Source: Calditerrivibrio sp. (GTDB lineage: Bacteria; Chrysiogenota; Deferribacteres; Deferribacterales; Calditerrivibrionaceae). Taken from it: a stretch of 64,000 nt of DNA. Location: the NCBI GenBank assembly GCA_026415135.1, contig JAOAHS010000002.1:1-64000 (forward strand), written 5' to 3'. Below the pieces are notes generated by a model. It was not told the origin of the DNA. It ran no database searches and saw only the letters and a list, made by a program, of their open reading frames with translations. A program made the translations under genes and the position numbers. Below, one piece after another: positions 1 through 64,000 of this stretch. Within the stretch, counting starts at the first letter, position 1; the number at the start of each line of letters is the position of its first letter.

Positions 1-1
1 A

Positions 2-74
2 GCGGGTATAGCTCAGCTGGTAGAGCATCAGCTTCCCAAGCTGAGGGCCGCGGGTTCGAATCCCGTTGCCCGCT
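2..74 (+). tRNA. tRNA-Gly (anticodon CCC)
   Basis: The sequence folds into a full cloverleaf: acceptor strands GCGGGTA (2-8) and TGCCCGC (67-73) pair along all seven positions, with a T-arm containing TTCGAAT. The anticodon stem TCAGC/GCTGA encloses the loop TTCCCAA, giving anticodon CCC, which reads glycine codon GGG. No CCA is encoded; the discriminator T is followed by a T-run that may help termination. rsmI ends only a few bases away on the other strand, so the two transcripts converge. The promoter lies outside the window. Confidence 0.95.
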
Positions 75-78
75 TTTT

Positions 79-900
79 TTATTTATCTTTTTTCTTGAAA
101 TCGTTTATACTTTTATAGGCAGTATTTCTTTTTATACCAAAAGTTTTAAGAATTTTTAAGATATCGCTATTAGAAAAACCTTCATTCTTGAGCTTTTCTA
201 TTGTTCTATTTAATTCTGATGTATTTTGTAGATCTTTTTTGTGGTCGACGTTGTTATTTATTACTATGACGAATTCTCCTTTAGCTGTTATACTTTTTAT
301 AGATTCTGTATCAGTGATATAGTATGTGGTTTCATAAATTTTTGTTAATTCCCGAGAAACGGAGATAGGTGGAATAAAGATTTGTAATAGTTCTTCAAGG
401 GTAGAAATAATTCTATGGGGGGCTTCATATATAACTATAGTGGCTATAACGTTATTCCTAAGGTATTCAAGATACTGTTCTCTATCTTTTTTCTTTGTGG
501 GCAGAAAACCTGTAAAAAAGATTTTATCTGTGGGGAATCCAGATTTTATTGCTGCCGGTACAAAAGCTGTTGGTCCTGGTAGAACTTCAAAATTTATGTT
601 GTGAGTGAGTAATTTTTTTATGAGTAAATTACCTGGATCTGAGATACATGGTGTTCCTGCATCACTGACTAAAGCTATAGATTTGCCCGATTTGAGATGG
701 GTTATTATTTCATCTGACGATTTTTCTTCGTTATCCTTATGGTAGGACAGTAATCTTTTTTTTATTTCAAAATAGTTAAGTAGTTTAAGTGTGTTTCTTG
801 TATCCTCCGAATAAATAATATCAACAGATTTCAGCACTTCTAAAGAGCGCAAAGTGATATCATTTAGATTACCTATCGGAGTGGGAACAATGAAAAGCAT
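79..900 (-). CDS. rsmI: 16S rRNA (cytidine(1402)-2'-O)-methyltransferase RsmI
   Basis: This 273-residue protein is a SAM-dependent methylase that adds the 2'-O-methyl group on C1402 in the decoding centre of 16S rRNA. It opens with LFIVPTPIGNLNDIT and has SEDTRNT and ALVSDAGTPCISDPG, the hallmark blocks of the RsmI branch of the tetrapyrrole methylase superfamily. The length is normal for the family. It is the last gene of a long minus-strand series, 36 bp after trxB, and a hairpin in that gap (913-937) may separate the two. No clear Shine-Dalgarno sequence precedes the ATG. The C-terminal tail is Lys-rich with an HTH-like segment, as in family members. Confidence 0.95.
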   Translation of the reverse strand: MLFIVPTPIGNLNDITLRSLEVLKSVDIIYSEDTRNTLKLLNYFEIKKRLLSYHKDNEEKSSDEIITHLKSGKSIALVSDAGTPCISDPGNLLIKKLLTHNINFEVLPGPTAFVPAAIKSGFPTDKIFFTGFLPTKKKDREQYLEYLRNNVIATIVIYEAPHRIISTLEELLQIFIPPISVSRELTKIYETTYYITDTESIKSITAKGEFVIVINNNVDHKKDLQNTSELNRTIEKLKNEGFSNSDILKILKTFGIKRNTAYKSINDFKKKDK

Positions 901-912
901 TTTTAAAAGAAG

Positions 913-937
913 GGAAAAGGATTAAATGTCCTTTTCC
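913..937 (-). terminator. Hairpin between trxB and rsmI
   Basis: A 9 bp perfect stem (GGAAAAGGA with TCCTTTTCC) and a 7 nt loop sit directly on the trxB stop codon. On the minus strand it is followed by CCTTCTTTT, a weak T-rich tract. It could be a partial terminator or an mRNA-stabilising hairpin; the stem is not GC-rich. Confidence 0.4.
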
Positions 938-1902
938 TATTCTTCACCAAAAACCTCTTCAATATATCTTTCAGCGGATTTAGCAGCCATCGCTCCATCA
1001 GAAACTGCGGTGACAACTTGCCTTAACTCTTTAGTTCTAACATCACCTGCTACAAAGATACCTGGAATATTGGTTTTAGTAGATTCATCAGCCTTTATAA
1101 AACCGTTTTCATCCATTTCTAAAAGCCCTTTAAAATGCTCAGTATCTGCTATCCATCCTATGAATACAAAAATACCATCTATTCTTAGATCAAATTCTTT
1201 TTCTGTTAGTTTGTCTCTTATTGTAAGGGACTCCACCTTTGTTTCACCGTTTACTCTTATTAGTTCGGCATTCCAAATGATGTCTATTTTAGGGTTTTTA
1301 AATACCCTATCCTGAAGTATTTTTGCTGCTCTAAACTTATCCCTTCTATGGACAATGTATACTTTTTCGGCAAATCTTGTTAAATAGTTTGCCTCTTCGA
1401 CGGCGGAATCACCACCGCCTATTACAGCTACTGTTTTACCACGATAAAAAGCTCCGTCGCAGGTGGCACAAAAGGAGATCCCTCTACCTAAAAAGTTTGA
1501 CTCTCCTGGAATATTCATGTTTTTGGGTTTTGCACCTGCTGCTATTATAACACTTTTTGTTTTGATTTTAATATCATTGTGTTTGAGGGATACGATTTTA
1601 ATATTACCATCAATATCAATTTTGCAACACTCACCATTTTTTACTTGAACACCGAAATGTAGTGCGTGTTTGTACATCTGTTCAGTTAGATCTCCCCCAG
1701 AAATACCATCAGGAAAGCCAGGATAGTTTTCTATTATTTCTGTGATGGCAACTTGACCACCGGGGTAATTTTTTTCTAAAATTAACGCTTTTAAGTTATC
1801 CCTTGCAGCATAGATCCCTGCGGTTAGCCCAGCTGGCCCCCCACCTACAATTACAACGTCGTAAAGATCATGAAGATCATCAAAGTTGAAAAAATGTTCC
1901 AT
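937..1902 (-). CDS. trxB: Thioredoxin-disulfide reductase TrxB
   Basis: This 321-residue FAD/NADPH flavoenzyme reduces oxidised thioredoxin. The N-terminal FAD site VIVGGGPAGLTAGIYAA, the redox-active pair in SFCATCDGAFY near residue 145, the NADPH-binding VAVIGGGDSAVEEA and the C-terminal IFVAGDVRTKELRQV are all present and in the usual order. The length is typical of bacterial low-molecular-weight TrxB. AGGAG lies 5 bp before the ATG. It follows the 88-residue unknown gene by 9 bp and is probably cotranscribed with nadC and valS. An N-terminal tail of about 14 residues before the Rossmann strand is slightly longer than usual. Confidence 0.96.
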   Translation of the reverse strand: MEHFFNFDDLHDLYDVVIVGGGPAGLTAGIYAARDNLKALILEKNYPGGQVAITEIIENYPGFPDGISGGDLTEQMYKHALHFGVQVKNGECCKIDIDGNIKIVSLKHNDIKIKTKSVIIAAGAKPKNMNIPGESNFLGRGISFCATCDGAFYRGKTVAVIGGGDSAVEEANYLTRFAEKVYIVHRRDKFRAAKILQDRVFKNPKIDIIWNAELIRVNGETKVESLTIRDKLTEKEFDLRIDGIFVFIGWIADTEHFKGLLEMDENGFIKADESTKTNIPGIFVAGDVRTKELRQVVTAVSDGAMAAKSAERYIEEVFGEE

Positions 1903-1911
1903 TTTTACTCC

Positions 1912-2178
1912 TTACCAAATTTTTGATTCTATTTTACTGCCATATTTGGCTATTAGTATATCAATTAATATCTTTTCAAAAGTTTTCATGGGGATCACTT
2001 CTGTATTTACCTTCTCGGCAAATAGTTTTTTACCCAATTCGATCTCTTCGTGAAGGATATCAAAGATATTGTCGTTTTTTATGCCATCTTCTACTTTGTT
2101 TTGATTATAAAGGACAATATCAGTAATAATTGTTCTGGCAAGTCTTTTAGCTTTTTCTACATCATCGATTTTGTTCAT
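1912..2178 (-). CDS. Conserved small protein of unknown function (88 aa)
   Basis: An 88-residue, probably helical and soluble protein with no signal peptide or membrane segment. The stretch KAKRLARTIITDIVLYNQ resembles a segment I associate with uncharacterised small proteins of Deferribacteres and delta-type proteobacteria, but I cannot name a domain. GGAG lies 6 bp before the ATG, and the start overlaps the nadC stop by 4 bp, indicating translational coupling with NAD biosynthesis. It precedes trxB by 9 bp. No function is claimed. Confidence 0.75.
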   Translation of the reverse strand: MNKIDDVEKAKRLARTIITDIVLYNQNKVEDGIKNDNIFDILHEEIELGKKLFAEKVNTEVIPMKTFEKILIDILIAKYGSKIESKIW

Positions 2179-3017
2179 AGCTTGCTCCTCAATTTTAGAT
2201 TTATGTCGACCGATCTTGCCTGATGGGTTAACGCACCTATTGAGATATAATCGATTGGCAGGTTACGATATAGTTTTATATTGTCTATGTTTACACCTCC
2301 TGAAACCTCTATTTTAGCTCTACCACATATAATTTTTGATGCTTCATTAATATTATCTATGTCAAAATTATCCAGCATAATGATATCTGCACCAGCTTTA
2401 ACAGCCTCTTTGACTTCATCCAAAGTTCTTGTCTCCACCTCTATTTTTATGGTTATAGGGATATTCTCCCGGATAATGGCAATAGCTTTTGTTATACCAC
2501 CTAAGGCATCTATATGGTTGTCTTTGAGCATTACACCATCAAACAGCCCAAATCTATGATTGAAGCCTCCTCCTGTTCTTACTGCATATTTTTCTAAGAT
2601 TCTATGACCTGGAAGAGTTTTTCTCGTATCAATTATTTTTATATTTGTATCTTTAAGTTCGTCTATAAAACGGCGTGTATTAGTGGCAATCCCGGAAAGT
2701 CTTTGTAAAAAGTTTAAAGAGACCCTTTCACCTTTTAATATAGAGGATACTTTTCCTTCTATTGTACCGAATATGTCACCTTTTTTTAGGTATGTACCAT
2801 CTTTGTAATTAAAGGTCACTTTTATATCAGGATCTAATCTATTAAAAACACGTTTTGCTACATCTATCCCACAGAGGATAAAATTCTCTTTTGCTTTATA
2901 ATCAAATACACCGTATCCGAAATACTCATCAAGGGTAGATGTAGAGATATCTCCTACACCTATGTCCTCTTCCAAAGCCAGATCTATTAATTTATCCAGT
3001 AAATGATTGAAAATCAT
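2175..3017 (-). CDS. nadC: Nicotinate-nucleotide pyrophosphorylase (carboxylating) NadC
   Basis: This 280-residue quinolinate phosphoribosyltransferase converts quinolinate and PRPP into nicotinate mononucleotide in de novo NAD synthesis. Typical blocks are EEDIGVGDIST near the N-terminus, RLSGIAT, DTRKTLPGHR, AVRTGGGFNHRFGLFDGVMLKDNH and the C-terminal VSGGVN and YISIGALTHQ. The length matches the family. It starts inside the valS stop (ATGA overlap) with no Shine-Dalgarno of its own, so translation is probably coupled to valS. nadA and nadB are not in the window. Confidence 0.96.
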   Translation of the reverse strand: MIFNHLLDKLIDLALEEDIGVGDISTSTLDEYFGYGVFDYKAKENFILCGIDVAKRVFNRLDPDIKVTFNYKDGTYLKKGDIFGTIEGKVSSILKGERVSLNFLQRLSGIATNTRRFIDELKDTNIKIIDTRKTLPGHRILEKYAVRTGGGFNHRFGLFDGVMLKDNHIDALGGITKAIAIIRENIPITIKIEVETRTLDEVKEAVKAGADIIMLDNFDIDNINEASKIICGRAKIEVSGGVNIDNIKLYRNLPIDYISIGALTHQARSVDINLKLRSKL

Positions 3018-5638
3018 AAGGAAGAAAACCTTTTCAGTGATTCATTTACTTTTTCTAATTTAGCTAGGATCTCTTCTAATTTTTCTTTGTCCTTTTCTAT
3101 TATCTCCTCTTTTGCTTTTTTAAGGTAATTTTCATTGTTGAGCTTACCATTGTAAATGGAAAAATCTTTTTCGAGGAGTTGTTTCTCTTTCTCGAGTTTT
3201 TTTATCTCGGCAGATATATCTACTAAACCTTCTAATGGGATAAATATCGTAAAATCCTTTGATACCTCAACTGCGGCATTTTTTATTTCCTTATCAATAT
3301 GGGAGATGGATTCTGTTTTTGCTAGATTGGATATAAGTGTTGTGTTGGTTTCTATGAGTGTTTTGATCTCCAGAGAGTCTGTTTTATATAATACTTGAAG
3401 CTTGACTGCAGGGGATATATTATACTCCCCTCTTATTGTTCTGATACAGGAAATGAAATCTATAATTGTTTCGACCTTCTTTTTTTCAAAGGGGTATTCT
3501 TTTAGGTCTTCTGGGTATTCCTCTAACATGATACTCTCTTTTTTACCAATAAGCTTGTAGATATACTCAGTGAGAAAAGGCATGAAAGGGTGAAGAATGA
3601 TTAGAGATTTTTCTAAAACATAAAGTGCTGTATCAAGAGCTGAATCTTTGTTATCATTTTTGAAAATCCTCATCTTTATGAACTCAATATACCAATCGCA
3701 GAAGTTGAGCCAGAAGAAATGGTAAATTTTGAGTGCAGCTTCGTTAAAATTATAGGTTTCTATAGCTTTTGCAACAAAATCAGCAGTTTCTTTCAATTTT
3801 GAAAGGATCCACTTATCTTCATCTTGTAATTTCTCTAATACTGGATTTTTTGGGGTGTAACCTGTAAGATTCATAAGTATGAATCTGGAGGCATTCCATA
3901 TCTTGTTAACAAAATTGCGATACCCTTCAATCCTGTCTTCAGAAAGCTTAATATCTCTACCCTGCGCAGCTAAAGAGGCAAGGGTAAACCTGAAGGAATC
4001 GGCGCCATACTTATCTATGATGGTTAATGGATCTATGACGTTGCCTTTGGATTTACTCATCTTTTGACCATATTGATCCCTTACGAGGGCATGTATATAT
4101 ACATGCTTAAAGGGCTCCTTACCCATAAACTTCATACCCATCATTATCATCCTTGCTACCCAGAAAAAGAGGATATCAAATCCTGTGACAAGACAACTTG
4201 TAGGGTAAAATTTTTCGATTGTTTTATTTTTCTCCGGCCACCCCATTGTGCTAAATGGCCATAATGCGGAAGAAAACCATGTATCAAGTACGTCATTATC
4301 TTGGTAGATCATTTTGGAACCGCATTTTTCACAACAATCAGGATCGTCTATAACCACTGTTAGATGTTCACAGTTTTCACAATACCATACAGGGATTCTA
4401 TGCCCCCACCATATCTGCCTTGAGATACACCAGTCCCTTATATTGTACATCCACTCGTAGTAAGTTTTTTCCCAGTTTTGGGGGAAGATCTTTATGCTAC
4501 CATTTTCTACAGCTCTTATAGCTTCTTCTGCCAATGGCTTTATTTTTACGAACCACTGCATCGATATGCGAGGTTCTACAATAGTTTTACACCTGTAACA
4601 ACCACCTACTTTGTGGATATGCTTGTGGATTTGATTAATTAGGCCAAGTTGCTCCAATTCTTGTACTATTAGCTTTCTTGCCTCAAACCTATCTTTACCT
4701 TTGTATTTGCCACCATTTTCGTTTATAATACCATTTTCATCAAAAATATTTATTTCTGGTAGATTATATTTTTTCCCCAATAAAAAGTCATTGGGGTCAT
4801 GGGCAGGTGTTACTTTTAAAGCCCCAGTACCAAAATCCATGCTTACATATTCATCTGCTATGATTGGTAGTTCTCGGTTTAGTATTGGTAGAATTGCGGT
4901 TTTATCAATGAGATGTGTGTATCTTGTATCCTCTGGATGAACCGCTACCGCTGTATCACCTAACATGGTTTCCGGTCTTGTCGTTGCTATTGTGATAAAT
5001 TCATCTGAGTCTTTAATAGGATACTTTATCTCGTAAATCAAACCCTCTTTCTCTTCATGCTCTACTTCCAGATCGCTCAGGGCAGTATGACATCGTGGAC
5101 ACCAGTTTACAATATAATTAGATCTATAAATCAATCCCTCTTTATAGAGAGAAACAAAAACTATTCTGACAGCCCTTGATAGCCCTTCATCCATTGTAAA
5201 CCTTTCTCTATCCCAATCGCAAGCGGTACCTAATCGTTTTAACTGTTTTATGATTGTACCACCAGATTCCTCTTTCCATTGCCAGACTCTTTCGGTAAAC
5301 TTTTCTCTACCTAAATCATGTCTGGTTTTACCTTCTTGTTGCAACATTTTTTCTACTACATTTTGTGTGGCTATCCCTGCATGATCTGTACCTGGGATCC
5401 ACATTGTTTCAAACCCTTTAAGCTTATAGTATCTTATAAGGATGTCCTGTAGAGTATTGTTTAATGCGTGTCCCATGTGTAGAGATCCAGTAACGTTGGG
5501 TGGAGGGATTACTATGGAATAAGGTGGTTTTTTAGAATTTTCATCTGCATGAAAATATTTTTTTGATTCCCAGTTTTTGTAGATATCCGATTCAAATTCT
5601 TCAGGAGAGATTCTTGTGGGTAGGTTGCTATAGTCCAT
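3014..5638 (-). CDS. valS: Valyl-tRNA synthetase ValS
   Basis: This 874-residue class I aminoacyl-tRNA synthetase charges tRNA-Val. The HIGH-type motif appears as PPPNVTGSLHMGHALN near residue 50 and the KMSKS loop as QKMSKSKGNVIDP. The editing domain (TTRPETMLGDTAVAVHP) lies between, together with Cys pairs (CPRC, CYRC, CENC, CEKC) that fit zinc knuckles. The C-terminus is a Lys/Glu-rich coiled coil as in bacterial ValS. AGGAG lies 5 bp before the ATG. It lies 9 bp downstream of a small gene and is coupled to nadC. Confidence 0.97.
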   Translation of the reverse strand: MDYSNLPTRISPEEFESDIYKNWESKKYFHADENSKKPPYSIVIPPPNVTGSLHMGHALNNTLQDILIRYYKLKGFETMWIPGTDHAGIATQNVVEKMLQQEGKTRHDLGREKFTERVWQWKEESGGTIIKQLKRLGTACDWDRERFTMDEGLSRAVRIVFVSLYKEGLIYRSNYIVNWCPRCHTALSDLEVEHEEKEGLIYEIKYPIKDSDEFITIATTRPETMLGDTAVAVHPEDTRYTHLIDKTAILPILNRELPIIADEYVSMDFGTGALKVTPAHDPNDFLLGKKYNLPEINIFDENGIINENGGKYKGKDRFEARKLIVQELEQLGLINQIHKHIHKVGGCYRCKTIVEPRISMQWFVKIKPLAEEAIRAVENGSIKIFPQNWEKTYYEWMYNIRDWCISRQIWWGHRIPVWYCENCEHLTVVIDDPDCCEKCGSKMIYQDNDVLDTWFSSALWPFSTMGWPEKNKTIEKFYPTSCLVTGFDILFFWVARMIMMGMKFMGKEPFKHVYIHALVRDQYGQKMSKSKGNVIDPLTIIDKYGADSFRFTLASLAAQGRDIKLSEDRIEGYRNFVNKIWNASRFILMNLTGYTPKNPVLEKLQDEDKWILSKLKETADFVAKAIETYNFNEAALKIYHFFWLNFCDWYIEFIKMRIFKNDNKDSALDTALYVLEKSLIILHPFMPFLTEYIYKLIGKKESIMLEEYPEDLKEYPFEKKKVETIIDFISCIRTIRGEYNISPAVKLQVLYKTDSLEIKTLIETNTTLISNLAKTESISHIDKEIKNAAVEVSKDFTIFIPLEGLVDISAEIKKLEKEKQLLEKDFSIYNGKLNNENYLKKAKEEIIEKDKEKLEEILAKLEKVNESLKRFSSL

Positions 5639-5647
5639 TATTACTCC

Positions 5648-5899
5648 TTATGAAAGTTTTCTCGCATTCTTAAGCTCTACACCAAGCTCTTGTTGGACTT
5701 TTTTGTTCAGATTTTCGATATACTGCTCTAAAATTCTTAGTTTGTAAGATAGATAGCTGGATTCCTTTGGATCATCTGTTAGTCCAGCGCTAATTAACTC
5801 TAAAGTGGTTTTTTCTAACTCTGGTAAAAAGAGATTAATATCTTCAAGGCTTTCTTTCACTGTGTTTAATTTCTTTAATTCAGAATCGTTGTTTTTCAT
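5648..5899 (-). CDS. Small helical protein of unknown function (83 aa)
   Basis: A charged helical protein with heptad-like stretches (LEDINLFLPELEKTTLEL and LRILEQYIENLNKKVQ), no signal peptide and no cysteines. I chose the ATG at 5899 because GGAG lies about 9 bp upstream; a longer in-frame GTG start would place that ribosome site inside the gene. The upstream zinc-ribbon gene ends 5 bp away, and valS follows by 9 bp. I do not recognise a family; a small coiled-coil adaptor is possible. Confidence 0.65.
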   Translation of the reverse strand: MKNNDSELKKLNTVKESLEDINLFLPELEKTTLELISAGLTDDPKESSYLSYKLRILEQYIENLNKKVQQELGVELKNARKLS

Positions 5900-5904
5900 A
5901 GATT

Positions 5905-6105
5905 TCAACTCCACAATCTTTCTTCATCATCTTTATCGTCTAACTCTTCAAAGTCTTCATCTATGAAAATCTTGTCAAATACTTCGCCACAGGCTTGACA
6001 TTCATAGTGATAAATTAACCACTTTTGGTTATCCACCATGAGCTCTGTTGGATCTAGTTCATCCAAATGTTCTTCACCACAGTAGGGGCAAAACGTGGGC
6101 TCCAT
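5905..6105 (-). CDS. CPXCG-type zinc-ribbon protein (66 aa)
   Basis: This short acidic protein carries two zinc-binding Cys pairs, FCPYCGEEH near residue 6 and CQACGEVF near residue 35, and an Asp/Glu-rich tail. It matches the small CPXCG motif-containing Cys-rich proteins of Gram-negative bacteria, whose role is unknown. GGGAG lies 6 bp before the ATG. It starts 2 bp after the tsaE stop, so it is part of the same transcript. Confidence 0.75.
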   Translation of the reverse strand: MEPTFCPYCGEEHLDELDPTELMVDNQKWLIYHYECQACGEVFDKIFIDEDFEELDDKDDEERLWS

Positions 6106-6106
6106 A

Positions 6107-6526
6107 TCAATCTCCCTTATTAATTATAGTAATTTCTCTTTCATTTTGGCTAATTTTTGTGATAAAAACCTCAACATAGCTTTCAATATATCTTTTTAAG
6201 TCAAATTTGTCAGCCCATTCTATTGCTATTGTCCAGTTTTTATCAATATAATCAAAAAAGCCGATATTTTCAAGTTCATTTAATGAATCTAATCTATAAA
6301 GATCCATGTGGATGAAGACTTCGCTACCATTCAAATATCTGTTTATGATTGTAAAAGTAGGGCTGTTTGCATCATTGAAACCAAGTATTTTGACCAATAG
6401 CTTTACAAAAGTAGTTTTGCCCGCTCCAAGCTCACCATTTAGAAATATTTTATTATTCTTGAAAATATCGATGTTATCAATAATAATCTTTTCTAATTCT
6501 TCTACGCTATTGATATTGTATTTCAT
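6107..6526 (-). CDS. tsaE: tRNA threonylcarbamoyladenosine synthesis ATPase TsaE
   Basis: This 139-residue P-loop ATPase works with TsaB and TsaD to make the t6A modification at A37 of ANN-decoding tRNAs. It shows Walker A FLNGELGAGKTTFVKLLV near residue 30, NSPTFTIINRY and MDLYRLDSLNELENIGF, all typical of the YjeE family, and the usual WADK block. The ATG lies 20 bp inside the end of nnr, so translation is probably coupled; there is no good Shine-Dalgarno. Confidence 0.95.
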   Translation of the reverse strand: MKYNINSVEELEKIIIDNIDIFKNNKIFLNGELGAGKTTFVKLLVKILGFNDANSPTFTIINRYLNGSEVFIHMDLYRLDSLNELENIGFFDYIDKNWTIAIEWADKFDLKRYIESYVEVFITKISQNEREITIINKGD

Positions 6527-8012
6527 TGATGGTCTTATGGATATTTTTTATTATATCTGTTGCTGTTATTGTTAATTCATTCATTTCTGCGGCAAGTATT
6601 CTACCTGTTTCTCCAAAAATGTACACACCAAGCTTTGCAGCATCTATAAGACTAAAGCTCTGGGATACAAAGGAAGCAATAATACCAGTAAGGCAATCCC
6701 CGCTTCCACCTTTTGCAAGGGCTGGTATTCCACCTTTGTATACGTAAATGTTACCATCAACATCAGCGATAATGGTTGAAGAGCTTTTTAAAACAACGAT
6801 GATCCCATTTGCAATAGCAAAACGTCTTGTTTTTTCTATAATATCTTTAAGTAATTCATTTTTTGAGATGGAAAGTAGTCTTGCAAACTCACCAATGTGA
6901 GGTGTAATGATTGTTCGATATCTGAGCTTTTCTAAAGGGATATCATTCAAATTGTTTATACCATCTGCATCGATAACTAACTTTATTGCTGTTTGAGCTA
7001 ATATGTTTTGGAGTAATTTTTTGGCTCCATTTGATACCCCCATGCCGGGGCCTATAGCTAAGACAGATTTATCTGCTAAAAAAGTAATGATCTCTTCTAT
7101 GTTATTATCATCTAACATATCGTAATCATCTATCGGTAAAGTCATAGCTTCAGGTACAAAGGATGTAAGAACGGAAGATACATACTTAGGTACTATAGAT
7201 GTGGTCAATCCTGATCCAGTCTTAATGGCTGCAAAAGTGGATATAGTGATTGCTCCAGATTTACCATCGGATCCTCCCAGAAAAACAGTATGACCATAAT
7301 TACCCTTATGGGATGATGGGTTTCTTTTTGGGATCTTTGGCAAGTTCTTTTTTTCCATGAGAAAGATATAAGGTCCAACCTTCGGTAAAATAAAATCAGG
7401 GATTGAGATATCCAATACTTTTACTGAGCCACAATAAGACCTTGCTGGATAGATACAATGGGATATTTTGGGTCTACAAAAAGTAATAGTCCAGTCGGCT
7501 TTGATACATTCCCCAATGGGATAAGGCTTACTACCGCTTAAGCCACTCGGGATATCGATGGATATTTTTTTTGCCCTACTGTTATTAATTGTGGTTATTA
7601 TATTTAGGTATTTTCCTTCAACAGGTCTGTTAAGGCCAGTACCGAAGATTGCGTCTATGATTATATCGTAATTGTCGTGAAAAGTAGAGAAATCAGCGAT
7701 TTTTATGGGATAGTTTTTTATTATTTCATAGTTTACCTTTGCATCTGGTGTGAACTTTTCCACTGGTTCTATTAAAAAAATTTCTACATCAATACCAAAA
7801 TTGTATAAATGCCTTGCTATAGCTAGTCCATCTCCTCCATTATTCCCAGGGCCAACAACTATGGCGATCCTTTCCTTGCACAAGCCAAAACTCTTTATGT
7901 ATTCTGCTGAAGCTCTGGCAGCGTTTTCCATTAGGACAATTGAAGGTGTATTAAGTTCTTCGATGGTAATTTTATCAGCCAGCGACATCTGCTCTGAAGT
8001 TAATATCTCCAT
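6507..8012 (-). CDS. nnr: Bifunctional NAD(P)H-hydrate epimerase / ADP-dependent (S)-NAD(P)H-hydrate dehydratase
   Basis: This 501-residue fusion enzyme repairs damaged NADH and NADPH hydrates. The N-terminal epimerase domain (about 1-210) has VVGPGNNGGDGLAIARHL and IDAIFGTGLNRP. The C-terminal ribokinase-like dehydratase domain (about 230-500) has KGNYGHTVFLGGS, DADGINNL, TPHIGEFARL and KGGSGDCLTGIIASF. Length and domain order match the common bacterial fusion. It starts 6 bp after the heptose kinase stop with GGAG rather far upstream, and overlaps tsaE by 20 bp. Confidence 0.95.
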   Translation of the reverse strand: MEILTSEQMSLADKITIEELNTPSIVLMENAARASAEYIKSFGLCKERIAIVVGPGNNGGDGLAIARHLYNFGIDVEIFLIEPVEKFTPDAKVNYEIIKNYPIKIADFSTFHDNYDIIIDAIFGTGLNRPVEGKYLNIITTINNSRAKKISIDIPSGLSGSKPYPIGECIKADWTITFCRPKISHCIYPARSYCGSVKVLDISIPDFILPKVGPYIFLMEKKNLPKIPKRNPSSHKGNYGHTVFLGGSDGKSGAITISTFAAIKTGSGLTTSIVPKYVSSVLTSFVPEAMTLPIDDYDMLDDNNIEEIITFLADKSVLAIGPGMGVSNGAKKLLQNILAQTAIKLVIDADGINNLNDIPLEKLRYRTIITPHIGEFARLLSISKNELLKDIIEKTRRFAIANGIIVVLKSSSTIIADVDGNIYVYKGGIPALAKGGSGDCLTGIIASFVSQSFSLIDAAKLGVYIFGETGRILAAEMNELTITATDIIKNIHKTINEIQYQ

Positions 8013-8018
8013 AAAAGA

Positions 8019-9011
8019 TCAAAATGCTCCTTTTTGCGCAATATATTCATCAACACCTTTTTTAAGCTCATCTATTGTAACAGTCGCCGTGCCTATTTTA
8101 CCAACTACAATACCAGCGGCAATATTGGCTAAGATGGCAGCCAATCTAAGGGGTGTGTTTAGAGCAAGTAATGCTGAAACCACCGATATGACTGTATCAC
8201 CTGCTCCAGTGACGTCAAAGACCTCTTTAGCTAATGCAGGAAGATGTTCCATGTGTCCATTTTCAAAGATTGTCATCCCCTTTTCCCCTCTTGTTATTAT
8301 GAGGGATTTGGAGTTTAATTTTTTTAAGATATGTTTTCCACATTTTTCTAACGATTTTTCATCCTTTATCACTATACCTGTTGCACTGGAGGCCTCTTTA
8401 TTGTTTGGAGTAAGTGTTGTTACCTCTTTGTAATGGTAAAAATTTTCTATTTTGGGATCAACGGTGACTATTTTGTTGTTTTGCTTACAGATGTCCACCA
8501 ATTTTTTTATAAGCTTTTTGGTTATCATCCCTTTAGCGTAATCTGATATGATTATACCATCAAAGTCTTGAAGATGTTTTGTTATATACTCTATCACCTG
8601 TGTTTCTTTTTTTTCTGAAAGTTTATGGGCAATCTCTTTATCTACTCTTACCACTTGCTGACTATTGGCGATAATCCTTGTTTTTACTGTAGTTGGACGT
8701 CCATCATTTATTAGGAATGTTTTTATATTGCGATTATGCATGTAGTTTTCAAGAAATCTTCCTTCTTCGTCGCCACCAATAATACCTATGATGGTGGTAT
8801 TAACTCCCAATTCCTTTAGGTTTAATGCCACGTTTGCAGCTCCACCAGGCATCTTTTTTTCATGGGTTATGTTTACTACAGGCACAGGGGCTTCTGGGGA
8901 TATTCTATTTACCTTGCCGTATATAAAGATATCCAGCATTACATCTCCGATGACAAGTAGTTTTACTTCGTGAAGTTTATCTAATAAGTTAAATATTTTA
9001 TTTTTAGTCAT
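8019..9011 (-). CDS. rfaE1: D-glycero-beta-D-manno-heptose-7-phosphate kinase (RfaE1/HldA type)
   Basis: A 330-residue PfkB-family kinase making heptose 1,7-bisphosphate for the LPS inner core, so the cell should be Gram-negative with heptose LPS. It shows LVIGDVMLDIFIYG and PGGAANVALNLKELG at the N-terminus and the catalytic VTGAGDTVISVVSALLAL at the C-terminus. It is the kinase domain only; the adenylyltransferase half of E. coli HldE is absent and must be encoded elsewhere. GAGGAA lies about 10 bp upstream of the ATG, and Trm112-like ends 4 bp before. Confidence 0.93.
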   Translation of the reverse strand: MTKNKIFNLLDKLHEVKLLVIGDVMLDIFIYGKVNRISPEAPVPVVNITHEKKMPGGAANVALNLKELGVNTTIIGIIGGDEEGRFLENYMHNRNIKTFLINDGRPTTVKTRIIANSQQVVRVDKEIAHKLSEKKETQVIEYITKHLQDFDGIIISDYAKGMITKKLIKKLVDICKQNNKIVTVDPKIENFYHYKEVTTLTPNNKEASSATGIVIKDEKSLEKCGKHILKKLNSKSLIITRGEKGMTIFENGHMEHLPALAKEVFDVTGAGDTVISVVSALLALNTPLRLAAILANIAAGIVVGKIGTATVTIDELKKGVDEYIAQKGAF

Positions 9012-9015
9012 TTTA

Positions 9016-9201
9016 CTATAGTTCCTCTGTGGATTCTACTTTTTTAGCTTCATCTATTAACATGATAGGGATATCATCTCTTATTTCGTAGACCAACTTG
9101 CACTTATCACAGATAAGAGCATCTTCATTTTTTGAAAGCCTGATATCCCCTTTACACTTTGGACAGGCTAAAATGTTAAGTAATTCTTTGTTTATACCCA
9201 T
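9016..9201 (-). CDS. Trm112-family zinc-ribbon protein (61 aa)
   Basis: A small protein with two Cys pairs, CPKCKGDIRL and CDKCKLVYEI, followed by RDDIPIMLIDEA, the typical Trm112/YcaR arrangement. Family members activate or stabilise methyltransferases in eukaryotes and archaea; bacterial ones often sit next to lipid A or LPS genes, which fits the heptose kinase 4 bp downstream. I chose the ATG at 9201 because GAGG lies 5 bp upstream; a GTG two codons earlier would overlap that site. It heads the minus-strand cluster that runs down to rsmI. Confidence 0.88.
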   Translation of the reverse strand: MGINKELLNILACPKCKGDIRLSKNEDALICDKCKLVYEIRDDIPIMLIDEAKKVESTEEL

Positions 9202-9275
9202 AATCACCTCGTTTTATGTTGCAATTGAAAGCAATTTAGAATATTCTTTACATAAATACAAGAAAAAATTTTGCT

Positions 9276-10199
9276 ATGAGATACTATACACTTAATCAGT
9301 ATTTTAGAGATAGGTTTGGAGAAAAAGTTTTTAAGATATCCATTAATACTGGTCTGACATGCCCCAATAGGGATGGTAGTAAGGGTTTTGATGGATGTAT
9401 ATATTGTGATAACAGTTCTTTTGTGTTTACCGATGATGTAGGTATTGTTCATCAGGTAAGAAATGGTATTACTAGACTTTTAAAAAAAGGTGTGAAAAAG
9501 TTTGCAATATACTTTCAATCCTATTCAAACACTTATTGTAGTGATGAATATTTTTATGCAATGGTAGAAGAATCGCTAATAGATGATAGGATTGTGGCTA
9601 TTTTTGTTGGTACAAGACCAGATGTGATAAATGACAATAAACTAAAATTTTTGTCTATGCTATCTGAAAAATATGATGTTTTTATAGAATACGGTCTTCA
9701 GAGCTCAAAGGATGAAACATTGAAGTTTGTAAAAAGAGGGCATACCGTAAAGGATTTTGAAAAAGCAGTTTACTTGACAAAGTCTTATGGATTAAAAGTA
9801 GTTACCCATCTAATTTTTGGACTACCTTATGAAAATAAGAATGATATGATTAATACTGCTTGTTATGTGGCTAAATTGGGTATTGATGGAGTTAAATTTC
9901 ATCATTTACATATTGTAAAAGGTACAGCCCTTGCTGAAATGTATCTCAACAAACAATTAGGTGATTTTGAGGTTTTAAGTGAGCAGGAGTACATCAAGAT
10001 CTTGGCTTTTTCTTTAGCCCATTTACCTAAGAATATGATTATTTTAAGATTAGTTGGAGATGCACCTGATAACATGGTTATTGCACCAAAATGGTTAACC
10101 AAAAAGAGTCTTTTTATTGAAAAACTAAATAAATTCATGTTAGAGCAAGATCTCTATCAGGGTAAATATTATAATGAAAATCACTATTCTGATCGTTGA
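9276..10199 (+). CDS. TIGR01212-type (YhcC-like) radical SAM protein
   Basis: A 307-residue radical SAM protein with an N-terminal cluster motif in TCPNRDGSKGFDGCIYC, the widely spaced C-x11-C-x2-C form of this family rather than plain CxxxCxxC. Further family blocks are YFQSYSNTYC, GTRPDVIND, EYGLQSSKDETL and THLIFGLPYENKNDM. The substrate of the family is not settled in my knowledge, though a tRNA-related role is suspected. The start has only a weak ribosome site. The 3' end overlaps the cardiolipin synthase gene by 26 bp. Confidence 0.9.
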   Translation: MRYYTLNQYFRDRFGEKVFKISINTGLTCPNRDGSKGFDGCIYCDNSSFVFTDDVGIVHQVRNGITRLLKKGVKKFAIYFQSYSNTYCSDEYFYAMVEESLIDDRIVAIFVGTRPDVINDNKLKFLSMLSEKYDVFIEYGLQSSKDETLKFVKRGHTVKDFEKAVYLTKSYGLKVVTHLIFGLPYENKNDMINTACYVAKLGIDGVKFHHLHIVKGTALAEMYLNKQLGDFEVLSEQEYIKILAFSLAHLPKNMIILRLVGDAPDNMVIAPKWLTKKSLFIEKLNKFMLEQDLYQGKYYNENHYSDR

Positions 10200-11568
10200 G
10201 TATCTTTTCAACATTGTAGCTATCTTTCTGATACTTAACATCCTTTCTGGTAGAAGGGATGCCAGGGCTACTTTTTCATGGATTCTTACGCTGATTTTTT
10301 TCCCTGTACTGGGTGTTCTTTTTTATCTACTGATTGGTAATCCAAGGCTTAAAAGGATTATAGAGGTAAAATTAAAGAAGACTTTCCATATTGGACGAGC
10401 TTTATACACCAAATCCGATCTTATAAACAATAATTTTTGTAATAAGGTATGTACCATCACAAAAAATATGCCGGTATCAATAGAGAATATCGACATTTTA
10501 GGGGCAAAAGAGAAGTACGATAGGTTGGCAAGAGATATTTTAAGAGCAAAAAAGCTTATTTTGTTAGAATACTATATTTTTGATACTGATGAAACAGGGG
10601 AGTTCTTCATTAATCTATTGATTCATAAACTGAATGAAGGGGTAAAGGTATATCTCCTCTATGATGGCGTAGGTTCTTTTTCATTAGCAATATCTAAATT
10701 GATAAAAAAGTTTAGGGAAGCTGGTGGGGAAGCGGTTCCTTTTTTACCTGTGTTTAGGTTAAGAACATTTTCGTTGGTAAATTTTAGAAATCATAGGAAG
10801 ATCGCTGTAATAGATGGTGTTGTGTGTTACACGGGTGGAGTAAATATAGGTAATGAGTACTTAGGTAAATACGCTGGGATGGAGGAGTGGATAGATTGCC
10901 ATATAAGGTTAACAGGGGATGTGGTGACGGAATTTATTAAAATTTTTTGTGAGGATTGGTATTATGCCACTAAAAGGGATATTTCTAATGAGATTTTGTT
11001 GATGAAAAACAATAAAGTATCTGATATGTATGCCCATGTAATCCCATCTGGTCCAGACCAGGATTTTAATTTTATTTATGAGTCGTTATTATCTGTTTTT
11101 ATTTCAGCCAAAGAACATGTGACGATAATTACACCATATCTTGTACCTGATGAAACGATCCTAAATGTTTTAAAAAATATATCGCTTTTGGGAGTTGAGG
11201 TAAAGATAATCGTTCCAGGTAAAAATAATCATCCCATTGTGGGGGCTGCGGGTAGGTCTTATTATGAGGAATTGATGAGAGCTAAAGTTAAAATATATGA
11301 AACTAAATATATGGTACATTCAAAGCTAATTATAGTGGATAGAAATTTTGTTTCAGTGGGTACTGTAAATATGGACAATAGAAGTATGAAGCTCAATTTT
11401 GAAGTGAGTGTATTAGTTTATTCCTCTAAGTTTGCTACCAGGATACAGGCTATAGCTGAAGAATATCTCAGTATTTCCATACAGTTGGATGAGGATTATC
11501 TTAGAGGAAAGCCTATTTATATGAGGCTTTTTGAGGGTATCTGTAGGGTATTTTCTCCGATATTGTAG
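10174..11568 (+). CDS. cls: Cardiolipin synthase (phospholipase D superfamily)
   Basis: This 464-residue membrane enzyme condenses phosphatidylglycerol into cardiolipin. Two N-terminal transmembrane helices (about residues 2-22 and 34-54) are followed by two PLD catalytic motifs, NHRKIAVIDG near residue 208 and VHSKLIIVD near 380, plus GGVNIGNEY and GTVNMDNRS after them, as in bacterial Cls. The start lies within the previous gene, so expression is probably coupled. The length is typical (about 480). Confidence 0.95.
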   Translation: MKITILIVEYLFNIVAIFLILNILSGRRDARATFSWILTLIFFPVLGVLFYLLIGNPRLKRIIEVKLKKTFHIGRALYTKSDLINNNFCNKVCTITKNMPVSIENIDILGAKEKYDRLARDILRAKKLILLEYYIFDTDETGEFFINLLIHKLNEGVKVYLLYDGVGSFSLAISKLIKKFREAGGEAVPFLPVFRLRTFSLVNFRNHRKIAVIDGVVCYTGGVNIGNEYLGKYAGMEEWIDCHIRLTGDVVTEFIKIFCEDWYYATKRDISNEILLMKNNKVSDMYAHVIPSGPDQDFNFIYESLLSVFISAKEHVTIITPYLVPDETILNVLKNISLLGVEVKIIVPGKNNHPIVGAAGRSYYEELMRAKVKIYETKYMVHSKLIIVDRNFVSVGTVNMDNRSMKLNFEVSVLVYSSKFATRIQAIAEEYLSISIQLDEDYLRGKPIYMRLFEGICRVFSPIL

Positions 11569-11574
11569 GTTGGT

Positions 11575-12312
11575 ATGGAAAATGTTACAATAGATAGCAT
11601 TATATGCAGTGATATCAAGATTTGTCAGCCTAAAGATGGGTTTCGCTTTACTACTGATTCCCTTTTACTTGTTGGTTTTGTTAAAAATAAACAGTATGGT
11701 GAAGTGATAGAGATTGGGGCTGGATCAGGTATAATTTCCGTTCTCTTAGCAAAATTTTTTAAGGTGAAAAAGGTATATGCAATTGAAATAAACAGAGATT
11801 ACTACGATTGTCTTTGCAGGACAGTCGAATTAAATAGACTTGGAGATATAATTATACCCATCAATAGTGATATAAAGGAATATAGGCATAAAAACAGTGT
11901 AGATATGGTTATCAGTAATCCACCTTATAGAAAGGGAGATACCGGCTATAAATCAAAGCATGAAAACAAGGTAGGGGCAAGATTTAGTGATCTTTTAACA
12001 GTGGAGGATATATTTGATTTTTCGAAAAGCTATCTTAAAACGGGTGGTTCATTGTACCTATCTTTTATCGCTGATAGGCTTGTGGAAATTATGAATTCAG
12101 TCAGAATCTTTAGACTTGAGCCTAAAAGGCTCAAAATACTATTTCCTGATATGGGGAAAAAGGGTAGGGTGGTGTTTGTGGAATACAGAAAAGAGGTGGG
12201 GGTTGAGTTGGTTATAGAACCACCAATTTTTCACAATATAAATGGAATAATAAATTATGATTTTCTTAAATATAGCGATGAAAATTGGTGGAAAAATAGG
12301 GGTGGTGGCTAA
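11575..12312 (+). CDS. tRNA1(Val) (adenine(37)-N6)-methyltransferase-like protein
   Basis: A 245-residue class I SAM methyltransferase. The SAM site reads VIEIGAGSGIISVLLA, and the catalytic motif VISNPPYRKGDTGYKS (NPPY) marks an exocyclic amino group target, as in TrmN6/YfiC. The N-terminal PKDGFRFTTDSLLLVGF also fits that family. The C-terminal GRVVFVEYRKEVG block is the usual end. It begins 6 bp after cls and its stop overlaps the hypF start by one base, so the four plus-strand genes likely form one operon. Confidence 0.85.
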   Translation: MENVTIDSIICSDIKICQPKDGFRFTTDSLLLVGFVKNKQYGEVIEIGAGSGIISVLLAKFFKVKKVYAIEINRDYYDCLCRTVELNRLGDIIIPINSDIKEYRHKNSVDMVISNPPYRKGDTGYKSKHENKVGARFSDLLTVEDIFDFSKSYLKTGGSLYLSFIADRLVEIMNSVRIFRLEPKRLKILFPDMGKKGRVVFVEYRKEVGVELVIEPPIFHNINGIINYDFLKYSDENWWKNRGGG

Positions 12313-14546
12313 TGGCTTATAAAATTTATGTGGATGGGATTGTTCAGGGGGTTGGTTTTAGACCATTTGTTTACAATCTTGCAACTTCTTTGGGTTTAAA
12401 TGGATATGTGCAGAATAGATCCAGTGGAGTGGTTATATATCTTGAATGTGATAGAAAATGGCTTGAAATTTTTTTATCTGATCTAAAGAATAAAGCTCCA
12501 AAAAACAGTAAAGTTATGTCTATCTCTGTACAAGAGACTGAAGATATAGGAGTTAACTGCTTTGAGATTGTTCATTCAGAAAAGGACGTGGGGATAACAC
12601 TTATACCATCGGATATAGCTATGTGTAAGGATTGTGGAAGAGAGTTGTTTGATCCTTCTGATCGTAGGTATCTATATCCCTTTATAAACTGTACTAATTG
12701 TGGACCAAGATATTCAATAATAAAGAGGATTCCTTATGATCGTATAAATACCACCATGTCAACCTTTATTATGTGTAATAGTTGTAAAGAAGAGTATAAC
12801 GATCAAAATAATAGAAGGTTTCACGCTCAACCAAACTGTTGTCCGGCATGTGGACCAAACGTTTGGTTAGGTGAGATGAAGGGTTTGGATGCCATCAGAA
12901 AAGCAGCTTTTCTTATTGATAGTGGTGAGATATTGGCGATTAAGGGGTTGGGGGGATATCACCTTGTTTGCGATGCTACCAATGAGGCTACTATAATCAA
13001 GCTTAGAAAATGTAAAAATAGATATTTCAAGCCATTTGCTGTAATGGTGGAGGATTTTGAAAGTATTAGAGGCTATGTTGATGAAGCATTTGAGAGGGAT
13101 TTTGACTCTATTGAGGCCCCTATAATTATCTTTGATCTAAAGCAAAAGATTCTGCCTGATGTGATCTCTCCAATAAATGGTAGAGTAGGTTTTATGAAAG
13201 CTTATACACCTCTTCATAGGATACTTTTTTATTACCTCAATACCAAGTTTATTGTAGCTACCAGTGCAAATAAAAAAGATGAACCTATAGTAATCGATGA
13301 AATAACTGCCGAAAAGAAATTAGCCTCTTTTACTAATTTTTTCTTACATCACAACAGGCCTATACATAATCGAGTGGATGATTCTGTTTTTACAATACTG
13401 GAGAAGAAATTATATCCTATAAGGGTATCAAGAGGTTTTGCACCTTTACCTATGCTTTTGCCTTTTGAATGTAATTCATCTGTATTTGGAAGTGGAGCAG
13501 GTCTAAAAAATCATATATCCCTAACGAAGGGTAAATATGTTATACATAGCCAGTTTATAGGTGATTTGGATAACACTGAATCTGTGGATTTTTATGTAGA
13601 AACATACAAAAAATTGGTGGATTTATATTCGATAGAGGTAAACGTGGTTGTTACTGATCTTCATCCGGACTATTATTCTAGTATATTTGGTGAAGGGGTT
13701 GCACAGGAAAAAGGGGCTTATTTCTATAAGTTGCAGCATCATAAGGCTCATTTTTATTCGATTATGCTTGAAAGTGGAAGACTTGATAACACTATAGGGG
13801 TCATTTTTGATGGTTTAGGAGTTGGAGAAGATGGATCGATATGGGGGGGTGAGATTTTCTATATGAAAGGGGATATTGTTAGGAGATTTCATCTAGCTTA
13901 TTTTAGGCAAATTGGTGGAGATATGGCAGCTAAAGAGCCTTACAGAATGCTTCTTGGTTATCTTATACAGTTGAATAGCAAATTTATCTATAAAGTGGCT
14001 GAATTGTTTAATGTTGAGCATGAGTTGAATCTTATGGAAAAGATGTTGAAGTTAGGTATAAATTCTCCATATACATCAAGTATGGGGCGTTTTTTTGAAG
14101 CAGTAGGGGCTTTGTTGGCTGGGCTTAAAAATAATGAGTTCGAGGGGCATGCAGCGATAGTACTTGAATCGATGGTGGGATCAGGTAATCTAAAGACGTA
14201 CAATTATAGTATAAATGATAATATCATAGATATATCTCAAATATTAGAGGAGATAGTGGCTGATTTTTTTGCTGGATTGGATAAATCTGAAATAGCCCTT
14301 AGGTTTCATTATACCATTTCCAAAATTATATTGGATTGTTGTAGTATTATTAGAGCTGAAATCGGTTTAAATGATGTCATGTTTTCTGGAGGAGTATTTC
14401 AAAATCTTATTCTCATTAGTATGTCGAAGGAATTACTAGAAAATAATCACTTCAACGTTTACACTCACAGGTTATTACCACCTAACGATGCTAACATATC
14501 TGTAGGGCAGGCTTTTTATGGTGTTATGAAAATGGTAAACTTTTAA
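12312..14546 (+). CDS. hypF: Carbamoyltransferase HypF ([NiFe] hydrogenase maturation)
   Basis: This 744-residue protein turns carbamoyl phosphate into the cyanide ligand of [NiFe] hydrogenase together with HypE. Domains in order: acylphosphatase (GIVQGVGFRPFVYNLA), two zinc fingers (CKDCGREL...CTNCGPRYSI and CNSCKEEY...CCPACGP), a YrdC-like domain (AIKGLGGYHLVCDATNE, ATSANKKDEPIV) and a Kae1-like C-terminal domain (LQHHKAHFYSIMLE, MFSGGVFQNLIL). Length is normal. No other hyp or hydrogenase structural genes are in the window, so it is detached from its pathway partners. The encoded CCA of the opposing tRNA-Gln starts right after its stop. Confidence 0.97.
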   Translation: MAYKIYVDGIVQGVGFRPFVYNLATSLGLNGYVQNRSSGVVIYLECDRKWLEIFLSDLKNKAPKNSKVMSISVQETEDIGVNCFEIVHSEKDVGITLIPSDIAMCKDCGRELFDPSDRRYLYPFINCTNCGPRYSIIKRIPYDRINTTMSTFIMCNSCKEEYNDQNNRRFHAQPNCCPACGPNVWLGEMKGLDAIRKAAFLIDSGEILAIKGLGGYHLVCDATNEATIIKLRKCKNRYFKPFAVMVEDFESIRGYVDEAFERDFDSIEAPIIIFDLKQKILPDVISPINGRVGFMKAYTPLHRILFYYLNTKFIVATSANKKDEPIVIDEITAEKKLASFTNFFLHHNRPIHNRVDDSVFTILEKKLYPIRVSRGFAPLPMLLPFECNSSVFGSGAGLKNHISLTKGKYVIHSQFIGDLDNTESVDFYVETYKKLVDLYSIEVNVVVTDLHPDYYSSIFGEGVAQEKGAYFYKLQHHKAHFYSIMLESGRLDNTIGVIFDGLGVGEDGSIWGGEIFYMKGDIVRRFHLAYFRQIGGDMAAKEPYRMLLGYLIQLNSKFIYKVAELFNVEHELNLMEKMLKLGINSPYTSSMGRFFEAVGALLAGLKNNEFEGHAAIVLESMVGSGNLKTYNYSINDNIIDISQILEEIVADFFAGLDKSEIALRFHYTISKIILDCCSIIRAEIGLNDVMFSGGVFQNLILISMSKELLENNHFNVYTHRLLPPNDANISVGQAFYGVMKMVNF

Positions 14547-14622
14547 TGGCTGGGGCGGGAGGATTCGAACCCCCGAATGGCGGGACCAAAACCCGCTGCC
14601 TTACCAGCTTGGCGACACCCCA
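14547..14622 (-). tRNA. tRNA-Gln (anticodon TTG)
   Basis: On the minus strand, acceptor strands TGGGGTG and CGCCCCA pair over seven positions (one G-T) followed by discriminator G and an encoded CCA at 14547-14549. The anticodon loop TTTTGGT gives TTG, reading CAA. It lies 5 bp downstream of tRNA-Phe and abuts the convergent hypF stop codon, so there is no room for a hairpin terminator. Confidence 0.95.
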
Positions 14623-14627
14623 ATGAA

Positions 14628-14703
14628 TGGTGCCCAGGGGCGGAATCGAACCACCGACACGCGGATTTTCAGTCCGCTGCTCTGCCGACTGAGCTACCTG
14701 GGC
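14628..14703 (-). tRNA. tRNA-Phe (anticodon GAA)
   Basis: On the minus strand, acceptor strands GCCCAGG and CCTGGGC pair perfectly, followed by A and an encoded CCA (14628-14630). The anticodon loop CTGAAAA gives GAA. It is the first gene of a two-tRNA operon (Phe-Gln) with a TTGACA promoter just upstream. Confidence 0.96.
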
Positions 14704-14718
14704 TTTGTGAGGAAGAAA

Positions 14719-14747
14719 TATCTAAACTAAAAAAAAATAATTGTCAA
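14719..14747 (-). promoter_or_regulatory. Sigma-70-type promoter of the tRNA-Phe-Gln operon
   Basis: On the minus strand a perfect -35 TTGACA (14747-14742) is followed by a 17 bp AT-rich spacer and a weaker -10 TAGATA (14724-14719). The predicted start is around 14712, about 9 bp before the mature 5' end of tRNA-Phe. Confidence 0.6.
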
Positions 14748-14763
14748 TATTATTTTTACTTTA

Positions 14764-15054
14764 GCTATTTATAAAAGAATGAAAATGTGTTAAACAATAA
14801 TAAGTTATTCTCGAAAACAGCTTTATGTTATAGGTATATTTTTAGTATAATATTTGATGGGTTAGTAATGCATTATCCCAGATCAGGTCTGTGGGTATGT
14901 GTTTAAGTGTATGGGTCGGTATGATGTGATAGATCAGATAGATATAATTTTTAATAAAGTGAAGAAAAATCTTGTAGGGTTTGAGTGGGAGAGGGTGTGA
15001 GTAATTGAAAAAAGTATGATTCTTGTTTTAAGGAGATAACAAAAGATTACATTT
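14764..15054. other. Gene-free stretch between the tRNA genes and selD
   Basis: With the tRNA promoter, this is about 350 bp without a supported gene. Only very short open frames exist: a 29-codon plus-strand frame at 14911-15000 has no ribosome site and no recognisable similarity. No hairpin-plus-T-run terminator is obvious for selD, which ends at 15055. I see no repeat or RNA structure I can support. Confidence 0.5.
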
Positions 15055-16083
15055 TTAGATGAAATTTACTTTTGGGGCTTTTGATATATTATCAGCATAT
15101 CCGATTATTTCTGCCTCGTAACCTAAAGTGATTAAACAATCTTTTAATGATGCTGAGTCATTTGGTGATACAGCTATTAAAAGGCCACCAGAGGTTTGTG
15201 GATCAAAGGTAATTATTTCTAGTTCTTTATTATCTGCTGAGAAATTATATTTTCCTGATAAGAATTCTTTGTTATGGTAGGCACCTGCTGGGATTATACC
15301 CATTTTAGCATATTCGATTGCATTAGGTAACAATTTTAATCTATCTAACTCAATCAATATAGACATATTCGAACCCTTTGCTACTTCATATAAATGCCCT
15401 GCCAACCCAAAACCTGTAATATCTGTCACAGCAGAAATATCAAAATTTCTAAGGATCTCTGAAGCTTTTTGGTTTGATTTTAACATTTCTGATGTGACAT
15501 TGTATATATCTTCGGCTGTAGCCAATTCACCTTTAATGGCGGTTGTGATGATACCAATGCCCAATCTTTTTGTATAGATGAGATGATCTTTTTTTCTTAA
15601 ACCAATGTTTTTGAAAATTTTTCCATCGGTTATTAGTCCAGTTACTGAAAAGCCTAATTTCAGTTCGTTATCATCTACGGTATGCCCACCAATGAGAGAA
15701 CAGTTGATCTTCGCAAATTCATCACATGCACCTTGCATCATTTCCCTGATAATACTGATGTCGATACTGCAACTATAAGTTAGAATCGATAAGGCATTAA
15801 TAGGTGTGCCCCCCATAGCGTAGATATCGCTTAAAGAGTTTATTGCAGCAATTTTACCAAAAGTGTAGGGATCATCGCAAACTGGTGTGATAAAGTCAAC
15901 GGTATGAACAAGATAAATGTTTTCATCTATTTTAAATACACCTGCATCGTCATTAGTTTCGAAACCCACCAGTACATTTTTGTCCCGGTAGATCTTTAAA
16001 TCAGATAAAGCCTTGCTTAAGCCCTCCGGGCTTATTTTGGCTGCTCAACCGGCAGCTTTTGATAGATGTGTAAGTTTTATCAT
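15055..16083 (-). CDS. selD: Selenide, water dikinase SelD with in-frame UGA selenocysteine
   Basis: SelD makes selenophosphate from selenide and ATP, the selenium donor for selenocysteine and selenouridine. Reading from the ATG at 16083 gives SKAAGUAAKISPEGL, where U is a TGA codon at 16045-16047 (residue 13) at the catalytic Cys/Sec position of SelD. The frame then stays open for 342 residues in total, close to the 347 of E. coli. Later blocks include ETNDDAGVF, THTVDDNEL-like GGHTVDDNELKLGFSV and PQTSGGLLIAV. A stem-loop sits 10 nt after the UGA. Calling the gene from the first ATG after the TGA loses the active site. It follows yedF by one base. It implies selA, selB and selC elsewhere in the genome. 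Confidence 0.96.
16018..16034 (-). promoter_or_regulatory. Candidate bacterial SECIS stem-loop in selD
   Basis: On the minus strand TAAGCCC and GGGCTTA form a perfect 7 bp stem around a GGA loop, starting 10 nt after the UGA codon, the spacing expected for a bacterial SECIS element bound by SelB. The small loop and its exact bulged bases cannot be confirmed by eye; opening the top pair gives a 5 nt loop. Confidence 0.7.
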
Positions 16084-16084
16084 T

Positions 16085-16672
16085 TTATAGCCTTATAGTT
16101 TTATCAGCCTCTAAAAGCTTTTTCGTTACAGTATAGGCATCGGTTATACTACCTACTTTAAGATCTTCTGGTTTTATTTGTAAAAAATTTAAACAAGTGC
16201 CGCAACTTAGAATCTCTATGCCCAAATCTTCTAATTCTTTTAACGGAGGTATTGTATCCAAATTTTTAGTACTTAACAATACAGCAGTATTTACCAGTAT
16301 AATCGTATTAGGTAATCGGGGCTGTTCTTTTAGATTACTTAGAAAACCTTTCATGAGAATTTTCCCTAATTCTGCATTTTCGTGGCCTATGGTTTCAGCG
16401 GTTAAAAAAAGTACTATATTATTTTTTTGATTTTCCGTTGACTCATTTTTGGTATTACAAGTATAACCTTTTACCACATCTATTGTAAAACCGTTTTTAT
16501 CTGTTTTTACATTATAAATAACAGCTTGACTTTCTAAAAATTTAACAACGTTATTCTTTGAAACTTCTGAGTCCAGCAAAACTGTAAATGCGCCTTCATT
16601 GATACTATCCAAATATTTTTTGGTCATAACAACAGGAGTAGGGCATGGCTTTCCACGAGCGTCTATGATCAT
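16085..16672 (-). CDS. yedF: YedF-type sulfurtransferase-like selenium metabolism protein
   Basis: A 195-residue two-domain protein. The N-terminal TusA-like domain (about 1-72) begins IIDARGKPCPTPVVMTKK with the CPxP signature; the C-terminal DsrE-like domain (about 85-195) carries ILSCGTCLNFLQ. This fusion is the YedF form found next to selD in selenium-using bacteria; it is thought to deliver selenium, but the exact reaction is not settled. GGAGG lies 6 bp before the ATG, and selD begins one base after its stop, so the two form an operon. Confidence 0.93.
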   Translation of the reverse strand: MIIDARGKPCPTPVVMTKKYLDSINEGAFTVLLDSEVSKNNVVKFLESQAVIYNVKTDKNGFTIDVVKGYTCNTKNESTENQKNNIVLFLTAETIGHENAELGKILMKGFLSNLKEQPRLPNTIILVNTAVLLSTKNLDTIPPLKELEDLGIEILSCGTCLNFLQIKPEDLKVGSITDAYTVTKKLLEADKTIRL

Positions 16673-16683
16673 TGATGACCTCC

Positions 16684-16710
16684 AAAAAAAAGGCAGGTAA
16701 AAACCTGCCT
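16684..16710 (-). terminator. Rho-independent terminator after the aminotransferase gene
   Basis: An 8 bp stem AGGCAGGT/ACCTGCCT with an AAAA loop is followed on the minus strand by seven T residues (plus-strand A-run 16684-16690). It separates the aminotransferase (stop at 16717) from yedF-selD, which therefore probably need their own promoter or readthrough. Confidence 0.85.
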
Positions 16711-16716
16711 TTTAAA

Positions 16717-18024
16717 CTATTTTCTCAGATCTTTGCAACCTTGATATATGATATTGAATAGATCCTCAATATTCTCTATTTCCATACAGGAAAAAGCAAT
16801 TCTTAGGTCTGTTTTGTTGACTGATATCGTTCCCACACCATACTTATCCAAAAGATGAATCCTTAGAGCTTCAGCATCAACATTTTTTAGCTTAAGACAC
16901 ATAAAATAACCCGCGTTAAATGGGTAATAAATAAACTCATCATTATATTTACCTGTGTCTAGAACCTCTTTTACTTTATTTGCTCTTGCCTTCATGATAT
17001 GGTACTTTTCCTCTTTTTGTTTCTTAAAGTCTGGATGATTCAGTCCATATAGAACAAATGTTTGAGACGGATGAGGGCAGTTAGATATTGTACCTCTTAT
17101 AATTCCTGCAACCTTTTTTTCAAGAGCTGTAAAAATACCCGGCTGATCTTTGGTATCAGTCCCTCCAAAAGTTATAAAACCTACACGGAATCCCCATACA
17201 TATTCCTCTTTTGTGGCTCCATCGAGCTTTATCCCGAGGAGATTTTTTGATCTGTTAATTATCATACCAAATAGGGACTCTTTCATTGTATCCTCAAAGA
17301 AGAGTCCAAAATAAGCATCATCTGTCACCACAACGAGCTTTATACCCTTTTCTGCGATCTCCACAAGACCATCTGCCATTTTTTGGCCTTCTTCAACAGT
17401 AGGCATGTATCCTGATGGGTTATTTGGGAAGTTTAAAATAATTACCACCTTACCCTTTTTTTCACCGAGTTCTTTTGTTTTAGTAAGTAAAGCCTCCACA
17501 TCAAAGCCACCCTGTGGAGTAAAGGTATTAAAAGTAACTAATTCTGCTCCTCTTCTTGTAACATAGGTTAATCTATAGTTACCCCAAAACATGTCTGGCA
17601 TAAGGACATAATCTCCTGTATCAACGAACATATCAGCAATAATGCTTAGCCCATGAGTCAGGGCATTAGTCACAATAGGTGTTCCGAAAAACTTGCCTTT
17701 CATAGAGGGGTTTTCTTCTATCTGTTTCTCTCTCCATTTTTTTCTAAGATCAGCTCTACCAGTAGCTGGGGCATATGGGAAAAGATCTGCTGGTTTAAAT
17801 GTTTTTAATGGTTCGTATATACAATCAAGGTACATGGGGCCACCCTTCTCGGTGGCTATACCGATAGTGGCGTTGTATTTGTATGCTTTTTCTTTGGCTT
17901 CTGCTGCCTGTGTCAAAATACCTTTTGGGAAGAAAAGATTTTTACCAAGATCCGATAACATTTCTAAAACTACAGAATTTTCTGAAGCTATAATGTCATT
18001 TAATTCTTTTGCCAATGGATTCAT
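16717..18024 (-). CDS. PLP-dependent class I/II aminotransferase
   Basis: A 435-residue fold-type I enzyme. NFPNNPSGYMPT and VVVTDDAYFGLFFED contain the conserved Asn and Asp-x-x-Tyr of the PLP site; the Schiff-base lysine is probably in DGATKEEYVWGFRVGF. DLRIAFSCMEIENIEDLF is the C-terminal Arg region. The length is above the 390 typical for aspartate aminotransferases, and the substrate cannot be told from sequence. I start it at 18024, where AGGAGG lies 8 bp upstream, instead of an upstream ATG at 18078 that would include the promoter. It is flanked by its own promoter and terminator. Confidence 0.88.
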   Translation of the reverse strand: MNPLAKELNDIIASENSVVLEMLSDLGKNLFFPKGILTQAAEAKEKAYKYNATIGIATEKGGPMYLDCIYEPLKTFKPADLFPYAPATGRADLRKKWREKQIEENPSMKGKFFGTPIVTNALTHGLSIIADMFVDTGDYVLMPDMFWGNYRLTYVTRRGAELVTFNTFTPQGGFDVEALLTKTKELGEKKGKVVIILNFPNNPSGYMPTVEEGQKMADGLVEIAEKGIKLVVVTDDAYFGLFFEDTMKESLFGMIINRSKNLLGIKLDGATKEEYVWGFRVGFITFGGTDTKDQPGIFTALEKKVAGIIRGTISNCPHPSQTFVLYGLNHPDFKKQKEEKYHIMKARANKVKEVLDTGKYNDEFIYYPFNAGYFMCLKLKNVDAEALRIHLLDKYGVGTISVNKTDLRIAFSCMEIENIEDLFNIIYQGCKDLRK

Positions 18025-18049
18025 GTGTAAACCTCCTAAAATTTTTATC

Positions 18050-18078
18050 ATATTAAGATAAATCGATAAAATATGCAA
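18050..18078 (-). promoter_or_regulatory. Promoter of the aminotransferase gene
   Basis: On the minus strand TTGCAT (18078-18073), 17 bp, TAATAT (18055-18050). It lies 26 bp upstream of the chosen start codon, and supports that start over the longer frame. Confidence 0.55.
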
Positions 18079-18085
18079 TATTTTA

Positions 18086-18113
18086 TTGAAAAAAGGAAAT
18101 TTATGTTTATAAT
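18086..18113 (+). promoter_or_regulatory. Promoter of the rubrerythrin gene
   Basis: TTGAAA (18086-18091), 16 bp spacer, perfect TATAAT (18108-18113). The predicted start is near 18120, giving a leader of about 37 nt. It is back to back with the aminotransferase promoter. Confidence 0.65.
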
Positions 18114-18156
18114 ATTCTCAGGTAAAACGTATTTATAAAAAAATAAGGAGGTTAAA

Positions 18157-18672
18157 ATGCCTACAGAACTTATGAGAGCCCTAAAGACAGCTTATGAAGC
18201 AGAAAAGGAGGGCCTAAGGGCATATCTTAAATATGCAAAACAAACAAAGGTTTCCACTGGTAAAAATATGTTTATTCAATTGGCATTGGATGAAGTTGAC
18301 CATATGGAGCTTATCGAAAAGTTTATGGAAAAAACATTGGCGGGGCAACCCATAGAACATGTGAATGTACCAAAAGCAAGAATATCCAAATTTATGCCTT
18401 CCGCAAAGGAACTTAAGCCTAAGATTACAGAAAAATCTTCTTTGGGTGACGAAGACGCTTTGAAAGTGGCTTTGGCACATGAGGAAAAAGCTATGAAGTT
18501 TTATTATGAGGAAGCTGAAAAAGCTACAGATCCCAAAGTAAAAGAGTTTTTTACTAAATTAGCTGAAGTAGAAAAGAAACATTTCGATATTGTAAAAGCG
18601 GAGTTAGATTTTATAAGTCAGGATGGCTTCTGGTTTGATACCCAAGAGTTTACCCTAGAGGAAAACCAATAA
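18157..18672 (+). CDS. Rubrerythrin / ferritin-like diiron protein
   Basis: A 171-residue four-helix protein with repeated diiron ligands: E in AYEAEKEGLRAYLKYA, ExxH in DEVDHMELIEKF, E in AHEEKAMKFYYEEA and ExxH in AEVEKKHFDIVKAEL. The C-terminal rubredoxin domain of classic rubrerythrin is missing, so an electron donor must act in trans. Relatives detoxify hydrogen peroxide in anaerobes. AGGAGG lies 6 bp before the ATG. It has its own promoter and shares a bidirectional terminator with atpC. Confidence 0.88.
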   Translation: MPTELMRALKTAYEAEKEGLRAYLKYAKQTKVSTGKNMFIQLALDEVDHMELIEKFMEKTLAGQPIEHVNVPKARISKFMPSAKELKPKITEKSSLGDEDALKVALAHEEKAMKFYYEEAEKATDPKVKEFFTKLAEVEKKHFDIVKAELDFISQDGFWFDTQEFTLEENQ

Positions 18673-18700
18673 AAAAGCGGGGTAAACCCCGCTTTTTTTA
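18671..18700. terminator. Bidirectional terminator between rubrerythrin and atpC
   Basis: AAGCGGGG (675-682) pairs with CCCCGCTT (687-694) around TAAA, flanked by an A-run on the left and a T-run on the right. It can end transcription of both the rubrerythrin gene and the converging atp operon. Confidence 0.9.
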
Positions 18701-19120
18701 TTATATATTTTTGTATTTTTCAGCTATGGCTACTCTTAAAAGCTCTTTTCTAAGCTGAACCTCAGCTTTTCTAAATTTTATTTCATCCTCATGCCTAATA
18801 TGCTCTAACGCTTTTTCGGCTTCTAATTTTCTTCTTATCGCTTCTTCGAGGTCTATCTCTCTACCGAGTTCAGCACCTTCAGCGAGGACCGTTACCTTGT
18901 TATCGATCACTTCGAAAAAGCCTTTTTCAATGGCAACATATTCAGCTTTGCCATTGACTTTGTAGACAAGTTCACCAATTCTTAGAGCTGTAAGAAAAGC
19001 TGTATGGCCAGGTAAAACCCCAAATTCACCTTCTACACCAGGAGCAACAACTTCATCCACATCGATGGAGAGAAGCTGTCTTTCTGGTGAAACGAGCTCT
19101 AATCTAAGCTTATCGGCCAT
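18701..19120 (-). CDS. atpC: F1Fo ATP synthase epsilon subunit AtpC
   Basis: A 139-residue central-stalk subunit that couples and regulates the F1 motor. It has ELVSPERQLLSIDVDEVVAPGVEGEFGVLPGHTAFLTAL in shorter recognisable parts (SPERQLL, GEFGVLPGH) and a C-terminal helical hairpin. Length and order match the family. The AAGAGGATAATC leader provides the ribosome site; it starts 2 bp after atpD ends and is the last gene of the operon. Confidence 0.96.
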   Translation of the reverse strand: MADKLRLELVSPERQLLSIDVDEVVAPGVEGEFGVLPGHTAFLTALRIGELVYKVNGKAEYVAIEKGFFEVIDNKVTVLAEGAELGREIDLEEAIRRKLEAEKALEHIRHEDEIKFRKAEVQLRKELLRVAIAEKYKNI

Positions 19121-19122
19121 GA

Positions 19123-21409
<2,287 letters not shown>

Positions 21410-21422
21410 TTTAGCATCCTGA

Positions 21423-22931
21423 TTATGCAGTAAACTGCTTTTTAAATTCTACAACTGTAGCTTTTATTTTGTCTATAAGTTCATCGGAAAGGGCTTTTTT
21501 CTCTACTATTTCATTCAAGATCTCTGGTTTATTGATCTTGACATAGTTTATAAACTCTGATTCAAACTTTCTGACACTTTTGGTGGGGATATCATCGAGA
21601 TATCCGTTAACACCACAGAATATGGCAATTACTTGTTCTTCTACAGGTACTGGCTCGTATTGTCCCTGTTTTAGGAGTTCAACGAGTTTTTCACCTCTAT
21701 TAAGCTGAGCTTGAGTGGCAGCATCCAGATCACTACCGAACTGGGCAAAAGCTGCAAGCTCCCTATACTGAGCAAGCTCAAGACGAAGTCTTCCTGCCAC
21801 CTGTTTCATCGCCTTAATCTGAGCAGCACCACCAACCCTTGAAACTGACAAACCAACGTTTACTGCTGGTCTGATACCAGAATAGAATAGATCACTTTCA
21901 AGGTATATTTGACCGTCTGTGATCGATATAACGTTTGTTGGAATATAAGCAGATACATCTCCAGCCTGAGTCTCTATTATTGGCAAAGCTGTGAGTGAAC
22001 CTCCACCATTTTCTTCGTTCAGTTTTGCTGCTCTTTCAAGAAGCCTTGAGTGTAGATAAAAGACATCACCTGGATACGCTTCCCTACCAGGAGGTCTTCT
22101 AAGTAGCAAAGAAAGCTGTCTATATGCAGTAGCTTGTTTTGAAAGATCATCGTAGATCAAAAGAGCATGTTTACCTCTATCTCTAAAATATTCCCCCATG
22201 GTACAACCAGCGAAAGGAGCTATAAATTGAAGAGGGGCAGGATCACTCGCAGTAGCGGAAACTACTATTGTATATTCCATAGCTCCATGCTTTTCGAGTG
22301 TATCTATAATTCTGGCAACAGTGGATCTTTTTTGACCTATTGCCACATAAACACAGATTACATTTTTACCTTTTTGATTGATAATTGTGTCCACTACGAT
22401 TGCTGTTTTACCTGTCTGCCTGTCCCCAATGATAAGCTCCCTTTGTCCTCTACCTATTGGGATCATGGCGTCAATGGCTTTAATACCAGTTTGTAGTGGT
22501 TCATGAACAGGTCTTCTTTTGATGATACCTGGTGCAATTTTTTCAATAACATCATACTCTGTAGTGTTTATGGGACCTTTACCATCGATAGGCATACCCA
22601 ATGGGTTTACAACTCTTCCTACCAATGCTTCACCCACAGGAACTGATGCTATTCTACCAGTTCTCTTGACAACGTCACCTTCTTTGATATGCTCATAGTC
22701 ACCCATAACAACGATACCAACATTGTCCTCTTCCAAGTTGAAAACTATGCCATAAACACCGCCAGGTAATTCCACAAGCTCCCCAGCCATGACATTATCA
22801 AGACCGTATACCTTAGCGATACCATCACCGGCGCTAAGAACAGTACCGATCTCTTCCATTTGAACTTTTTGCTCAAAGTTTTGGATCTGTTCCCTTATTA
22901 TTTTACTAATCTCTTCAGCTCTTATCTGCAT
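21423..22931 (-). CDS. atpA: F1Fo ATP synthase alpha subunit AtpA
   Basis: The 502-residue regulatory/catalytic F1 subunit. Walker A is [36 protein letters not shown] and [13 protein letters not shown] are family hallmarks. Of two in-frame ATGs six bases apart, I chose 22931 because GGAG is then 8 bp upstream; the first ATG would lie only 2 bp from it. It follows atpH by 25 bp. Confidence 0.97.
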
Positions 22932-22956
22932 CAGCATAACTCCTTGAAATATGTAT

Positions 22957-23499
22957 TTATATTTCCATCAATTTATCTGTTAGTCTATCCAATTGCCCTT
23001 TAATACTTGCATCATAGAGGTTGCTTTTAATTTTTGCAGTAAAACCTGCAATTATAGACTTATCTTTAATAACTTTTAATAAAACCTTTTTCTTGGTTAT
23101 TTCAGCTAGTTTAAATTCTATCTTTTTAAGTGTATCCTCTTTTAATTCCTCTGCTATTACTACAGATGCTTCAACAACACCTATTTCATCATTGTAAAAC
23201 TGAACAAAGCTTTCGTAAACACTAGGGAAGATGTTTAGTCTATTTTTGTTAATAAGTAGTATTAAAAAGGACTTAATCTCACTGGATAGCTTTAGTACTT
23301 CTGCCACAGCATTTATAGCTGATAGCTTATCGGCTTTTTTAATTATCGGACTTTTTATCACTTTTTCAAGATCTGGGTTTGTATCAATGAGATTTTTTAA
23401 TTTGCGCAACTCATCCATAACATTTTTTTTGTCCTCGAGAGATTTGAGGGAATTGTAAATTGCTATAGCATACCTTTTTGAAACGACCATATCTTTCAA
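22957..23499 (-). CDS. atpH: F1Fo ATP synthase delta subunit AtpH
   Basis: A 180-residue peripheral-stalk subunit (OSCP-like). It has [11 protein letters not shown] at the N-terminus, and [28 protein letters not shown] at the C-terminus (the GF block typical of the family). The start is a TTG overlapping the atpF stop (TTGA), with GGAG 7 bp upstream; an ATG three codons later is possible but is 16 bp from that site. Confidence 0.94.
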
Positions 23500-24050
23500 T
23501 GTAAGTCTCCTATCTTGTTAATGTAATTGTTTATGATTGTTTCATGTTTATTGGTATCAAGGGAGGATTCTATTTTTTGTAATGCAGTGTTCTTTGCCAG
23601 TTCAAAGGAATACCTTTTTAACTCTGCTTTAGCCCTAATAACATCTGACTCGATGAGAGACTCGGCGAAATCTTTTAGCTTTTTAACAGTTTGATCAGCT
23701 TCATTTAATATTCTATTTTTTTCTGCTTCGACAGCTTTAATAGCCCTCTCTTTCATATCTTCAAGCTCTTTATTCATGGCTGAGAGTTTAGATTTATATT
23801 CTGCAAGCTCCCTCTGTGCATCTTCTTTTGCCTTGATGGCCTCGTTTATAGCAGTTTTTATATCGTCAGTACGTTTGTCAAGGGCATTTAATATAGGTTC
23901 TTTCAACAGCTTGTAGAGTATAAATGCAAACACAAGAAACACTATGGATCTCCAAACAAAGCCCATCACCAGATTACCACTACTAACGCCAGAGGCATAA
24001 CTGAGCATTGGAAATGTTGATATAATTGTAAACAGTATAATCTTTTTCAC
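23496..24050 (-). CDS. atpF: F1Fo ATP synthase b subunit AtpF
   Basis: A 184-residue peripheral-stalk subunit starting at a GTG with GGAG 6 bp upstream. An N-terminal hydrophobic, signal-like stretch (residues 1-19, ending SYASG) precedes the membrane anchor at about 28-47, then a long charged coiled coil. The extra N-terminal hydrophobic segment is a feature I also associate with b subunits of delta-type proteobacteria. It is coupled to atpH by overlap. Confidence 0.93.
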   Translation of the reverse strand: MKKIILFTIISTFPMLSYASGVSSGNLVMGFVWRSIVFLVFAFILYKLLKEPILNALDKRTDDIKTAINEAIKAKEDAQRELAEYKSKLSAMNKELEDMKERAIKAVEAEKNRILNEADQTVKKLKDFAESLIESDVIRAKAELKRYSFELAKNTALQKIESSLDTNKHETIINNYINKIGDLH

Positions 24051-24060
24051 ATCTATCTCC

Positions 24061-24486
24061 TTATGACGCGTTGCCTAAGATCTTATTGATTATCAAATCA
24101 GCTATTTCATTGGACTCTGAAGCCAGAGTGGCTTTTGATCTTTCCAACTGTAGCCCTATTTCAACTCTCGCATCAGAAATCCTCTTGTCTATTTCAGCTT
24201 TTGCTTTATTTACCTTTTCAGAGGCTATTGCAATAGCTTCTTCTCTTATCTTTTTTTGATAGTCAGCCACTTCGGCTTTTACTGCATTGAGCTTCTCTTC
24301 GTATTCTTTTTTTAAGCTTGCTACCTCATTTCTGAGAGCCTCTGCATCTTTTAAAAGGGATTGTATTTTGCTGTTTCTACTATGCACGTTTGAAGAGACA
24401 GGATCAAATATCAATTTTTTTCCTAAAAACAAAATAACTAAGAACTGAAACATCTGTAACAGCAAGGTATGGTCAATACTAATCAT
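24061..24486 (-). CDS. atpF2: F1Fo ATP synthase b' subunit
   Basis: A 141-residue second b-type subunit, with one membrane helix (about 5-24, LLLQMFQFLVILFLGKKLIF) and then Ala/Lys/Glu-rich coiled coil. Two different b subunits in tandem imply a heterodimeric stator stalk. It is the first gene of the operon, right behind the promoter and operator at 24501-24548. Membrane subunits a and c are not in the window. Confidence 0.9.
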   Translation of the reverse strand: MISIDHTLLLQMFQFLVILFLGKKLIFDPVSSNVHSRNSKIQSLLKDAEALRNEVASLKKEYEEKLNAVKAEVADYQKKIREEAIAIASEKVNKAKAEIDKRISDARVEIGLQLERSKATLASESNEIADLIINKILGNAS

Positions 24487-24500
24487 TATTCACACTCCGA

Positions 24501-24515
24501 TGTATACTGTACACA
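24501..24515 (-). promoter_or_regulatory. Palindromic operator at the atp operon start site
   Basis: On the minus strand this reads TGTGTACAGTATACA, one base different from TGTATACAGTATACA found at both icd and mdh. It lies immediately downstream of the -10, over the predicted transcription start, the usual place for a repressor. The regulator is not identified. Confidence 0.7.
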
Positions 24516-24519
24516 ATTT

Positions 24520-24548
24520 TTGATATCAAATTTACAGTTTTTTGTCAA
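24520..24548 (-). promoter_or_regulatory. Promoter of the atp operon
   Basis: On the minus strand TTGACA (24548-24543), 17 bp, TATCAA (24525-24520). The predicted start lies near 24513 within the operator. Confidence 0.65.
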
Positions 24549-24592
24549 TAATAAAATTATGTTTATTTCCGATAAAACATAATTTATTATTG
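24546..24592. repeat. Long AT-rich inverted repeat between pgk and the atp promoter
   Basis: CAATAATAAAATTATGTTT (546-564) is the inverse of 574-592 apart from one bulged A, giving an 18 bp stem and a 9 nt loop. It starts 12 bp after the pgk stop codon and its far end merges with the atp -35 box. There is no T-run, so a classical terminator is unlikely; it could protect pgk mRNA or bind a protein. Confidence 0.6.
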
Positions 24593-24603
24593 ATGAATAT
24601 GTT

Positions 24604-25773
24604 TTACTTTCTTAAAATATCTATCCCTGGCAGACTACCAAATTCGATATATTCCAGGGAGGCTCCCCCACCTGTTGAGATGTGGGATATCTTTTCAGCA
24701 TAACCAGCTTTTTTTATGGCACTAACAGAGTCACCACCGCCAACAACAGTTGTCCCATCTGCTTCACTGAGAGCTTTGGCTATTTCAAAGGTGCCCTTGC
24801 AAAAGTTTTCATTTTCAAAAACACCCATAGGTCCATTCCAAAGGATGGTTTTCGAGTTTAGAATCTCATTTACAAAGAGTTTTAAGGTATTTTTCCCTAT
24901 GTCAAGGCCCATCAAGTTATCTGGAATATCCTGGGTATCCACATATACTGGATTGCCATCAAATTCTTCTGAACATATGTGGTCAACGGGAAGTATTATG
25001 GGAACGCCTTTTTCTTCGGACAGTTTTAGTGTTTCTTCTACAACGCCTAAGAATTCGTTTTCTACAAGAGACTTACCGATGTTTTTACCCAAAAATTTTA
25101 GAAAAGTATAGGCCATTGCTCCGCCGATGATTATTTTGTCTGCTATATTGATAAGGGCCTTTATAACACCTATTTTGTCGCTAACTTTTGCACCACCTAA
25201 AATAGCTGTAAAAGGTTTGTCTGGCTTTTTAAGGAGCTTTTCGAAATAAGTAACCTCCTTGTTTACAAGGAAACCAGCAGCTTTTTGATCGACTAACTCA
25301 GGCAAACCATATACAGAAGCATGTTTTCTATGACAGGTACCGAAGGCATCGTTTACATATACTTCGGTAAATTTTTTTAATTCAGAAGAAAACTCAGGAA
25401 GGTTTTTCTCTTCACCTTTATAAAATCTGAGGTTTTCCAGCAAGATAACGTCTTTGTTTTTCATTTGTTCCACTTCTGTTATAACCTTTTCTCCGATACA
25501 ATCCTCTACAAACCTGACTGGAAATAGCTTGCTGTTGATATACTCAGCCACAGGCTTTAAAGAGAATTCGCTATTGAATTCCCCTTTAGGTCTGCCTAAA
25601 TGTGATGCTAAAATGACTTTTGCTCCCTTATTCCTTAAATAGTTGATTGTTGGTAATGCTTCTATAATTCTGGTATCATCTTTTATTGTTCCATTTTTTA
25701 TGGGTACATTAAAATCTACCCTAAGAAAAACTTTTTTCCCTTCTACCGCTAAGGATTCAATGTTTCTTATCAC
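24604..25773 (-). CDS. pgk: Phosphoglycerate kinase
   Basis: A 389-residue enzyme of glycolysis/gluconeogenesis (1,3-bisphosphoglycerate to 3-phosphoglycerate with ATP formation). It shows VFLRVDFNVPI, LASHLGRPKGE, VYVNDAFGTCHRKHAS, TAILGGAKVSDKIGV and the C-terminal VVGGGDSVSAIKKAG and HISTGGGASLEYIE. The start is a GTG with GGAGG 5 bp upstream. It follows gap with a weak terminator-like hairpin between, and the atp promoter follows its 3' end. Confidence 0.97.
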   Translation of the reverse strand: MIRNIESLAVEGKKVFLRVDFNVPIKNGTIKDDTRIIEALPTINYLRNKGAKVILASHLGRPKGEFNSEFSLKPVAEYINSKLFPVRFVEDCIGEKVITEVEQMKNKDVILLENLRFYKGEEKNLPEFSSELKKFTEVYVNDAFGTCHRKHASVYGLPELVDQKAAGFLVNKEVTYFEKLLKKPDKPFTAILGGAKVSDKIGVIKALINIADKIIIGGAMAYTFLKFLGKNIGKSLVENEFLGVVEETLKLSEEKGVPIILPVDHICSEEFDGNPVYVDTQDIPDNLMGLDIGKNTLKLFVNEILNSKTILWNGPMGVFENENFCKGTFEIAKALSEADGTTVVGGGDSVSAIKKAGYAEKISHISTGGGASLEYIEFGSLPGIDILRK

Positions 25774-25795
25774 AGAGTCCTCCTGTATTAAATAT

Positions 25796-25817
25796 AAAAG
25801 AGGGCACTTCAGTGCCC
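25796..25817 (-). terminator. Attenuator-like hairpin between gap and pgk
   Basis: GGGCAC and GTGCCC form a 6 bp GC-rich stem with a TTCA loop, followed on the minus strand by TCTTTTATATTT. It may reduce pgk transcription relative to gap. Confidence 0.5.
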
Positions 25818-25825
25818 ATGATTAT

Positions 25826-28138
<2,313 letters not shown>

Positions 28139-28142
<4 letters not shown>

Positions 28143-28807
28143 GTAAATAACCCCTTTGAAAATATATAACAATCCACTTTCTTAGCTCCTGCACTCATCA
28201 AAACTTTGCTGCACTCATTAATTGTAGCTCCTGTAGTCATTATATCATCAACTAACAAAATTTTCAAATCAAATAAGTTTTTTTCACAGCTAAAAGCGTT
28301 TTTTACATTTTCATAACGTTCTTTTTTCCTGAGTTTCCATTGATACGTAGTATGTCTCTTTCTTTTTAGTATTCTTTCAAATTTAATTCCATATATCTTA
28401 GCTATAGTTTTTGCAATGTAATCAGCCGGATGTATAAATCTTCTAAATCTTCTTAAAAAGCTTGATGGAACGGTGGTGATAATATCATAGAAGTCAAACT
28501 TAAATAACTGTTTTTTTATTAGGTAATCTAATAGGGTCAAACCCTTTAGATTGTAATGAAATTTAATCTTTTTAAGTAAGGTTTTGATACTACCTTGATA
28601 CCAGTATGGTATGAAGAGCTTATTATAGTATTTGGGGATGATGCAATTATTGCAAGTACTTGCCTTTATAGATAGGGGATAACCACATTTTTGACAAAAA
28701 GTGTTAATTTTTTTAATGTTTTTAAGACAGTTATCGCATAAAGTTTGATAATAAACTATCTTGCAAGAACAGCCTATGCATTCTGCATAAAATAACTCAT
28801 CTAACAT
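28139..28807 (-). CDS. comF: ComF family phosphoribosyltransferase-like protein
   Basis: A 222-residue member of the ComF/GntX family. The N-terminus has zinc-knuckle Cys pairs (CIGCSCKI, LCDNC, CQKCGYPL, TCNNC) and the C-terminus the PRPP loop ILLVDDIMTTGATINECSKVL. Family members are linked to DNA uptake, though the reaction is unknown. I begin it at the ATG at 28807, followed by MLDELFYAECIGC; an ATG 17 codons earlier would overlap the divergent tRNA-Ala promoter region. Ribosome site is weak. It is followed by the PAS gene with ATGA overlap. Confidence 0.88.
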
Positions 28808-28816
28808 AAACTGCAC

Positions 28817-28845
28817 TTGACAAATCTTTTTAAAAGATATATTAG
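28817..28845 (+). promoter_or_regulatory. Promoter of tRNA-Ala
   Basis: Perfect TTGACA (28817-28822), 17 bp spacer, TATTAG (28840-28845). The predicted start is near 28852, 15 bp before the mature tRNA. Confidence 0.6.
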
Positions 28846-28866
28846 CACACATACGCAATAAGGGAT

Positions 28867-28939
28867 GGGGCTGTAGCTCAGCTGGGAGAGCGCATGAATG
28901 GCATTCATGAGGCCAGGGGTTCGATCCCCCTCAGCTCCA
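28867..28939 (+). tRNA. tRNA-Ala (anticodon GGC)
   Basis: GGGGCTG (28867-28873) pairs with CAGCTCC (28932-28938) with one G-T pair, then discriminator A; no CCA is encoded. The anticodon arm CATGA-ATGGCAT-TCATG gives anticodon GGC, reading GCC and GCU. The last nine bases overlap the stop end of the convergent antiporter gene. Confidence 0.96.
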
Positions 28940-30922
28940 TAATGGTTCAATTGTTTGTTCTTTTGGGTTCCCATAGTTGTTTAAAAATTCGATAGCTTTT
29001 TCGACTATATCTTTGGTACCTGTTATATATATGATATCTTCAGATTTTAAAATATCTTCTGCATTTGGACTTTGTATTATATGATCACCTCTACGGATAG
29101 CTATTATACTGGCACCTGTGTTTGCTCTTAGGCCGACTGCTTTGATCCTTTCACCAGCTAATGGGCTATCAGGTAGTATCATATAGGGTACTATATCTAT
29201 GATGAGGTCATCGATTTTGTCTGTAAACAGTTTTTTAGGGGAAATGTCGATAGTCCTTAGGGATTCATAGTTGTTCTGTCTTATTTTTTGAGTCATTAGG
29301 TGGATTATATTGATAGGGATATTGTATTTAACAAGAACTCTTGAAAAGATCTCTATAGATGTCTCAAACTCTTCAGGTATTATCTCATCTGCTCCTAATC
29401 TTTTAAACATCTCCACTTCGGCAACATATCTGGTTCTAACTATTATTACGACATTTTCATTGATTGTTTTCGCCATCTTTACTATCCTTTTTGTGGCTTC
29501 TGGATCAGAAATGGCTATTACTACAACCTTGGCTGTTTTAATACAAAGACTTTTTAATATCTCTTCTTTTGTTGCATCACCAAATATGATAGGTTCGCCT
29601 TTTTCTTGCATCTGCTTTACAGTACTTATGTTCATTTCGCAAATGATATAACTAATATTTGTTTCCTTCAGAACATGGCTTAAATTCCTACCGTTTAAAC
29701 CATACCCAATTATAATTACATGATCAGAAAGCTCGTCCTGATGTTCTTCTTGAGGCTGTTTTTCTTGTTTTTTGAAAAAGATATCGTATATCTTATAGCC
29801 ATACTTAAAACCGAATGGTGTAAGTACCATTGAAAAAACTGATCCAGCAAGGAAAAGCTGATAAAAATTGTTATCGATTATATTGAGACTTTTAGCAAGT
29901 GCTGCCACTACAAAAGAAAATTCACCTATTTGAAATAGAGACATACCTAATCTAAAGGAGATCTTTGTACTTTTAGAAAGATAGTAGGATATTGAAAATA
30001 TTACAAAGCCTTTTATGATGAGCAAGGCTATAAAAAATATAATTACTTTGTCCAGATTTTTTATGATAAATGCTGTATCGGTTAGTAACCCAATTGACAC
30101 GAAAAAGATTGCTAAAAAGCTATCTTTAAAGGGTTCGATATCGGCAATTATCTGATGGGTATAGATAGAGTCTGCAAGAACAACACCAGCCAAAAAAGCC
30201 CCTAATGAGGTTGATATACCCATAAGACTTGTAATGTATGCCATACCGAGGCTGATGACGATGATTGTAAGGATAAAAATCTCTTTTACTCTAAGCTTTG
30301 CTATTTTTGATAGTATAAAGTTAGTTAGGTATTTTGATATGAAAAATACTATTATTCCAAGAACAATTGATACCAATACCTTTGAAATTATATCGATGAA
30401 AGATATGTAGGTGGATGCAAAAAGAGGTACAATAACCATTACTGGTACAACCATAATATCCTGAAAGAGTAAGATACCTATACCTATCTTGCCGATGGGT
30501 GAGTCGGTAAGACCTTTTTCTGAAATTAGTTTTAGAACTATTGCTGTACTACTTAGGGCAGTAAGTATGCCTAAAAGTATGGCATTTAGATAGTTATAAT
30601 ACATGGTTCCAATGATAAAAAATATAGCAAAGGTACCTATAACCTGAATAAAACCTCCAATGAAAACATATCTTTTTAATCTAATCAATTTATCTATTGA
30701 GAACTCCAGTCCGAGGGTAAAAAGTAGGAGTATTATGCCGATTTCAGAAATGGCTTCTATTGTATGACTATTAGATATAAGTTTTAGTCCATTCGGACCA
30801 ATAATAGCACCTGTAAGAATAAAACCTATTATTGGATGTATTTTCAATTTTGTTAAAATTGTGGTGATAACAACTGAAGATCCTAACAGTATTATGATAT
30901 ATAAAAAGATATTATTTTCCAT
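28931..30922 (-). CDS. Kef-type (CPA2) cation:proton antiporter with TrkA-N and TrkA-C domains
   Basis: A 663-residue inner-membrane protein. About 12 membrane helices (residues 1-380) with GFILTGAIIGPNGLKL and STSLGAFLAGVVLADS fit Kef/monovalent cation:proton antiporters. A TrkA-N nucleotide-binding domain follows (VIIIGYGLNGRNLSHVL, about 405-520) and then a TrkA-C domain (LAGERIKAVGLRANTGASIIAIRRG, to the end). It probably exchanges K+ or Na+ for protons under NAD(H) or related control. It starts directly after the pepD stop, and its own stop (TGA 28931-28933) lies within the tRNA-Ala gene on the other strand. Confidence 0.9.
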   Translation of the reverse strand: MENNIFLYIIILLGSSVVITTILTKLKIHPIIGFILTGAIIGPNGLKLISNSHTIEAISEIGIILLLFTLGLEFSIDKLIRLKRYVFIGGFIQVIGTFAIFFIIGTMYYNYLNAILLGILTALSSTAIVLKLISEKGLTDSPIGKIGIGILLFQDIMVVPVMVIVPLFASTYISFIDIISKVLVSIVLGIIVFFISKYLTNFILSKIAKLRVKEIFILTIIVISLGMAYITSLMGISTSLGAFLAGVVLADSIYTHQIIADIEPFKDSFLAIFFVSIGLLTDTAFIIKNLDKVIIFFIALLIIKGFVIFSISYYLSKSTKISFRLGMSLFQIGEFSFVVAALAKSLNIIDNNFYQLFLAGSVFSMVLTPFGFKYGYKIYDIFFKKQEKQPQEEHQDELSDHVIIIGYGLNGRNLSHVLKETNISYIICEMNISTVKQMQEKGEPIIFGDATKEEILKSLCIKTAKVVVIAISDPEATKRIVKMAKTINENVVIIVRTRYVAEVEMFKRLGADEIIPEEFETSIEIFSRVLVKYNIPINIIHLMTQKIRQNNYESLRTIDISPKKLFTDKIDDLIIDIVPYMILPDSPLAGERIKAVGLRANTGASIIAIRRGDHIIQSPNAEDILKSEDIIYITGTKDIVEKAIEFLNNYGNPKEQTIEPLWS

Positions 30923-32302
30923 CTAACCCCTGTGGCTTAGAGATATTATAATATCCTTTGTGAGATTATAAATTTTTTGAACGGAGAGTTTTTCTAATTT
31001 TTCATCGGGGCTGTGGGGGTTATGAATATTAGGCCCTAATGAGATAATATCCAGAAAAGGGTTCTTTTGTGAGAAAACACCACATTCAAGACCAGCATGA
31101 ATCACTTTTATATTTGGTTGTTCGTTGAAAAGTTTTCTATAGGATCTGATACCTTCCTCAAGCAACGTTGAGTTTTCCTTTGGAACCCATCCTGGATAAT
31201 CACAGCAGTAATAATAAGAAAACCCAGTGAGCTTTTTTTCGATATTTTTTTTGAGTAGATCCATTGCACCATCTGTGGTACTTCTTAAACTTTCTACAAT
31301 GATTAGTGTATTGTTTGCCAACTCTATCTTTGCAAGATTTGAAGATGTTTCGATACCTTGAAACCTCCCTTTCATTCTGGTAAATACCCCATGATTTAAT
31401 TTAGAGAGGGTTTTTAAAATCTCTTTGAAGTAGAATAATACCCCACGATGTTGGGTAACATGGGAGATTGTAAGTTTAGCGTTATCTAAAGGGTATCTTT
31501 GGCAGATCTGGTAAAAGATCCTATTTATATCTTCCTTTGTATAATTGGTTAAAAGAGCTGCTGATGCACTTCTTGGTATTGCATTGTGGGCTGTTCCCCC
31601 TCTGATATCTAAAATGTATTCAACTTCGATTGCAATCATTAGTTCTGTTAAGAGTTTAATTGCATTTGCATAACCTTTGTCTATGTCTATACCTGAATGA
31701 CCACCATTTAACCCATCTATCTCTATATGGGTAACTGTAATATTTTCTGAGGTTTTACTTGATAATTCCTTTTTGATAATCATATCTGTGCCACCAGCAC
31801 AGCCTACTATGAAGGTATTGTCCTCTTCTGAGTCAAGATTTATTAGGTAACGGCTATTTAAAAATGACTTATCAAGATGTTTGGCTCCATTTAGGCCAGT
31901 CTCTTCATCGACGGTAAAAAGTAAAGAGATATTCCGGGTACTTGACATCAGCTCCTCTTTAAGGCACATCGAAATTGCCATACCTATTCCGTTGTCTGCA
32001 CCTAAACTTGTTTTGTTTGCTTTTATGTAGACTCCGTCGTCTGTTAGGGTAATTGGGTCTTTTTCAAAATCATGGTTTGAATCTTTTGTTTTTTCACATA
32101 CCATATCCACGTGGGATTGTAATATGATCTGTGGGGTTGTTTCAGGGGGATATACAAGGGTATTGCCATAGGGATCTGTCATATATTTAAACCCTTTTGC
32201 AATTGCCCATTTTTGAATATATTGAACTATTGCGGATTCTTGTTTTGAGCACCTGGGGATTTTTGATATTTCACTAAAATAGTTAAGAATTTTTTCCAGC
32301 AT
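30923..32302 (-). CDS. pepD: Aminoacyl-histidine dipeptidase (peptidase D)
   Basis: A 459-residue M20 metallopeptidase that cleaves Xaa-His dipeptides. It has ISKIPRCSKQE, LQSHVDMVCEK (His-x-Asp), SLGADNGIGMA, LFTVDEETGLNGA (Glu-Glu), DSEED and VIHAGLECGVFSQKNP, the family's metal ligands and catalytic residues in order. Length about 480 is typical. It overlaps the small Cys protein gene by 20 bp and abuts the antiporter gene. Confidence 0.95.
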   Translation of the reverse strand: MLEKILNYFSEISKIPRCSKQESAIVQYIQKWAIAKGFKYMTDPYGNTLVYPPETTPQIILQSHVDMVCEKTKDSNHDFEKDPITLTDDGVYIKANKTSLGADNGIGMAISMCLKEELMSSTRNISLLFTVDEETGLNGAKHLDKSFLNSRYLINLDSEEDNTFIVGCAGGTDMIIKKELSSKTSENITVTHIEIDGLNGGHSGIDIDKGYANAIKLLTELMIAIEVEYILDIRGGTAHNAIPRSASAALLTNYTKEDINRIFYQICQRYPLDNAKLTISHVTQHRGVLFYFKEILKTLSKLNHGVFTRMKGRFQGIETSSNLAKIELANNTLIIVESLRSTTDGAMDLLKKNIEKKLTGFSYYYCCDYPGWVPKENSTLLEEGIRSYRKLFNEQPNIKVIHAGLECGVFSQKNPFLDIISLGPNIHNPHSPDEKLEKLSVQKIYNLTKDIIISLSHRG

Positions 32303-32477
32303 TTTTCACCTTCTGTTCAAAGAATAGACAATCTATCTCGGAACTTTTTTTTACATGGATAGAGGGCAAAAGTTTGCTCTTAAATCCGATTTTTTTGCAT
32401 AGATATGGGAAATTTTTATCCCAGCTTATTGCAAAATGTACACAATCAAAGCAATTGATTTTATGATTTTGTTTCAT
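32283..32477 (-). CDS. Small Cys-containing conserved protein (64 aa)
   Basis: The protein reads CFDCVHFAISWDKNFPYLC, then GFKSKLLPS and a later Cys in IDCLFFEQK. This Cys-x2-Cys...Cys...Cys pattern with a Trp-Asp...Phe-Pro-x-x-Cys core matches a family of small uncharacterised proteins in delta-type proteobacteria and Deferribacteres as I remember it, probably binding metal. The ATG at 32477 has AAGG 4 bp upstream and lies inside the receiver gene's end. Function unknown. Confidence 0.65.
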   Translation of the reverse strand: MKQNHKINCFDCVHFAISWDKNFPYLCKKIGFKSKLLPSIHVKKSSEIDCLFFEQKVKNAGKNS

Positions 32478-32817
32478 TAACCTTAGCTGCAATCTCCCTT
32501 ATAAAACTGATTAAATCTGATTTATCTACAACATACTTATATTTGGATTTACTACTAATAATGGTCCCCCCATGCCCCGATGAGATTGCTGTGATGATAT
32601 CATTGTGGTATATAGCTATATAATCGCTTATCTCGTCCCCTTTGCCGTCAGGTAACTCGTAATCTATTATTGCTACATCTATTTTATTGTTATCAAGTAT
32701 TTTTTTTGCTTCTGATACGGTTTTAGCTATAAAGAGATTGAAATAAAATTTTTTAGATAACATCTCCATAATAGTGTAAAATATATCCTCGTCTTCGACG
32801 AAAAGCAAATTGAACAT
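32461..32817 (-). CDS. Stand-alone response regulator receiver domain
   Basis: A 118-residue single-domain receiver. LLFVEDEDIFYTIMEML supplies the acidic pair, AIIDYELPDGKGDE the phospho-acceptor Asp near residue 51, AISSGHGG the Thr/Ser switch position (Ser), and VVDKSDL the conserved Lys. No DNA-binding or enzymatic output domain follows, so it should act by protein contact, like CheY or Spo0F. No histidine kinase is nearby. It heads the operon receiver - Cys protein - pepD - antiporter. Confidence 0.85.
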   Translation of the reverse strand: MFNLLFVEDEDIFYTIMEMLSKKFYFNLFIAKTVSEAKKILDNNKIDVAIIDYELPDGKGDEISDYIAIYHNDIITAISSGHGGTIISSKSKYKYVVDKSDLISFIREIAAKVNETKS

Positions 32818-32825
32818 AATTAACC

Positions 32826-32854
32826 TTTACTTTTATTGTAGATTGTTTTATAAA
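32826..32854 (+). promoter_or_regulatory. Promoter of lolA
   Basis: TTTACT (32826-32831), 17 bp, TATAAA (32849-32854). The leader to the TTG start at 32881 would be about 20 nt and hold GGAGG. It overlaps the divergent receiver promoter. Confidence 0.5.
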
Positions 32855-32862
32855 AAAAGCAA
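32835..32862 (-). promoter_or_regulatory. Promoter of the receiver-pepD-antiporter operon
   Basis: On the minus strand TTGCTT (32862-32857), 16 bp, TACAAT (32840-32835), about 18 bp before the start codon. It is interleaved with the lolA promoter so the two may exclude each other. Confidence 0.45.
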
Positions 32863-32880
32863 TAAAAATTGGAGGTAACA

Positions 32881-33504
32881 TTGAAAAAGATATTGTTGAT
32901 CACTGTACTTACATTTTTCTTGATTTCTCCAACTTATGCCACTAAAAAGAACAATAAAAAACCGGTTCAGCCTTCTGTGGTGGATAGGCTAAAAAATATC
33001 GAGACGATTTCAGCTGACTTTGTTCAGGTAACAACGATTAAAAACTTTTCCAAAGAGACTTACAAAGGGAAATTTTATCTAATAGCTAATCAAAAAGCCC
33101 TTTGGGATTATACCGAGCCATATAAGCAGTACTACTTTTTTGATAGTAGAGGTATGGAGTACTATGATGGGTCTACAAATCAGGTTATACGCCAGACAAA
33201 AAACTCTTCTAGAGAAGCTGGTTTAGTCTTGTCTGTGCTCTTCAACTTTAGAGAGATCGAAAAGAATTTCGTTGTTGTGGTTAATGGAAAAAGTCAGATT
33301 CAATTAAAACCAAAGGTGGATATTGGGCTGAAATATGTAATGTTGTTGGTCAATGCTCATAATGATATAACCGGGATACACAGTGAAGATATCAATGGTA
33401 ATGTAACGGAGATCACGTTTTCTAATCTTGAAATAAATAAGAAGATAGATAAATCTGTATTTAATGTTAAATATCCTGAGAGTGCTCAGGTTTTTGAGTA
33501 TTAG
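32881..33504 (+). CDS. lolA: LolA-family outer-membrane lipoprotein carrier protein
   Basis: A 207-residue periplasmic protein. The signal peptide (about 1-20, KKILLITVLTFFLISPTYA) is followed by NIETISADFVQVTT, YKGKFYLIANQKALWDYTEP and KQYYFFDSRGMEYYDG, the LolA fold's strand pattern. LolA ferries lipoproteins from LolCDE to LolB. The start is a TTG at 32881 with GGAGG 5-6 bp upstream; a TTG 12 bp earlier would place the ribosome site inside the gene. 207 residues is close to the family length. Confidence 0.88.
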   Translation: MKKILLITVLTFFLISPTYATKKNNKKPVQPSVVDRLKNIETISADFVQVTTIKNFSKETYKGKFYLIANQKALWDYTEPYKQYYFFDSRGMEYYDGSTNQVIRQTKNSSREAGLVLSVLFNFREIEKNFVVVVNGKSQIQLKPKVDIGLKYVMLLVNAHNDITGIHSEDINGNVTEITFSNLEINKKIDKSVFNVKYPESAQVFEY

Positions 33505-33540
33505 TTTTTTCTTGTTTATATGTAAGGTAGTAAAATCTTC

Positions 33541-33569
33541 TTGATTTAATTTTAAAAATTATTTAACTT
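33541..33569 (+). promoter_or_regulatory. Possible promoter of the ABC importer operon
   Basis: TTGATT (33541-33546), 17 bp AT-rich spacer, TAACTT (33564-33569). The match is modest and the region is AT-rich throughout. Confidence 0.35.
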
Positions 33570-33634
33570 TATTTCTCATTTAAAATCGGAAATGAAATTG
33601 GCAGTTGTTAAGTAAAAATAAAAAAGGAGGTACT

Positions 33635-34588
33635 ATGAAGAGACTTATTTTAGTGGTTATGTTGTTACTATCAACAGCTTTTCTATCGTATGCTAAGATG
33701 ATAGAAATAGGTATTACCCAGATAGTAGAACATCCAGCTCTTGATGCCTGTAGAAAAGGTATAATTGACAAGTTGAAGGAGTTGGGTTACGAGGATGGTA
33801 AAAATGTTAAATATGATATTCAGATAGCTCAAGGTAATATTGCTACAGCAAATCAGATAGCTAAAAAATTTGTAGGGGATAAAAAGGATCTAATAATAGC
33901 GATTGCAACTCCTACTGCTCAGGCTGTGGCCAATCTTACTAAGACTACTCCTATTATTATATCAGCTATTACAGATCCTGTTGGAGCTAAGCTTGTAAAG
34001 TCACTTGAGAAACCTGGTGGGAACGTCACTGGTACGACAGACATGAGTCCAGTCAAGGAGCAGATAGAGCTTTTTGAAAAGCTTAAGATACCGTTAAAGC
34101 GATTAGGGGTGATATATAATTCTGGAGAGGCAAATAGTAGAGCAATTGTAGAGATCCTAAAGTCAATTATTAAGAACAAGAATATCGAATTAATTGAGGC
34201 AACTGTAACAAATAGTAGTGGTGTTTTAATGGCTGCAAAGTCTCTTGTGGGAAAAGTTGATGGGATCTATGTTCCTACTGATAATACAGTTGTGTCTGCT
34301 CTTGAGTCGGTGTTACAAGTGTCTTTTGAGAATAAAATACCTGTCATTACTGGTGATACAGACTCTGTAACGAGGGGTGCTTTGGCTTCTTTAGGGATGG
34401 ATTATTATAAGTTGGGTTTGCAAACAGGTGTTATTGTTGCTAAGGTTTTAAAAGGTGAAAAACCATCTAATATACCTGTAGAGACCTTAAAAGATTTGGA
34501 CCTTTTTGTAAATGAGTCCACTGCAAACAAGATCGGTATAAAATTAAATCCAGATATTTTAAAGGCTGCAAAAAAGGTTATTAAGTGA
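33635..34588 (+). CDS. ABC transporter substrate-binding protein (TrpX-like)
   Basis: A 317-residue periplasmic binding protein with a signal peptide (1-22, LILVVMLLLSTAFLSYA). IGITQIVEHPALDACRKGI and PIIISAITDPVGAKLV are hallmarks of the ABC_sub_bind (DUF534/TrpX) family, whose better-known members take up tryptophan or other aromatic compounds; the ligand here is unknown. I start it at 33635 with AAGGAGG 4 bp upstream. It heads an operon with permease and ATPase. Confidence 0.9.
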   Translation: MKRLILVVMLLLSTAFLSYAKMIEIGITQIVEHPALDACRKGIIDKLKELGYEDGKNVKYDIQIAQGNIATANQIAKKFVGDKKDLIIAIATPTAQAVANLTKTTPIIISAITDPVGAKLVKSLEKPGGNVTGTTDMSPVKEQIELFEKLKIPLKRLGVIYNSGEANSRAIVEILKSIIKNKNIELIEATVTNSSGVLMAAKSLVGKVDGIYVPTDNTVVSALESVLQVSFENKIPVITGDTDSVTRGALASLGMDYYKLGLQTGVIVAKVLKGEKPSNIPVETLKDLDLFVNESTANKIGIKLNPDILKAAKKVIK

Positions 34589-34641
34589 GTTTAAAAGATG
34601 TTTACTCTTTAAAAAATGACCAGCTTTAGAAAGGGTGGCGT

Positions 34642-35535
34642 ATGAGTTATTATGCTTTTTTGGGTGCCATCGAACAGGGTTTGGTCTTTGGGATAATGGC
34701 TATTGGTGTTTTTATAACTTTTAGAGTACTTGATTTTCCAGACCTCTCTGTGGATGGAACATTCCCTTTAGGTGCAGCAGTGGTAGCGGTTATGATTACT
34801 AACGGTTTTAATCCCTATTTTGCCACAATCTGTGCACTTTCAGCTGGAGTATTTGCTGGTATGATAACCGGTATATTGAATACAAAGCTTAAAATACTCA
34901 ATCTTTTATCCGGCATTCTTGTGATGATTGCACTGTATTCTGTCAATATACGGGTTATGGGGCAACCAAATACTGCTTTATTGGGTTTTGAGACGGTGTT
35001 TTCTCCTTTTGAAAAGCTGTTTGAGGTAGACAGATATGTAGTAACACCGGTATTCTTTTCTTTAATAGTGTTTATGTTAATCCTTTTGATAGTTTGGTTT
35101 TTTCATACAGATTTGGGTTTGGTAATGAGGGGAACTGGTGATAACCCGAAGATGGTAAGAGCTCAAGGGGTTGATAATAATTTTATCACCATATTAGGTT
35201 TAGCTTTTTCAAATGGGTTGGTGGCTTTGTCAGGGGCTCTTGTTGCCCAGAGCCAGGGGTCTGCCGATGTAAACATGGGTATAGGTACGATAGTAGCAGG
35301 TTTGGCTTCAGTGATTCTTGGTGAAGCTTTTTTGGAACCAAGAACAGTATTTAGAGCTGTCTTATCTGTGTTGATAGGATCAATGTTGTACCGGTTTGCT
35401 ATTGCACTGGCTCTTTCTTTTAGAATTGGGAGTTTTCAGTTAAGCCCTTCAGATCTAAACCTAATAACAGCTACAATGGTTACCTTTGCCCTTATATCCC
35501 CAAAAATCAGACAAATTATTAAGAGTAGGACATGA
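34642..35535 (+). CDS. ABC transporter permease (TrpY-like)
   Basis: A 297-residue inner-membrane protein with about eight helices. GLVFGIMAIGVFITFRVLDFPDLSVDG and LVAQSQGSADVNMGIGTIVAG are typical of permeases paired with DUF534-type binding proteins and related to branched-chain amino acid permeases. A ribosome site AAAGGGTGG precedes the ATG. It overlaps the ATPase gene by 4 bp. Confidence 0.9.
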   Translation: MSYYAFLGAIEQGLVFGIMAIGVFITFRVLDFPDLSVDGTFPLGAAVVAVMITNGFNPYFATICALSAGVFAGMITGILNTKLKILNLLSGILVMIALYSVNIRVMGQPNTALLGFETVFSPFEKLFEVDRYVVTPVFFSLIVFMLILLIVWFFHTDLGLVMRGTGDNPKMVRAQGVDNNFITILGLAFSNGLVALSGALVAQSQGSADVNMGIGTIVAGLASVILGEAFLEPRTVFRAVLSVLIGSMLYRFAIALALSFRIGSFQLSPSDLNLITATMVTFALISPKIRQIIKSRT

Positions 35536-36326
35536 TAGAACTAAGAAATGTAAAGAAGATTTTTAACGCTGGGACCATTAATGAAAATATAGCAATAAAA
35601 TCATTGTCATTAAGGATAGAACAATATGATTTTATAACGGTTATTGGTAGTAATGGCGCGGGAAAATCGACTATGTTAAATCTTATATCTGGTAACCTGA
35701 TGCCTGAAGAGGGTGATATTTTTATCAATGATCAAAATGTTACTAAAATGCCTGTCTTTAAAAGGGCTAGTTTTATTGGGCAAGTTTTTCAAGATCCTTT
35801 AAGTGGTACCGCTGCATCCCTTACCATTGAGGAGAATTTGGCAATAGCTATGAAAAGGGGTAGTAAAAGAGGTTTGGGGCTTGGTGTAAAAAAAGCTGAT
35901 AGGGAGTATTTTAGGGATCAATTGTCAAAATTAGGTTTGGGGCTTGAGTATAGATTAAAGGACAGGGTAGGCCTATTATCTGGTGGGCAACGACAGGCTT
36001 TGACACTGCTAATGGCTACATTGGTAAAACCCGAAATATTGCTATTGGACGAACACACAGCTGCTTTAGACCCTAAAACAGCTGCCAAGATAATAGAGCT
36101 TACAGAATATTTTGTAGAATCATACAAACTTACAGTTCTCATGGTTACTCATAACATGAGACAAGCTCTAAGCTTAGGTAACAGAACCATAATGATGCAT
36201 GAGGGTGAAATCATATTTGATGTGAAATCCCCCCAGCGTGATACTTTGACTGTTAAAGATCTTTTGGAACTCTTCTCAAAGGTAAGAGGGGAAGAGATAG
36301 TGGATGATAAGTTGTTGTTAGTATAA
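35532..36326 (+). CDS. ABC transporter ATP-binding protein (TrpZ-like)
   Basis: The 264-residue ATPase of the same importer. Walker A GSNGAGKSTMLNLISG, Q-loop IGQVFQDPLSGTA, signature LLSGGQRQALTLLMA, Walker B ILLLDEHTAALDP (His in place of the usual Pro after DE) and the H-loop VTHNMRQAL are present. It is coupled to the permease by a 4 bp overlap and is followed by smc after 2 bp, so smc may be read from the same transcript. Confidence 0.93.
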   Translation: MIELRNVKKIFNAGTINENIAIKSLSLRIEQYDFITVIGSNGAGKSTMLNLISGNLMPEEGDIFINDQNVTKMPVFKRASFIGQVFQDPLSGTAASLTIEENLAIAMKRGSKRGLGLGVKKADREYFRDQLSKLGLGLEYRLKDRVGLLSGGQRQALTLLMATLVKPEILLLDEHTAALDPKTAAKIIELTEYFVESYKLTVLMVTHNMRQALSLGNRTIMMHEGEIIFDVKSPQRDTLTVKDLLELFSKVRGEEIVDDKLLLV

Positions 36327-36328
36327 GT

Positions 36329-39300
36329 ATGAGATTTAAAAAGCTTATTATTCATGGTTTTAAATCCTTTGTTGATAAAACTGTGATAGATTTCCCTGAA
36401 GGTATAACCTGTATTGTAGGTCCAAACGGCAGTGGTAAAAGCAATATTCTGGATGCTATAAGATGGATTTTAGGTGAACAGAATCCAAAAGAACTCAGAG
36501 GCTCTGACATGGATGATATTATTTTCGGTGGTTCTGAAAAAAGAAATCAATCCAACGTTGCTTCTGTAACTCTTGTTATAACCGATTTAGATGAAGAATT
36601 AGCTGGAAAGTGGGGATCGTTTAGTGAAATAGAGATTACACGTAAGTACTATAGGGATGGTGATAGGGAATATTATATAAACAATAAAAAATGTAAGCTA
36701 AAAGATATCAAAGAGATCTTTTACGACACCGGTTTGGGTGCAAGAAGTATTTCCATAATAGAGCAGGGTAAGGTGGAAAAAATAATCTCTGCTTCTGGTG
36801 AGGAAATAAGGCAGTTTTTTGATGAGTCTGCAGGTATTACCAAATTCAAAGAGAAGAAAAAAGAGGCTGAGAAGAGGCTGGAACAGGCAAGAGACAATCT
36901 CAATAGGGTCAATGATATAATAGTAGAGGTTAGGGAAAAATATGGTTTGCTCAAGAGCCAAATGGAAAAGCTTCATCTTTATAGAGAGTTAAAAGCCGAA
37001 AAGGAACGAATTGATAAAATTATATATGCAATCAGTTATTATAATCTGCTGGGTCAATTAGAGGAGTTGCATTTAAAAAATGATCAATTACAAATTCTGT
37101 TATCTGAAGAGGTTTATGGGATTGAACAACTGCAAAAAGATTTAAGGCATTTTGAAGAAAAACTTTTAGAAACTGAAACTGCGCTTAGAAGAGTAAATAA
37201 TGATATTGTAAGATGTACCGAAGAGATTGGTTTGGTTAATTCAGAGATAAATGTTTTGAAAAGTAATATAGATTCTGCAGAAAAATCCAAGACTCAAATG
37301 AATGATGAACTTATGTCTTTATCAAACAGGTTGAAAGATCTTTCTAAGCTTAGGGAAGGATATTTGGGGAAAATCGATGAGCTTGCTACTGTTGTGAATA
37401 ATAAGAAAGATGAAATTCGTGAATTAGAGGTTTTATTAGATGAATTGATAGATCAAAGGGATGATTATAAAGAGGATCTGAATGTAAATAGGACTAAGTA
37501 TCTGGATATTGCAGAAAAGGGTACAAAGTTACGCAATCAGATTATAAGGTACGAAACTGAGATTGCCAGAATCAAGCGGGAAACATTAAGGATGGATCAA
37601 GAGAAGGAGCAGCTGTTAGGTGACTTAGAAAAAGTTAATCAACTCCTTACCGATTTGAAGATAAAAAGAGATATGTTTGTGAATGATCTTGGCATTATAA
37701 AGGAGTCGTTCTTAGCCCAAAAAGCAACCCTTGAAGAGATCAACAATAAAATCAAAAGAATCCAAGAGGAAAGAACAGCCCTAATCATAAAAAATAAGAG
37801 TAAAGAACAGGAGATTGAGTTTTTAAAGAATGAGATAAGGGCTTCATCGTTTGGTAAAGAACTCTTTAATAACTTTGATGAGAATCAGATGGCTTTATTG
37901 ATGGATTATCCTATTGATGATGGCATTAAACAGCTCTATGGTGATGTGGTTGTCTTTAAGAATACTGATAGGCAGGTTATCTTTTCTCTAATGGATAAGA
38001 TGATTTTGTCATTGAAATTTGTTTTTGAGGAAGATATCGATACTTTAAAAAATAATCTTTCTTCTATTAAACTGATAAATAATACAATTAGGGAATTCAA
38101 CGGTGTATATTATAAGATAGGTGAAGATGAAAAATCTACAAAACTCATCCAAATGAAGATTAAGCTAAAAAGCCTTGTGGATGAATTGGAAGAGTCGAGC
38201 AGTGTTTTAGAGACATTGGATAAAGAGTTAAAAGATCTACATAACAAGAGAGAGGCTATACTTAATGAGATGGCCAACTATGATCAACAAATAAGGGAAA
38301 TGGAAAAGGAAATTGTCAATATAGATGCTATCATTAAGAACAATAACACGATAAGGGATAATATACTTAAAAGGGAACTCACTGTTAAAAAAGAGATTGT
38401 ATTATTGGATGATGAGCTAAAAAATCTCGAAGAGAAAATTGCCATAGAAGGGGAGCATCTCAAAGAGATATTTTTGAGCCAGAAGGAGTTGGAGGAAGAG
38501 TATGATGATATTAAGAGTAAGTTGGATTATTATGAGGAGCGAATAGAGAGTGAAAAGGAGAAGTTGACAGATTTAAGGGTTGAGTTGTCAAGATTAAATG
38601 AGCAACTGAGCTCTTCAAAAAAAGATCTTTCCTATACTGATAAAGAGATAACCTCAGCTACATCAAAGGTTCATCATATAAAGGAGAGGCTGGCAAGGTT
38701 GATGTCTGTGGATATTAATAATTGGTTAAATAGCCTTAAGATGAATGAAAAAAAGCTTGATGAACTGGAAAAAAAGAAGATCAGGTTTTATGATGAGAAA
38801 AAGTTTTTAGAAAGTGAGATCATAAGTAAAAACGATTCTATAAAAAAATTAAAAGAACAGATAGATGATAGGAATAAGTTTGTGAAAAAGATTGATAATG
38901 ATCTACAGAATATAAGGATAAGAATTGCCCAAAACAAAACAAGCATGGAGAATCTTGAAAACAGTTATCAAGAGAAGTATTCTTCCCTTTTGAAGGAAGA
39001 TTACAAGTTATACTATAATGATGACCATGATCTAAAAACGTTGAAGGGTGAGCTAACTGAGTATGAAAAAAGAATAGAGGATATTGGCCCTCTTAATATG
39101 GCTGCAGAACAGGAATTTTTTGAGATTAGCGAGAGATACCAGTTTTTAGAAAAACAGAAAGAGGATATAGTAAAGGCTATAGACAGCATATCCCAGATTA
39201 TTCATGAGATCGATAATAAAACAGTGGAAACATTTAAGGAAACCTTCTTCTCTGTAAGAAAACATTTTAAAGATATTTTTAAAAACCTTTTCGGCGATGG

Positions 39301-39676
39301 AAAGGCTGAGTTATCCCTTACTGATGAGGAAGATTTGTTGAATACTGGTGTGGAGATATTTGTACAGCCTCCTGGTAAGAGATTGCAAAATATGGCGTTG
39401 CTTTCAGGTGGTGAAAAGGCAATGACAGCCTGTGTTCTTCTTTTTGCGATGTTCCTTCACAAACCATCACCATTCTGTTTTCTTGATGAAATAGATGCAC
39501 CGTTGGATGACGCGAATATCGGTAGGTTTGTAAATATGCTTAAAAGTCTTTCCCAGAAGGCTCAATTTGTTATAATTACGCATAACCAAAAAACGATGGA
39601 GTCTGCCCAATATCTTTATGGTGTTACAATGCAGGAACCCGGAGTTTCTAAGATTGTTTCGATAAAGATGGATTAA
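36329..39676 (+). CDS. smc: Chromosome segregation protein SMC
   Basis: A 1115-residue condensin ATPase. N-terminal Walker A VGPNGSGKSNILDAIRW (about residue 32), two long coiled-coil arms, a hinge region near 500-600, and the C-terminal signature LLSGGEKAMTACVLLF with Walker B FCFLDEIDAPLDDAN. SMC compacts and separates sister chromosomes with ScpA and ScpB, which are not here. At 1115 residues it is slightly shorter than many (about 1180), mainly in the arms and hinge. It follows the transporter by 2 bp. Confidence 0.96.
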   Translation: MRFKKLIIHGFKSFVDKTVIDFPEGITCIVGPNGSGKSNILDAIRWILGEQNPKELRGSDMDDIIFGGSEKRNQSNVASVTLVITDLDEELAGKWGSFSEIEITRKYYRDGDREYYINNKKCKLKDIKEIFYDTGLGARSISIIEQGKVEKIISASGEEIRQFFDESAGITKFKEKKKEAEKRLEQARDNLNRVNDIIVEVREKYGLLKSQMEKLHLYRELKAEKERIDKIIYAISYYNLLGQLEELHLKNDQLQILLSEEVYGIEQLQKDLRHFEEKLLETETALRRVNNDIVRCTEEIGLVNSEINVLKSNIDSAEKSKTQMNDELMSLSNRLKDLSKLREGYLGKIDELATVVNNKKDEIRELEVLLDELIDQRDDYKEDLNVNRTKYLDIAEKGTKLRNQIIRYETEIARIKRETLRMDQEKEQLLGDLEKVNQLLTDLKIKRDMFVNDLGIIKESFLAQKATLEEINNKIKRIQEERTALIIKNKSKEQEIEFLKNEIRASSFGKELFNNFDENQMALLMDYPIDDGIKQLYGDVVVFKNTDRQVIFSLMDKMILSLKFVFEEDIDTLKNNLSSIKLINNTIREFNGVYYKIGEDEKSTKLIQMKIKLKSLVDELEESSSVLETLDKELKDLHNKREAILNEMANYDQQIREMEKEIVNIDAIIKNNNTIRDNILKRELTVKKEIVLLDDELKNLEEKIAIEGEHLKEIFLSQKELEEEYDDIKSKLDYYEERIESEKEKLTDLRVELSRLNEQLSSSKKDLSYTDKEITSATSKVHHIKERLARLMSVDINNWLNSLKMNEKKLDELEKKKIRFYDEKKFLESEIISKNDSIKKLKEQIDDRNKFVKKIDNDLQNIRIRIAQNKTSMENLENSYQEKYSSLLKEDYKLYYNDDHDLKTLKGELTEYEKRIEDIGPLNMAAEQEFFEISERYQFLEKQKEDIVKAIDSISQIIHEIDNKTVETFKETFFSVRKHFKDIFKNLFGDGKAELSLTDEEDLLNTGVEIFVQPPGKRLQNMALLSGGEKAMTACVLLFAMFLHKPSPFCFLDEIDAPLDDANIGRFVNMLKSLSQKAQFVIITHNQKTMESAQYLYGVTMQEPGVSKIVSIKMD

Positions 39677-39700
39677 AAAAAAGCGGGGCAGGCCCCGCTT
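39674..39700 (-). terminator. Terminator downstream of icd (and of smc)
   Basis: AAGCGGGG (681-688) and CCCCGCTT (693-700) form an 8 bp stem with a CAGG loop. On the minus strand it is followed by a long T-run, ideal for icd. On the plus strand the hairpin is followed by TGTGG, so for smc it is a weaker terminator. Confidence 0.85.
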
Positions 39701-39710
39701 TGTGGTTGTG

Positions 39711-41963
<2,253 letters not shown>

Positions 41964-41971
41964 CTAAAATC

Positions 41972-41990
41972 TTTGTATACAGTATACAAA
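41972..41990. promoter_or_regulatory. Palindromic operator at the icd start site
   Basis: TTTGTATACAGTATACAAA is a perfect 19 bp palindrome centred on 41981. Its 15 bp core TGTATACAGTATACA is identical to the one at mdh. It begins one base after the -10 box and covers the predicted transcription start, so a repressor bound here would block initiation. Confidence 0.75.
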
Positions 41991-41991
41991 A

Positions 41992-42020
41992 TATATATTA
42001 GAGTTTCTTCTATTTGTCAA
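41992..42020 (-). promoter_or_regulatory. Promoter of icd
   Basis: On the minus strand TTGACA (42020-42015), 17 bp, TATATA (41997-41992), directly followed by the palindrome. Confidence 0.7.
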
Positions 42021-42464
42021 GTGAATTGTAAAAATTATTATGAAAGTAGTTCTTTGGATAAAACGGTGTTATTATTGATAAAGGTAGGTGCTTGACAAGT
42101 GTTGCTCATGTTCATTGTTGTGTGGTGTCAAGTAAGTGTCTGATAAATAATCATAGATTTGGCTTATAGTCTGTATATAGTTTTTCTATAGCATATCATT
42201 ACGATTTTTGTTCTTTATTCTTTGAAAATGGGTTTTGGTTGTGATGGGTTTTCTATTGTTTGTTGTATTTGTTTTTTGTGTTGAGTTGTTCTATTTGAAA
42301 GTGTCGGAGCAATTTTTTGTGTTTTGATGAAAATGTTTGTTTGATATATGTTTACTTCTGGTGATGGTTTTGTGTTTGTTTGTTTTTTTATAATGTTGAT
42401 TATCTGTGTTTTGTGGGTTTTTAAAAATTATAAAATCTTTTGATAATTGTTAAGTCGATATTGC
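42021..42464. other. Gene-free, T/G-rich region between icd and mdh
   Basis: About 440 bp with no credible reading frame. From about 42180 to 42430 the plus strand is strikingly rich in T and G, with recurring TTTGTGTT and GTTTGTTT words. An inverted pair CTTGACA (42091-42097) and TGTCAAG (42126-42132) is present. I see no terminator or known riboswitch. It might be a leader, a small RNA gene or decayed DNA. Confidence 0.5.
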
Positions 42465-42493
42465 TTGACATTTTCATTATATTTGTGTTAGTG
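42465..42493 (+). promoter_or_regulatory. Promoter of mdh
   Basis: Perfect TTGACA (42465-42470), 17 bp, TTAGTG (42488-42493). The -10 match is weak, but position relative to the palindrome is the same as at icd and atp. Confidence 0.5.
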
Positions 42494-42506
42494 TATACAG
42501 TATACA
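42492..42506. promoter_or_regulatory. Palindromic operator at the mdh start site
   Basis: TGTATACAGTATACA, a perfect 15 bp palindrome identical to the core at icd. It sits over the end of the -10 and the predicted start, about 42 bp before the start codon. Confidence 0.75.
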
Positions 42507-42547
42507 TAAAAGGTCGCGATATATAAAATAAAGTTAAGGAGGCTTTT

Positions 42548-43522
42548 ATGGCTTTTAAAAGACCAAAGATAGCATTAATAGGTGGTGGACAGATCGGTGG
42601 AGTTCTTGCACAGCTTTGCGCTATCAAAGAGCTTGGTGATGTTGTTATGTTTGATATTGTTCAAGACATGCCCCAAGGTAAAACCCTTGATATAGCTGAG
42701 GCAGCGAGAATCGATGGATTTGATATTAAATTAAAGGGTACAAATTCCTACGAAGATATTAAAGATGCAGATATATGTATTGTAACTGCTGGTCTTCCAA
42801 GGAAACCCGGTATGAGTAGAGATGATCTTTTGACTACAAATGCCAATATTATAAAGCAGGTTGCTGAAGGTATCAAAACTTATGCTCCTAACTCTTTTGT
42901 CATAGTTATTTCCAATCCCCTTGATGCTATGGTTACCCTGATGAAAGAGATTACTGGGTTCCCAGCAAATAGGGTTTTTGGACAGGCTGGGGTTCTTGAC
43001 TCCTCCAGATTTGCTACTTTTATAGCTTGGGAACTTGGGGTTTCTGTGAAAGATGTCAATGCTCTTGTACTTGGGGGGCATGGGGATACTATGGTTCCTC
43101 TTGTAAGATATGCAAATGTAAATGGTTGTCCTGTTATGGAGCTTCTTGAGCAAAAGTATGGGGCAGAAAAGGCTAAAGAGGTTATGGAAGCTATGGTTCA
43201 AAGAACAAGAAATGCTGGTGGTGAGGTGGTTGCTCTTCTTAAGACAGGTTCTGCTTTTTACTCTCCAGCTTCTGCTGCAATTCAAATGGCCGAAGCTGTT
43301 ATCAGAGATGAAAAGAGGGTACTACCAGTTTGTGCACTTTTAAACGGAGAATATGGTGTGAAAAATCTTTATGTTGGTGTACCAGTAGTTTTGGGTGCTA
43401 ATGGTGTTGAAAAGATTATAGAACTCAAGCTCAACGAAGAAGAGCAGAAGATGATGGATATATCTGTTAATGCCGTTAAAGGGCTTGTCGAAGATCTTAA
43501 GAGGCTTGGTTTCTTGTCATAA
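42548..43522 (+). CDS. mdh: Malate dehydrogenase (LDH-like type)
   Basis: A 324-residue NAD-dependent enzyme interconverting malate and oxaloacetate. [17 protein letters not shown] is the Rossmann site, [17 protein letters not shown] carries the substrate Arg residues, [10 protein letters not shown] and [11 protein letters not shown] the catalytic Asp/His region. Arg in the LPRKPGMSR loop supports malate rather than lactate. AAGGAGG precedes the ATG by 7 bp. It stands alone between its promoter/operator and a terminator. Confidence 0.96.
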
Positions 43523-43528
43523 ATCCTC

Positions 43529-43556
43529 AGGAGGGTTTAACCCTCCTTAATTTTTT
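43529..43556 (+). terminator. Terminator of mdh
   Basis: AGGAGGG (529-535) and CCCTCCT (541-547) with a TTTAA loop, followed by TAATTTTTT. Confidence 0.9.
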
Positions 43557-43565
43557 AAAATTATG

Positions 43566-43594
43566 TTGAAATATTTTTAAAACTGAAATATATG
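43566..43594 (+). promoter_or_regulatory. Promoter of korDABC
   Basis: TTGAAA (43566-43571), 17 bp, TATATG (43589-43594), about 30 bp upstream of the korD start. The palindrome of the neighbouring mdh is absent here. Confidence 0.5.
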
Positions 43595-43626
43595 ATTTTT
43601 CTAATAAACTTAAAGGAGTTTTTTAG

Positions 43627-43830
43627 ATGGCTAAAGCTGAAAGAATAGAAATTATTGAGAAATGGTGCAAAGGCTGTGAGATATGTGTGGAGCTTTGCCC
43701 AACCGGTGCCCTTGAAATGAGGGATTTTAAAGCTTCAGTGAAGGACTTAGAAAAGTGCACTGCATGTATGCAATGTGAATTAAGATGTCCTGATTTTGCA
43801 ATTATCGTTTATAAGAAAGAGAAAGAATAA
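43627..43830 (+). CDS. korD: 2-oxoglutarate:ferredoxin oxidoreductase, ferredoxin-like delta subunit
   Basis: A 67-residue protein with two 4Fe-4S motifs, WCKGCEICVELCP and CTACMQCELRCP. It passes electrons from the TPP subunit to ferredoxin. AAGGAG precedes the ATG, and korA follows 31 bp later. Position as first gene of four matches the KorDABC order. Confidence 0.93.
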   Translation: MAKAERIEIIEKWCKGCEICVELCPTGALEMRDFKASVKDLEKCTACMQCELRCPDFAIIVYKKEKE

Positions 43831-43861
43831 GAAACAGAATGAATATGTTAGGAGGCATTAA

Positions 43862-44998
43862 GTGGCTAAAAAAGTAGAATTTATGATGGGTAACCATGCA
43901 GTTGCTGAAGGTGCCCTATATGCTGGATGCCGTTTTTACGGTGGATATCCCATTACACCTTCCACAGAGGTTGCAGAAAGGATGGCAGAGAGGTTGCCTC
44001 AAGTAGGTGGAAGGTTTATACAGATGGAAGATGAGATTGCTGCAATGGCTGCTGTAATAGGTGCGTCTATTGCTGGTGTTAAGAGTTTGACTGCAACAAG
44101 TGGTCCGGGATTATCTCTTAAACAGGAAAATATAGGTTATGCAATGCTCTGTGAGATTCCTGTGGTAATAGTGGATGTCATGAGAGGGGGTCCTTCTACA
44201 GGGATGCCAACAGGACCAAGCCAATCCGATATTATGGCTGCAAAATGGGGAACTCATGGTGATCATCCAGTTATTGCTGTGGCACCTTCATCTGTTCAAG
44301 AACAGTTTACAGAGACTGTAAGAGCTTTCAATCTTTCTGAGAAGTATCGTTGTCCAGTTTTCGTCTTGACCGATGCTATTATAGGGCAGATGATGGAGCA
44401 GATTGTTATTCCAGAACCTGGCGAGCTGGAGGTTGTGGAAAGACCAAAACCTACTTGTAAGCCGGAAGAGTACCTCCCTTTTGATATGGATAAAGAGATC
44501 GTACCCCTTGCTCCTTTTGGATCTGGTTACAGATTCCATATAACAGGCCTTCATCACAACTCTGACGGATTTCCTACTAATGATGCGGTATTGCATACAA
44601 AAAACACTATAAGAATCATAGAAAGGTTGAACAAAAACTATGATGATATTGTGAAAGTGGAAGAGTTTATGACTGATGATGCAGAGGTGCTTGTCTTTGC
44701 TATTGGGGTTTCTGCAAGATCTGCAAAGCATGCTGTTGTGGAAGCAAGAAATGCTGGAATAAAAGCAGGACTTGTAAGACCACTTACAATATGGCCTTTC
44801 CCTGAGAAACATTTGGATAGATTAATAGAGAAGAATAAAGTTAAGGGTATTGTTGTCCCTGAGATGAATTTGGGGCAGATGACTCTCGAAGTTCAGAGGG
44901 TTGCTAAGGGTCGCTGTGGGGTAGAAGGTTTATACAGCTTGTTATTGGAGCCAATACTTCCGAGTGATATCCTTGAAAAAATTAGGAGGTTTGTATAA
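43862..44998 (+). CDS. korA: 2-oxoglutarate:ferredoxin oxidoreductase, alpha subunit
   Basis: A 378-residue subunit starting at a GTG with AGGAGG 7 bp upstream. GNHAVAEGALYAGCRFYGGYPITPSTEVAERMA and MEDEIAAMAAVIGASIAG are the typical pyrimidine-binding region, and DVMRGGPSTGMPTGPSQSD is a Kor/Por hallmark. The enzyme oxidises 2-oxoglutarate to succinyl-CoA with reduced ferredoxin, or runs in reverse in a reductive TCA cycle. The broader 2-oxoacid family (Vor) cannot be excluded by sequence alone. Confidence 0.93.
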   Translation: MAKKVEFMMGNHAVAEGALYAGCRFYGGYPITPSTEVAERMAERLPQVGGRFIQMEDEIAAMAAVIGASIAGVKSLTATSGPGLSLKQENIGYAMLCEIPVVIVDVMRGGPSTGMPTGPSQSDIMAAKWGTHGDHPVIAVAPSSVQEQFTETVRAFNLSEKYRCPVFVLTDAIIGQMMEQIVIPEPGELEVVERPKPTCKPEEYLPFDMDKEIVPLAPFGSGYRFHITGLHHNSDGFPTNDAVLHTKNTIRIIERLNKNYDDIVKVEEFMTDDAEVLVFAIGVSARSAKHAVVEARNAGIKAGLVRPLTIWPFPEKHLDRLIEKNKVKGIVVPEMNLGQMTLEVQRVAKGRCGVEGLYSLLLEPILPSDILEKIRRFV

Positions 44999-45808
44999 AT
45001 GGCTTACGATTACGCTAAATATATAAGAAAGGGGAAATTACCCCATATATGGTGTGCTGGTTGCACCTATGGTATAGTTTTGAAATCTATGATAAGAGCT
45101 ATAGATTCTTTGGGTTGGGATAAAAACGATATCGTTGTTACTTCAGGTATTGGATGTGCAAGTCGTTTACCAGGTTATGTGGATTTTAATACTTTGCATA
45201 CTACACACGGTAGATCTATTGCTTTTGCTACAGGTGTAAAGATAGCTAATCCAAAGCTTAAGGTTATCGCCTTAGGTGGTGATGGAGACATGACAGCTAT
45301 TGGTGGTAATCACTTCATTCATGCATGCAGAAGAAATCTTGATATGGCTATCTTTGTATTTAACAATAATATCTATGGTATGACTGGTTCCCAATATTCA
45401 CCTACCACTCCAAAAGGTGCTTGGGCAACAACATCTCCTTATGGTATGACTGAAAATACTTTTGAAATTACTGATCTTGCTAAGGGTTCTGGTGCTACTT
45501 TTGTCGCAAGGACAACAGCGTATCATGTAGCCCATTGTGAAAAGATGATAAAAGAAGCCCTTACACATAAGGGTACAAGTGTATTGGAAATCATAAACGC
45601 TTGTCCAACAGGTTTTGGTAGAAAGAACAAATTTAAAACTCCTGCGTCAATGCTTCTATGGATGAAAGATAATGCGGTCAATATTGAAAGGGCAAAGAAT
45701 ATGACTCCTGAGGAGCTCGCTGGTAAAATCACAATAGGGGTTCTTCACAAAGAGGAGAAGCCTGAATATCTTGATACGTATGATACAGTAGTTGGATTAA
45801 AAAAATAG
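44999..45808 (+). CDS. korB: 2-oxoglutarate:ferredoxin oxidoreductase, beta subunit
   Basis: A 269-residue TPP-binding subunit. IWCAGCTYGIVLKSM, TSGIGCASRLPGYVDFNTLHTTHGRSIAFATGVK and the TPP motif ALGGDGDMTAIGGNHFIHACRRN with NNNIYGMTGSQ are all canonical. It begins directly after korA, with AGGAGG upstream. Confidence 0.95.
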   Translation: MAYDYAKYIRKGKLPHIWCAGCTYGIVLKSMIRAIDSLGWDKNDIVVTSGIGCASRLPGYVDFNTLHTTHGRSIAFATGVKIANPKLKVIALGGDGDMTAIGGNHFIHACRRNLDMAIFVFNNNIYGMTGSQYSPTTPKGAWATTSPYGMTENTFEITDLAKGSGATFVARTTAYHVAHCEKMIKEALTHKGTSVLEIINACPTGFGRKNKFKTPASMLLWMKDNAVNIERAKNMTPEELAGKITIGVLHKEEKPEYLDTYDTVVGLKK

Positions 45809-45817
45809 GAGTATAAG

Positions 45818-46360
45818 ATGGCAAGGATAGATATAAGAATTGGTGGATCAGGTGGTCAAGGTACCATTACAGCTGCTGCCATATTGGGTTATGCAGCTGT
45901 ATATGCAGGTAAAAATGCTGTTCAAACGAAGTCTTATGGTCCAGAGGCAAGAGGCGGAGCTGCTAGGGGTGAAGTAGTTATTAGCGATGAAGAGATAAAC
46001 TATGTTAAGGTTTTAAAATCTGATATACTTGTAGCTCTTACTCAAGAGGCCTGTGATAAATTTGTAGTGGATGCTAAGGAAGGTAGCATCGTAGTCGTGG
46101 ACGATTTCATGGTAAAGAATAAGCCTAAAGGTAATTTTAAGCTTTACTCACTACCTATCATAAAGACTGCTGCTGAGGATGTGGGTAAGTCTATGGTGGC
46201 TAATATTGTAACGCTGGGTGTAATAAACGAACTTGCAAACCTTATAGACTACGAAAAGCTTGAAAAAGGTGTTTTAAGTAAAGTCCCAAAAGGTACAGAA
46301 GAGCTTAACAAAAAAGCGCTAAAAGCTGGTATAGAGCTTGCAAAAGCTGCAAAAAAATAA
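45818..46360 (+). CDS. korC: 2-oxoglutarate:ferredoxin oxidoreductase, gamma subunit
   Basis: A 180-residue subunit. IRIGGSGGQGTITAAAILGYAA and QTKSYGPEARGGAARGEVVIS are the hallmark of the gamma chain of 2-oxoacid:acceptor oxidoreductases. TAGGAG precedes the ATG; a strong terminator follows. Confidence 0.95.
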   Translation: MARIDIRIGGSGGQGTITAAAILGYAAVYAGKNAVQTKSYGPEARGGAARGEVVISDEEINYVKVLKSDILVALTQEACDKFVVDAKEGSIVVVDDFMVKNKPKGNFKLYSLPIIKTAAEDVGKSMVANIVTLGVINELANLIDYEKLEKGVLSKVPKGTEELNKKALKAGIELAKAAKK

Positions 46361-46386
46361 AAAAGCGGGGTTTATCCCGCTTTTTT
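46361..46386. terminator. Bidirectional terminator after korC
   Basis: AAAAGCGGG (361-369) and CCCGCTTTT (376-384) with a GTTTAT loop, flanked by A- and T-runs. It also ends the converging unknown gene whose stop lies at 46385. Confidence 0.9.
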
Positions 46387-46978
46387 AATTAGCTTTGTCT
46401 GAGTTGTAATCTAAGGGTATAATATTTTTAGCTTTCAATATATTATATAGAGCATTTATCTTTGTTTTTTGCCATCTTTCGTAGATTTTTAATATGTTTT
46501 CTTCGTCTATCAATCTAAAGCTTTTGGCTATCTCCATCAAGACACTGGTTATTTTTAAAAATTCTTTATAAACATTTAGATATAGGTTTTTTATGTCACT
46601 TAGTGTATCAATGTGGTTGTATATTCTGTAAAGCGTCAGGAATGATACCTGACCGAGCTTTATAAAATAATCTATATCCACAAGCTTTCTGTTAAGCTTA
46701 TCCGGGAAGAGACCAGAGTATATGAGACATAAATCCCCTACAGCTTTAATTGTCTGTATCTTTCCAAAAAGGTCCTTTGCAAATGCCTTCATAAATGCCT
46801 CACCTAAGGCATCATCGTTAATGATATTTTTATAAAAAAAGTCCTCTTTCTCTATCAGGTTTTTCATAATGGTCATAAGATATAACTTGGCATATTCATT
46901 CAACTGAAGGGATGCTTTCCGTTCGTTCTCAGTGACTATGTCGTACATTTCTGATGATATATTTTTTACTACTAACAT
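46385..46978 (-). CDS. Protein of unknown function (197 aa)
   Basis: A mostly helical soluble protein without signal peptide, cysteines or membrane segments, acidic and basic residues mixed. Stretches such as LNEYAKLYLMTIMKNLIEKEDFFYKN and FIKLGQVSFLTLYRIYNHID suggest a helical bundle. I do not recognise a domain. AGGAGG lies 7 bp before the ATG. It stands alone between kor and the nickel/cobalt transporter; about 120 bp upstream hold no clear promoter. Confidence 0.7.
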   Translation of the reverse strand: MLVVKNISSEMYDIVTENERKASLQLNEYAKLYLMTIMKNLIEKEDFFYKNIINDDALGEAFMKAFAKDLFGKIQTIKAVGDLCLIYSGLFPDKLNRKLVDIDYFIKLGQVSFLTLYRIYNHIDTLSDIKNLYLNVYKEFLKITSVLMEIAKSFRLIDEENILKIYERWQKTKINALYNILKAKNIIPLDYNSDKAN

Positions 46979-47097
46979 AATACACCTCCTTGTGTACTAT
47001 TTCTGACTTCCCTGTTCTTAACTATATGATCGGATAAAATGGTTATATGTTTAGAACGATTTTAAGTTTATTAATAATGTATTTGTATTTAAATAAT

Positions 47098-47814
47098 TTA
47101 TCTAATCAAGAGGTTGGATTCTATGAGAATCTCCTCGTTTTTTTGAAGATCTTCATAGTTGCCGAAATACAGAATATTACCATTACTTAATATTAGGCAC
47201 TTGTTACATAGCTTTTGAGCAAGGGTTAAGTTATGGGTGGCTATTATTTTTGTATGTTTGAAATCGTTTAAAATGTTTGCTATCTCAAAGCTGCTTTTTG
47301 GATCTAATTCTGCAGTTGGTTCATCTAATACCAATATTTCCGGAGAAAAAGCTAAAGCAGAGGCGATGCATACCTTTCTTTTTTCCCCTCCTGATAGTTT
47401 AAAAGGGTGTTTATCTTTTAAGTGATTTATGGATAAAATATTACATATTTCATAAACAATCTCTTTGATCTGTTGATCGGTAAAACCAAGGGAGTCTAAT
47501 CCAAATGCAATATTATCATACACAGTGGGCATAAACAATTGATTGTCAGTATTTTGAAAAACTATACCGACTTTTGTTCTAACTATTTTTAATGTATCTT
47601 TTGAAATAAATATACCACCGATATTTATACTGCCCTCCTGACACAGAATTGTACCGTTTAAGTGTTTGAGTAGTGTTGATTTGCCTGCACCGTTGGCTCC
47701 TAAGACTGCAAGGGCGTCTCCATGTTCCAGTCTAAAGGAAATGTTGTGTAACACTTTGGTACCATCAGGATAGGTATATGATATATTGGAAACCTCTATA
47801 AAGTGATGACTCAT
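47098..47814 (-). CDS. nikO: ECF-type nickel/cobalt transporter ATPase
   Basis: A 238-residue ABC ATPase (CbiO/NikO). Walker A LGANGAGKSTLLKHLNG, Q-loop VGIVFQNTDNQLFMPTVYDNIAFG, signature FKLSGGEKRKVCIASALAF, Walker B ILVLDEPTAELDP and H-loop IATHNLTLA. It energises the QM membrane complex. Its start overlaps nikQ by 4 bp. Co versus Ni cannot be read from this subunit. Confidence 0.93.
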   Translation of the reverse strand: MSHHFIEVSNISYTYPDGTKVLHNISFRLEHGDALAVLGANGAGKSTLLKHLNGTILCQEGSINIGGIFISKDTLKIVRTKVGIVFQNTDNQLFMPTVYDNIAFGLDSLGFTDQQIKEIVYEICNILSINHLKDKHPFKLSGGEKRKVCIASALAFSPEILVLDEPTAELDPKSSFEIANILNDFKHTKIIATHNLTLAQKLCNKCLILSNGNILYFGNYEDLQKNEEILIESNLLIR

Positions 47815-48575
47815 AGTGTTGCTTTTACTAAAAAGATGTAGATAATTGTAGAAAAAATAAAAATGTAATCGTGTTTGTTTATATCAAAATCTTTTTTAAA
47901 ATGAAAAGACGATATACCACCTTTGGCATTTATAGATTCACAGATAGCTTCAGCACGGTTTATAGCCCTTATGAACATGGTAGAAATGATATATTTCATA
48001 TCTTTTAAGGTTATTTTTTTATAACAAGTTCTTTTTGAACTGATTGTCTCTTGTACTTGTAGTAGATCATGTAGAAAAATGAAGAGAAATCTATACATCA
48101 GTAATAAGGTCATCAAAAGCTCTTTGGGGACTTTGAACTTACTGAGTATGTGAACGAGATCTTTAAAGTTTGTTGATGAAATAATGGTTAACGTACATAT
48201 AATTATGTTTAAAAATTTTATGTAGGTAGTTATTGCAGATACTAAGCCTGCGTTTATAAAGACATTGTTTAGTTTTATTACATTGTTGTCAAGGAAAGGA
48301 TTAAAGATGATCAGTGGTACTATAAATAGTGAGGTAGTAAGGGAAAACTTTATCATCAAAGACAAAGGCAAAGGTGACAGTATAAAGAGGTACAATACAA
48401 AAGCTGACATAAACAGTATTTTAGTAAGATCATACTTGTTTATTGATACGTTAGTTAATAAAAAGATTGCTAAAATGAGAATTTTTGTTAGTGGAGAAAG
48501 TTTGTTTAGATAGCTGTTTTTATGGTTTAGTTCTTCAAAGGACAAAACGTATTCTAAGGCTATCTGGGTGTTCAT
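47811..48575 (-). CDS. nikQ: ECF-type nickel/cobalt transporter permease (T component)
   Basis: A 254-residue membrane protein of the CbiQ family with about five helices. KLSPLTKILILAIFLL at the N-terminus and LLMYRFLFIFLHDLLQVQETISSKRT plus MFIRAINRAEAICESINAKG carry the two Ala-Arg-Gly-like coupling motifs in altered form. It lies between nikMN and nikO. Confidence 0.88.
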   Translation of the reverse strand: MNTQIALEYVLSFEELNHKNSYLNKLSPLTKILILAIFLLTNVSINKYDLTKILFMSAFVLYLFILSPLPLSLMIKFSLTTSLFIVPLIIFNPFLDNNVIKLNNVFINAGLVSAITTYIKFLNIIICTLTIISSTNFKDLVHILSKFKVPKELLMTLLLMYRFLFIFLHDLLQVQETISSKRTCYKKITLKDMKYIISTMFIRAINRAEAICESINAKGGISSFHFKKDFDINKHDYIFIFSTIIYIFLVKATL

Positions 48576-48582
48576 GATTGTT

Positions 48583-49533
48583 TTAAGATTTTTTCTTCGT
48601 TAAGAAACCTATTGTCATTACAAGAATGATGGTTAAGAGTGCTCCAACAATGCCAGCTAACGAGAGACCCAAAGGTGAATCTGAGTTCGGTAGATTGTAA
48701 TCGGGTAAAAAAGAGATAATACTCTGTATTTTTTGGAAAACAAGATGGATTTTATTAGAAACTGCTTCTAATTCTTTTGATTCTCCTATGATCCTGGATA
48801 TACTCCACTCTAACCCATCAGGGTTATCAGAGGCTAAATGGGAAAACACACCGGCGGTAATAAGACTCAATAAAAATAGTGACATGACAGGATTAAAAAA
48901 TCTGGTATCATTTTTTTGAATGCTATAAAAAGCAGTATTTTTGATAATTTTATAAACTCCAACGGTAATTGCTCCTTCTGCTATGGCTATTAAAAGATGA
49001 ATAAAAAGCATTAATGATAAAAACTTTGTAAAAGGAAGATCAGATATACCTGATAAAGTGGTTTGTAGTGTAACCATAGAAGCGCCTAAGATAAGAGATA
49101 AGAACGCTCCAAGCCATAGAGCTGGATAGGATAGTTTCTCCTTTGAGAAAGATGATATAATAGGATAGATTATATAAGATGGCACAAAGGCTAAATTAAA
49201 TATATTGCAGCCCAGAGCTAAAATACCACCGTCAGCAAAAAATAGTGCTTGTATTATTAATACCGATGACATGGCAAGAAAGGCGAGATGGGGTCCCAGT
49301 ACAGCTGCAAGCAGAAAACCTCCTGTAAAATGACCGCTTGAACCAGTGCCAGGTATAGAAAAATTGATCATTTGAAGGGCAAAAACAAGAGATGCAATAA
49401 CCCCCATAAGTGGTATTATATTATCATGGGAATTTTTTCTAAACTTTATAGATGAATAAACAACTGTTCCTGCTGTAATTGTCCAAAAGGATGTTGCCAC
49501 AGGTATCGATATAAGAGCATCTGACATATGCAT
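48583..49533 (-). CDS. nikMN: ECF-type nickel/cobalt transporter substrate-binding NikMN/CbiMN fusion
   Basis: A 316-residue membrane protein. It begins MHMSDALIS; the second residue His of M components is a metal ligand, which supports the ATG at 49533 (GGAGG 5 bp upstream) over a GTG two codons earlier. About seven helices form the M domain (NFSIPGTGSSGHFTGGFLLAAVLGP), and the C-terminal part has DNPDGLEWSI and a final helix, as in fused N components. The absence of a cobalamin riboswitch, the presence of hypF in the same region and the candidate operator at the start site favour nickel, but this is inference. Confidence 0.85.
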   Translation of the reverse strand: MHMSDALISIPVATSFWTITAGTVVYSSIKFRKNSHDNIIPLMGVIASLVFALQMINFSIPGTGSSGHFTGGFLLAAVLGPHLAFLAMSSVLIIQALFFADGGILALGCNIFNLAFVPSYIIYPIISSFSKEKLSYPALWLGAFLSLILGASMVTLQTTLSGISDLPFTKFLSLMLFIHLLIAIAEGAITVGVYKIIKNTAFYSIQKNDTRFFNPVMSLFLLSLITAGVFSHLASDNPDGLEWSISRIIGESKELEAVSNKIHLVFQKIQSIISFLPDYNLPNSDSPLGLSLAGIVGALLTIILVMTIGFLTKKKS

Positions 49534-49543
49534 AAACACCTCC

Positions 49544-49566
49544 GTATAATTACACGTTGTATATAC
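49544..49566. promoter_or_regulatory. Candidate operator of the nickel/cobalt transporter
   Basis: GTATA and TATAC arms separated by 13 bp, directly downstream of the -10 box and over the predicted start. The layout resembles NikR-type split palindromes (GTAT...ATAC), but the arms are short and the region is AT-rich. Confidence 0.35.
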
Positions 49567-49594
49567 ATTATATAATATTTTTTCACTAAGTCAA
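49567..49594 (-). promoter_or_regulatory. Promoter of nikMNQO
   Basis: On the minus strand TTGACT (49594-49589), 16 bp, perfect TATAAT (49572-49567). Confidence 0.65.
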
Positions 49595-49680
49595 TTTGAT
49601 ATTGTTTTTAAATACTCTATCATGATCTTTTGAATATTTTTTAACATCCTCATATAAAAAAGGGTTTTATGGAATAAACC

Positions 49681-49709
49681 TTGACAATTGAATATTAAGG
49701 TATTAGTTA
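49681..49709 (+). promoter_or_regulatory. Promoter of the permease-thioredoxin-ArsR operon
   Basis: TTGACA (49681-49686), 17 bp, TAGTTA (49704-49709), about 32 bp upstream of the GTG start. An ArsR site is expected near here, but I could not see a convincing palindrome. Confidence 0.5.
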
Positions 49710-49740
49710 TATAAAAAAAATTATATCTGTGGAGTCGTTT

Positions 49741-50688
49741 GTGTTTGAGCTTATTGCGAAGTATGTTGTTTATGATCTTTTGTCTCTTCAGAGAAGTATG
49801 AAGTTTTCTGCTGTTTTAGAGTTTTTTATATATGATACCTTAAAGATTTTTACCCTTCTTGTTGTTGTGATATTTACTGTATCTTTTATAAGAAGTTTTT
49901 TCCCCCCGGAAAAAACAAAAAAGTATTTGTCACATAAAAAAGAGTTTATAGGTAATATCCTTGCAGCTCTTTTGGGTATTGTTACACCATTTTGTTCCTG
50001 TTCTGCAGTACCTTTGTTTATCGGATTTGTAGAATCTGGTGTTCCACTTGGTGTCACTTTTTCTTTTTTGATTTCATCACCTATGGTTAATGAAGTCGCG
50101 CTTGTGATGCTTTTTAGTCTTTTTGGCTGGAAGATTGCCACTATTTATCTTATAACTGGACTTACAGTTGCGATCGTTGGGGGAATAATTATAGGTAGGC
50201 TTAGGTTAGAAAAGTATGTTGAAGAGTATGTTTATAATATTAAGATAGGGGATGTCAAAGTAATGTCTCCGACTTTTAGGGAAAGGATCGATTATGCTAA
50301 GGTTAATACCCTTGAGATCTTAAAAAAGGTTTGGCTTTATATAATCATTGCTATTGCCATAGGTGGGTTTATACATGGCTATGTTCCGGAGGATTTTCTT
50401 GTTAGATATGCTGGAAAAGATAATATATTTGCTGTACCTATTGCTGTTGTTCTCGGAGTTCCTTTATACTCCAACGTAGCAGGTGTGATCCCAATAGTAT
50501 ATGCCCTCATGCACAAAGGTCTATCCATCGGGACTGTTCTTGCTTTTATGATGGCGGTTACTGCTTTGTCCTTTCCTGAGATGATCATTTTAAGGAAAGT
50601 GTTAAAACCAAAGCTCTTGTTTATATTCGTTGGTATTATGACTGTGTCGATAATACTTGTTGGTTATATGTTTAATATGATCTTATAG
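49741..50688 (+). CDS. ArsP-type / SO_0444-type permease (DUF318)
   Basis: A 315-residue membrane protein with two groups of four helices. TPFCSCSAVPLFIGFVESGVPLG and FLISSPMVNEVALVMLF are the signature of the ArsP_1 (PF03773) permease family, whose studied members export methylated arsenite or other thiophilic compounds and ions. I use the GTG at 49741 because GGAG lies 6 bp upstream; a GTG 12 bp earlier would overlap that site. The thioredoxin and ArsR genes downstream support a metal(loid) resistance role. Confidence 0.85.
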   Translation: MFELIAKYVVYDLLSLQRSMKFSAVLEFFIYDTLKIFTLLVVVIFTVSFIRSFFPPEKTKKYLSHKKEFIGNILAALLGIVTPFCSCSAVPLFIGFVESGVPLGVTFSFLISSPMVNEVALVMLFSLFGWKIATIYLITGLTVAIVGGIIIGRLRLEKYVEEYVYNIKIGDVKVMSPTFRERIDYAKVNTLEILKKVWLYIIIAIAIGGFIHGYVPEDFLVRYAGKDNIFAVPIAVVLGVPLYSNVAGVIPIVYALMHKGLSIGTVLAFMMAVTALSFPEMIILRKVLKPKLLFIFVGIMTVSIILVGYMFNMIL

Positions 50689-50713
50689 ATAGAACGGTTT
50701 TTAGGAGGTTGTT

Positions 50714-50947
50714 ATGGAAATTTTAGTGTTAGGAACTGGATGTCAAAATTGTAGAAATTTATATGAAATGACCAAAAAAGCTTTGGAAGAACTGAATATT
50801 GAGGCTGATCTAAAAAAGGTGGAGGATATAGCTGAAATTATGAAATATTCTATGACCACACCGGCTCTTGTAGTAGATGGTAACGTGGTACATGCTGGAA
50901 AACCTCTACCTGATCTGGAGAAGATAAAAAAAATTATTAGTAAATAG
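50714..50947 (+). CDS. Thioredoxin-like redox-active disulfide protein (77 aa)
   Basis: A small thioredoxin-fold protein starting MEILVLGTGCQNCRNL; the CxxC is Cys-Gln-Asn-Cys at residues 10-13, and TTPALVVDGNVVHAGK provides the cis-Pro loop. It matches the family named redox-active disulfide protein 2. Such proteins often accompany DUF318 permeases and ArsR regulators. AGGAGG precedes the ATG by 6 bp. Confidence 0.9.
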   Translation: MEILVLGTGCQNCRNLYEMTKKALEELNIEADLKKVEDIAEIMKYSMTTPALVVDGNVVHAGKPLPDLEKIKKIISK

Positions 50948-50988
50948 GAGACTTTTTAAGATCTATTTTAATGTTAGGGGTATAAATA

Positions 50989-51345
50989 TTGGCTTTTAAT
51001 GACCTACTGTTAACTTATAAAGCTTTGTCTGATAAAACGCGTTTAAAGATTTTAAAGATCCTTGAACATGGTGAGCTCTGTGTTTGTGAACTTGCTCATG
51101 CTTTCGATACTGTTCAACCAAAGATATCTTTTCATCTATCCATATTAAAAGAGGCGGGCTTGGTTCGGGACAGAAAACAGGGGAAATGGTCTTATTATTC
51201 ATTGAGATATGATGATATGTTTAAACGGGTACTTTTGCTCTCCACTATAGAACGTATAGATGATATCGATATTGCCATTGAAAGAGAACGACTTATAAAG
51301 AACTTACACAAAAATGATACAAAGGAGATGGATAGATTTTGTTAG
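50989..51345 (+). CDS. ArsR-family metalloregulator
   Basis: A 118-residue winged-helix repressor. ALSDKTRLKILKILEHGELCVCELAHAF carries the ELCVCEL arsenic(III)-type Cys motif on the recognition-domain helix, and QPKISFHLSILKEAGLVRDRKQGKWSYYSL is the DNA-binding wing. The only in-frame start is TTG at 50989, with GGGG 8 bp upstream. Last in the operon, it presumably represses it until As(III) or a similar ion binds. Confidence 0.92.
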   Translation: MAFNDLLLTYKALSDKTRLKILKILEHGELCVCELAHAFDTVQPKISFHLSILKEAGLVRDRKQGKWSYYSLRYDDMFKRVLLLSTIERIDDIDIAIERERLIKNLHKNDTKEMDRFC

Positions 51346-51422
51346 GTGTTTTAGAAGCTGTTTGTGATTTGTTGTTATAATTATTTACCCTGATTGATAG
51401 GATTATATTTTATTTTAACCTC

Positions 51423-51450
51423 TTGACATTTTTTGAGAAAAGTATATGGT
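51423..51450 (+). promoter_or_regulatory. Promoter of the lexA operon
   Basis: TTGACA (51423-51428), 16 bp, TATGGT (51445-51450). Confidence 0.6.
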
Positions 51451-51465
51451 AAACATAAGTTCACC
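51448..51465. promoter_or_regulatory. LexA operator (SOS box) upstream of lexA
   Basis: GGTAAACATAAGTTCACC is an 18 bp near-palindrome, GGTnAAC-n4-GTTnACC, matching at seven of nine pairs. It overlaps the -10 and the predicted start, as expected for autorepression. Confidence 0.7.
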
Positions 51466-51479
51466 TGATGAGGTTTTTT

Positions 51480-52094
51480 ATGGAGATCAGTAAAAGGCAG
51501 TTGGAATGTCTTTCTTTCATAAAAGATTATATAGCCGAGTATGGCTATCCACCTACGGTTCAAGAGATATGTGATGGGCTGAAGATAAAATCTAAAAATG
51601 CAGGGTTTAAGCTATTAAAAGCTCTTCAGGATAAAGGGCTTATCAAAAGAAATCCAATGATTTCAAGGGGGATAGATCTTATATCCAAAAAGGGGTTACC
51701 GATAGTTGGAAAGATTACTGCAGGGCTTCCCATTACTGCTGAGGAGAATATTGAGGGTTATTTGTCACTTGATGAGTTTGTGGGTGATGATAGATATTTT
51801 GGTCTAAGAGTCGTGGGGGACAGTATGATGGGAAGAGGTATATTCGATGGAGATTTGGTGATAATAAAAAAACAGCCAGATATCTTTAATAATCAGATTG
51901 GGGCTTTTATGATAAATGGGGAGTTTACACTTAAGACCTTTAAAGTTTCTGAAAATGGTGAGATCTGTCTTAAACCTGAAAATGATAGTTATCTACCTAT
52001 ATATGTGGGGGATGGGGATATGTTTGAAGTTATTGGGGTATTGAGGATGGTTGTTAGACTTTTTGGGGATCATTATGAGGCAAGAAAATATTGA
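51480..52094 (+). CDS. lexA: LexA repressor
   Basis: A 204-residue SOS repressor. The N-terminal winged HTH (RQLECLSFIKDYIAEYGYPPTVQEICDGLKI) binds DNA; the C-terminal S24 peptidase part has the Ala-Gly self-cleavage site in KITAGLPITAEENIEGYL, the catalytic Ser in RVVGDSMMGRGI and Lys in GEFTLKTFK. I begin at 51480, with AGG 6 bp upstream, instead of an ATG four codons earlier. It shares an operon with a small gene and dinB. Confidence 0.95.
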   Translation: MEISKRQLECLSFIKDYIAEYGYPPTVQEICDGLKIKSKNAGFKLLKALQDKGLIKRNPMISRGIDLISKKGLPIVGKITAGLPITAEENIEGYLSLDEFVGDDRYFGLRVVGDSMMGRGIFDGDLVIIKKQPDIFNNQIGAFMINGEFTLKTFKVSENGEICLKPENDSYLPIYVGDGDMFEVIGVLRMVVRLFGDHYEARKY

Positions 52095-52323
52095 GATCGC
52101 TGCAGCGGTCATATTTGATAAAGGTGATATAAGGCCAAAATGGTTCTTAAAAAATGGCAATAAGATCAAGATCTTGAGGATCATCTATAAGTGGCATGAG
52201 AGAGAAGGGTACTATCTTATTTATAAATTTACTGTAACGGACGGGGAAAATCTATATGAAATTGCTTTTAACTCCCATTTACAGCGGTGGTACTTGATAT
52301 CTACTGTGGAGGGAGTGCATTGA
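52075..52323 (+). CDS. Small DUF6504-like protein between lexA and dinB (82 aa)
   Basis: The protein has RPKWFLKNGNKIKILRII, then KWHEREGYYLIYKFTV and NLYEIAFNSHLQRWYLIS. This pattern (Pro-x-x-Phe-x-x-x-Gly...Trp...Tyr-x-x-Phe-x-Val...Tyr-Glu...Trp-Tyr-Leu) resembles the DUF6504 proteins found beside Y-family polymerase genes; that match is from memory. ATG at 52075 overlaps the lexA end by 20 bp, and its stop overlaps the dinB TTG start (TTGA). A role in SOS translesion synthesis is inferred from position only. Confidence 0.7.
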   Translation: MRQENIEIAAAVIFDKGDIRPKWFLKNGNKIKILRIIYKWHEREGYYLIYKFTVTDGENLYEIAFNSHLQRWYLISTVEGVH

Positions 52324-53528
52324 TAGGCTGTCTCGATATGGATGCTTTTTTTGCATCTGTGGAACAGGCATCGAATCCAGCTTTAAAGGGTAAACCTATT
52401 GCAGTAATAGGTGCTAAAGAGAGGACTGTTGTTGTCACCTGTTCCTATGAAGCAAGACGGTATGGTATAAAGACTGGTATGAGCAAGTATGAAGCTCTGG
52501 CTAAATATCCCGATTTAATTCTTGTGGTGGGGAATAATCAGAAATATATCTATATCTCAAAACAGATAGTGGAGTTTTTATCCCAGTTATCTCCTGTTGT
52601 GGAAGCATATTCTGTTGATGAAGCTTTCTTTGATCTTTCCCATATAAAAGATCTCACCTATGCTGATATTGCTTATATTATAAAGAGCTGGATAAAAGAG
52701 AAATTTGACATTACCTGTTCTATAGGTATTGGTGCCAATAAGCTGATAGCCAAAATGGCCAGTGGAGTAAACAAACCTGATGGTTATTATTTTGTAAAAG
52801 AGGATGATAGCATATCATTTTTGGATGAGTTTAGGCTTTCGGATATATGGGGAATAGGTAAAAAGCTTGAATCTCGATTTCTTTCCCAGGGGATATCTTC
52901 TCTAAGGGATATAAGGCGTTTAGGGGTAGAGGAGATGGTGAAACGGTTCGGTAAGAACGGTATATACTACTATGAAATTGCTAACGGAAGGCATAGCCCA
53001 TTGATTTCTGATGAGCCGCTTGTCAAATCTGTTGGTCATAGTATGACACTACCCAGAAATATCTATTCTATGGAGGAGCTTTTACCTTATGTTTTACAGC
53101 TTTCTGAAATGGTCTCTGCAAGAGCCAGAAACAACAATATTGCAGGTAAAACCATAACTGTTTTTTTAAAATATGCCAATATGGAAAAGGACTCAAGGCG
53201 TATTACTTTACCCTATTATACGTCAGCTACTCATCATGTTTATGACGTTGCAAGGGATATTTTAAAGGGTTTTAACATAACTATGGGTGTAAGACTCATA
53301 GGTTTATCTATAGGTAACCTTATTCATGGTTGTAAAGTGTTAATTAATCTTTTTGATAACCCAAGATTGGTGGATATTTATAATGCAGTAGATAAAATAA
53401 ACAATCGTTATGGCAATTGGACTATATGTCCAGCATCTGTATTAAGTTGTTCAAGAATAGGTAGTAAAACCATCTCCCCTGCCTGGCGTCCAGACGGGGT
53501 AAGAAATGTACATGTCACGTCAAATTAA
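52320..53528 (+). CDS. dinB: DNA polymerase IV (Y-family)
   Basis: A 402-residue error-prone polymerase. CLDMDAFFASVEQASNPAL, YEARRYGIKTGM and AYSVDEAFFDLS hold the catalytic acidic residues; SIGIGANKLIAKMAS and LSDIWGIGKKLESRF the palm/thumb helix-hairpin-helix. The start is TTG at 52320 with GGAGG 7 bp upstream, overlapping the previous stop; a GTG 33 bp earlier is less likely. The C-terminus lacks an obvious beta-clamp motif of the QLxLF kind, though I cannot rule out a divergent one. Confidence 0.93.
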   Translation: MIGCLDMDAFFASVEQASNPALKGKPIAVIGAKERTVVVTCSYEARRYGIKTGMSKYEALAKYPDLILVVGNNQKYIYISKQIVEFLSQLSPVVEAYSVDEAFFDLSHIKDLTYADIAYIIKSWIKEKFDITCSIGIGANKLIAKMASGVNKPDGYYFVKEDDSISFLDEFRLSDIWGIGKKLESRFLSQGISSLRDIRRLGVEEMVKRFGKNGIYYYEIANGRHSPLISDEPLVKSVGHSMTLPRNIYSMEELLPYVLQLSEMVSARARNNNIAGKTITVFLKYANMEKDSRRITLPYYTSATHHVYDVARDILKGFNITMGVRLIGLSIGNLIHGCKVLINLFDNPRLVDIYNAVDKINNRYGNWTICPASVLSCSRIGSKTISPAWRPDGVRNVHVTSN

Positions 53529-53532
53529 TAAG

Positions 53533-53554
53533 AAAGGGGCCTAAGCCCCCTTTT
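53533..53554. terminator. Terminator between dinB and glnA
   Basis: GGGGC (536-540) and GCCCC (545-549) with a CTAA loop, flanked by AAA and TTTT, serving both converging genes. Confidence 0.85.
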
Positions 53555-53565
53555 AGATGGTATTT

Positions 53566-54978
53566 TTAGCAGTCAAAATATAGCATGAACTCCATTGGAT
53601 GAGGTTTCATATTTACGGCAGATATTTCGTTTTGTCTCTTGTAAGCTATCCATGTCGAAATAACATCTTCTGTGAACACATCACCCTTGAGTAGGAACTC
53701 ATGATCTTTTTCAAGACAATCGAGGGCCTCTTCGAGGGATCCTGGCATCTTTGGAATATTTGAAAGCTCGATAGGATCAAGATCGTAGAGGTTTTTGTCC
53801 ATTGGTTCACCTGGATCTATCTTGTTTTCTATACCATCAAGACCAGCCATGAGCATAGCTGTGAATGCAAGGTATGGATTGCAAGATGGGTCAGGGAATC
53901 TTACTTCTATTCTCTTAGATTTTGGGGATGCTGAGTACATTGGAATTCTTATTGCTGCGCTTCTATTTCTTGAAGAGTATGCAAGATTAACAGGTGCTTC
54001 ATAGCCAGGTACAAGTCTCTTATAAGAGTTTGTGGATGGGTTTGTGAATGCAGCTATAGCTTTTGCATGTTTGATAATACCACCGATGTAGTAGAGGGCT
54101 AATTCGCTCAATCCGGCATATTCATCCCCTGCAAAAAGAGGCTTACCGTCTTTCCACAAAGATTGATGGGAGTGCATACCACTACCGTTATCCCCAAACA
54201 TAGGCTTTGGCATGAAGGTAACAACTTTATTATATTTTTTTGCTACATTTTTAATTGCATACTTGTAGAACATTAAATTATCAGCCTGTTCCACCAATGA
54301 GGCAAATTTGATATCTATTTCACACTGACCAGCAGTGGCCACTTCATGGTGATGAGCCTCAACTTCGATACCAAACTTTTCAATTGCAAGGGCCATTTCG
54401 GCTCTAATATCCATAAGGGTATCGTGGGGAGGTACAGGGAAGTAACCCTCTTTATGTCTTATTTTGTAACCCAAGTTTGGTAACTCTTCTCTACCTGTGT
54501 TCCACGCTGCTTCTATAGAGTCAAAATAGTAGAAGCTTTCATTTGGGTTGCATGCGTATCTGACATCATCAAAGATAAAGAACTCAGCCTCTGGACCAAA
54601 ATAAGCTGTATCTGCAATACCGGTACCTTTAAGGTATTTGATAGCTTTCATTGCTATGTTTCTTGGGTCCCTTGAATATGGCTCTTTTGTAATAGGATCT
54701 ACTATTTTGCAGAGCATAATTAAAGTAGGAACTTGTGTGAAAGGATCTATCTTTGCCGTGGATGGATCAGGGATGATCAACATATCGCTGTTATTGATTG
54801 CTTGCCAACCTCTAATACTGGAACCATCGAATCCTAAACCCTCTTCAAAGGTATCTTCATCAAACATAGATACTGGATAGGAGCAGTGCTGCCACAGCCC
54901 AAAGAAATCTACAAAACGTAGGTCAACAAACTTGATATTTTGCTCTTCTATGAGCTTTAAAACCTCTTTTGGTGTCAT
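53566..54978 (-). CDS. glnA: Glutamine synthetase type I
   Basis: A 470-residue ammonia-assimilating enzyme. [50 protein letters not shown] and NRSAAIRIP are the GS-I signature regions. [10 protein letters not shown] includes the Tyr adenylylated in GSI-beta enzymes, so GlnE control is plausible. It lies 18 bp downstream of glnB, both from a sigma-54 promoter. Confidence 0.97.
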
Positions 54979-54996
54979 AAGGCCTCCATTTATTTA

Positions 54997-55353
<357 letters not shown>

Positions 55354-55356
55354 TTA

Positions 55357-55372
55357 TGCAATCCTAATGCCA
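55357..55372 (-). promoter_or_regulatory. Sigma-54 promoter of glnBA
   Basis: On the minus strand TGGCATTAGGATTGCA fits the 16 bp -24/-12 consensus (TGGCAC-n5-TTGCA) with the GG and GC dinucleotides at the required spacing. The predicted start near 55346 leaves a leader of only about 11 nt that holds AGGAGG. Confidence 0.75.
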
Positions 55373-55413
55373 ATTATTTTTTGTATAAAACATGACAAAT
55401 TGTAGTAAAGCGC

Positions 55414-56079
55414 TTAATTTTTGTTCAGTTTCTTGTTTATCATGTCTAATCTTTCATCGATAAATTCACAATTATCTTTTTTAAGGTTACATATATCTTT
55501 TTTAATCGTTAGATCTTTTTTTAGATTATAGGTCCAGCTGTTGTACCTATCTATTTGTAGGACAAATTCTATAAGTTTGTTGGCTTCTTCTAAGAGATTG
55601 ATATTTATAAAGCGAAGGGTTATATTTCTACCAAGTCTTGATTTTGTCCAATCTGGTATGGTCTCATCTGAGAGCTCTTTTATGGCATCTTGTGATGAGT
55701 TATAATGTTTTGCTTGTAGTTGTAAGCTTTTGGGTAACTTTTTATAGTCATATTTTTGTCCTACAAGGAAGTTTATGCTATTGATTTCATCTTCACAATG
55801 ACCGATAAGAGCGTATCTTTTTGCGTATTCAATATAAGTGGCATTATCTTCTAAAAGGTATCTGCCGATATAAATCTTTGATAGATTGCAATTGTCATCA
55901 GCTTTTTGAAGTGAATCAACAGATTTTAGAAAATTTATTTCCGATAGCTTAAAATCTCCAGAGTTGTAATATCTAATGTAATTTTCAAAATAACGTTCTG
56001 CTAATAAAAAACCATCCGATACTTTTTTTGATGAGCACCCAATTAAAAAGAGTAGTAGTGCTATAAAAATCTTTTTCAC
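55414..56079 (-). CDS. Predicted lipoprotein of the Mla-type operon (221 aa)
   Basis: It starts at a GTG with GGAG 8 bp upstream. A lipoprotein signal (KKIFIALLLFLIGCSS, lipid Cys at about residue 15) is followed by a helical, possibly TPR-like domain with several Tyr and Asn-rich repeats. I recognise no family. It is the last gene of the mlaE - degenerate ATPase - mlaD series, 11 bp after mlaD, and could be an outer- or inner-membrane partner in lipid transfer. Confidence 0.7.
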   Translation of the reverse strand: MKKIFIALLLFLIGCSSKKVSDGFLLAERYFENYIRYYNSGDFKLSEINFLKSVDSLQKADDNCNLSKIYIGRYLLEDNATYIEYAKRYALIGHCEDEINSINFLVGQKYDYKKLPKSLQLQAKHYNSSQDAIKELSDETIPDWTKSRLGRNITLRFININLLEEANKLIEFVLQIDRYNSWTYNLKKDLTIKKDICNLKKDNCEFIDERLDMINKKLNKN

Positions 56080-56090
56080 TTAACGATCTC

Positions 56091-57086
56091 CTAAGGTATT
56101 TTTATGCTTCCTTCAGATTTTTTGGGACCGGAAAACGGCCATCTCTGTTCAAGATTTAGCAACAGTCTGTTTGTAGAATTGAGTATTTCATCTGCTTCTT
56201 TTTTTATATGAGTTAGGTTATCGGTGGTTTCAGCTACATTTTTTGTAATCATTTCTGTGTTCTTGATAATAGGTTCTAATTCATTTACCCTCTTGTTTAT
56301 GTCGTTTATAAGTGTGTTAGATTTTTTGATTAAGTTATTTACATCTTTTATCGTTTCTTCCGTTGTTACTACCCTTTGATCAACTTTATCCAATATATTT
56401 GCTACCTTTATGGAGATCTCATTAAGGTTTTTTTGTAGCATCTGGATATCATCAGTTATTTTATGAATTTTGTTATTAAGATCATCGGTTCTTATTAATT
56501 TGCCTAAGGAACCTCTTTTGAGGGTTAAATCATCCCCTACATGTCCCAAGCCCCTCATCAGTTTTGTCAGATCTCCATCTGGGTTTTTCAAATCATCTGT
56601 TATATCCCGTATATTTGCAACGATCTGTTTTGCATCGTCTAATACAGGTTTTGCTTTTTCTATTATCTCTTCCAACCCCTTACTTCTTATCAAGTGAAAT
56701 TTATCCCCATCCTGAATAACTCTACCTTTACCCCCTGAAAATGTTATACTTGTGGCACCCAATATATTTTTAGCTTCTAACTTACATTCGGAATCTATTT
56801 TTATCCATTTAATATAGTCTTTTGGAATTTTTACTGTCATGGTAACCCTACCATCATCTTCAAGATTGATATCCTGAACTCTACTTATCTGAAATCCTGA
56901 AAAAATGACTGGCATTCCATTCGTAAGTCCTTCACCATTTTCGGAATATATCTTAATCTTTACCTTTGGGGTAAGGATTTTTTTGTTAAAGGCAATAAGC
57001 CCAATGACAATTAAAATGGTTAAAACAGCCAATAGTATAAATAGACCAACTTTATACTCTATACCCTTAAATCTTGGGTCAGCCAT
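56091..57086 (-). CDS. mlaD: MlaD-family (MCE domain) protein
   Basis: A 331-residue protein with one N-terminal membrane helix (about 12-32) and an MCE domain (about 38-117: VKIKIYSENGEGLTNGMPVIFSGF, VTMTVKIPKDYIKWI, GATSITFSGG). A long coiled coil follows, with ITDDLKNPDGDLTKLMRG repeats, and the end reads WPFSGPKKSEGS, which I associate with MlaD-like proteins of delta-type bacteria. Such proteins form hexameric lipid-binding rings in the periplasm. Its start lies 28 bp inside the degenerate ATPase gene. Confidence 0.9.
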   Translation of the reverse strand: MADPRFKGIEYKVGLFILLAVLTILIVIGLIAFNKKILTPKVKIKIYSENGEGLTNGMPVIFSGFQISRVQDINLEDDGRVTMTVKIPKDYIKWIKIDSECKLEAKNILGATSITFSGGKGRVIQDGDKFHLIRSKGLEEIIEKAKPVLDDAKQIVANIRDITDDLKNPDGDLTKLMRGLGHVGDDLTLKRGSLGKLIRTDDLNNKIHKITDDIQMLQKNLNEISIKVANILDKVDQRVVTTEETIKDVNNLIKKSNTLINDINKRVNELEPIIKNTEMITKNVAETTDNLTHIKKEADEILNSTNRLLLNLEQRWPFSGPKKSEGSIKIP

Positions 57087-57568
57087 TCATCGTACTCCAA
57101 TTTTATAATATTAGATATTTGTGCATATTTATCGTAGTTCTCATTATAATCTAAAATTGCATAATTTTCATTACATTTTATAAAAAAATCCATTAAATGG
57201 TGTGAGTGTTCAATACCTACATGATCCAAAGGCATTATAAAGAGTATTAACTCAACTGGAAACATAAGCGCTGTAATATATTTTACTAAAAAAATTTCGT
57301 AATTAGAGAGTGTATCTCTCCGGTTATGGATCTTTTCTGATAGATTAAATATATTTAGATAATCTTGTATTGTGCTTATTAATTGTTTTATTTTCATGCC
57401 TTTGTGATAAGACATAGGTAGAGCAATATTTTCTAAAACGGAGAGGTTACCTATTATAGGTAACTGTTTGTAGATGATATAATATTTTAGTTCAATAGCA
57501 TTACAAAGGGAAACTTTTTCAAGGATGTCATCTACATGCTTTATATTTATTTTTACAAATTTTCTCAT
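57059..57568 (-). CDS. Degenerate MlaF-like ABC ATPase remnant (169 aa)
   Basis: This protein sits where the MlaF ATPase should be, overlapping mlaE by 4 bp and mlaD by 28 bp. LPIIGNLSVLENIALPM (about 36-52) matches the region after the Q-loop of MlaF. LSNYE (87-91) stands where LSGGM is expected, and LILFIMPLDHVG (107-118) where Walker B LIMYDEPFTG is. There is no Walker A at all, the catalytic Asp-Glu pair has become Ile-Met, and the H-loop His is missing. It is about 90 residues shorter than an active MlaF. The intact frame and tight coupling argue against a random pseudogene; a structural regulator of MlaE is possible. Confidence 0.65.
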   Translation of the reverse strand: MRKFVKINIKHVDDILEKVSLCNAIELKYYIIYKQLPIIGNLSVLENIALPMSYHKGMKIKQLISTIQDYLNIFNLSEKIHNRRDTLSNYEIFLVKYITALMFPVELILFIMPLDHVGIEHSHHLMDFFIKCNENYAILDYNENYDKYAQISNIIKLEYDEWLTQDLRV

Positions 57569-58341
57569 ATAAATACCCCTGTAATTTCAACAAACATCAA
57601 GCCATAAAAGACCCTCATCATCCCTCTTAGTAATGCTATAGGAACATCTGTAGTGGCTTTACCTACGCCCATTGAGGTATATATAGGTAATGTCATAAGA
57701 ACAAATCCAAACATAACAGTCTTATATATAAAACATAATACATCACTTAGATTGAGCTCATTAAAGATCAGCATGACCATATAATCAAAGGTAATGTTCA
57801 TCTGAAAACTCAAATAAAGATATCCAACGGTTACTGCGGTAAAAGCAAAAAAAACAGCAAGTGAAAACGAGCATACCATACCAGCAAATACTCTGGGTAA
57901 AAAGAGATAACTGTATTCATCTATTCCATGGGTTTTTAAAGCCTTAATCTCCCAGCCGAGCTTCATCATCGATATTTCTGCGCCAACTGCAGTGGCGCTT
58001 CTGAGGGATAATAAAAGTGCTGTTAAAAAAGGTGCTACTTCTCTAATTACTATAACAACAAATACCTTACCTGTCTGATGTTGGGCTCCAATGCTGAAAA
58101 GAAACTTACCCAATATTCCCACAAGTCCCAGACCAAAGATTATGGCAAAGACAATTACTACCCTTAATATCTGTACACCTGTAAAATATATCTGTCTTGT
58201 TGTTACTAAGAAAATAGCAGGATTTAATATTTTAAAGGTTAAAAACTGGGTGACGATTTTATTACAGAATTTAACATAATCTTTTAAGAACTTTGTGCCA
58301 TCTACAAAAAAATTGCCTATACTATATATAAATCTGTTCAT
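57565..58341 (-). CDS. mlaE: MlaE-family phospholipid ABC permease
   Basis: A 258-residue membrane protein with about six helices. REVAPFLTALLLSLRSATAVGAEISMMKLGWEIKALKTHGID is the MlaE-family central region, with RSATAVGAEI in place of the commoner RSGSAIAAEL form; this is where the coupling helix contacts MlaF, so changes here fit the degenerate partner. The ATG overlaps the argJ stop by one base (TAATG). Confidence 0.88.
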   Translation of the reverse strand: MNRFIYSIGNFFVDGTKFLKDYVKFCNKIVTQFLTFKILNPAIFLVTTRQIYFTGVQILRVVIVFAIIFGLGLVGILGKFLFSIGAQHQTGKVFVVIVIREVAPFLTALLLSLRSATAVGAEISMMKLGWEIKALKTHGIDEYSYLFLPRVFAGMVCSFSLAVFFAFTAVTVGYLYLSFQMNITFDYMVMLIFNELNLSDVLCFIYKTVMFGFVLMTLPIYTSMGVGKATTDVPIALLRGMMRVFYGLMFVEITGVFI

Positions 58342-59549
58342 TAACTTCTGTAGTCGGCGTTAATTTTTACATAATCATAACTAAAGTCACATGTCATTAT
58401 CTGGGCTTCTGCGTTTCCTACTTTTAAATCTATGGTGATGATGTATTCATTTTTTAACATAATTTCATGAACATCCTTTTCAAGGCAAGGGTCTATAAGC
58501 CTACTGTTTTCAACATATTTTAGATTATCGAAATAGATATCGATTTTTTCTGGATCTATATCTATCATGGAAGCACCAATTGAAGCCATAAGCCTACCCC
58601 AATTGGGGTCTGAACCGAAAAACATGGTTTTTACAAGAGGAGAATTTGCTATTTTACTGGCACAGGTTTTAGCATCTTGGTATGTTTTTGCATTTTTAAC
58701 TAAGATATGAACCAGTTTTGTTGCCCCTTCACCATCTAAAACAATAGATCGAGATAAGTGATTGCATACGTAGAGTAAAGCGTTTTCAAATTCTTGTAGT
58801 TCTTCTTGTGTGGTTAATTTAATTCCACTTAGACCGTTGGAGAAGAGGAATACTGAGTCATTTGTACTCATGTCCCCATCTACAGTTATAGAATTGAAAC
58901 TTTTTTCTACTACTTTTGATAATATAGTTTGCATTAAATCTTTATCGATAACGGCATCTGTGGTTATAAATGATAGCATCGTTGCCATTGATGGTGAAAT
59001 CATCCCTGCACCTTTGGCTGCTGCACCTATGACATACACTCCATTCTTTGTTTCCACCAATACGGCGATTTTTTTAGGTTTGGTATCTGTGGTCATGATT
59101 GCTTTGGTGAAATCGTCATCTTCATCATCTATTTTATCGATTAAAGCTTCAGTATAAGCGTAGAATTTTTCTACAGGTAATCTTACGCCTATAACACCTG
59201 TAGATGCCATCAATAAGGAGCCAGGAGGAAGGTTTAGTTTTTTTTCAAAGTTTTTAGTAATGTCATGATAATCTACAATACCTTGTTTTCCTGTGCAGGC
59301 ATTTGCGTTTCCACTATTAACAAGGATTCCATAAAATTGAGCACAACTCTTTATCTGTTCTAATCCTGCAATGACAGGTGCAGCTTTTACTTTATTGGTT
59401 GTAAAAACTGCAGCAACATTACATGGGACTTCGGATATTAAGATGGCAAGGTCAAGTTTACCAGATTTGTTACCTTTTATATCTGCAGAAACAGCTGCTG
59501 ATGAAAAACCAAGAGGGGTACAAACACCACCATTTTCTACAAGTTTCAT
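58341..59549 (-). CDS. argJ: Bifunctional glutamate N-acetyltransferase / amino-acid acetyltransferase
   Basis: A 402-residue enzyme of the cyclic arginine pathway, moving acetyl from N-acetylornithine to glutamate. It self-cleaves at the Ala-Thr bond in SPSMATMLSFITTDA, and NSGNANACTG and GSDPNWGRLMASIG are conserved. I begin at the ATG at 59549 (GAGG 5 bp upstream), not the GTG two codons before. It follows argC by 7 bp. Confidence 0.96.
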   Translation of the reverse strand: MKLVENGGVCTPLGFSSAAVSADIKGNKSGKLDLAILISEVPCNVAAVFTTNKVKAAPVIAGLEQIKSCAQFYGILVNSGNANACTGKQGIVDYHDITKNFEKKLNLPPGSLLMASTGVIGVRLPVEKFYAYTEALIDKIDDEDDDFTKAIMTTDTKPKKIAVLVETKNGVYVIGAAAKGAGMISPSMATMLSFITTDAVIDKDLMQTILSKVVEKSFNSITVDGDMSTNDSVFLFSNGLSGIKLTTQEELQEFENALLYVCNHLSRSIVLDGEGATKLVHILVKNAKTYQDAKTCASKIANSPLVKTMFFGSDPNWGRLMASIGASMIDIDPEKIDIYFDNLKYVENSRLIDPCLEKDVHEIMLKNEYIITIDLKVGNAEAQIMTCDFSYDYVKINADYRS

Positions 59550-59556
59550 ATTCACC

Positions 59557-60558
59557 TCACAATAATCCGTCTGTTTCTTTAAACCCTACTAAGAGGTTTA
59601 AATTTTGAACTGCTTGACCACTTGCACCTTTGATCAAGTTGTCTATGGTTGAAATGATAATTACTTGTTCACCATCTTTGTAAACTCCTATGTCTATAAA
59701 ATTCGTATTTACTATGTTCTTTATTGAGGGGATATCTTTTTCGTATATTCTTACAAAAGTTTTATTATTATAAAAATCTTTTAAGCATTCTATTATAGAG
59801 GATAATTTATAGTTTGATTTTGTGTAAATAGTGGAAAGTATACCTCTATTTATTGGTAATAGGTGTGGTGTAAATATTACATGTACAGGGGATCCTGTTT
59901 TGGAAAGGATATGGTCTATTTCAGGGTTGTGTCGGTGATTGAATATACTGTAGGGTTTGAAGTCTTCGTTGACCTCACAGAAATGGGTTTTCTCTGAAGG
60001 AGTTTTACCTGCTCCACTGACACCAGACTTTGAATCAGCTATCAATATGTCAAATTCCAATAGATTATTTTTTATAAGAGGATAAAGTGGTATAATGATC
60101 GATGTGGGGTAACAGCCGGGATTTGCTATGAGAGTTGATTTTTTTATTGAATCCTCAAATATTTCAGGTATCCCATATACAAACTTATCGAGTAGTTCGG
60201 GGTATTTGTGATTTTCATTGTATGCTTTTTTATATGTGTTGGGGTCTGAGATCCTGAAATCAGCGCTCAGATCTATTACGATCTTACCGTTTTTAGCAAA
60301 AAAATTTGCTGCATCCATAGATGCCCCGTGGGGAAGACATAAAAATACAACATCTGTTTCTTTTGTTATCTTTTCAAAGTCGTTGTTGATAAGGGTCATA
60401 TCGCATAAGCCCTTTAGGTATGGGTATATTTCACTGATATTTTTATTAGCACTTGAGTCACTTGTGAGGTGTTTGATCTTTAATTTTGGATGTTTTAACA
60501 GGATCTTGACCAATTCAAAACCAGTGTAACCTGTAGCACCAATGATGGAAACATTCAT
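59557..60558 (-). CDS. argC: N-acetyl-gamma-glutamyl-phosphate reductase
   Basis: A 333-residue NADPH enzyme, third step of arginine synthesis. VSIIGATGYTGFELVKILL binds NADP and ANPGCYPTSIIIPL holds the catalytic Cys. The frame is open far upstream, but the protein homologous to ArgC starts at the ATG at 60558 with GGAGAG 3-4 bp upstream; the upstream extension overlaps the divergent DUF167 gene. Confidence 0.95.
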   Translation of the reverse strand: MNVSIIGATGYTGFELVKILLKHPKLKIKHLTSDSSANKNISEIYPYLKGLCDMTLINNDFEKITKETDVVFLCLPHGASMDAANFFAKNGKIVIDLSADFRISDPNTYKKAYNENHKYPELLDKFVYGIPEIFEDSIKKSTLIANPGCYPTSIIIPLYPLIKNNLLEFDILIADSKSGVSGAGKTPSEKTHFCEVNEDFKPYSIFNHRHNPEIDHILSKTGSPVHVIFTPHLLPINRGILSTIYTKSNYKLSSIIECLKDFYNNKTFVRIYEKDIPSIKNIVNTNFIDIGVYKDGEQVIIISTIDNLIKGASGQAVQNLNLLVGFKETDGLL

Positions 60559-60634
60559 AATCTCTCCAAAAGAAAGTATTGATTTTATTGTTATTTTATT
60601 GCAATTTTTTTTAAAAAAAAAGAGTTTTTTGAAC

Positions 60635-60895
60635 ATGAAACTAAAAGTGTATGTGCAACCTGGATCTAAGAAACAGTGTTTTGATGGTTTTTTTAACGAA
60701 CATGTTAAGATAAAATTAAAGTCTCCACCTCTGGATGGGAAGGCAAATGAAGAGCTTATAGATTTTTTGTCAGAGAAATTAGGAATATCTAAAAAAGAGA
60801 TCAGACTCATCAGTGGGGATAAATCACGGTATAAGTTAATAGATATAGGTTCAGAAATAGATATCAAAGATTTTTTAAAAATATTAAACGGTTAA
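60635..60895 (+). CDS. DUF167 (YggU) family protein (86 aa)
   Basis: It starts MKLKVYVQPGSKKQCF and has LKSPPLDGKANEELIDFLSEKLGISKKEIRLISGDKSRYK in recognisable pieces (PPLDGKANEEL, ISGDKSRYK), the YggU fold signature. Function unknown. The ATG at 60635 is preceded by only a weak purine stretch. It converges with the next gene, overlapping by 4 bp. Confidence 0.88.
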   Translation: MKLKVYVQPGSKKQCFDGFFNEHVKIKLKSPPLDGKANEELIDFLSEKLGISKKEIRLISGDKSRYKLIDIGSEIDIKDFLKILNG

Positions 60896-61254
60896 ACGTT
60901 ACGGTTTGCGTTAAATATGGTTTTTTCTCTGGTTTCCTTTAATATCCGCCAGGTGGAATCTTCTTTGATGAAAACAGTCTTGGAGTAATATATTATTTCT
61001 CCTTCTTCAATAGTAAAAAAACGTTCTATGTAATAAACATATGCCAGAGTTGATTTTATGATTTCCTTTGTAATGTTGAGTTTTAAAGGGATTGTATCTC
61101 TTCTTAAATCGCTAAAATGAAGCACATAATCCTCTTTTTGGGGGAAGAATTTTATAAAATCACTTTTTGTGGAATAAAGGTTGTGGATAAACTCCGGTTC
61201 GTTTTTTATAAAAGCCTCAAATCTTTTCAAAATAATCTCTGATGGGCAGGTCAA
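60892..61254 (-). CDS. NTF2-like (YchJ-type) protein of unknown function (120 aa)
   Basis: The start is TTG with AGGAGG 8 bp upstream, lying within the end of hflX (38 bp overlap). The alpha-beta pattern (ILKRFEAFIKNEPEFIHNLYS ... YVYYIERFFTIEEGEIIYYSKTVFIKEDSTWRILKE) resembles the NTF2-like middle domain of YchJ/SEC-C proteins, but without Cys motifs. That match is uncertain. It is translationally coupled to hflX. Confidence 0.65.
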   Translation of the reverse strand: MTCPSEIILKRFEAFIKNEPEFIHNLYSTKSDFIKFFPQKEDYVLHFSDLRRDTIPLKLNITKEIIKSTLAYVYYIERFFTIEEGEIIYYSKTVFIKEDSTWRILKETREKTIFNANRNV

Positions 61255-62869
61255 TTTTTTTACCTCCTAAGAAAAGTATGTGGTTTATTCTCGTCAGCAT
61301 TTCTCTGAAAGATGTTCTATCAAGAGCTGAAATGAATAGTGCATCTGGATATTCTTTTTTGTATTCACTTAGTTTTTCCGATGTTATTAAATCGATTTTG
61401 TTAAAGACCAATATCCTTTGCTTTTCGGAAAGTTTTAGTTCGTCAAGGATTTGAGATACGGAAACAATATGCTTTTTAAATTGGGAGTTGGAAATATCTA
61501 CAAGATGTATGAGTAGATCTGAATCAACAAGTTCTTCTAATGTCGATTTAAAGGCTCCTTTTAGGCTTTCAGGTAAATTTCTGATGAAACCCACAGTATC
61601 TGTAAGAATACATTCCCTTTCCTTAGGGAATCTAAGTCTTTTGGAGGTAGTATCAAGGGTGGCAAACATTAGGTTGTCTGCGTATACTTCACTGTTGGTT
61701 AATTTGTTTAAAAGGGTTGATTTGCCTGCATTTGTGTACCCAACAATGGAGACAACAGGTAGGTTTCTCTTGGTTCTTTTTGTTCTTTGGGTGTTTCGTA
61801 CTGATTCTAGTTCTTTCAGTTTTTTTGTAAGAAAGGCTATTCTATCTCTTATCCTCCTTTTGTCGATTTCAAGCTTAGTTTCTCCTGGGCCTCTTCCGCC
61901 GATACCTCCAGTAAGTCTGGATAGCGAGTCATCCCTACCGGTAAGTCTTGGGAGTATGTGTTTAAGTTGGGCGAGCTCCACCCTAATTTTTCCTTCATTG
62001 GACTTTGCTCTTCTAGCAAATATATCCAATATCAACTGGGTTCTGTCCAGTATTTTCATCTCGGTTTGTTCAGAGATACTTCTCGATTGGGCTGGGGTCA
62101 AAACATTATCAAATATCAGATAATCTATATTGTTTTGCATAGCAAAAAGAATGATTTCTTTTAATTTTCCAGGACCGACTACGTATTTTGGATCTATTTT
62201 GGTTTTTATTTGATAAAAAACTTTTTCTGGTGAGATTTCTGCAGTTCTGCAAAGTTCTTTTAATTCAGCTATACTTTCTTCAGCCTCTTTTTTGTTTGTG
62301 TAGGAGCCTACTAAAACGGCCGAAAAACTTTTTTTAACTAAGAATCTTTCTTTTACATTTGCTAAAAATTCATCTTCTATTGCGTTGACAAAGGAGATGA
62401 AATCATCCTTTATATCGTAGGGATCCTTGTATTCTAAAAGATCTATTTCTTTTGATGGATGAAGGTATGCCATCTGTAGTTTGTAGGGTTCACCATTATC
62501 GTTGAGCTTAAGTACAGCAACGGCATCAAGACGTAAAAGTTTTAAATCTGTTATATCATCTTGATCTATATCCTCTCCGTAAAGATGGGTGTGAATAAGT
62601 CTTAGCCCCCTTAGTTTTCCAGGTGTTATTGCAAATCTATCTAACTTTGGTATAAGGACCTCTTTGTTTGTACCCACGAGGACATATTGGATAATATTGT
62701 TTCTATCTATCAATATGCCTATTTGTCTTCCGGTTTCTTTTGATATGGAGGAGATCTTTTTTATCAGTTCTCCGGATATGATGGCAGAGGAAATATTTTT
62801 TTTCTTAATTAATTTTTCGAGCGTTCTTAAATAACTTACTTTTAAATGTTCTGTATAACCGTATAGAAT
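61217..62869 (-). CDS. hflX: GTPase HflX (ribosome-splitting factor), probable ATT start
   Basis: A 550-residue GTPase that binds the 50S subunit and rescues stalled ribosomes. N-terminal HflX domain, then LTGGIGGRGPGETKLEID, G1 VGYTNAGKSTLLNKL, G3 DTVGFIRNLPESL and G4 FNKIDLI. Family N-termini start at a (I/H)YGNTxGLK-like block, here ILYGYTEHLK. No ATG, GTG or TTG lies near it, but AGGAGG lies 5 bp before an ATT codon at 62867-62869, so ATT is the likely initiator. The alternative TTG at 62914 has no ribosome site. The extra C-terminal part beyond the G domain is typical. Confidence 0.85.
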   Translation of the reverse strand: MLYGYTEHLKVSYLRTLEKLIKKKNISSAIISGELIKKISSISKETGRQIGILIDRNNIIQYVLVGTNKEVLIPKLDRFAITPGKLRGLRLIHTHLYGEDIDQDDITDLKLLRLDAVAVLKLNDNGEPYKLQMAYLHPSKEIDLLEYKDPYDIKDDFISFVNAIEDEFLANVKERFLVKKSFSAVLVGSYTNKKEAEESIAELKELCRTAEISPEKVFYQIKTKIDPKYVVGPGKLKEIILFAMQNNIDYLIFDNVLTPAQSRSISEQTEMKILDRTQLILDIFARRAKSNEGKIRVELAQLKHILPRLTGRDDSLSRLTGGIGGRGPGETKLEIDKRRIRDRIAFLTKKLKELESVRNTQRTKRTKRNLPVVSIVGYTNAGKSTLLNKLTNSEVYADNLMFATLDTTSKRLRFPKERECILTDTVGFIRNLPESLKGAFKSTLEELVDSDLLIHLVDISNSQFKKHIVSVSQILDELKLSEKQRILVFNKIDLITSEKLSEYKKEYPDALFISALDRTSFREMLTRINHILFLGGKKIDLPIRDYFEKI

Positions 62870-62945
62870 ATGTTCCTCCTTTACTAATGTAAATTGATGT
62901 GATATAAATTGCAAGAAAAAAATGCAGTTTTATAAGGAGACGTTG

Positions 62946-64000
62946 ATGTATTTTCCTTTAGAAGCACAGGATATCATTTTACAACAGGCTAAAATGGTGG
63001 GGTACGAAATTGTTCATATATCAAATGCTTTAGGTAGGATTGCATTTGAAGATGTTTTCTCCAATAGAAGATTGCCAGCAATGGATAATTCAGCGATGGA
63101 TGGTTATGTATTCAGATGGTGTGATTATGAAAAAGGGATGAGGGAGTTTAGGGTCAACGGTGTGATTAAGGCTGGAGATGATGTTTCCCATTACCTTGTG
63201 GGTGAAGGGGAATGCTATAAGATTATGACTGGTGCTTTTATACCTAAAGGTGGAGATACTGTAGCTGAAATTGAGGTTACGGATGGTGGGGTTCATAGGG
63301 TAAGGATAGAAGGTAAAGTCAAATGTAACAATCATATAAGGAAAGCAGGTGAAGATATAGAATTGGGGCAGAAGATTTCAATAAAAGGGAGAAAGATTAC
63401 CCCATATATTTTGGCGAGGTTGATATCTGCTGGTATTACCTATCTAAAAGTCTATCGTAAGTTGAGAATAGGTGTTTTATCCACTGGGGGGGAGTTGATA
63501 TTTCCTACAGATAGTGCCCAAATGGAAAAGACCATTGATTCAAATGCTTTTTTTGTGGGTAGTCTGCTAAAAGAGATGAATATAGATATAGAATATTTGG
63601 GTATCTTCAAGGATGATAATGAAGAATTAAAAAGATTCTTGACTCAGATCGATACTAAATATGATCTCATTATCTCCAGTGCAGGTATTTCCAGTGGTGA
63701 TTTCGATGTGGTGGGTAATATTTCAGAAGAGATCGGTGTAAAATGGATTATAAGGGGCGTTAAACAAAAACCAGGTAAGCCATTTTCTTTTGGCTATATT
63801 AAGGATATCCCTTTGTTTGCACTGCCGGGTAATCCAGTAAGCTCCGCTTTTTGTTTGTTTTTTTATGTTATACCTTATATTAAGAAAGTTTTGGGTAGTA
63901 ATGAATATAAGTTAAAATCATTAGAGGCTATTTTAAAGGGTAAGATAAAAAAACGAAATGATAGGGTTCATTTTAATAGAGTGGTGATAAAGTATGAAAA
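62946..64000 (+). CDS. moeA: Molybdopterin molybdenumtransferase MoeA (partial, runs off the right edge)
   Basis: The first 351 codons of a MoeA protein, which inserts molybdate into adenylylated molybdopterin. AMDGYVF, MTGAFIPKGGDTV, GVLSTGGEL, SSAGISSGDFDVVG and ALPGNPVSSAF are family blocks. The ATG at 62946 has AAGGAG 6 bp upstream. The gene is cut by the window end, about 50 residues short of the usual 400. It is divergent from hflX, sharing a 76 bp region. Confidence 0.94.
   Translation, partial: MYFPLEAQDIILQQAKMVGYEIVHISNALGRIAFEDVFSNRRLPAMDNSAMDGYVFRWCDYEKGMREFRVNGVIKAGDDVSHYLVGEGECYKIMTGAFIPKGGDTVAEIEVTDGGVHRVRIEGKVKCNNHIRKAGEDIELGQKISIKGRKITPYILARLISAGITYLKVYRKLRIGVLSTGGELIFPTDSAQMEKTIDSNAFFVGSLLKEMNIDIEYLGIFKDDNEELKRFLTQIDTKYDLIISSAGISSGDFDVVGNISEEIGVKWIIRGVKQKPGKPFSFGYIKDIPLFALPGNPVSSAFCLFFYVIPYIKKVLGSNEYKLKSLEAILKGKIKKRNDRVHFNRVVIKYE

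Follow-up and report, generated by a model that had tools for sequence, protein, structure and literature searches.

The operon described here, from Calditerrivibrio sp., encodes in the position of the lipid-transport ATPase MlaF a subunit, F', which is an ABC nucleotide-binding domain (NBD) cut down to its RecA-like core and helical subdomain, having neither the ABC-beta subdomain nor the Walker A loop. To judge from its sequence, the operon-encoded F' cannot be an active ATPase. It belongs to an old, compact and well-folded family present in at least four phyla, and is not one lineage's decaying remnant. Its retention in one and the same cluster of four genes suggests that an entire branch of such transporters runs without an ATP motor of its own.

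On the reverse strand of the window, that is, of the whole stretch of 64,000 nucleotides analysed, four genes lie closely packed between 58341 and 55414: mlaE', F', mlaD' and a lipoprotein gene (L). They are flanked by argJ and glnB, as identified from their sequences. The first-pass annotation had described F' as an open frame of 169 codons overlapping both of its neighbours, and this is indeed so, the overlaps being 4 bp with mlaE' and 28 bp with mlaD'. The features of the locus are as follows.

57565 to 58341, reverse strand: mlaE', divergent MlaE-family permease, 258 aa (Pfam MlaE, 3.7e-41)
57059 to 57568, reverse strand: F', pseudo nucleotide-binding subunit in the MlaF slot, 169 aa, ATG start
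56091 to 57086, reverse strand: mlaD', MCE protein, 331 aa (Pfam MlaD, 1.6e-9), MCE domain followed by long helices
55414 to 56079, reverse strand: fourth gene, lipoprotein (L), 221 aa, GTG start, without a Pfam family
57892 to 57990, reverse strand: coupling-helix region of MlaE', residues 118-150, scaffold retained and GTM-VTEQIDAL altered
57398 to 57463, reverse strand: F' residues 36-57 (LPIIGNLSVLENIALPMSYHKG), its best-conserved segment (mean of 2.4 bits, highest of nine segments)
57296 to 57310, reverse strand: degenerate ABC signature of F', LSNYE (canonical LSGGM)
57230 to 57250, reverse strand: former Walker B of F', LILFIMP (canonical IILYDEP), Asp and catalytic Glu gone
56094 to 56141, reverse strand: conserved C-terminal tail of MlaD' (RWPFSGPKKSEGSIKIP)

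Rfam matched nothing in the window but four tRNA genes, at 2-74, 14550-14622, 14631-14703 and 28867-28939.

The pseudo nucleotide-binding subunit

When F' is set against the canonical MlaF of the same genome, the Walker A region proves to be deleted, the Q-loop Gln is replaced, the signature LSGGM has become LSNYE, YDEP of Walker B has become FIMP, and the H-loop has no His. The absence of Walker A, the lost Walker B Asp and Glu, the broken signature and the missing H-loop His had all been read from the F' sequence in the first-pass annotation, and the same-genome comparison bears them out. In an alignment of 60 F' sequences with 18 canonical MlaF sequences, the Walker A Lys, the Q-loop Gln, both signature glycines and the catalytic Glu are found in none of the 60 F'; the Walker B Asp is present in 15 of them and a His at the H-loop column in one. 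All ten motif positions are intact in 18/18 canonical MlaF in this alignment.

A Pfam scan of F' returned nothing meaningful, and its NCBIfam matches, to ABC ATPases, all lie below threshold (best 1.2e-6). Profile-profile comparison aligns F' with the canonical MlaF of relatives (probability 96.6%), and the F' profile also matches ABC NBDs in the PDB (MacB, 5.9e-10). AlphaFold2 models F' with confidence (pLDDT 94.6, pTM 0.89), and in Foldseek the model retrieves ABC NBDs, MlaFB included. Profile, AlphaFold2 and Foldseek results are thus concordant on an ABC NBD fold, though one from which the ABC-beta subdomain is missing. An unrelated fold, considered as an alternative, is ruled out by the profile-profile, PDB profile, AlphaFold2 and Foldseek results. 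The label of "remnant" that F' was first given does not suit a protein so well folded, from a family of such age and spread.

Conservation in F' peaks at residues 36-57, directly after the Q-loop position. In ABC transporters, the part of the NBD that follows the Q-loop contacts the coupling helix of the permease. For MlaE, this helix links TM2 and TM3 and touches MlaF (PMC7790496). By analogy, residues 36-57 of F' are the expected docking face for the coupling helix of its permease. The C-terminal part of F', comprising W162 and its surroundings, lies outside this face and is conserved in Deferribacterota, as might be the case if F' were a regulator or scaffold for a new cytoplasmic partner, such as a lipid-synthesis enzyme, with its permease contact only secondary. 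We regard this as improbable, since F' from other phyla lacks the part around W162 and no partner gene is linked to F' besides mlaE', mlaD' and the lipoprotein gene.

Distribution, selection and partly dead relatives

F' is found in 38 of the 51 genomes of the window's phylum, as orthologues of 162-179 aa that always lie between mlaE' and mlaD', and it is therefore not a chance reading frame; mlaD' is in the same operon at all 38 loci. Families f3, f4 and f10 lack F', as do two of the three f2 genomes and one f6 genome, which is incomplete. Close relatives with a full-length MlaF in this position, which would have pointed to a local loss, were looked for and none was found. The frame is open in 37 of the 38 carriers. 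In G034 (locus L232, G034:C12, 1878-2306; also L020) there is an in-frame TAG near the end of F', leaving 142 codons open, which represents recent damage, a sequencing error or a shortened protein. The copy at L098 (G062:C77) looks disrupted or misassembled: MlaE' there is divided between two frames, and F' runs on into MlaD', some of the sequence being absent.

The family extends well outside this phylum. A scan of named genomes found F' relatives in metagenome-assembled genomes (MAGs) labelled Helicobacter, Pseudomonadota, Deltaproteobacteria, Chlorobiota, Kiritimatiellia and Nitrospirae. With phylum names beyond the window's own taken from such labels, which may be wrong, F' is present in 13 of 298 genomes of Campylobacterota (the phylum of the Helicobacter-labelled MAG), in 10 of 297 genomes of a 'Delta' phylum, one of the ten (G566) having a full-size dead form, and in 21 of 28 genomes of a fourth phylum; confinement to a single phylum is thereby ruled out. 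Outside the window's phylum, F' is mostly 115-145 aa long. Among eight loci from the fourth phylum, the divergent MlaE' is present at all eight and a separate F'-containing frame without Walker A at six, the start-codon rule having listed no F' frame at L233 and L237.

Is F' nevertheless a pseudogene, or a decaying remnant without function? Its short length, the TAG in G034 and the disrupted appearance of L098 could be taken that way, but the open frames in 37/38 carriers, the low omega, the confident compact fold and the retention across phyla make it very improbable indeed. For F', mlaE' and mlaD' the median omega values are 0.105, 0.055 and 0.044, respectively, as approximate pairwise Nei-Gojobori estimates from 28 close, non-independent pairs with dS of 0.15-1.2 in all three genes; overall dN/dS medians, which mix in saturated pairs, were set aside. 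For a genome pair from the window's own genus, dN/dS of F' is 0.085. F' is under purifying selection. The first-pass description of F' as catalytically dead and as an integral part of an MlaE-MlaD operon thus stands, and an omega of about 0.1 contradicts any suggestion that purifying selection is absent. A recent pseudogene or frameshift is ruled out by the open frames, this omega and the deep conservation.

In other groups, mlaE-F-D operons encode a full-size F that shares the motif [LV]-[IV]-S-N. The F proteins of L106/L107 (Nitrospirota) have Walker A and the His, with DDP instead of DEP; that of L213 has DEP and has lost the H-loop His; and those of L210/L211 and L212 have Walker A, with DNP and no His. 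Walker A is present in all of these, L213 included, and on sequence grounds they are possible intermediates that bind ATP without hydrolysing it. In L100, L103 and L215, Walker A is lost and the beta-subdomain present. Because full-size relatives already lack the catalytic Glu or the H-loop His, the comparison suggests that ATP hydrolysis was lost first. The permeases of these full-size relatives belong neither to the stripped clade nor to canonical MlaE; their branches are long and the support that joins them to one another is weak, and for this reason the order of loss is a reading rather than a proof. At L215 (G566:C34, 3711-5335) the full-size dead F is followed by mlaD'; no MlaE adjoins it, and the MlaE copies of G566 are on other contigs.

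The partners of F' and the supply of ATPase

In Pfam the permease matches MlaE and nothing else, and it scores under the TIGR00056 cut-off. An earlier remark that its coupling region departs from the usual sequence is right only in part. The permease retains the scaffold (R, AE, M, E, L, I-D, PR); what it has lost is the canonical GTM-VTEQIDAL, together with the C-terminal GAEGVG-ATT motif. The permeases that accompany a stripped F' in all four phyla form a single clade with 100/100 support, separate from the canonical MlaE of the same genomes. In the small genomes of family f9 (G046/G047; L037, L038), MlaE' is extremely diverged, on a branch of 5.5 changes per site, far beyond the divergence of the F' or MlaD' encoded alongside it.

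MlaD' has one MCE domain by Pfam, after which it is predicted to be mostly helix, with low confidence (monomer model, pLDDT 62.4, usable for helix content only). Its tail follows the pattern WPF...K[LI]P in the window's group and I-[EK]-L-P elsewhere. The window lipoprotein matched no Pfam family; an iterated profile search begun from it reached 33 of 41 tested sequences, itself included, and its homologues span Deferribacterota, Campylobacterota and the 'Delta' group. At the loci compared, the lipoprotein gene overlaps mlaD' mostly by 4 bp.

Could MlaE' be driven by an ATPase from elsewhere? The first-pass annotation had raised this possibility and proposed a search for a solitary MlaF. A search of the window's genome (G000) with an MlaF profile found none; its sole strong MlaF (9.7e-136) lies instead in a complete second operon, mlaE-mlaF-mlaD, on contig C6. 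The second-best match (G000:C62, 3.2e-59), considered as a solitary MlaF, was rejected, being 250 bits weaker and placed beside an unrelated membrane-anchored protein. The canonical MlaD of this genome (L071, 6433-8016) has 527 aa; the long C-terminal region after its helices looks like beta structure and recalls the elongated MlaD of Veillonella (PMC10665443).

Each of the 38 carriers in the phylum encodes a pair of MlaE proteins, one canonical and one divergent, and at least one canonical MlaE is present in 21/21 carriers sampled outside it. The canonical copies that were fetched are nearly all beside an intact MlaF, the exceptions being L114 and L118. G127 has, upstream, an ATPase that carries Walker A. 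Since every carrier examined also has canonical MlaE, nearly always with intact MlaF, driving in trans is possible throughout, yet nothing in the data requires it. The canonical MlaF, or another ABC ATPase, would then energise MlaE', with F' as an adaptor or as one half of an asymmetric F-F' pair. This has a precedent in the mycobacterial Mce permeases, which rely on the ATPase MceG from outside their operon (PMC9947336), but canonical Mla is widespread in these groups in any case, and canonical MlaF already has a permease in its own operon. Moreover, the coupling region and C-terminal motif of MlaE' are unlike those of canonical MlaE, and an F' with the expected docking face would compete with MlaF for one site. 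We consider driving in trans unlikely. As between passive and trans-driven transport, the sequence evidence leans towards passive, because F', with its expected docking face preserved, probably occupies the position that MlaF would have to take.

Passive transport is the basis of the model that we favour, with some confidence, for E'-F'-D'-L: a second MCE lipid-transfer system beside canonical MlaEFD, forming a lipid bridge free of ATP hydrolysis in which F' is a structural clamp. F' would sit under MlaE' as MlaF does under MlaE, gripping the coupling helix through the face NLSVxENIxLPxxYH, as its conservation suggests, and would serve not as a motor but as a structural clamp or a fixed gate. 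MlaE' would open toward the inner membrane, the ring and helical tube of MlaD' would span the periplasm, and the lipoprotein would dock the MlaD' tube at the outer membrane; lipid would flow down its own gradient, the complex hydrolysing no ATP. A broader proposition, that a multi-phylum branch of ABC-type MCE systems has abandoned ATP, with the NBD as a fixed clamp, the MlaE fold as a passive lipid portal and living intermediates of the loss remaining, seems to us evenly balanced between true and false.

Comparison with known systems

ABC permeases are held to require ATP for moving their substrates, and in Mla and MCE lipid transport even the direction is debated. A permease family that occurs in four phyla, next to an intact paralogue in the same cell, and has kept of its motor no more than the apparent docking shell offers a natural test of what ATP hydrolysis does in such transport. 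Published surveys have detected MlaF by profile and synteny (PMC10665443) or have not searched for it directly (PMC7790496). Surveys that use an ATPase profile for MlaF will score operons of the present kind as incomplete, as MlaE and MlaD without MlaF.

No published description of a degenerate or ATPase-free MlaE system was found in the open-access literature searched. In ABC exporters with one degenerate nucleotide site, catalytic residues have been lost and the NBD stays in the complex. Those exporters keep one active site and a full-size NBD, however, whereas here there is no linked active site and a subdomain is missing. With the Mla systems of E. coli (MlaFEDB, PMC7790496) and Veillonella (MlaEFD, PMC10665443) the cluster shares MlaE (PF02405), MlaD (PF02470) and the E-F-D gene set, and with the latter also a long MlaD. 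It differs from them in that F' has neither the nucleotide-binding and catalytic motifs nor the ABC-beta subdomain, the permease belongs to a separate clade, and a lipoprotein gene is added.

The Mpc system of Brucella abortus (MpcEFDA) is similar in being a four-gene operon for an MlaE-type permease, an NBD, a single-MCE protein with helices (331 aa, as in MlaD') and a lipoprotein. In Mpc the helices form a needle that meets the lipoprotein at the outer membrane, and bridging of the envelope has been proposed. The ATPase MpcF is homologous to MlaF and is said to be well conserved, a STAS domain is present in MpcE, and MpcA is a homologue of PqiC (PMC12436622). In contrast, F' has no ATPase motifs where MpcF is intact, and the window lipoprotein has no Pfam match where MpcA is of PqiC type. 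Pqi (PqiABC) and Let (LetAB) are likewise MCE bridges, with no ATPase in their operons, and PqiC is an outer-membrane lipoprotein that contacts the PqiB needle (PMC12436622). The inner-membrane proteins of these systems, PqiA and LetA, are not ABC permeases of MlaE type, however; neither system has a pseudo-NBD, and MlaD' has one MCE domain compared with three in PqiB and seven in LetB. The mycobacterial Mce1 and Mce4 systems (PMC9947336) combine MlaE-family YrbE permeases with an MCE tunnel and have no ATPase (MceG) in the Mce operon, but MceG is intact and shared, and they have no pseudo-NBD subunit.

We conclude that a system of MlaE type in which a pseudo-NBD is obligate represents a variant beyond the described Mpc, Pqi, Let and Mce systems, because the ATPase of Mpc is intact, Pqi and Let have no ABC permease, and Mce has no pseudo-NBD.
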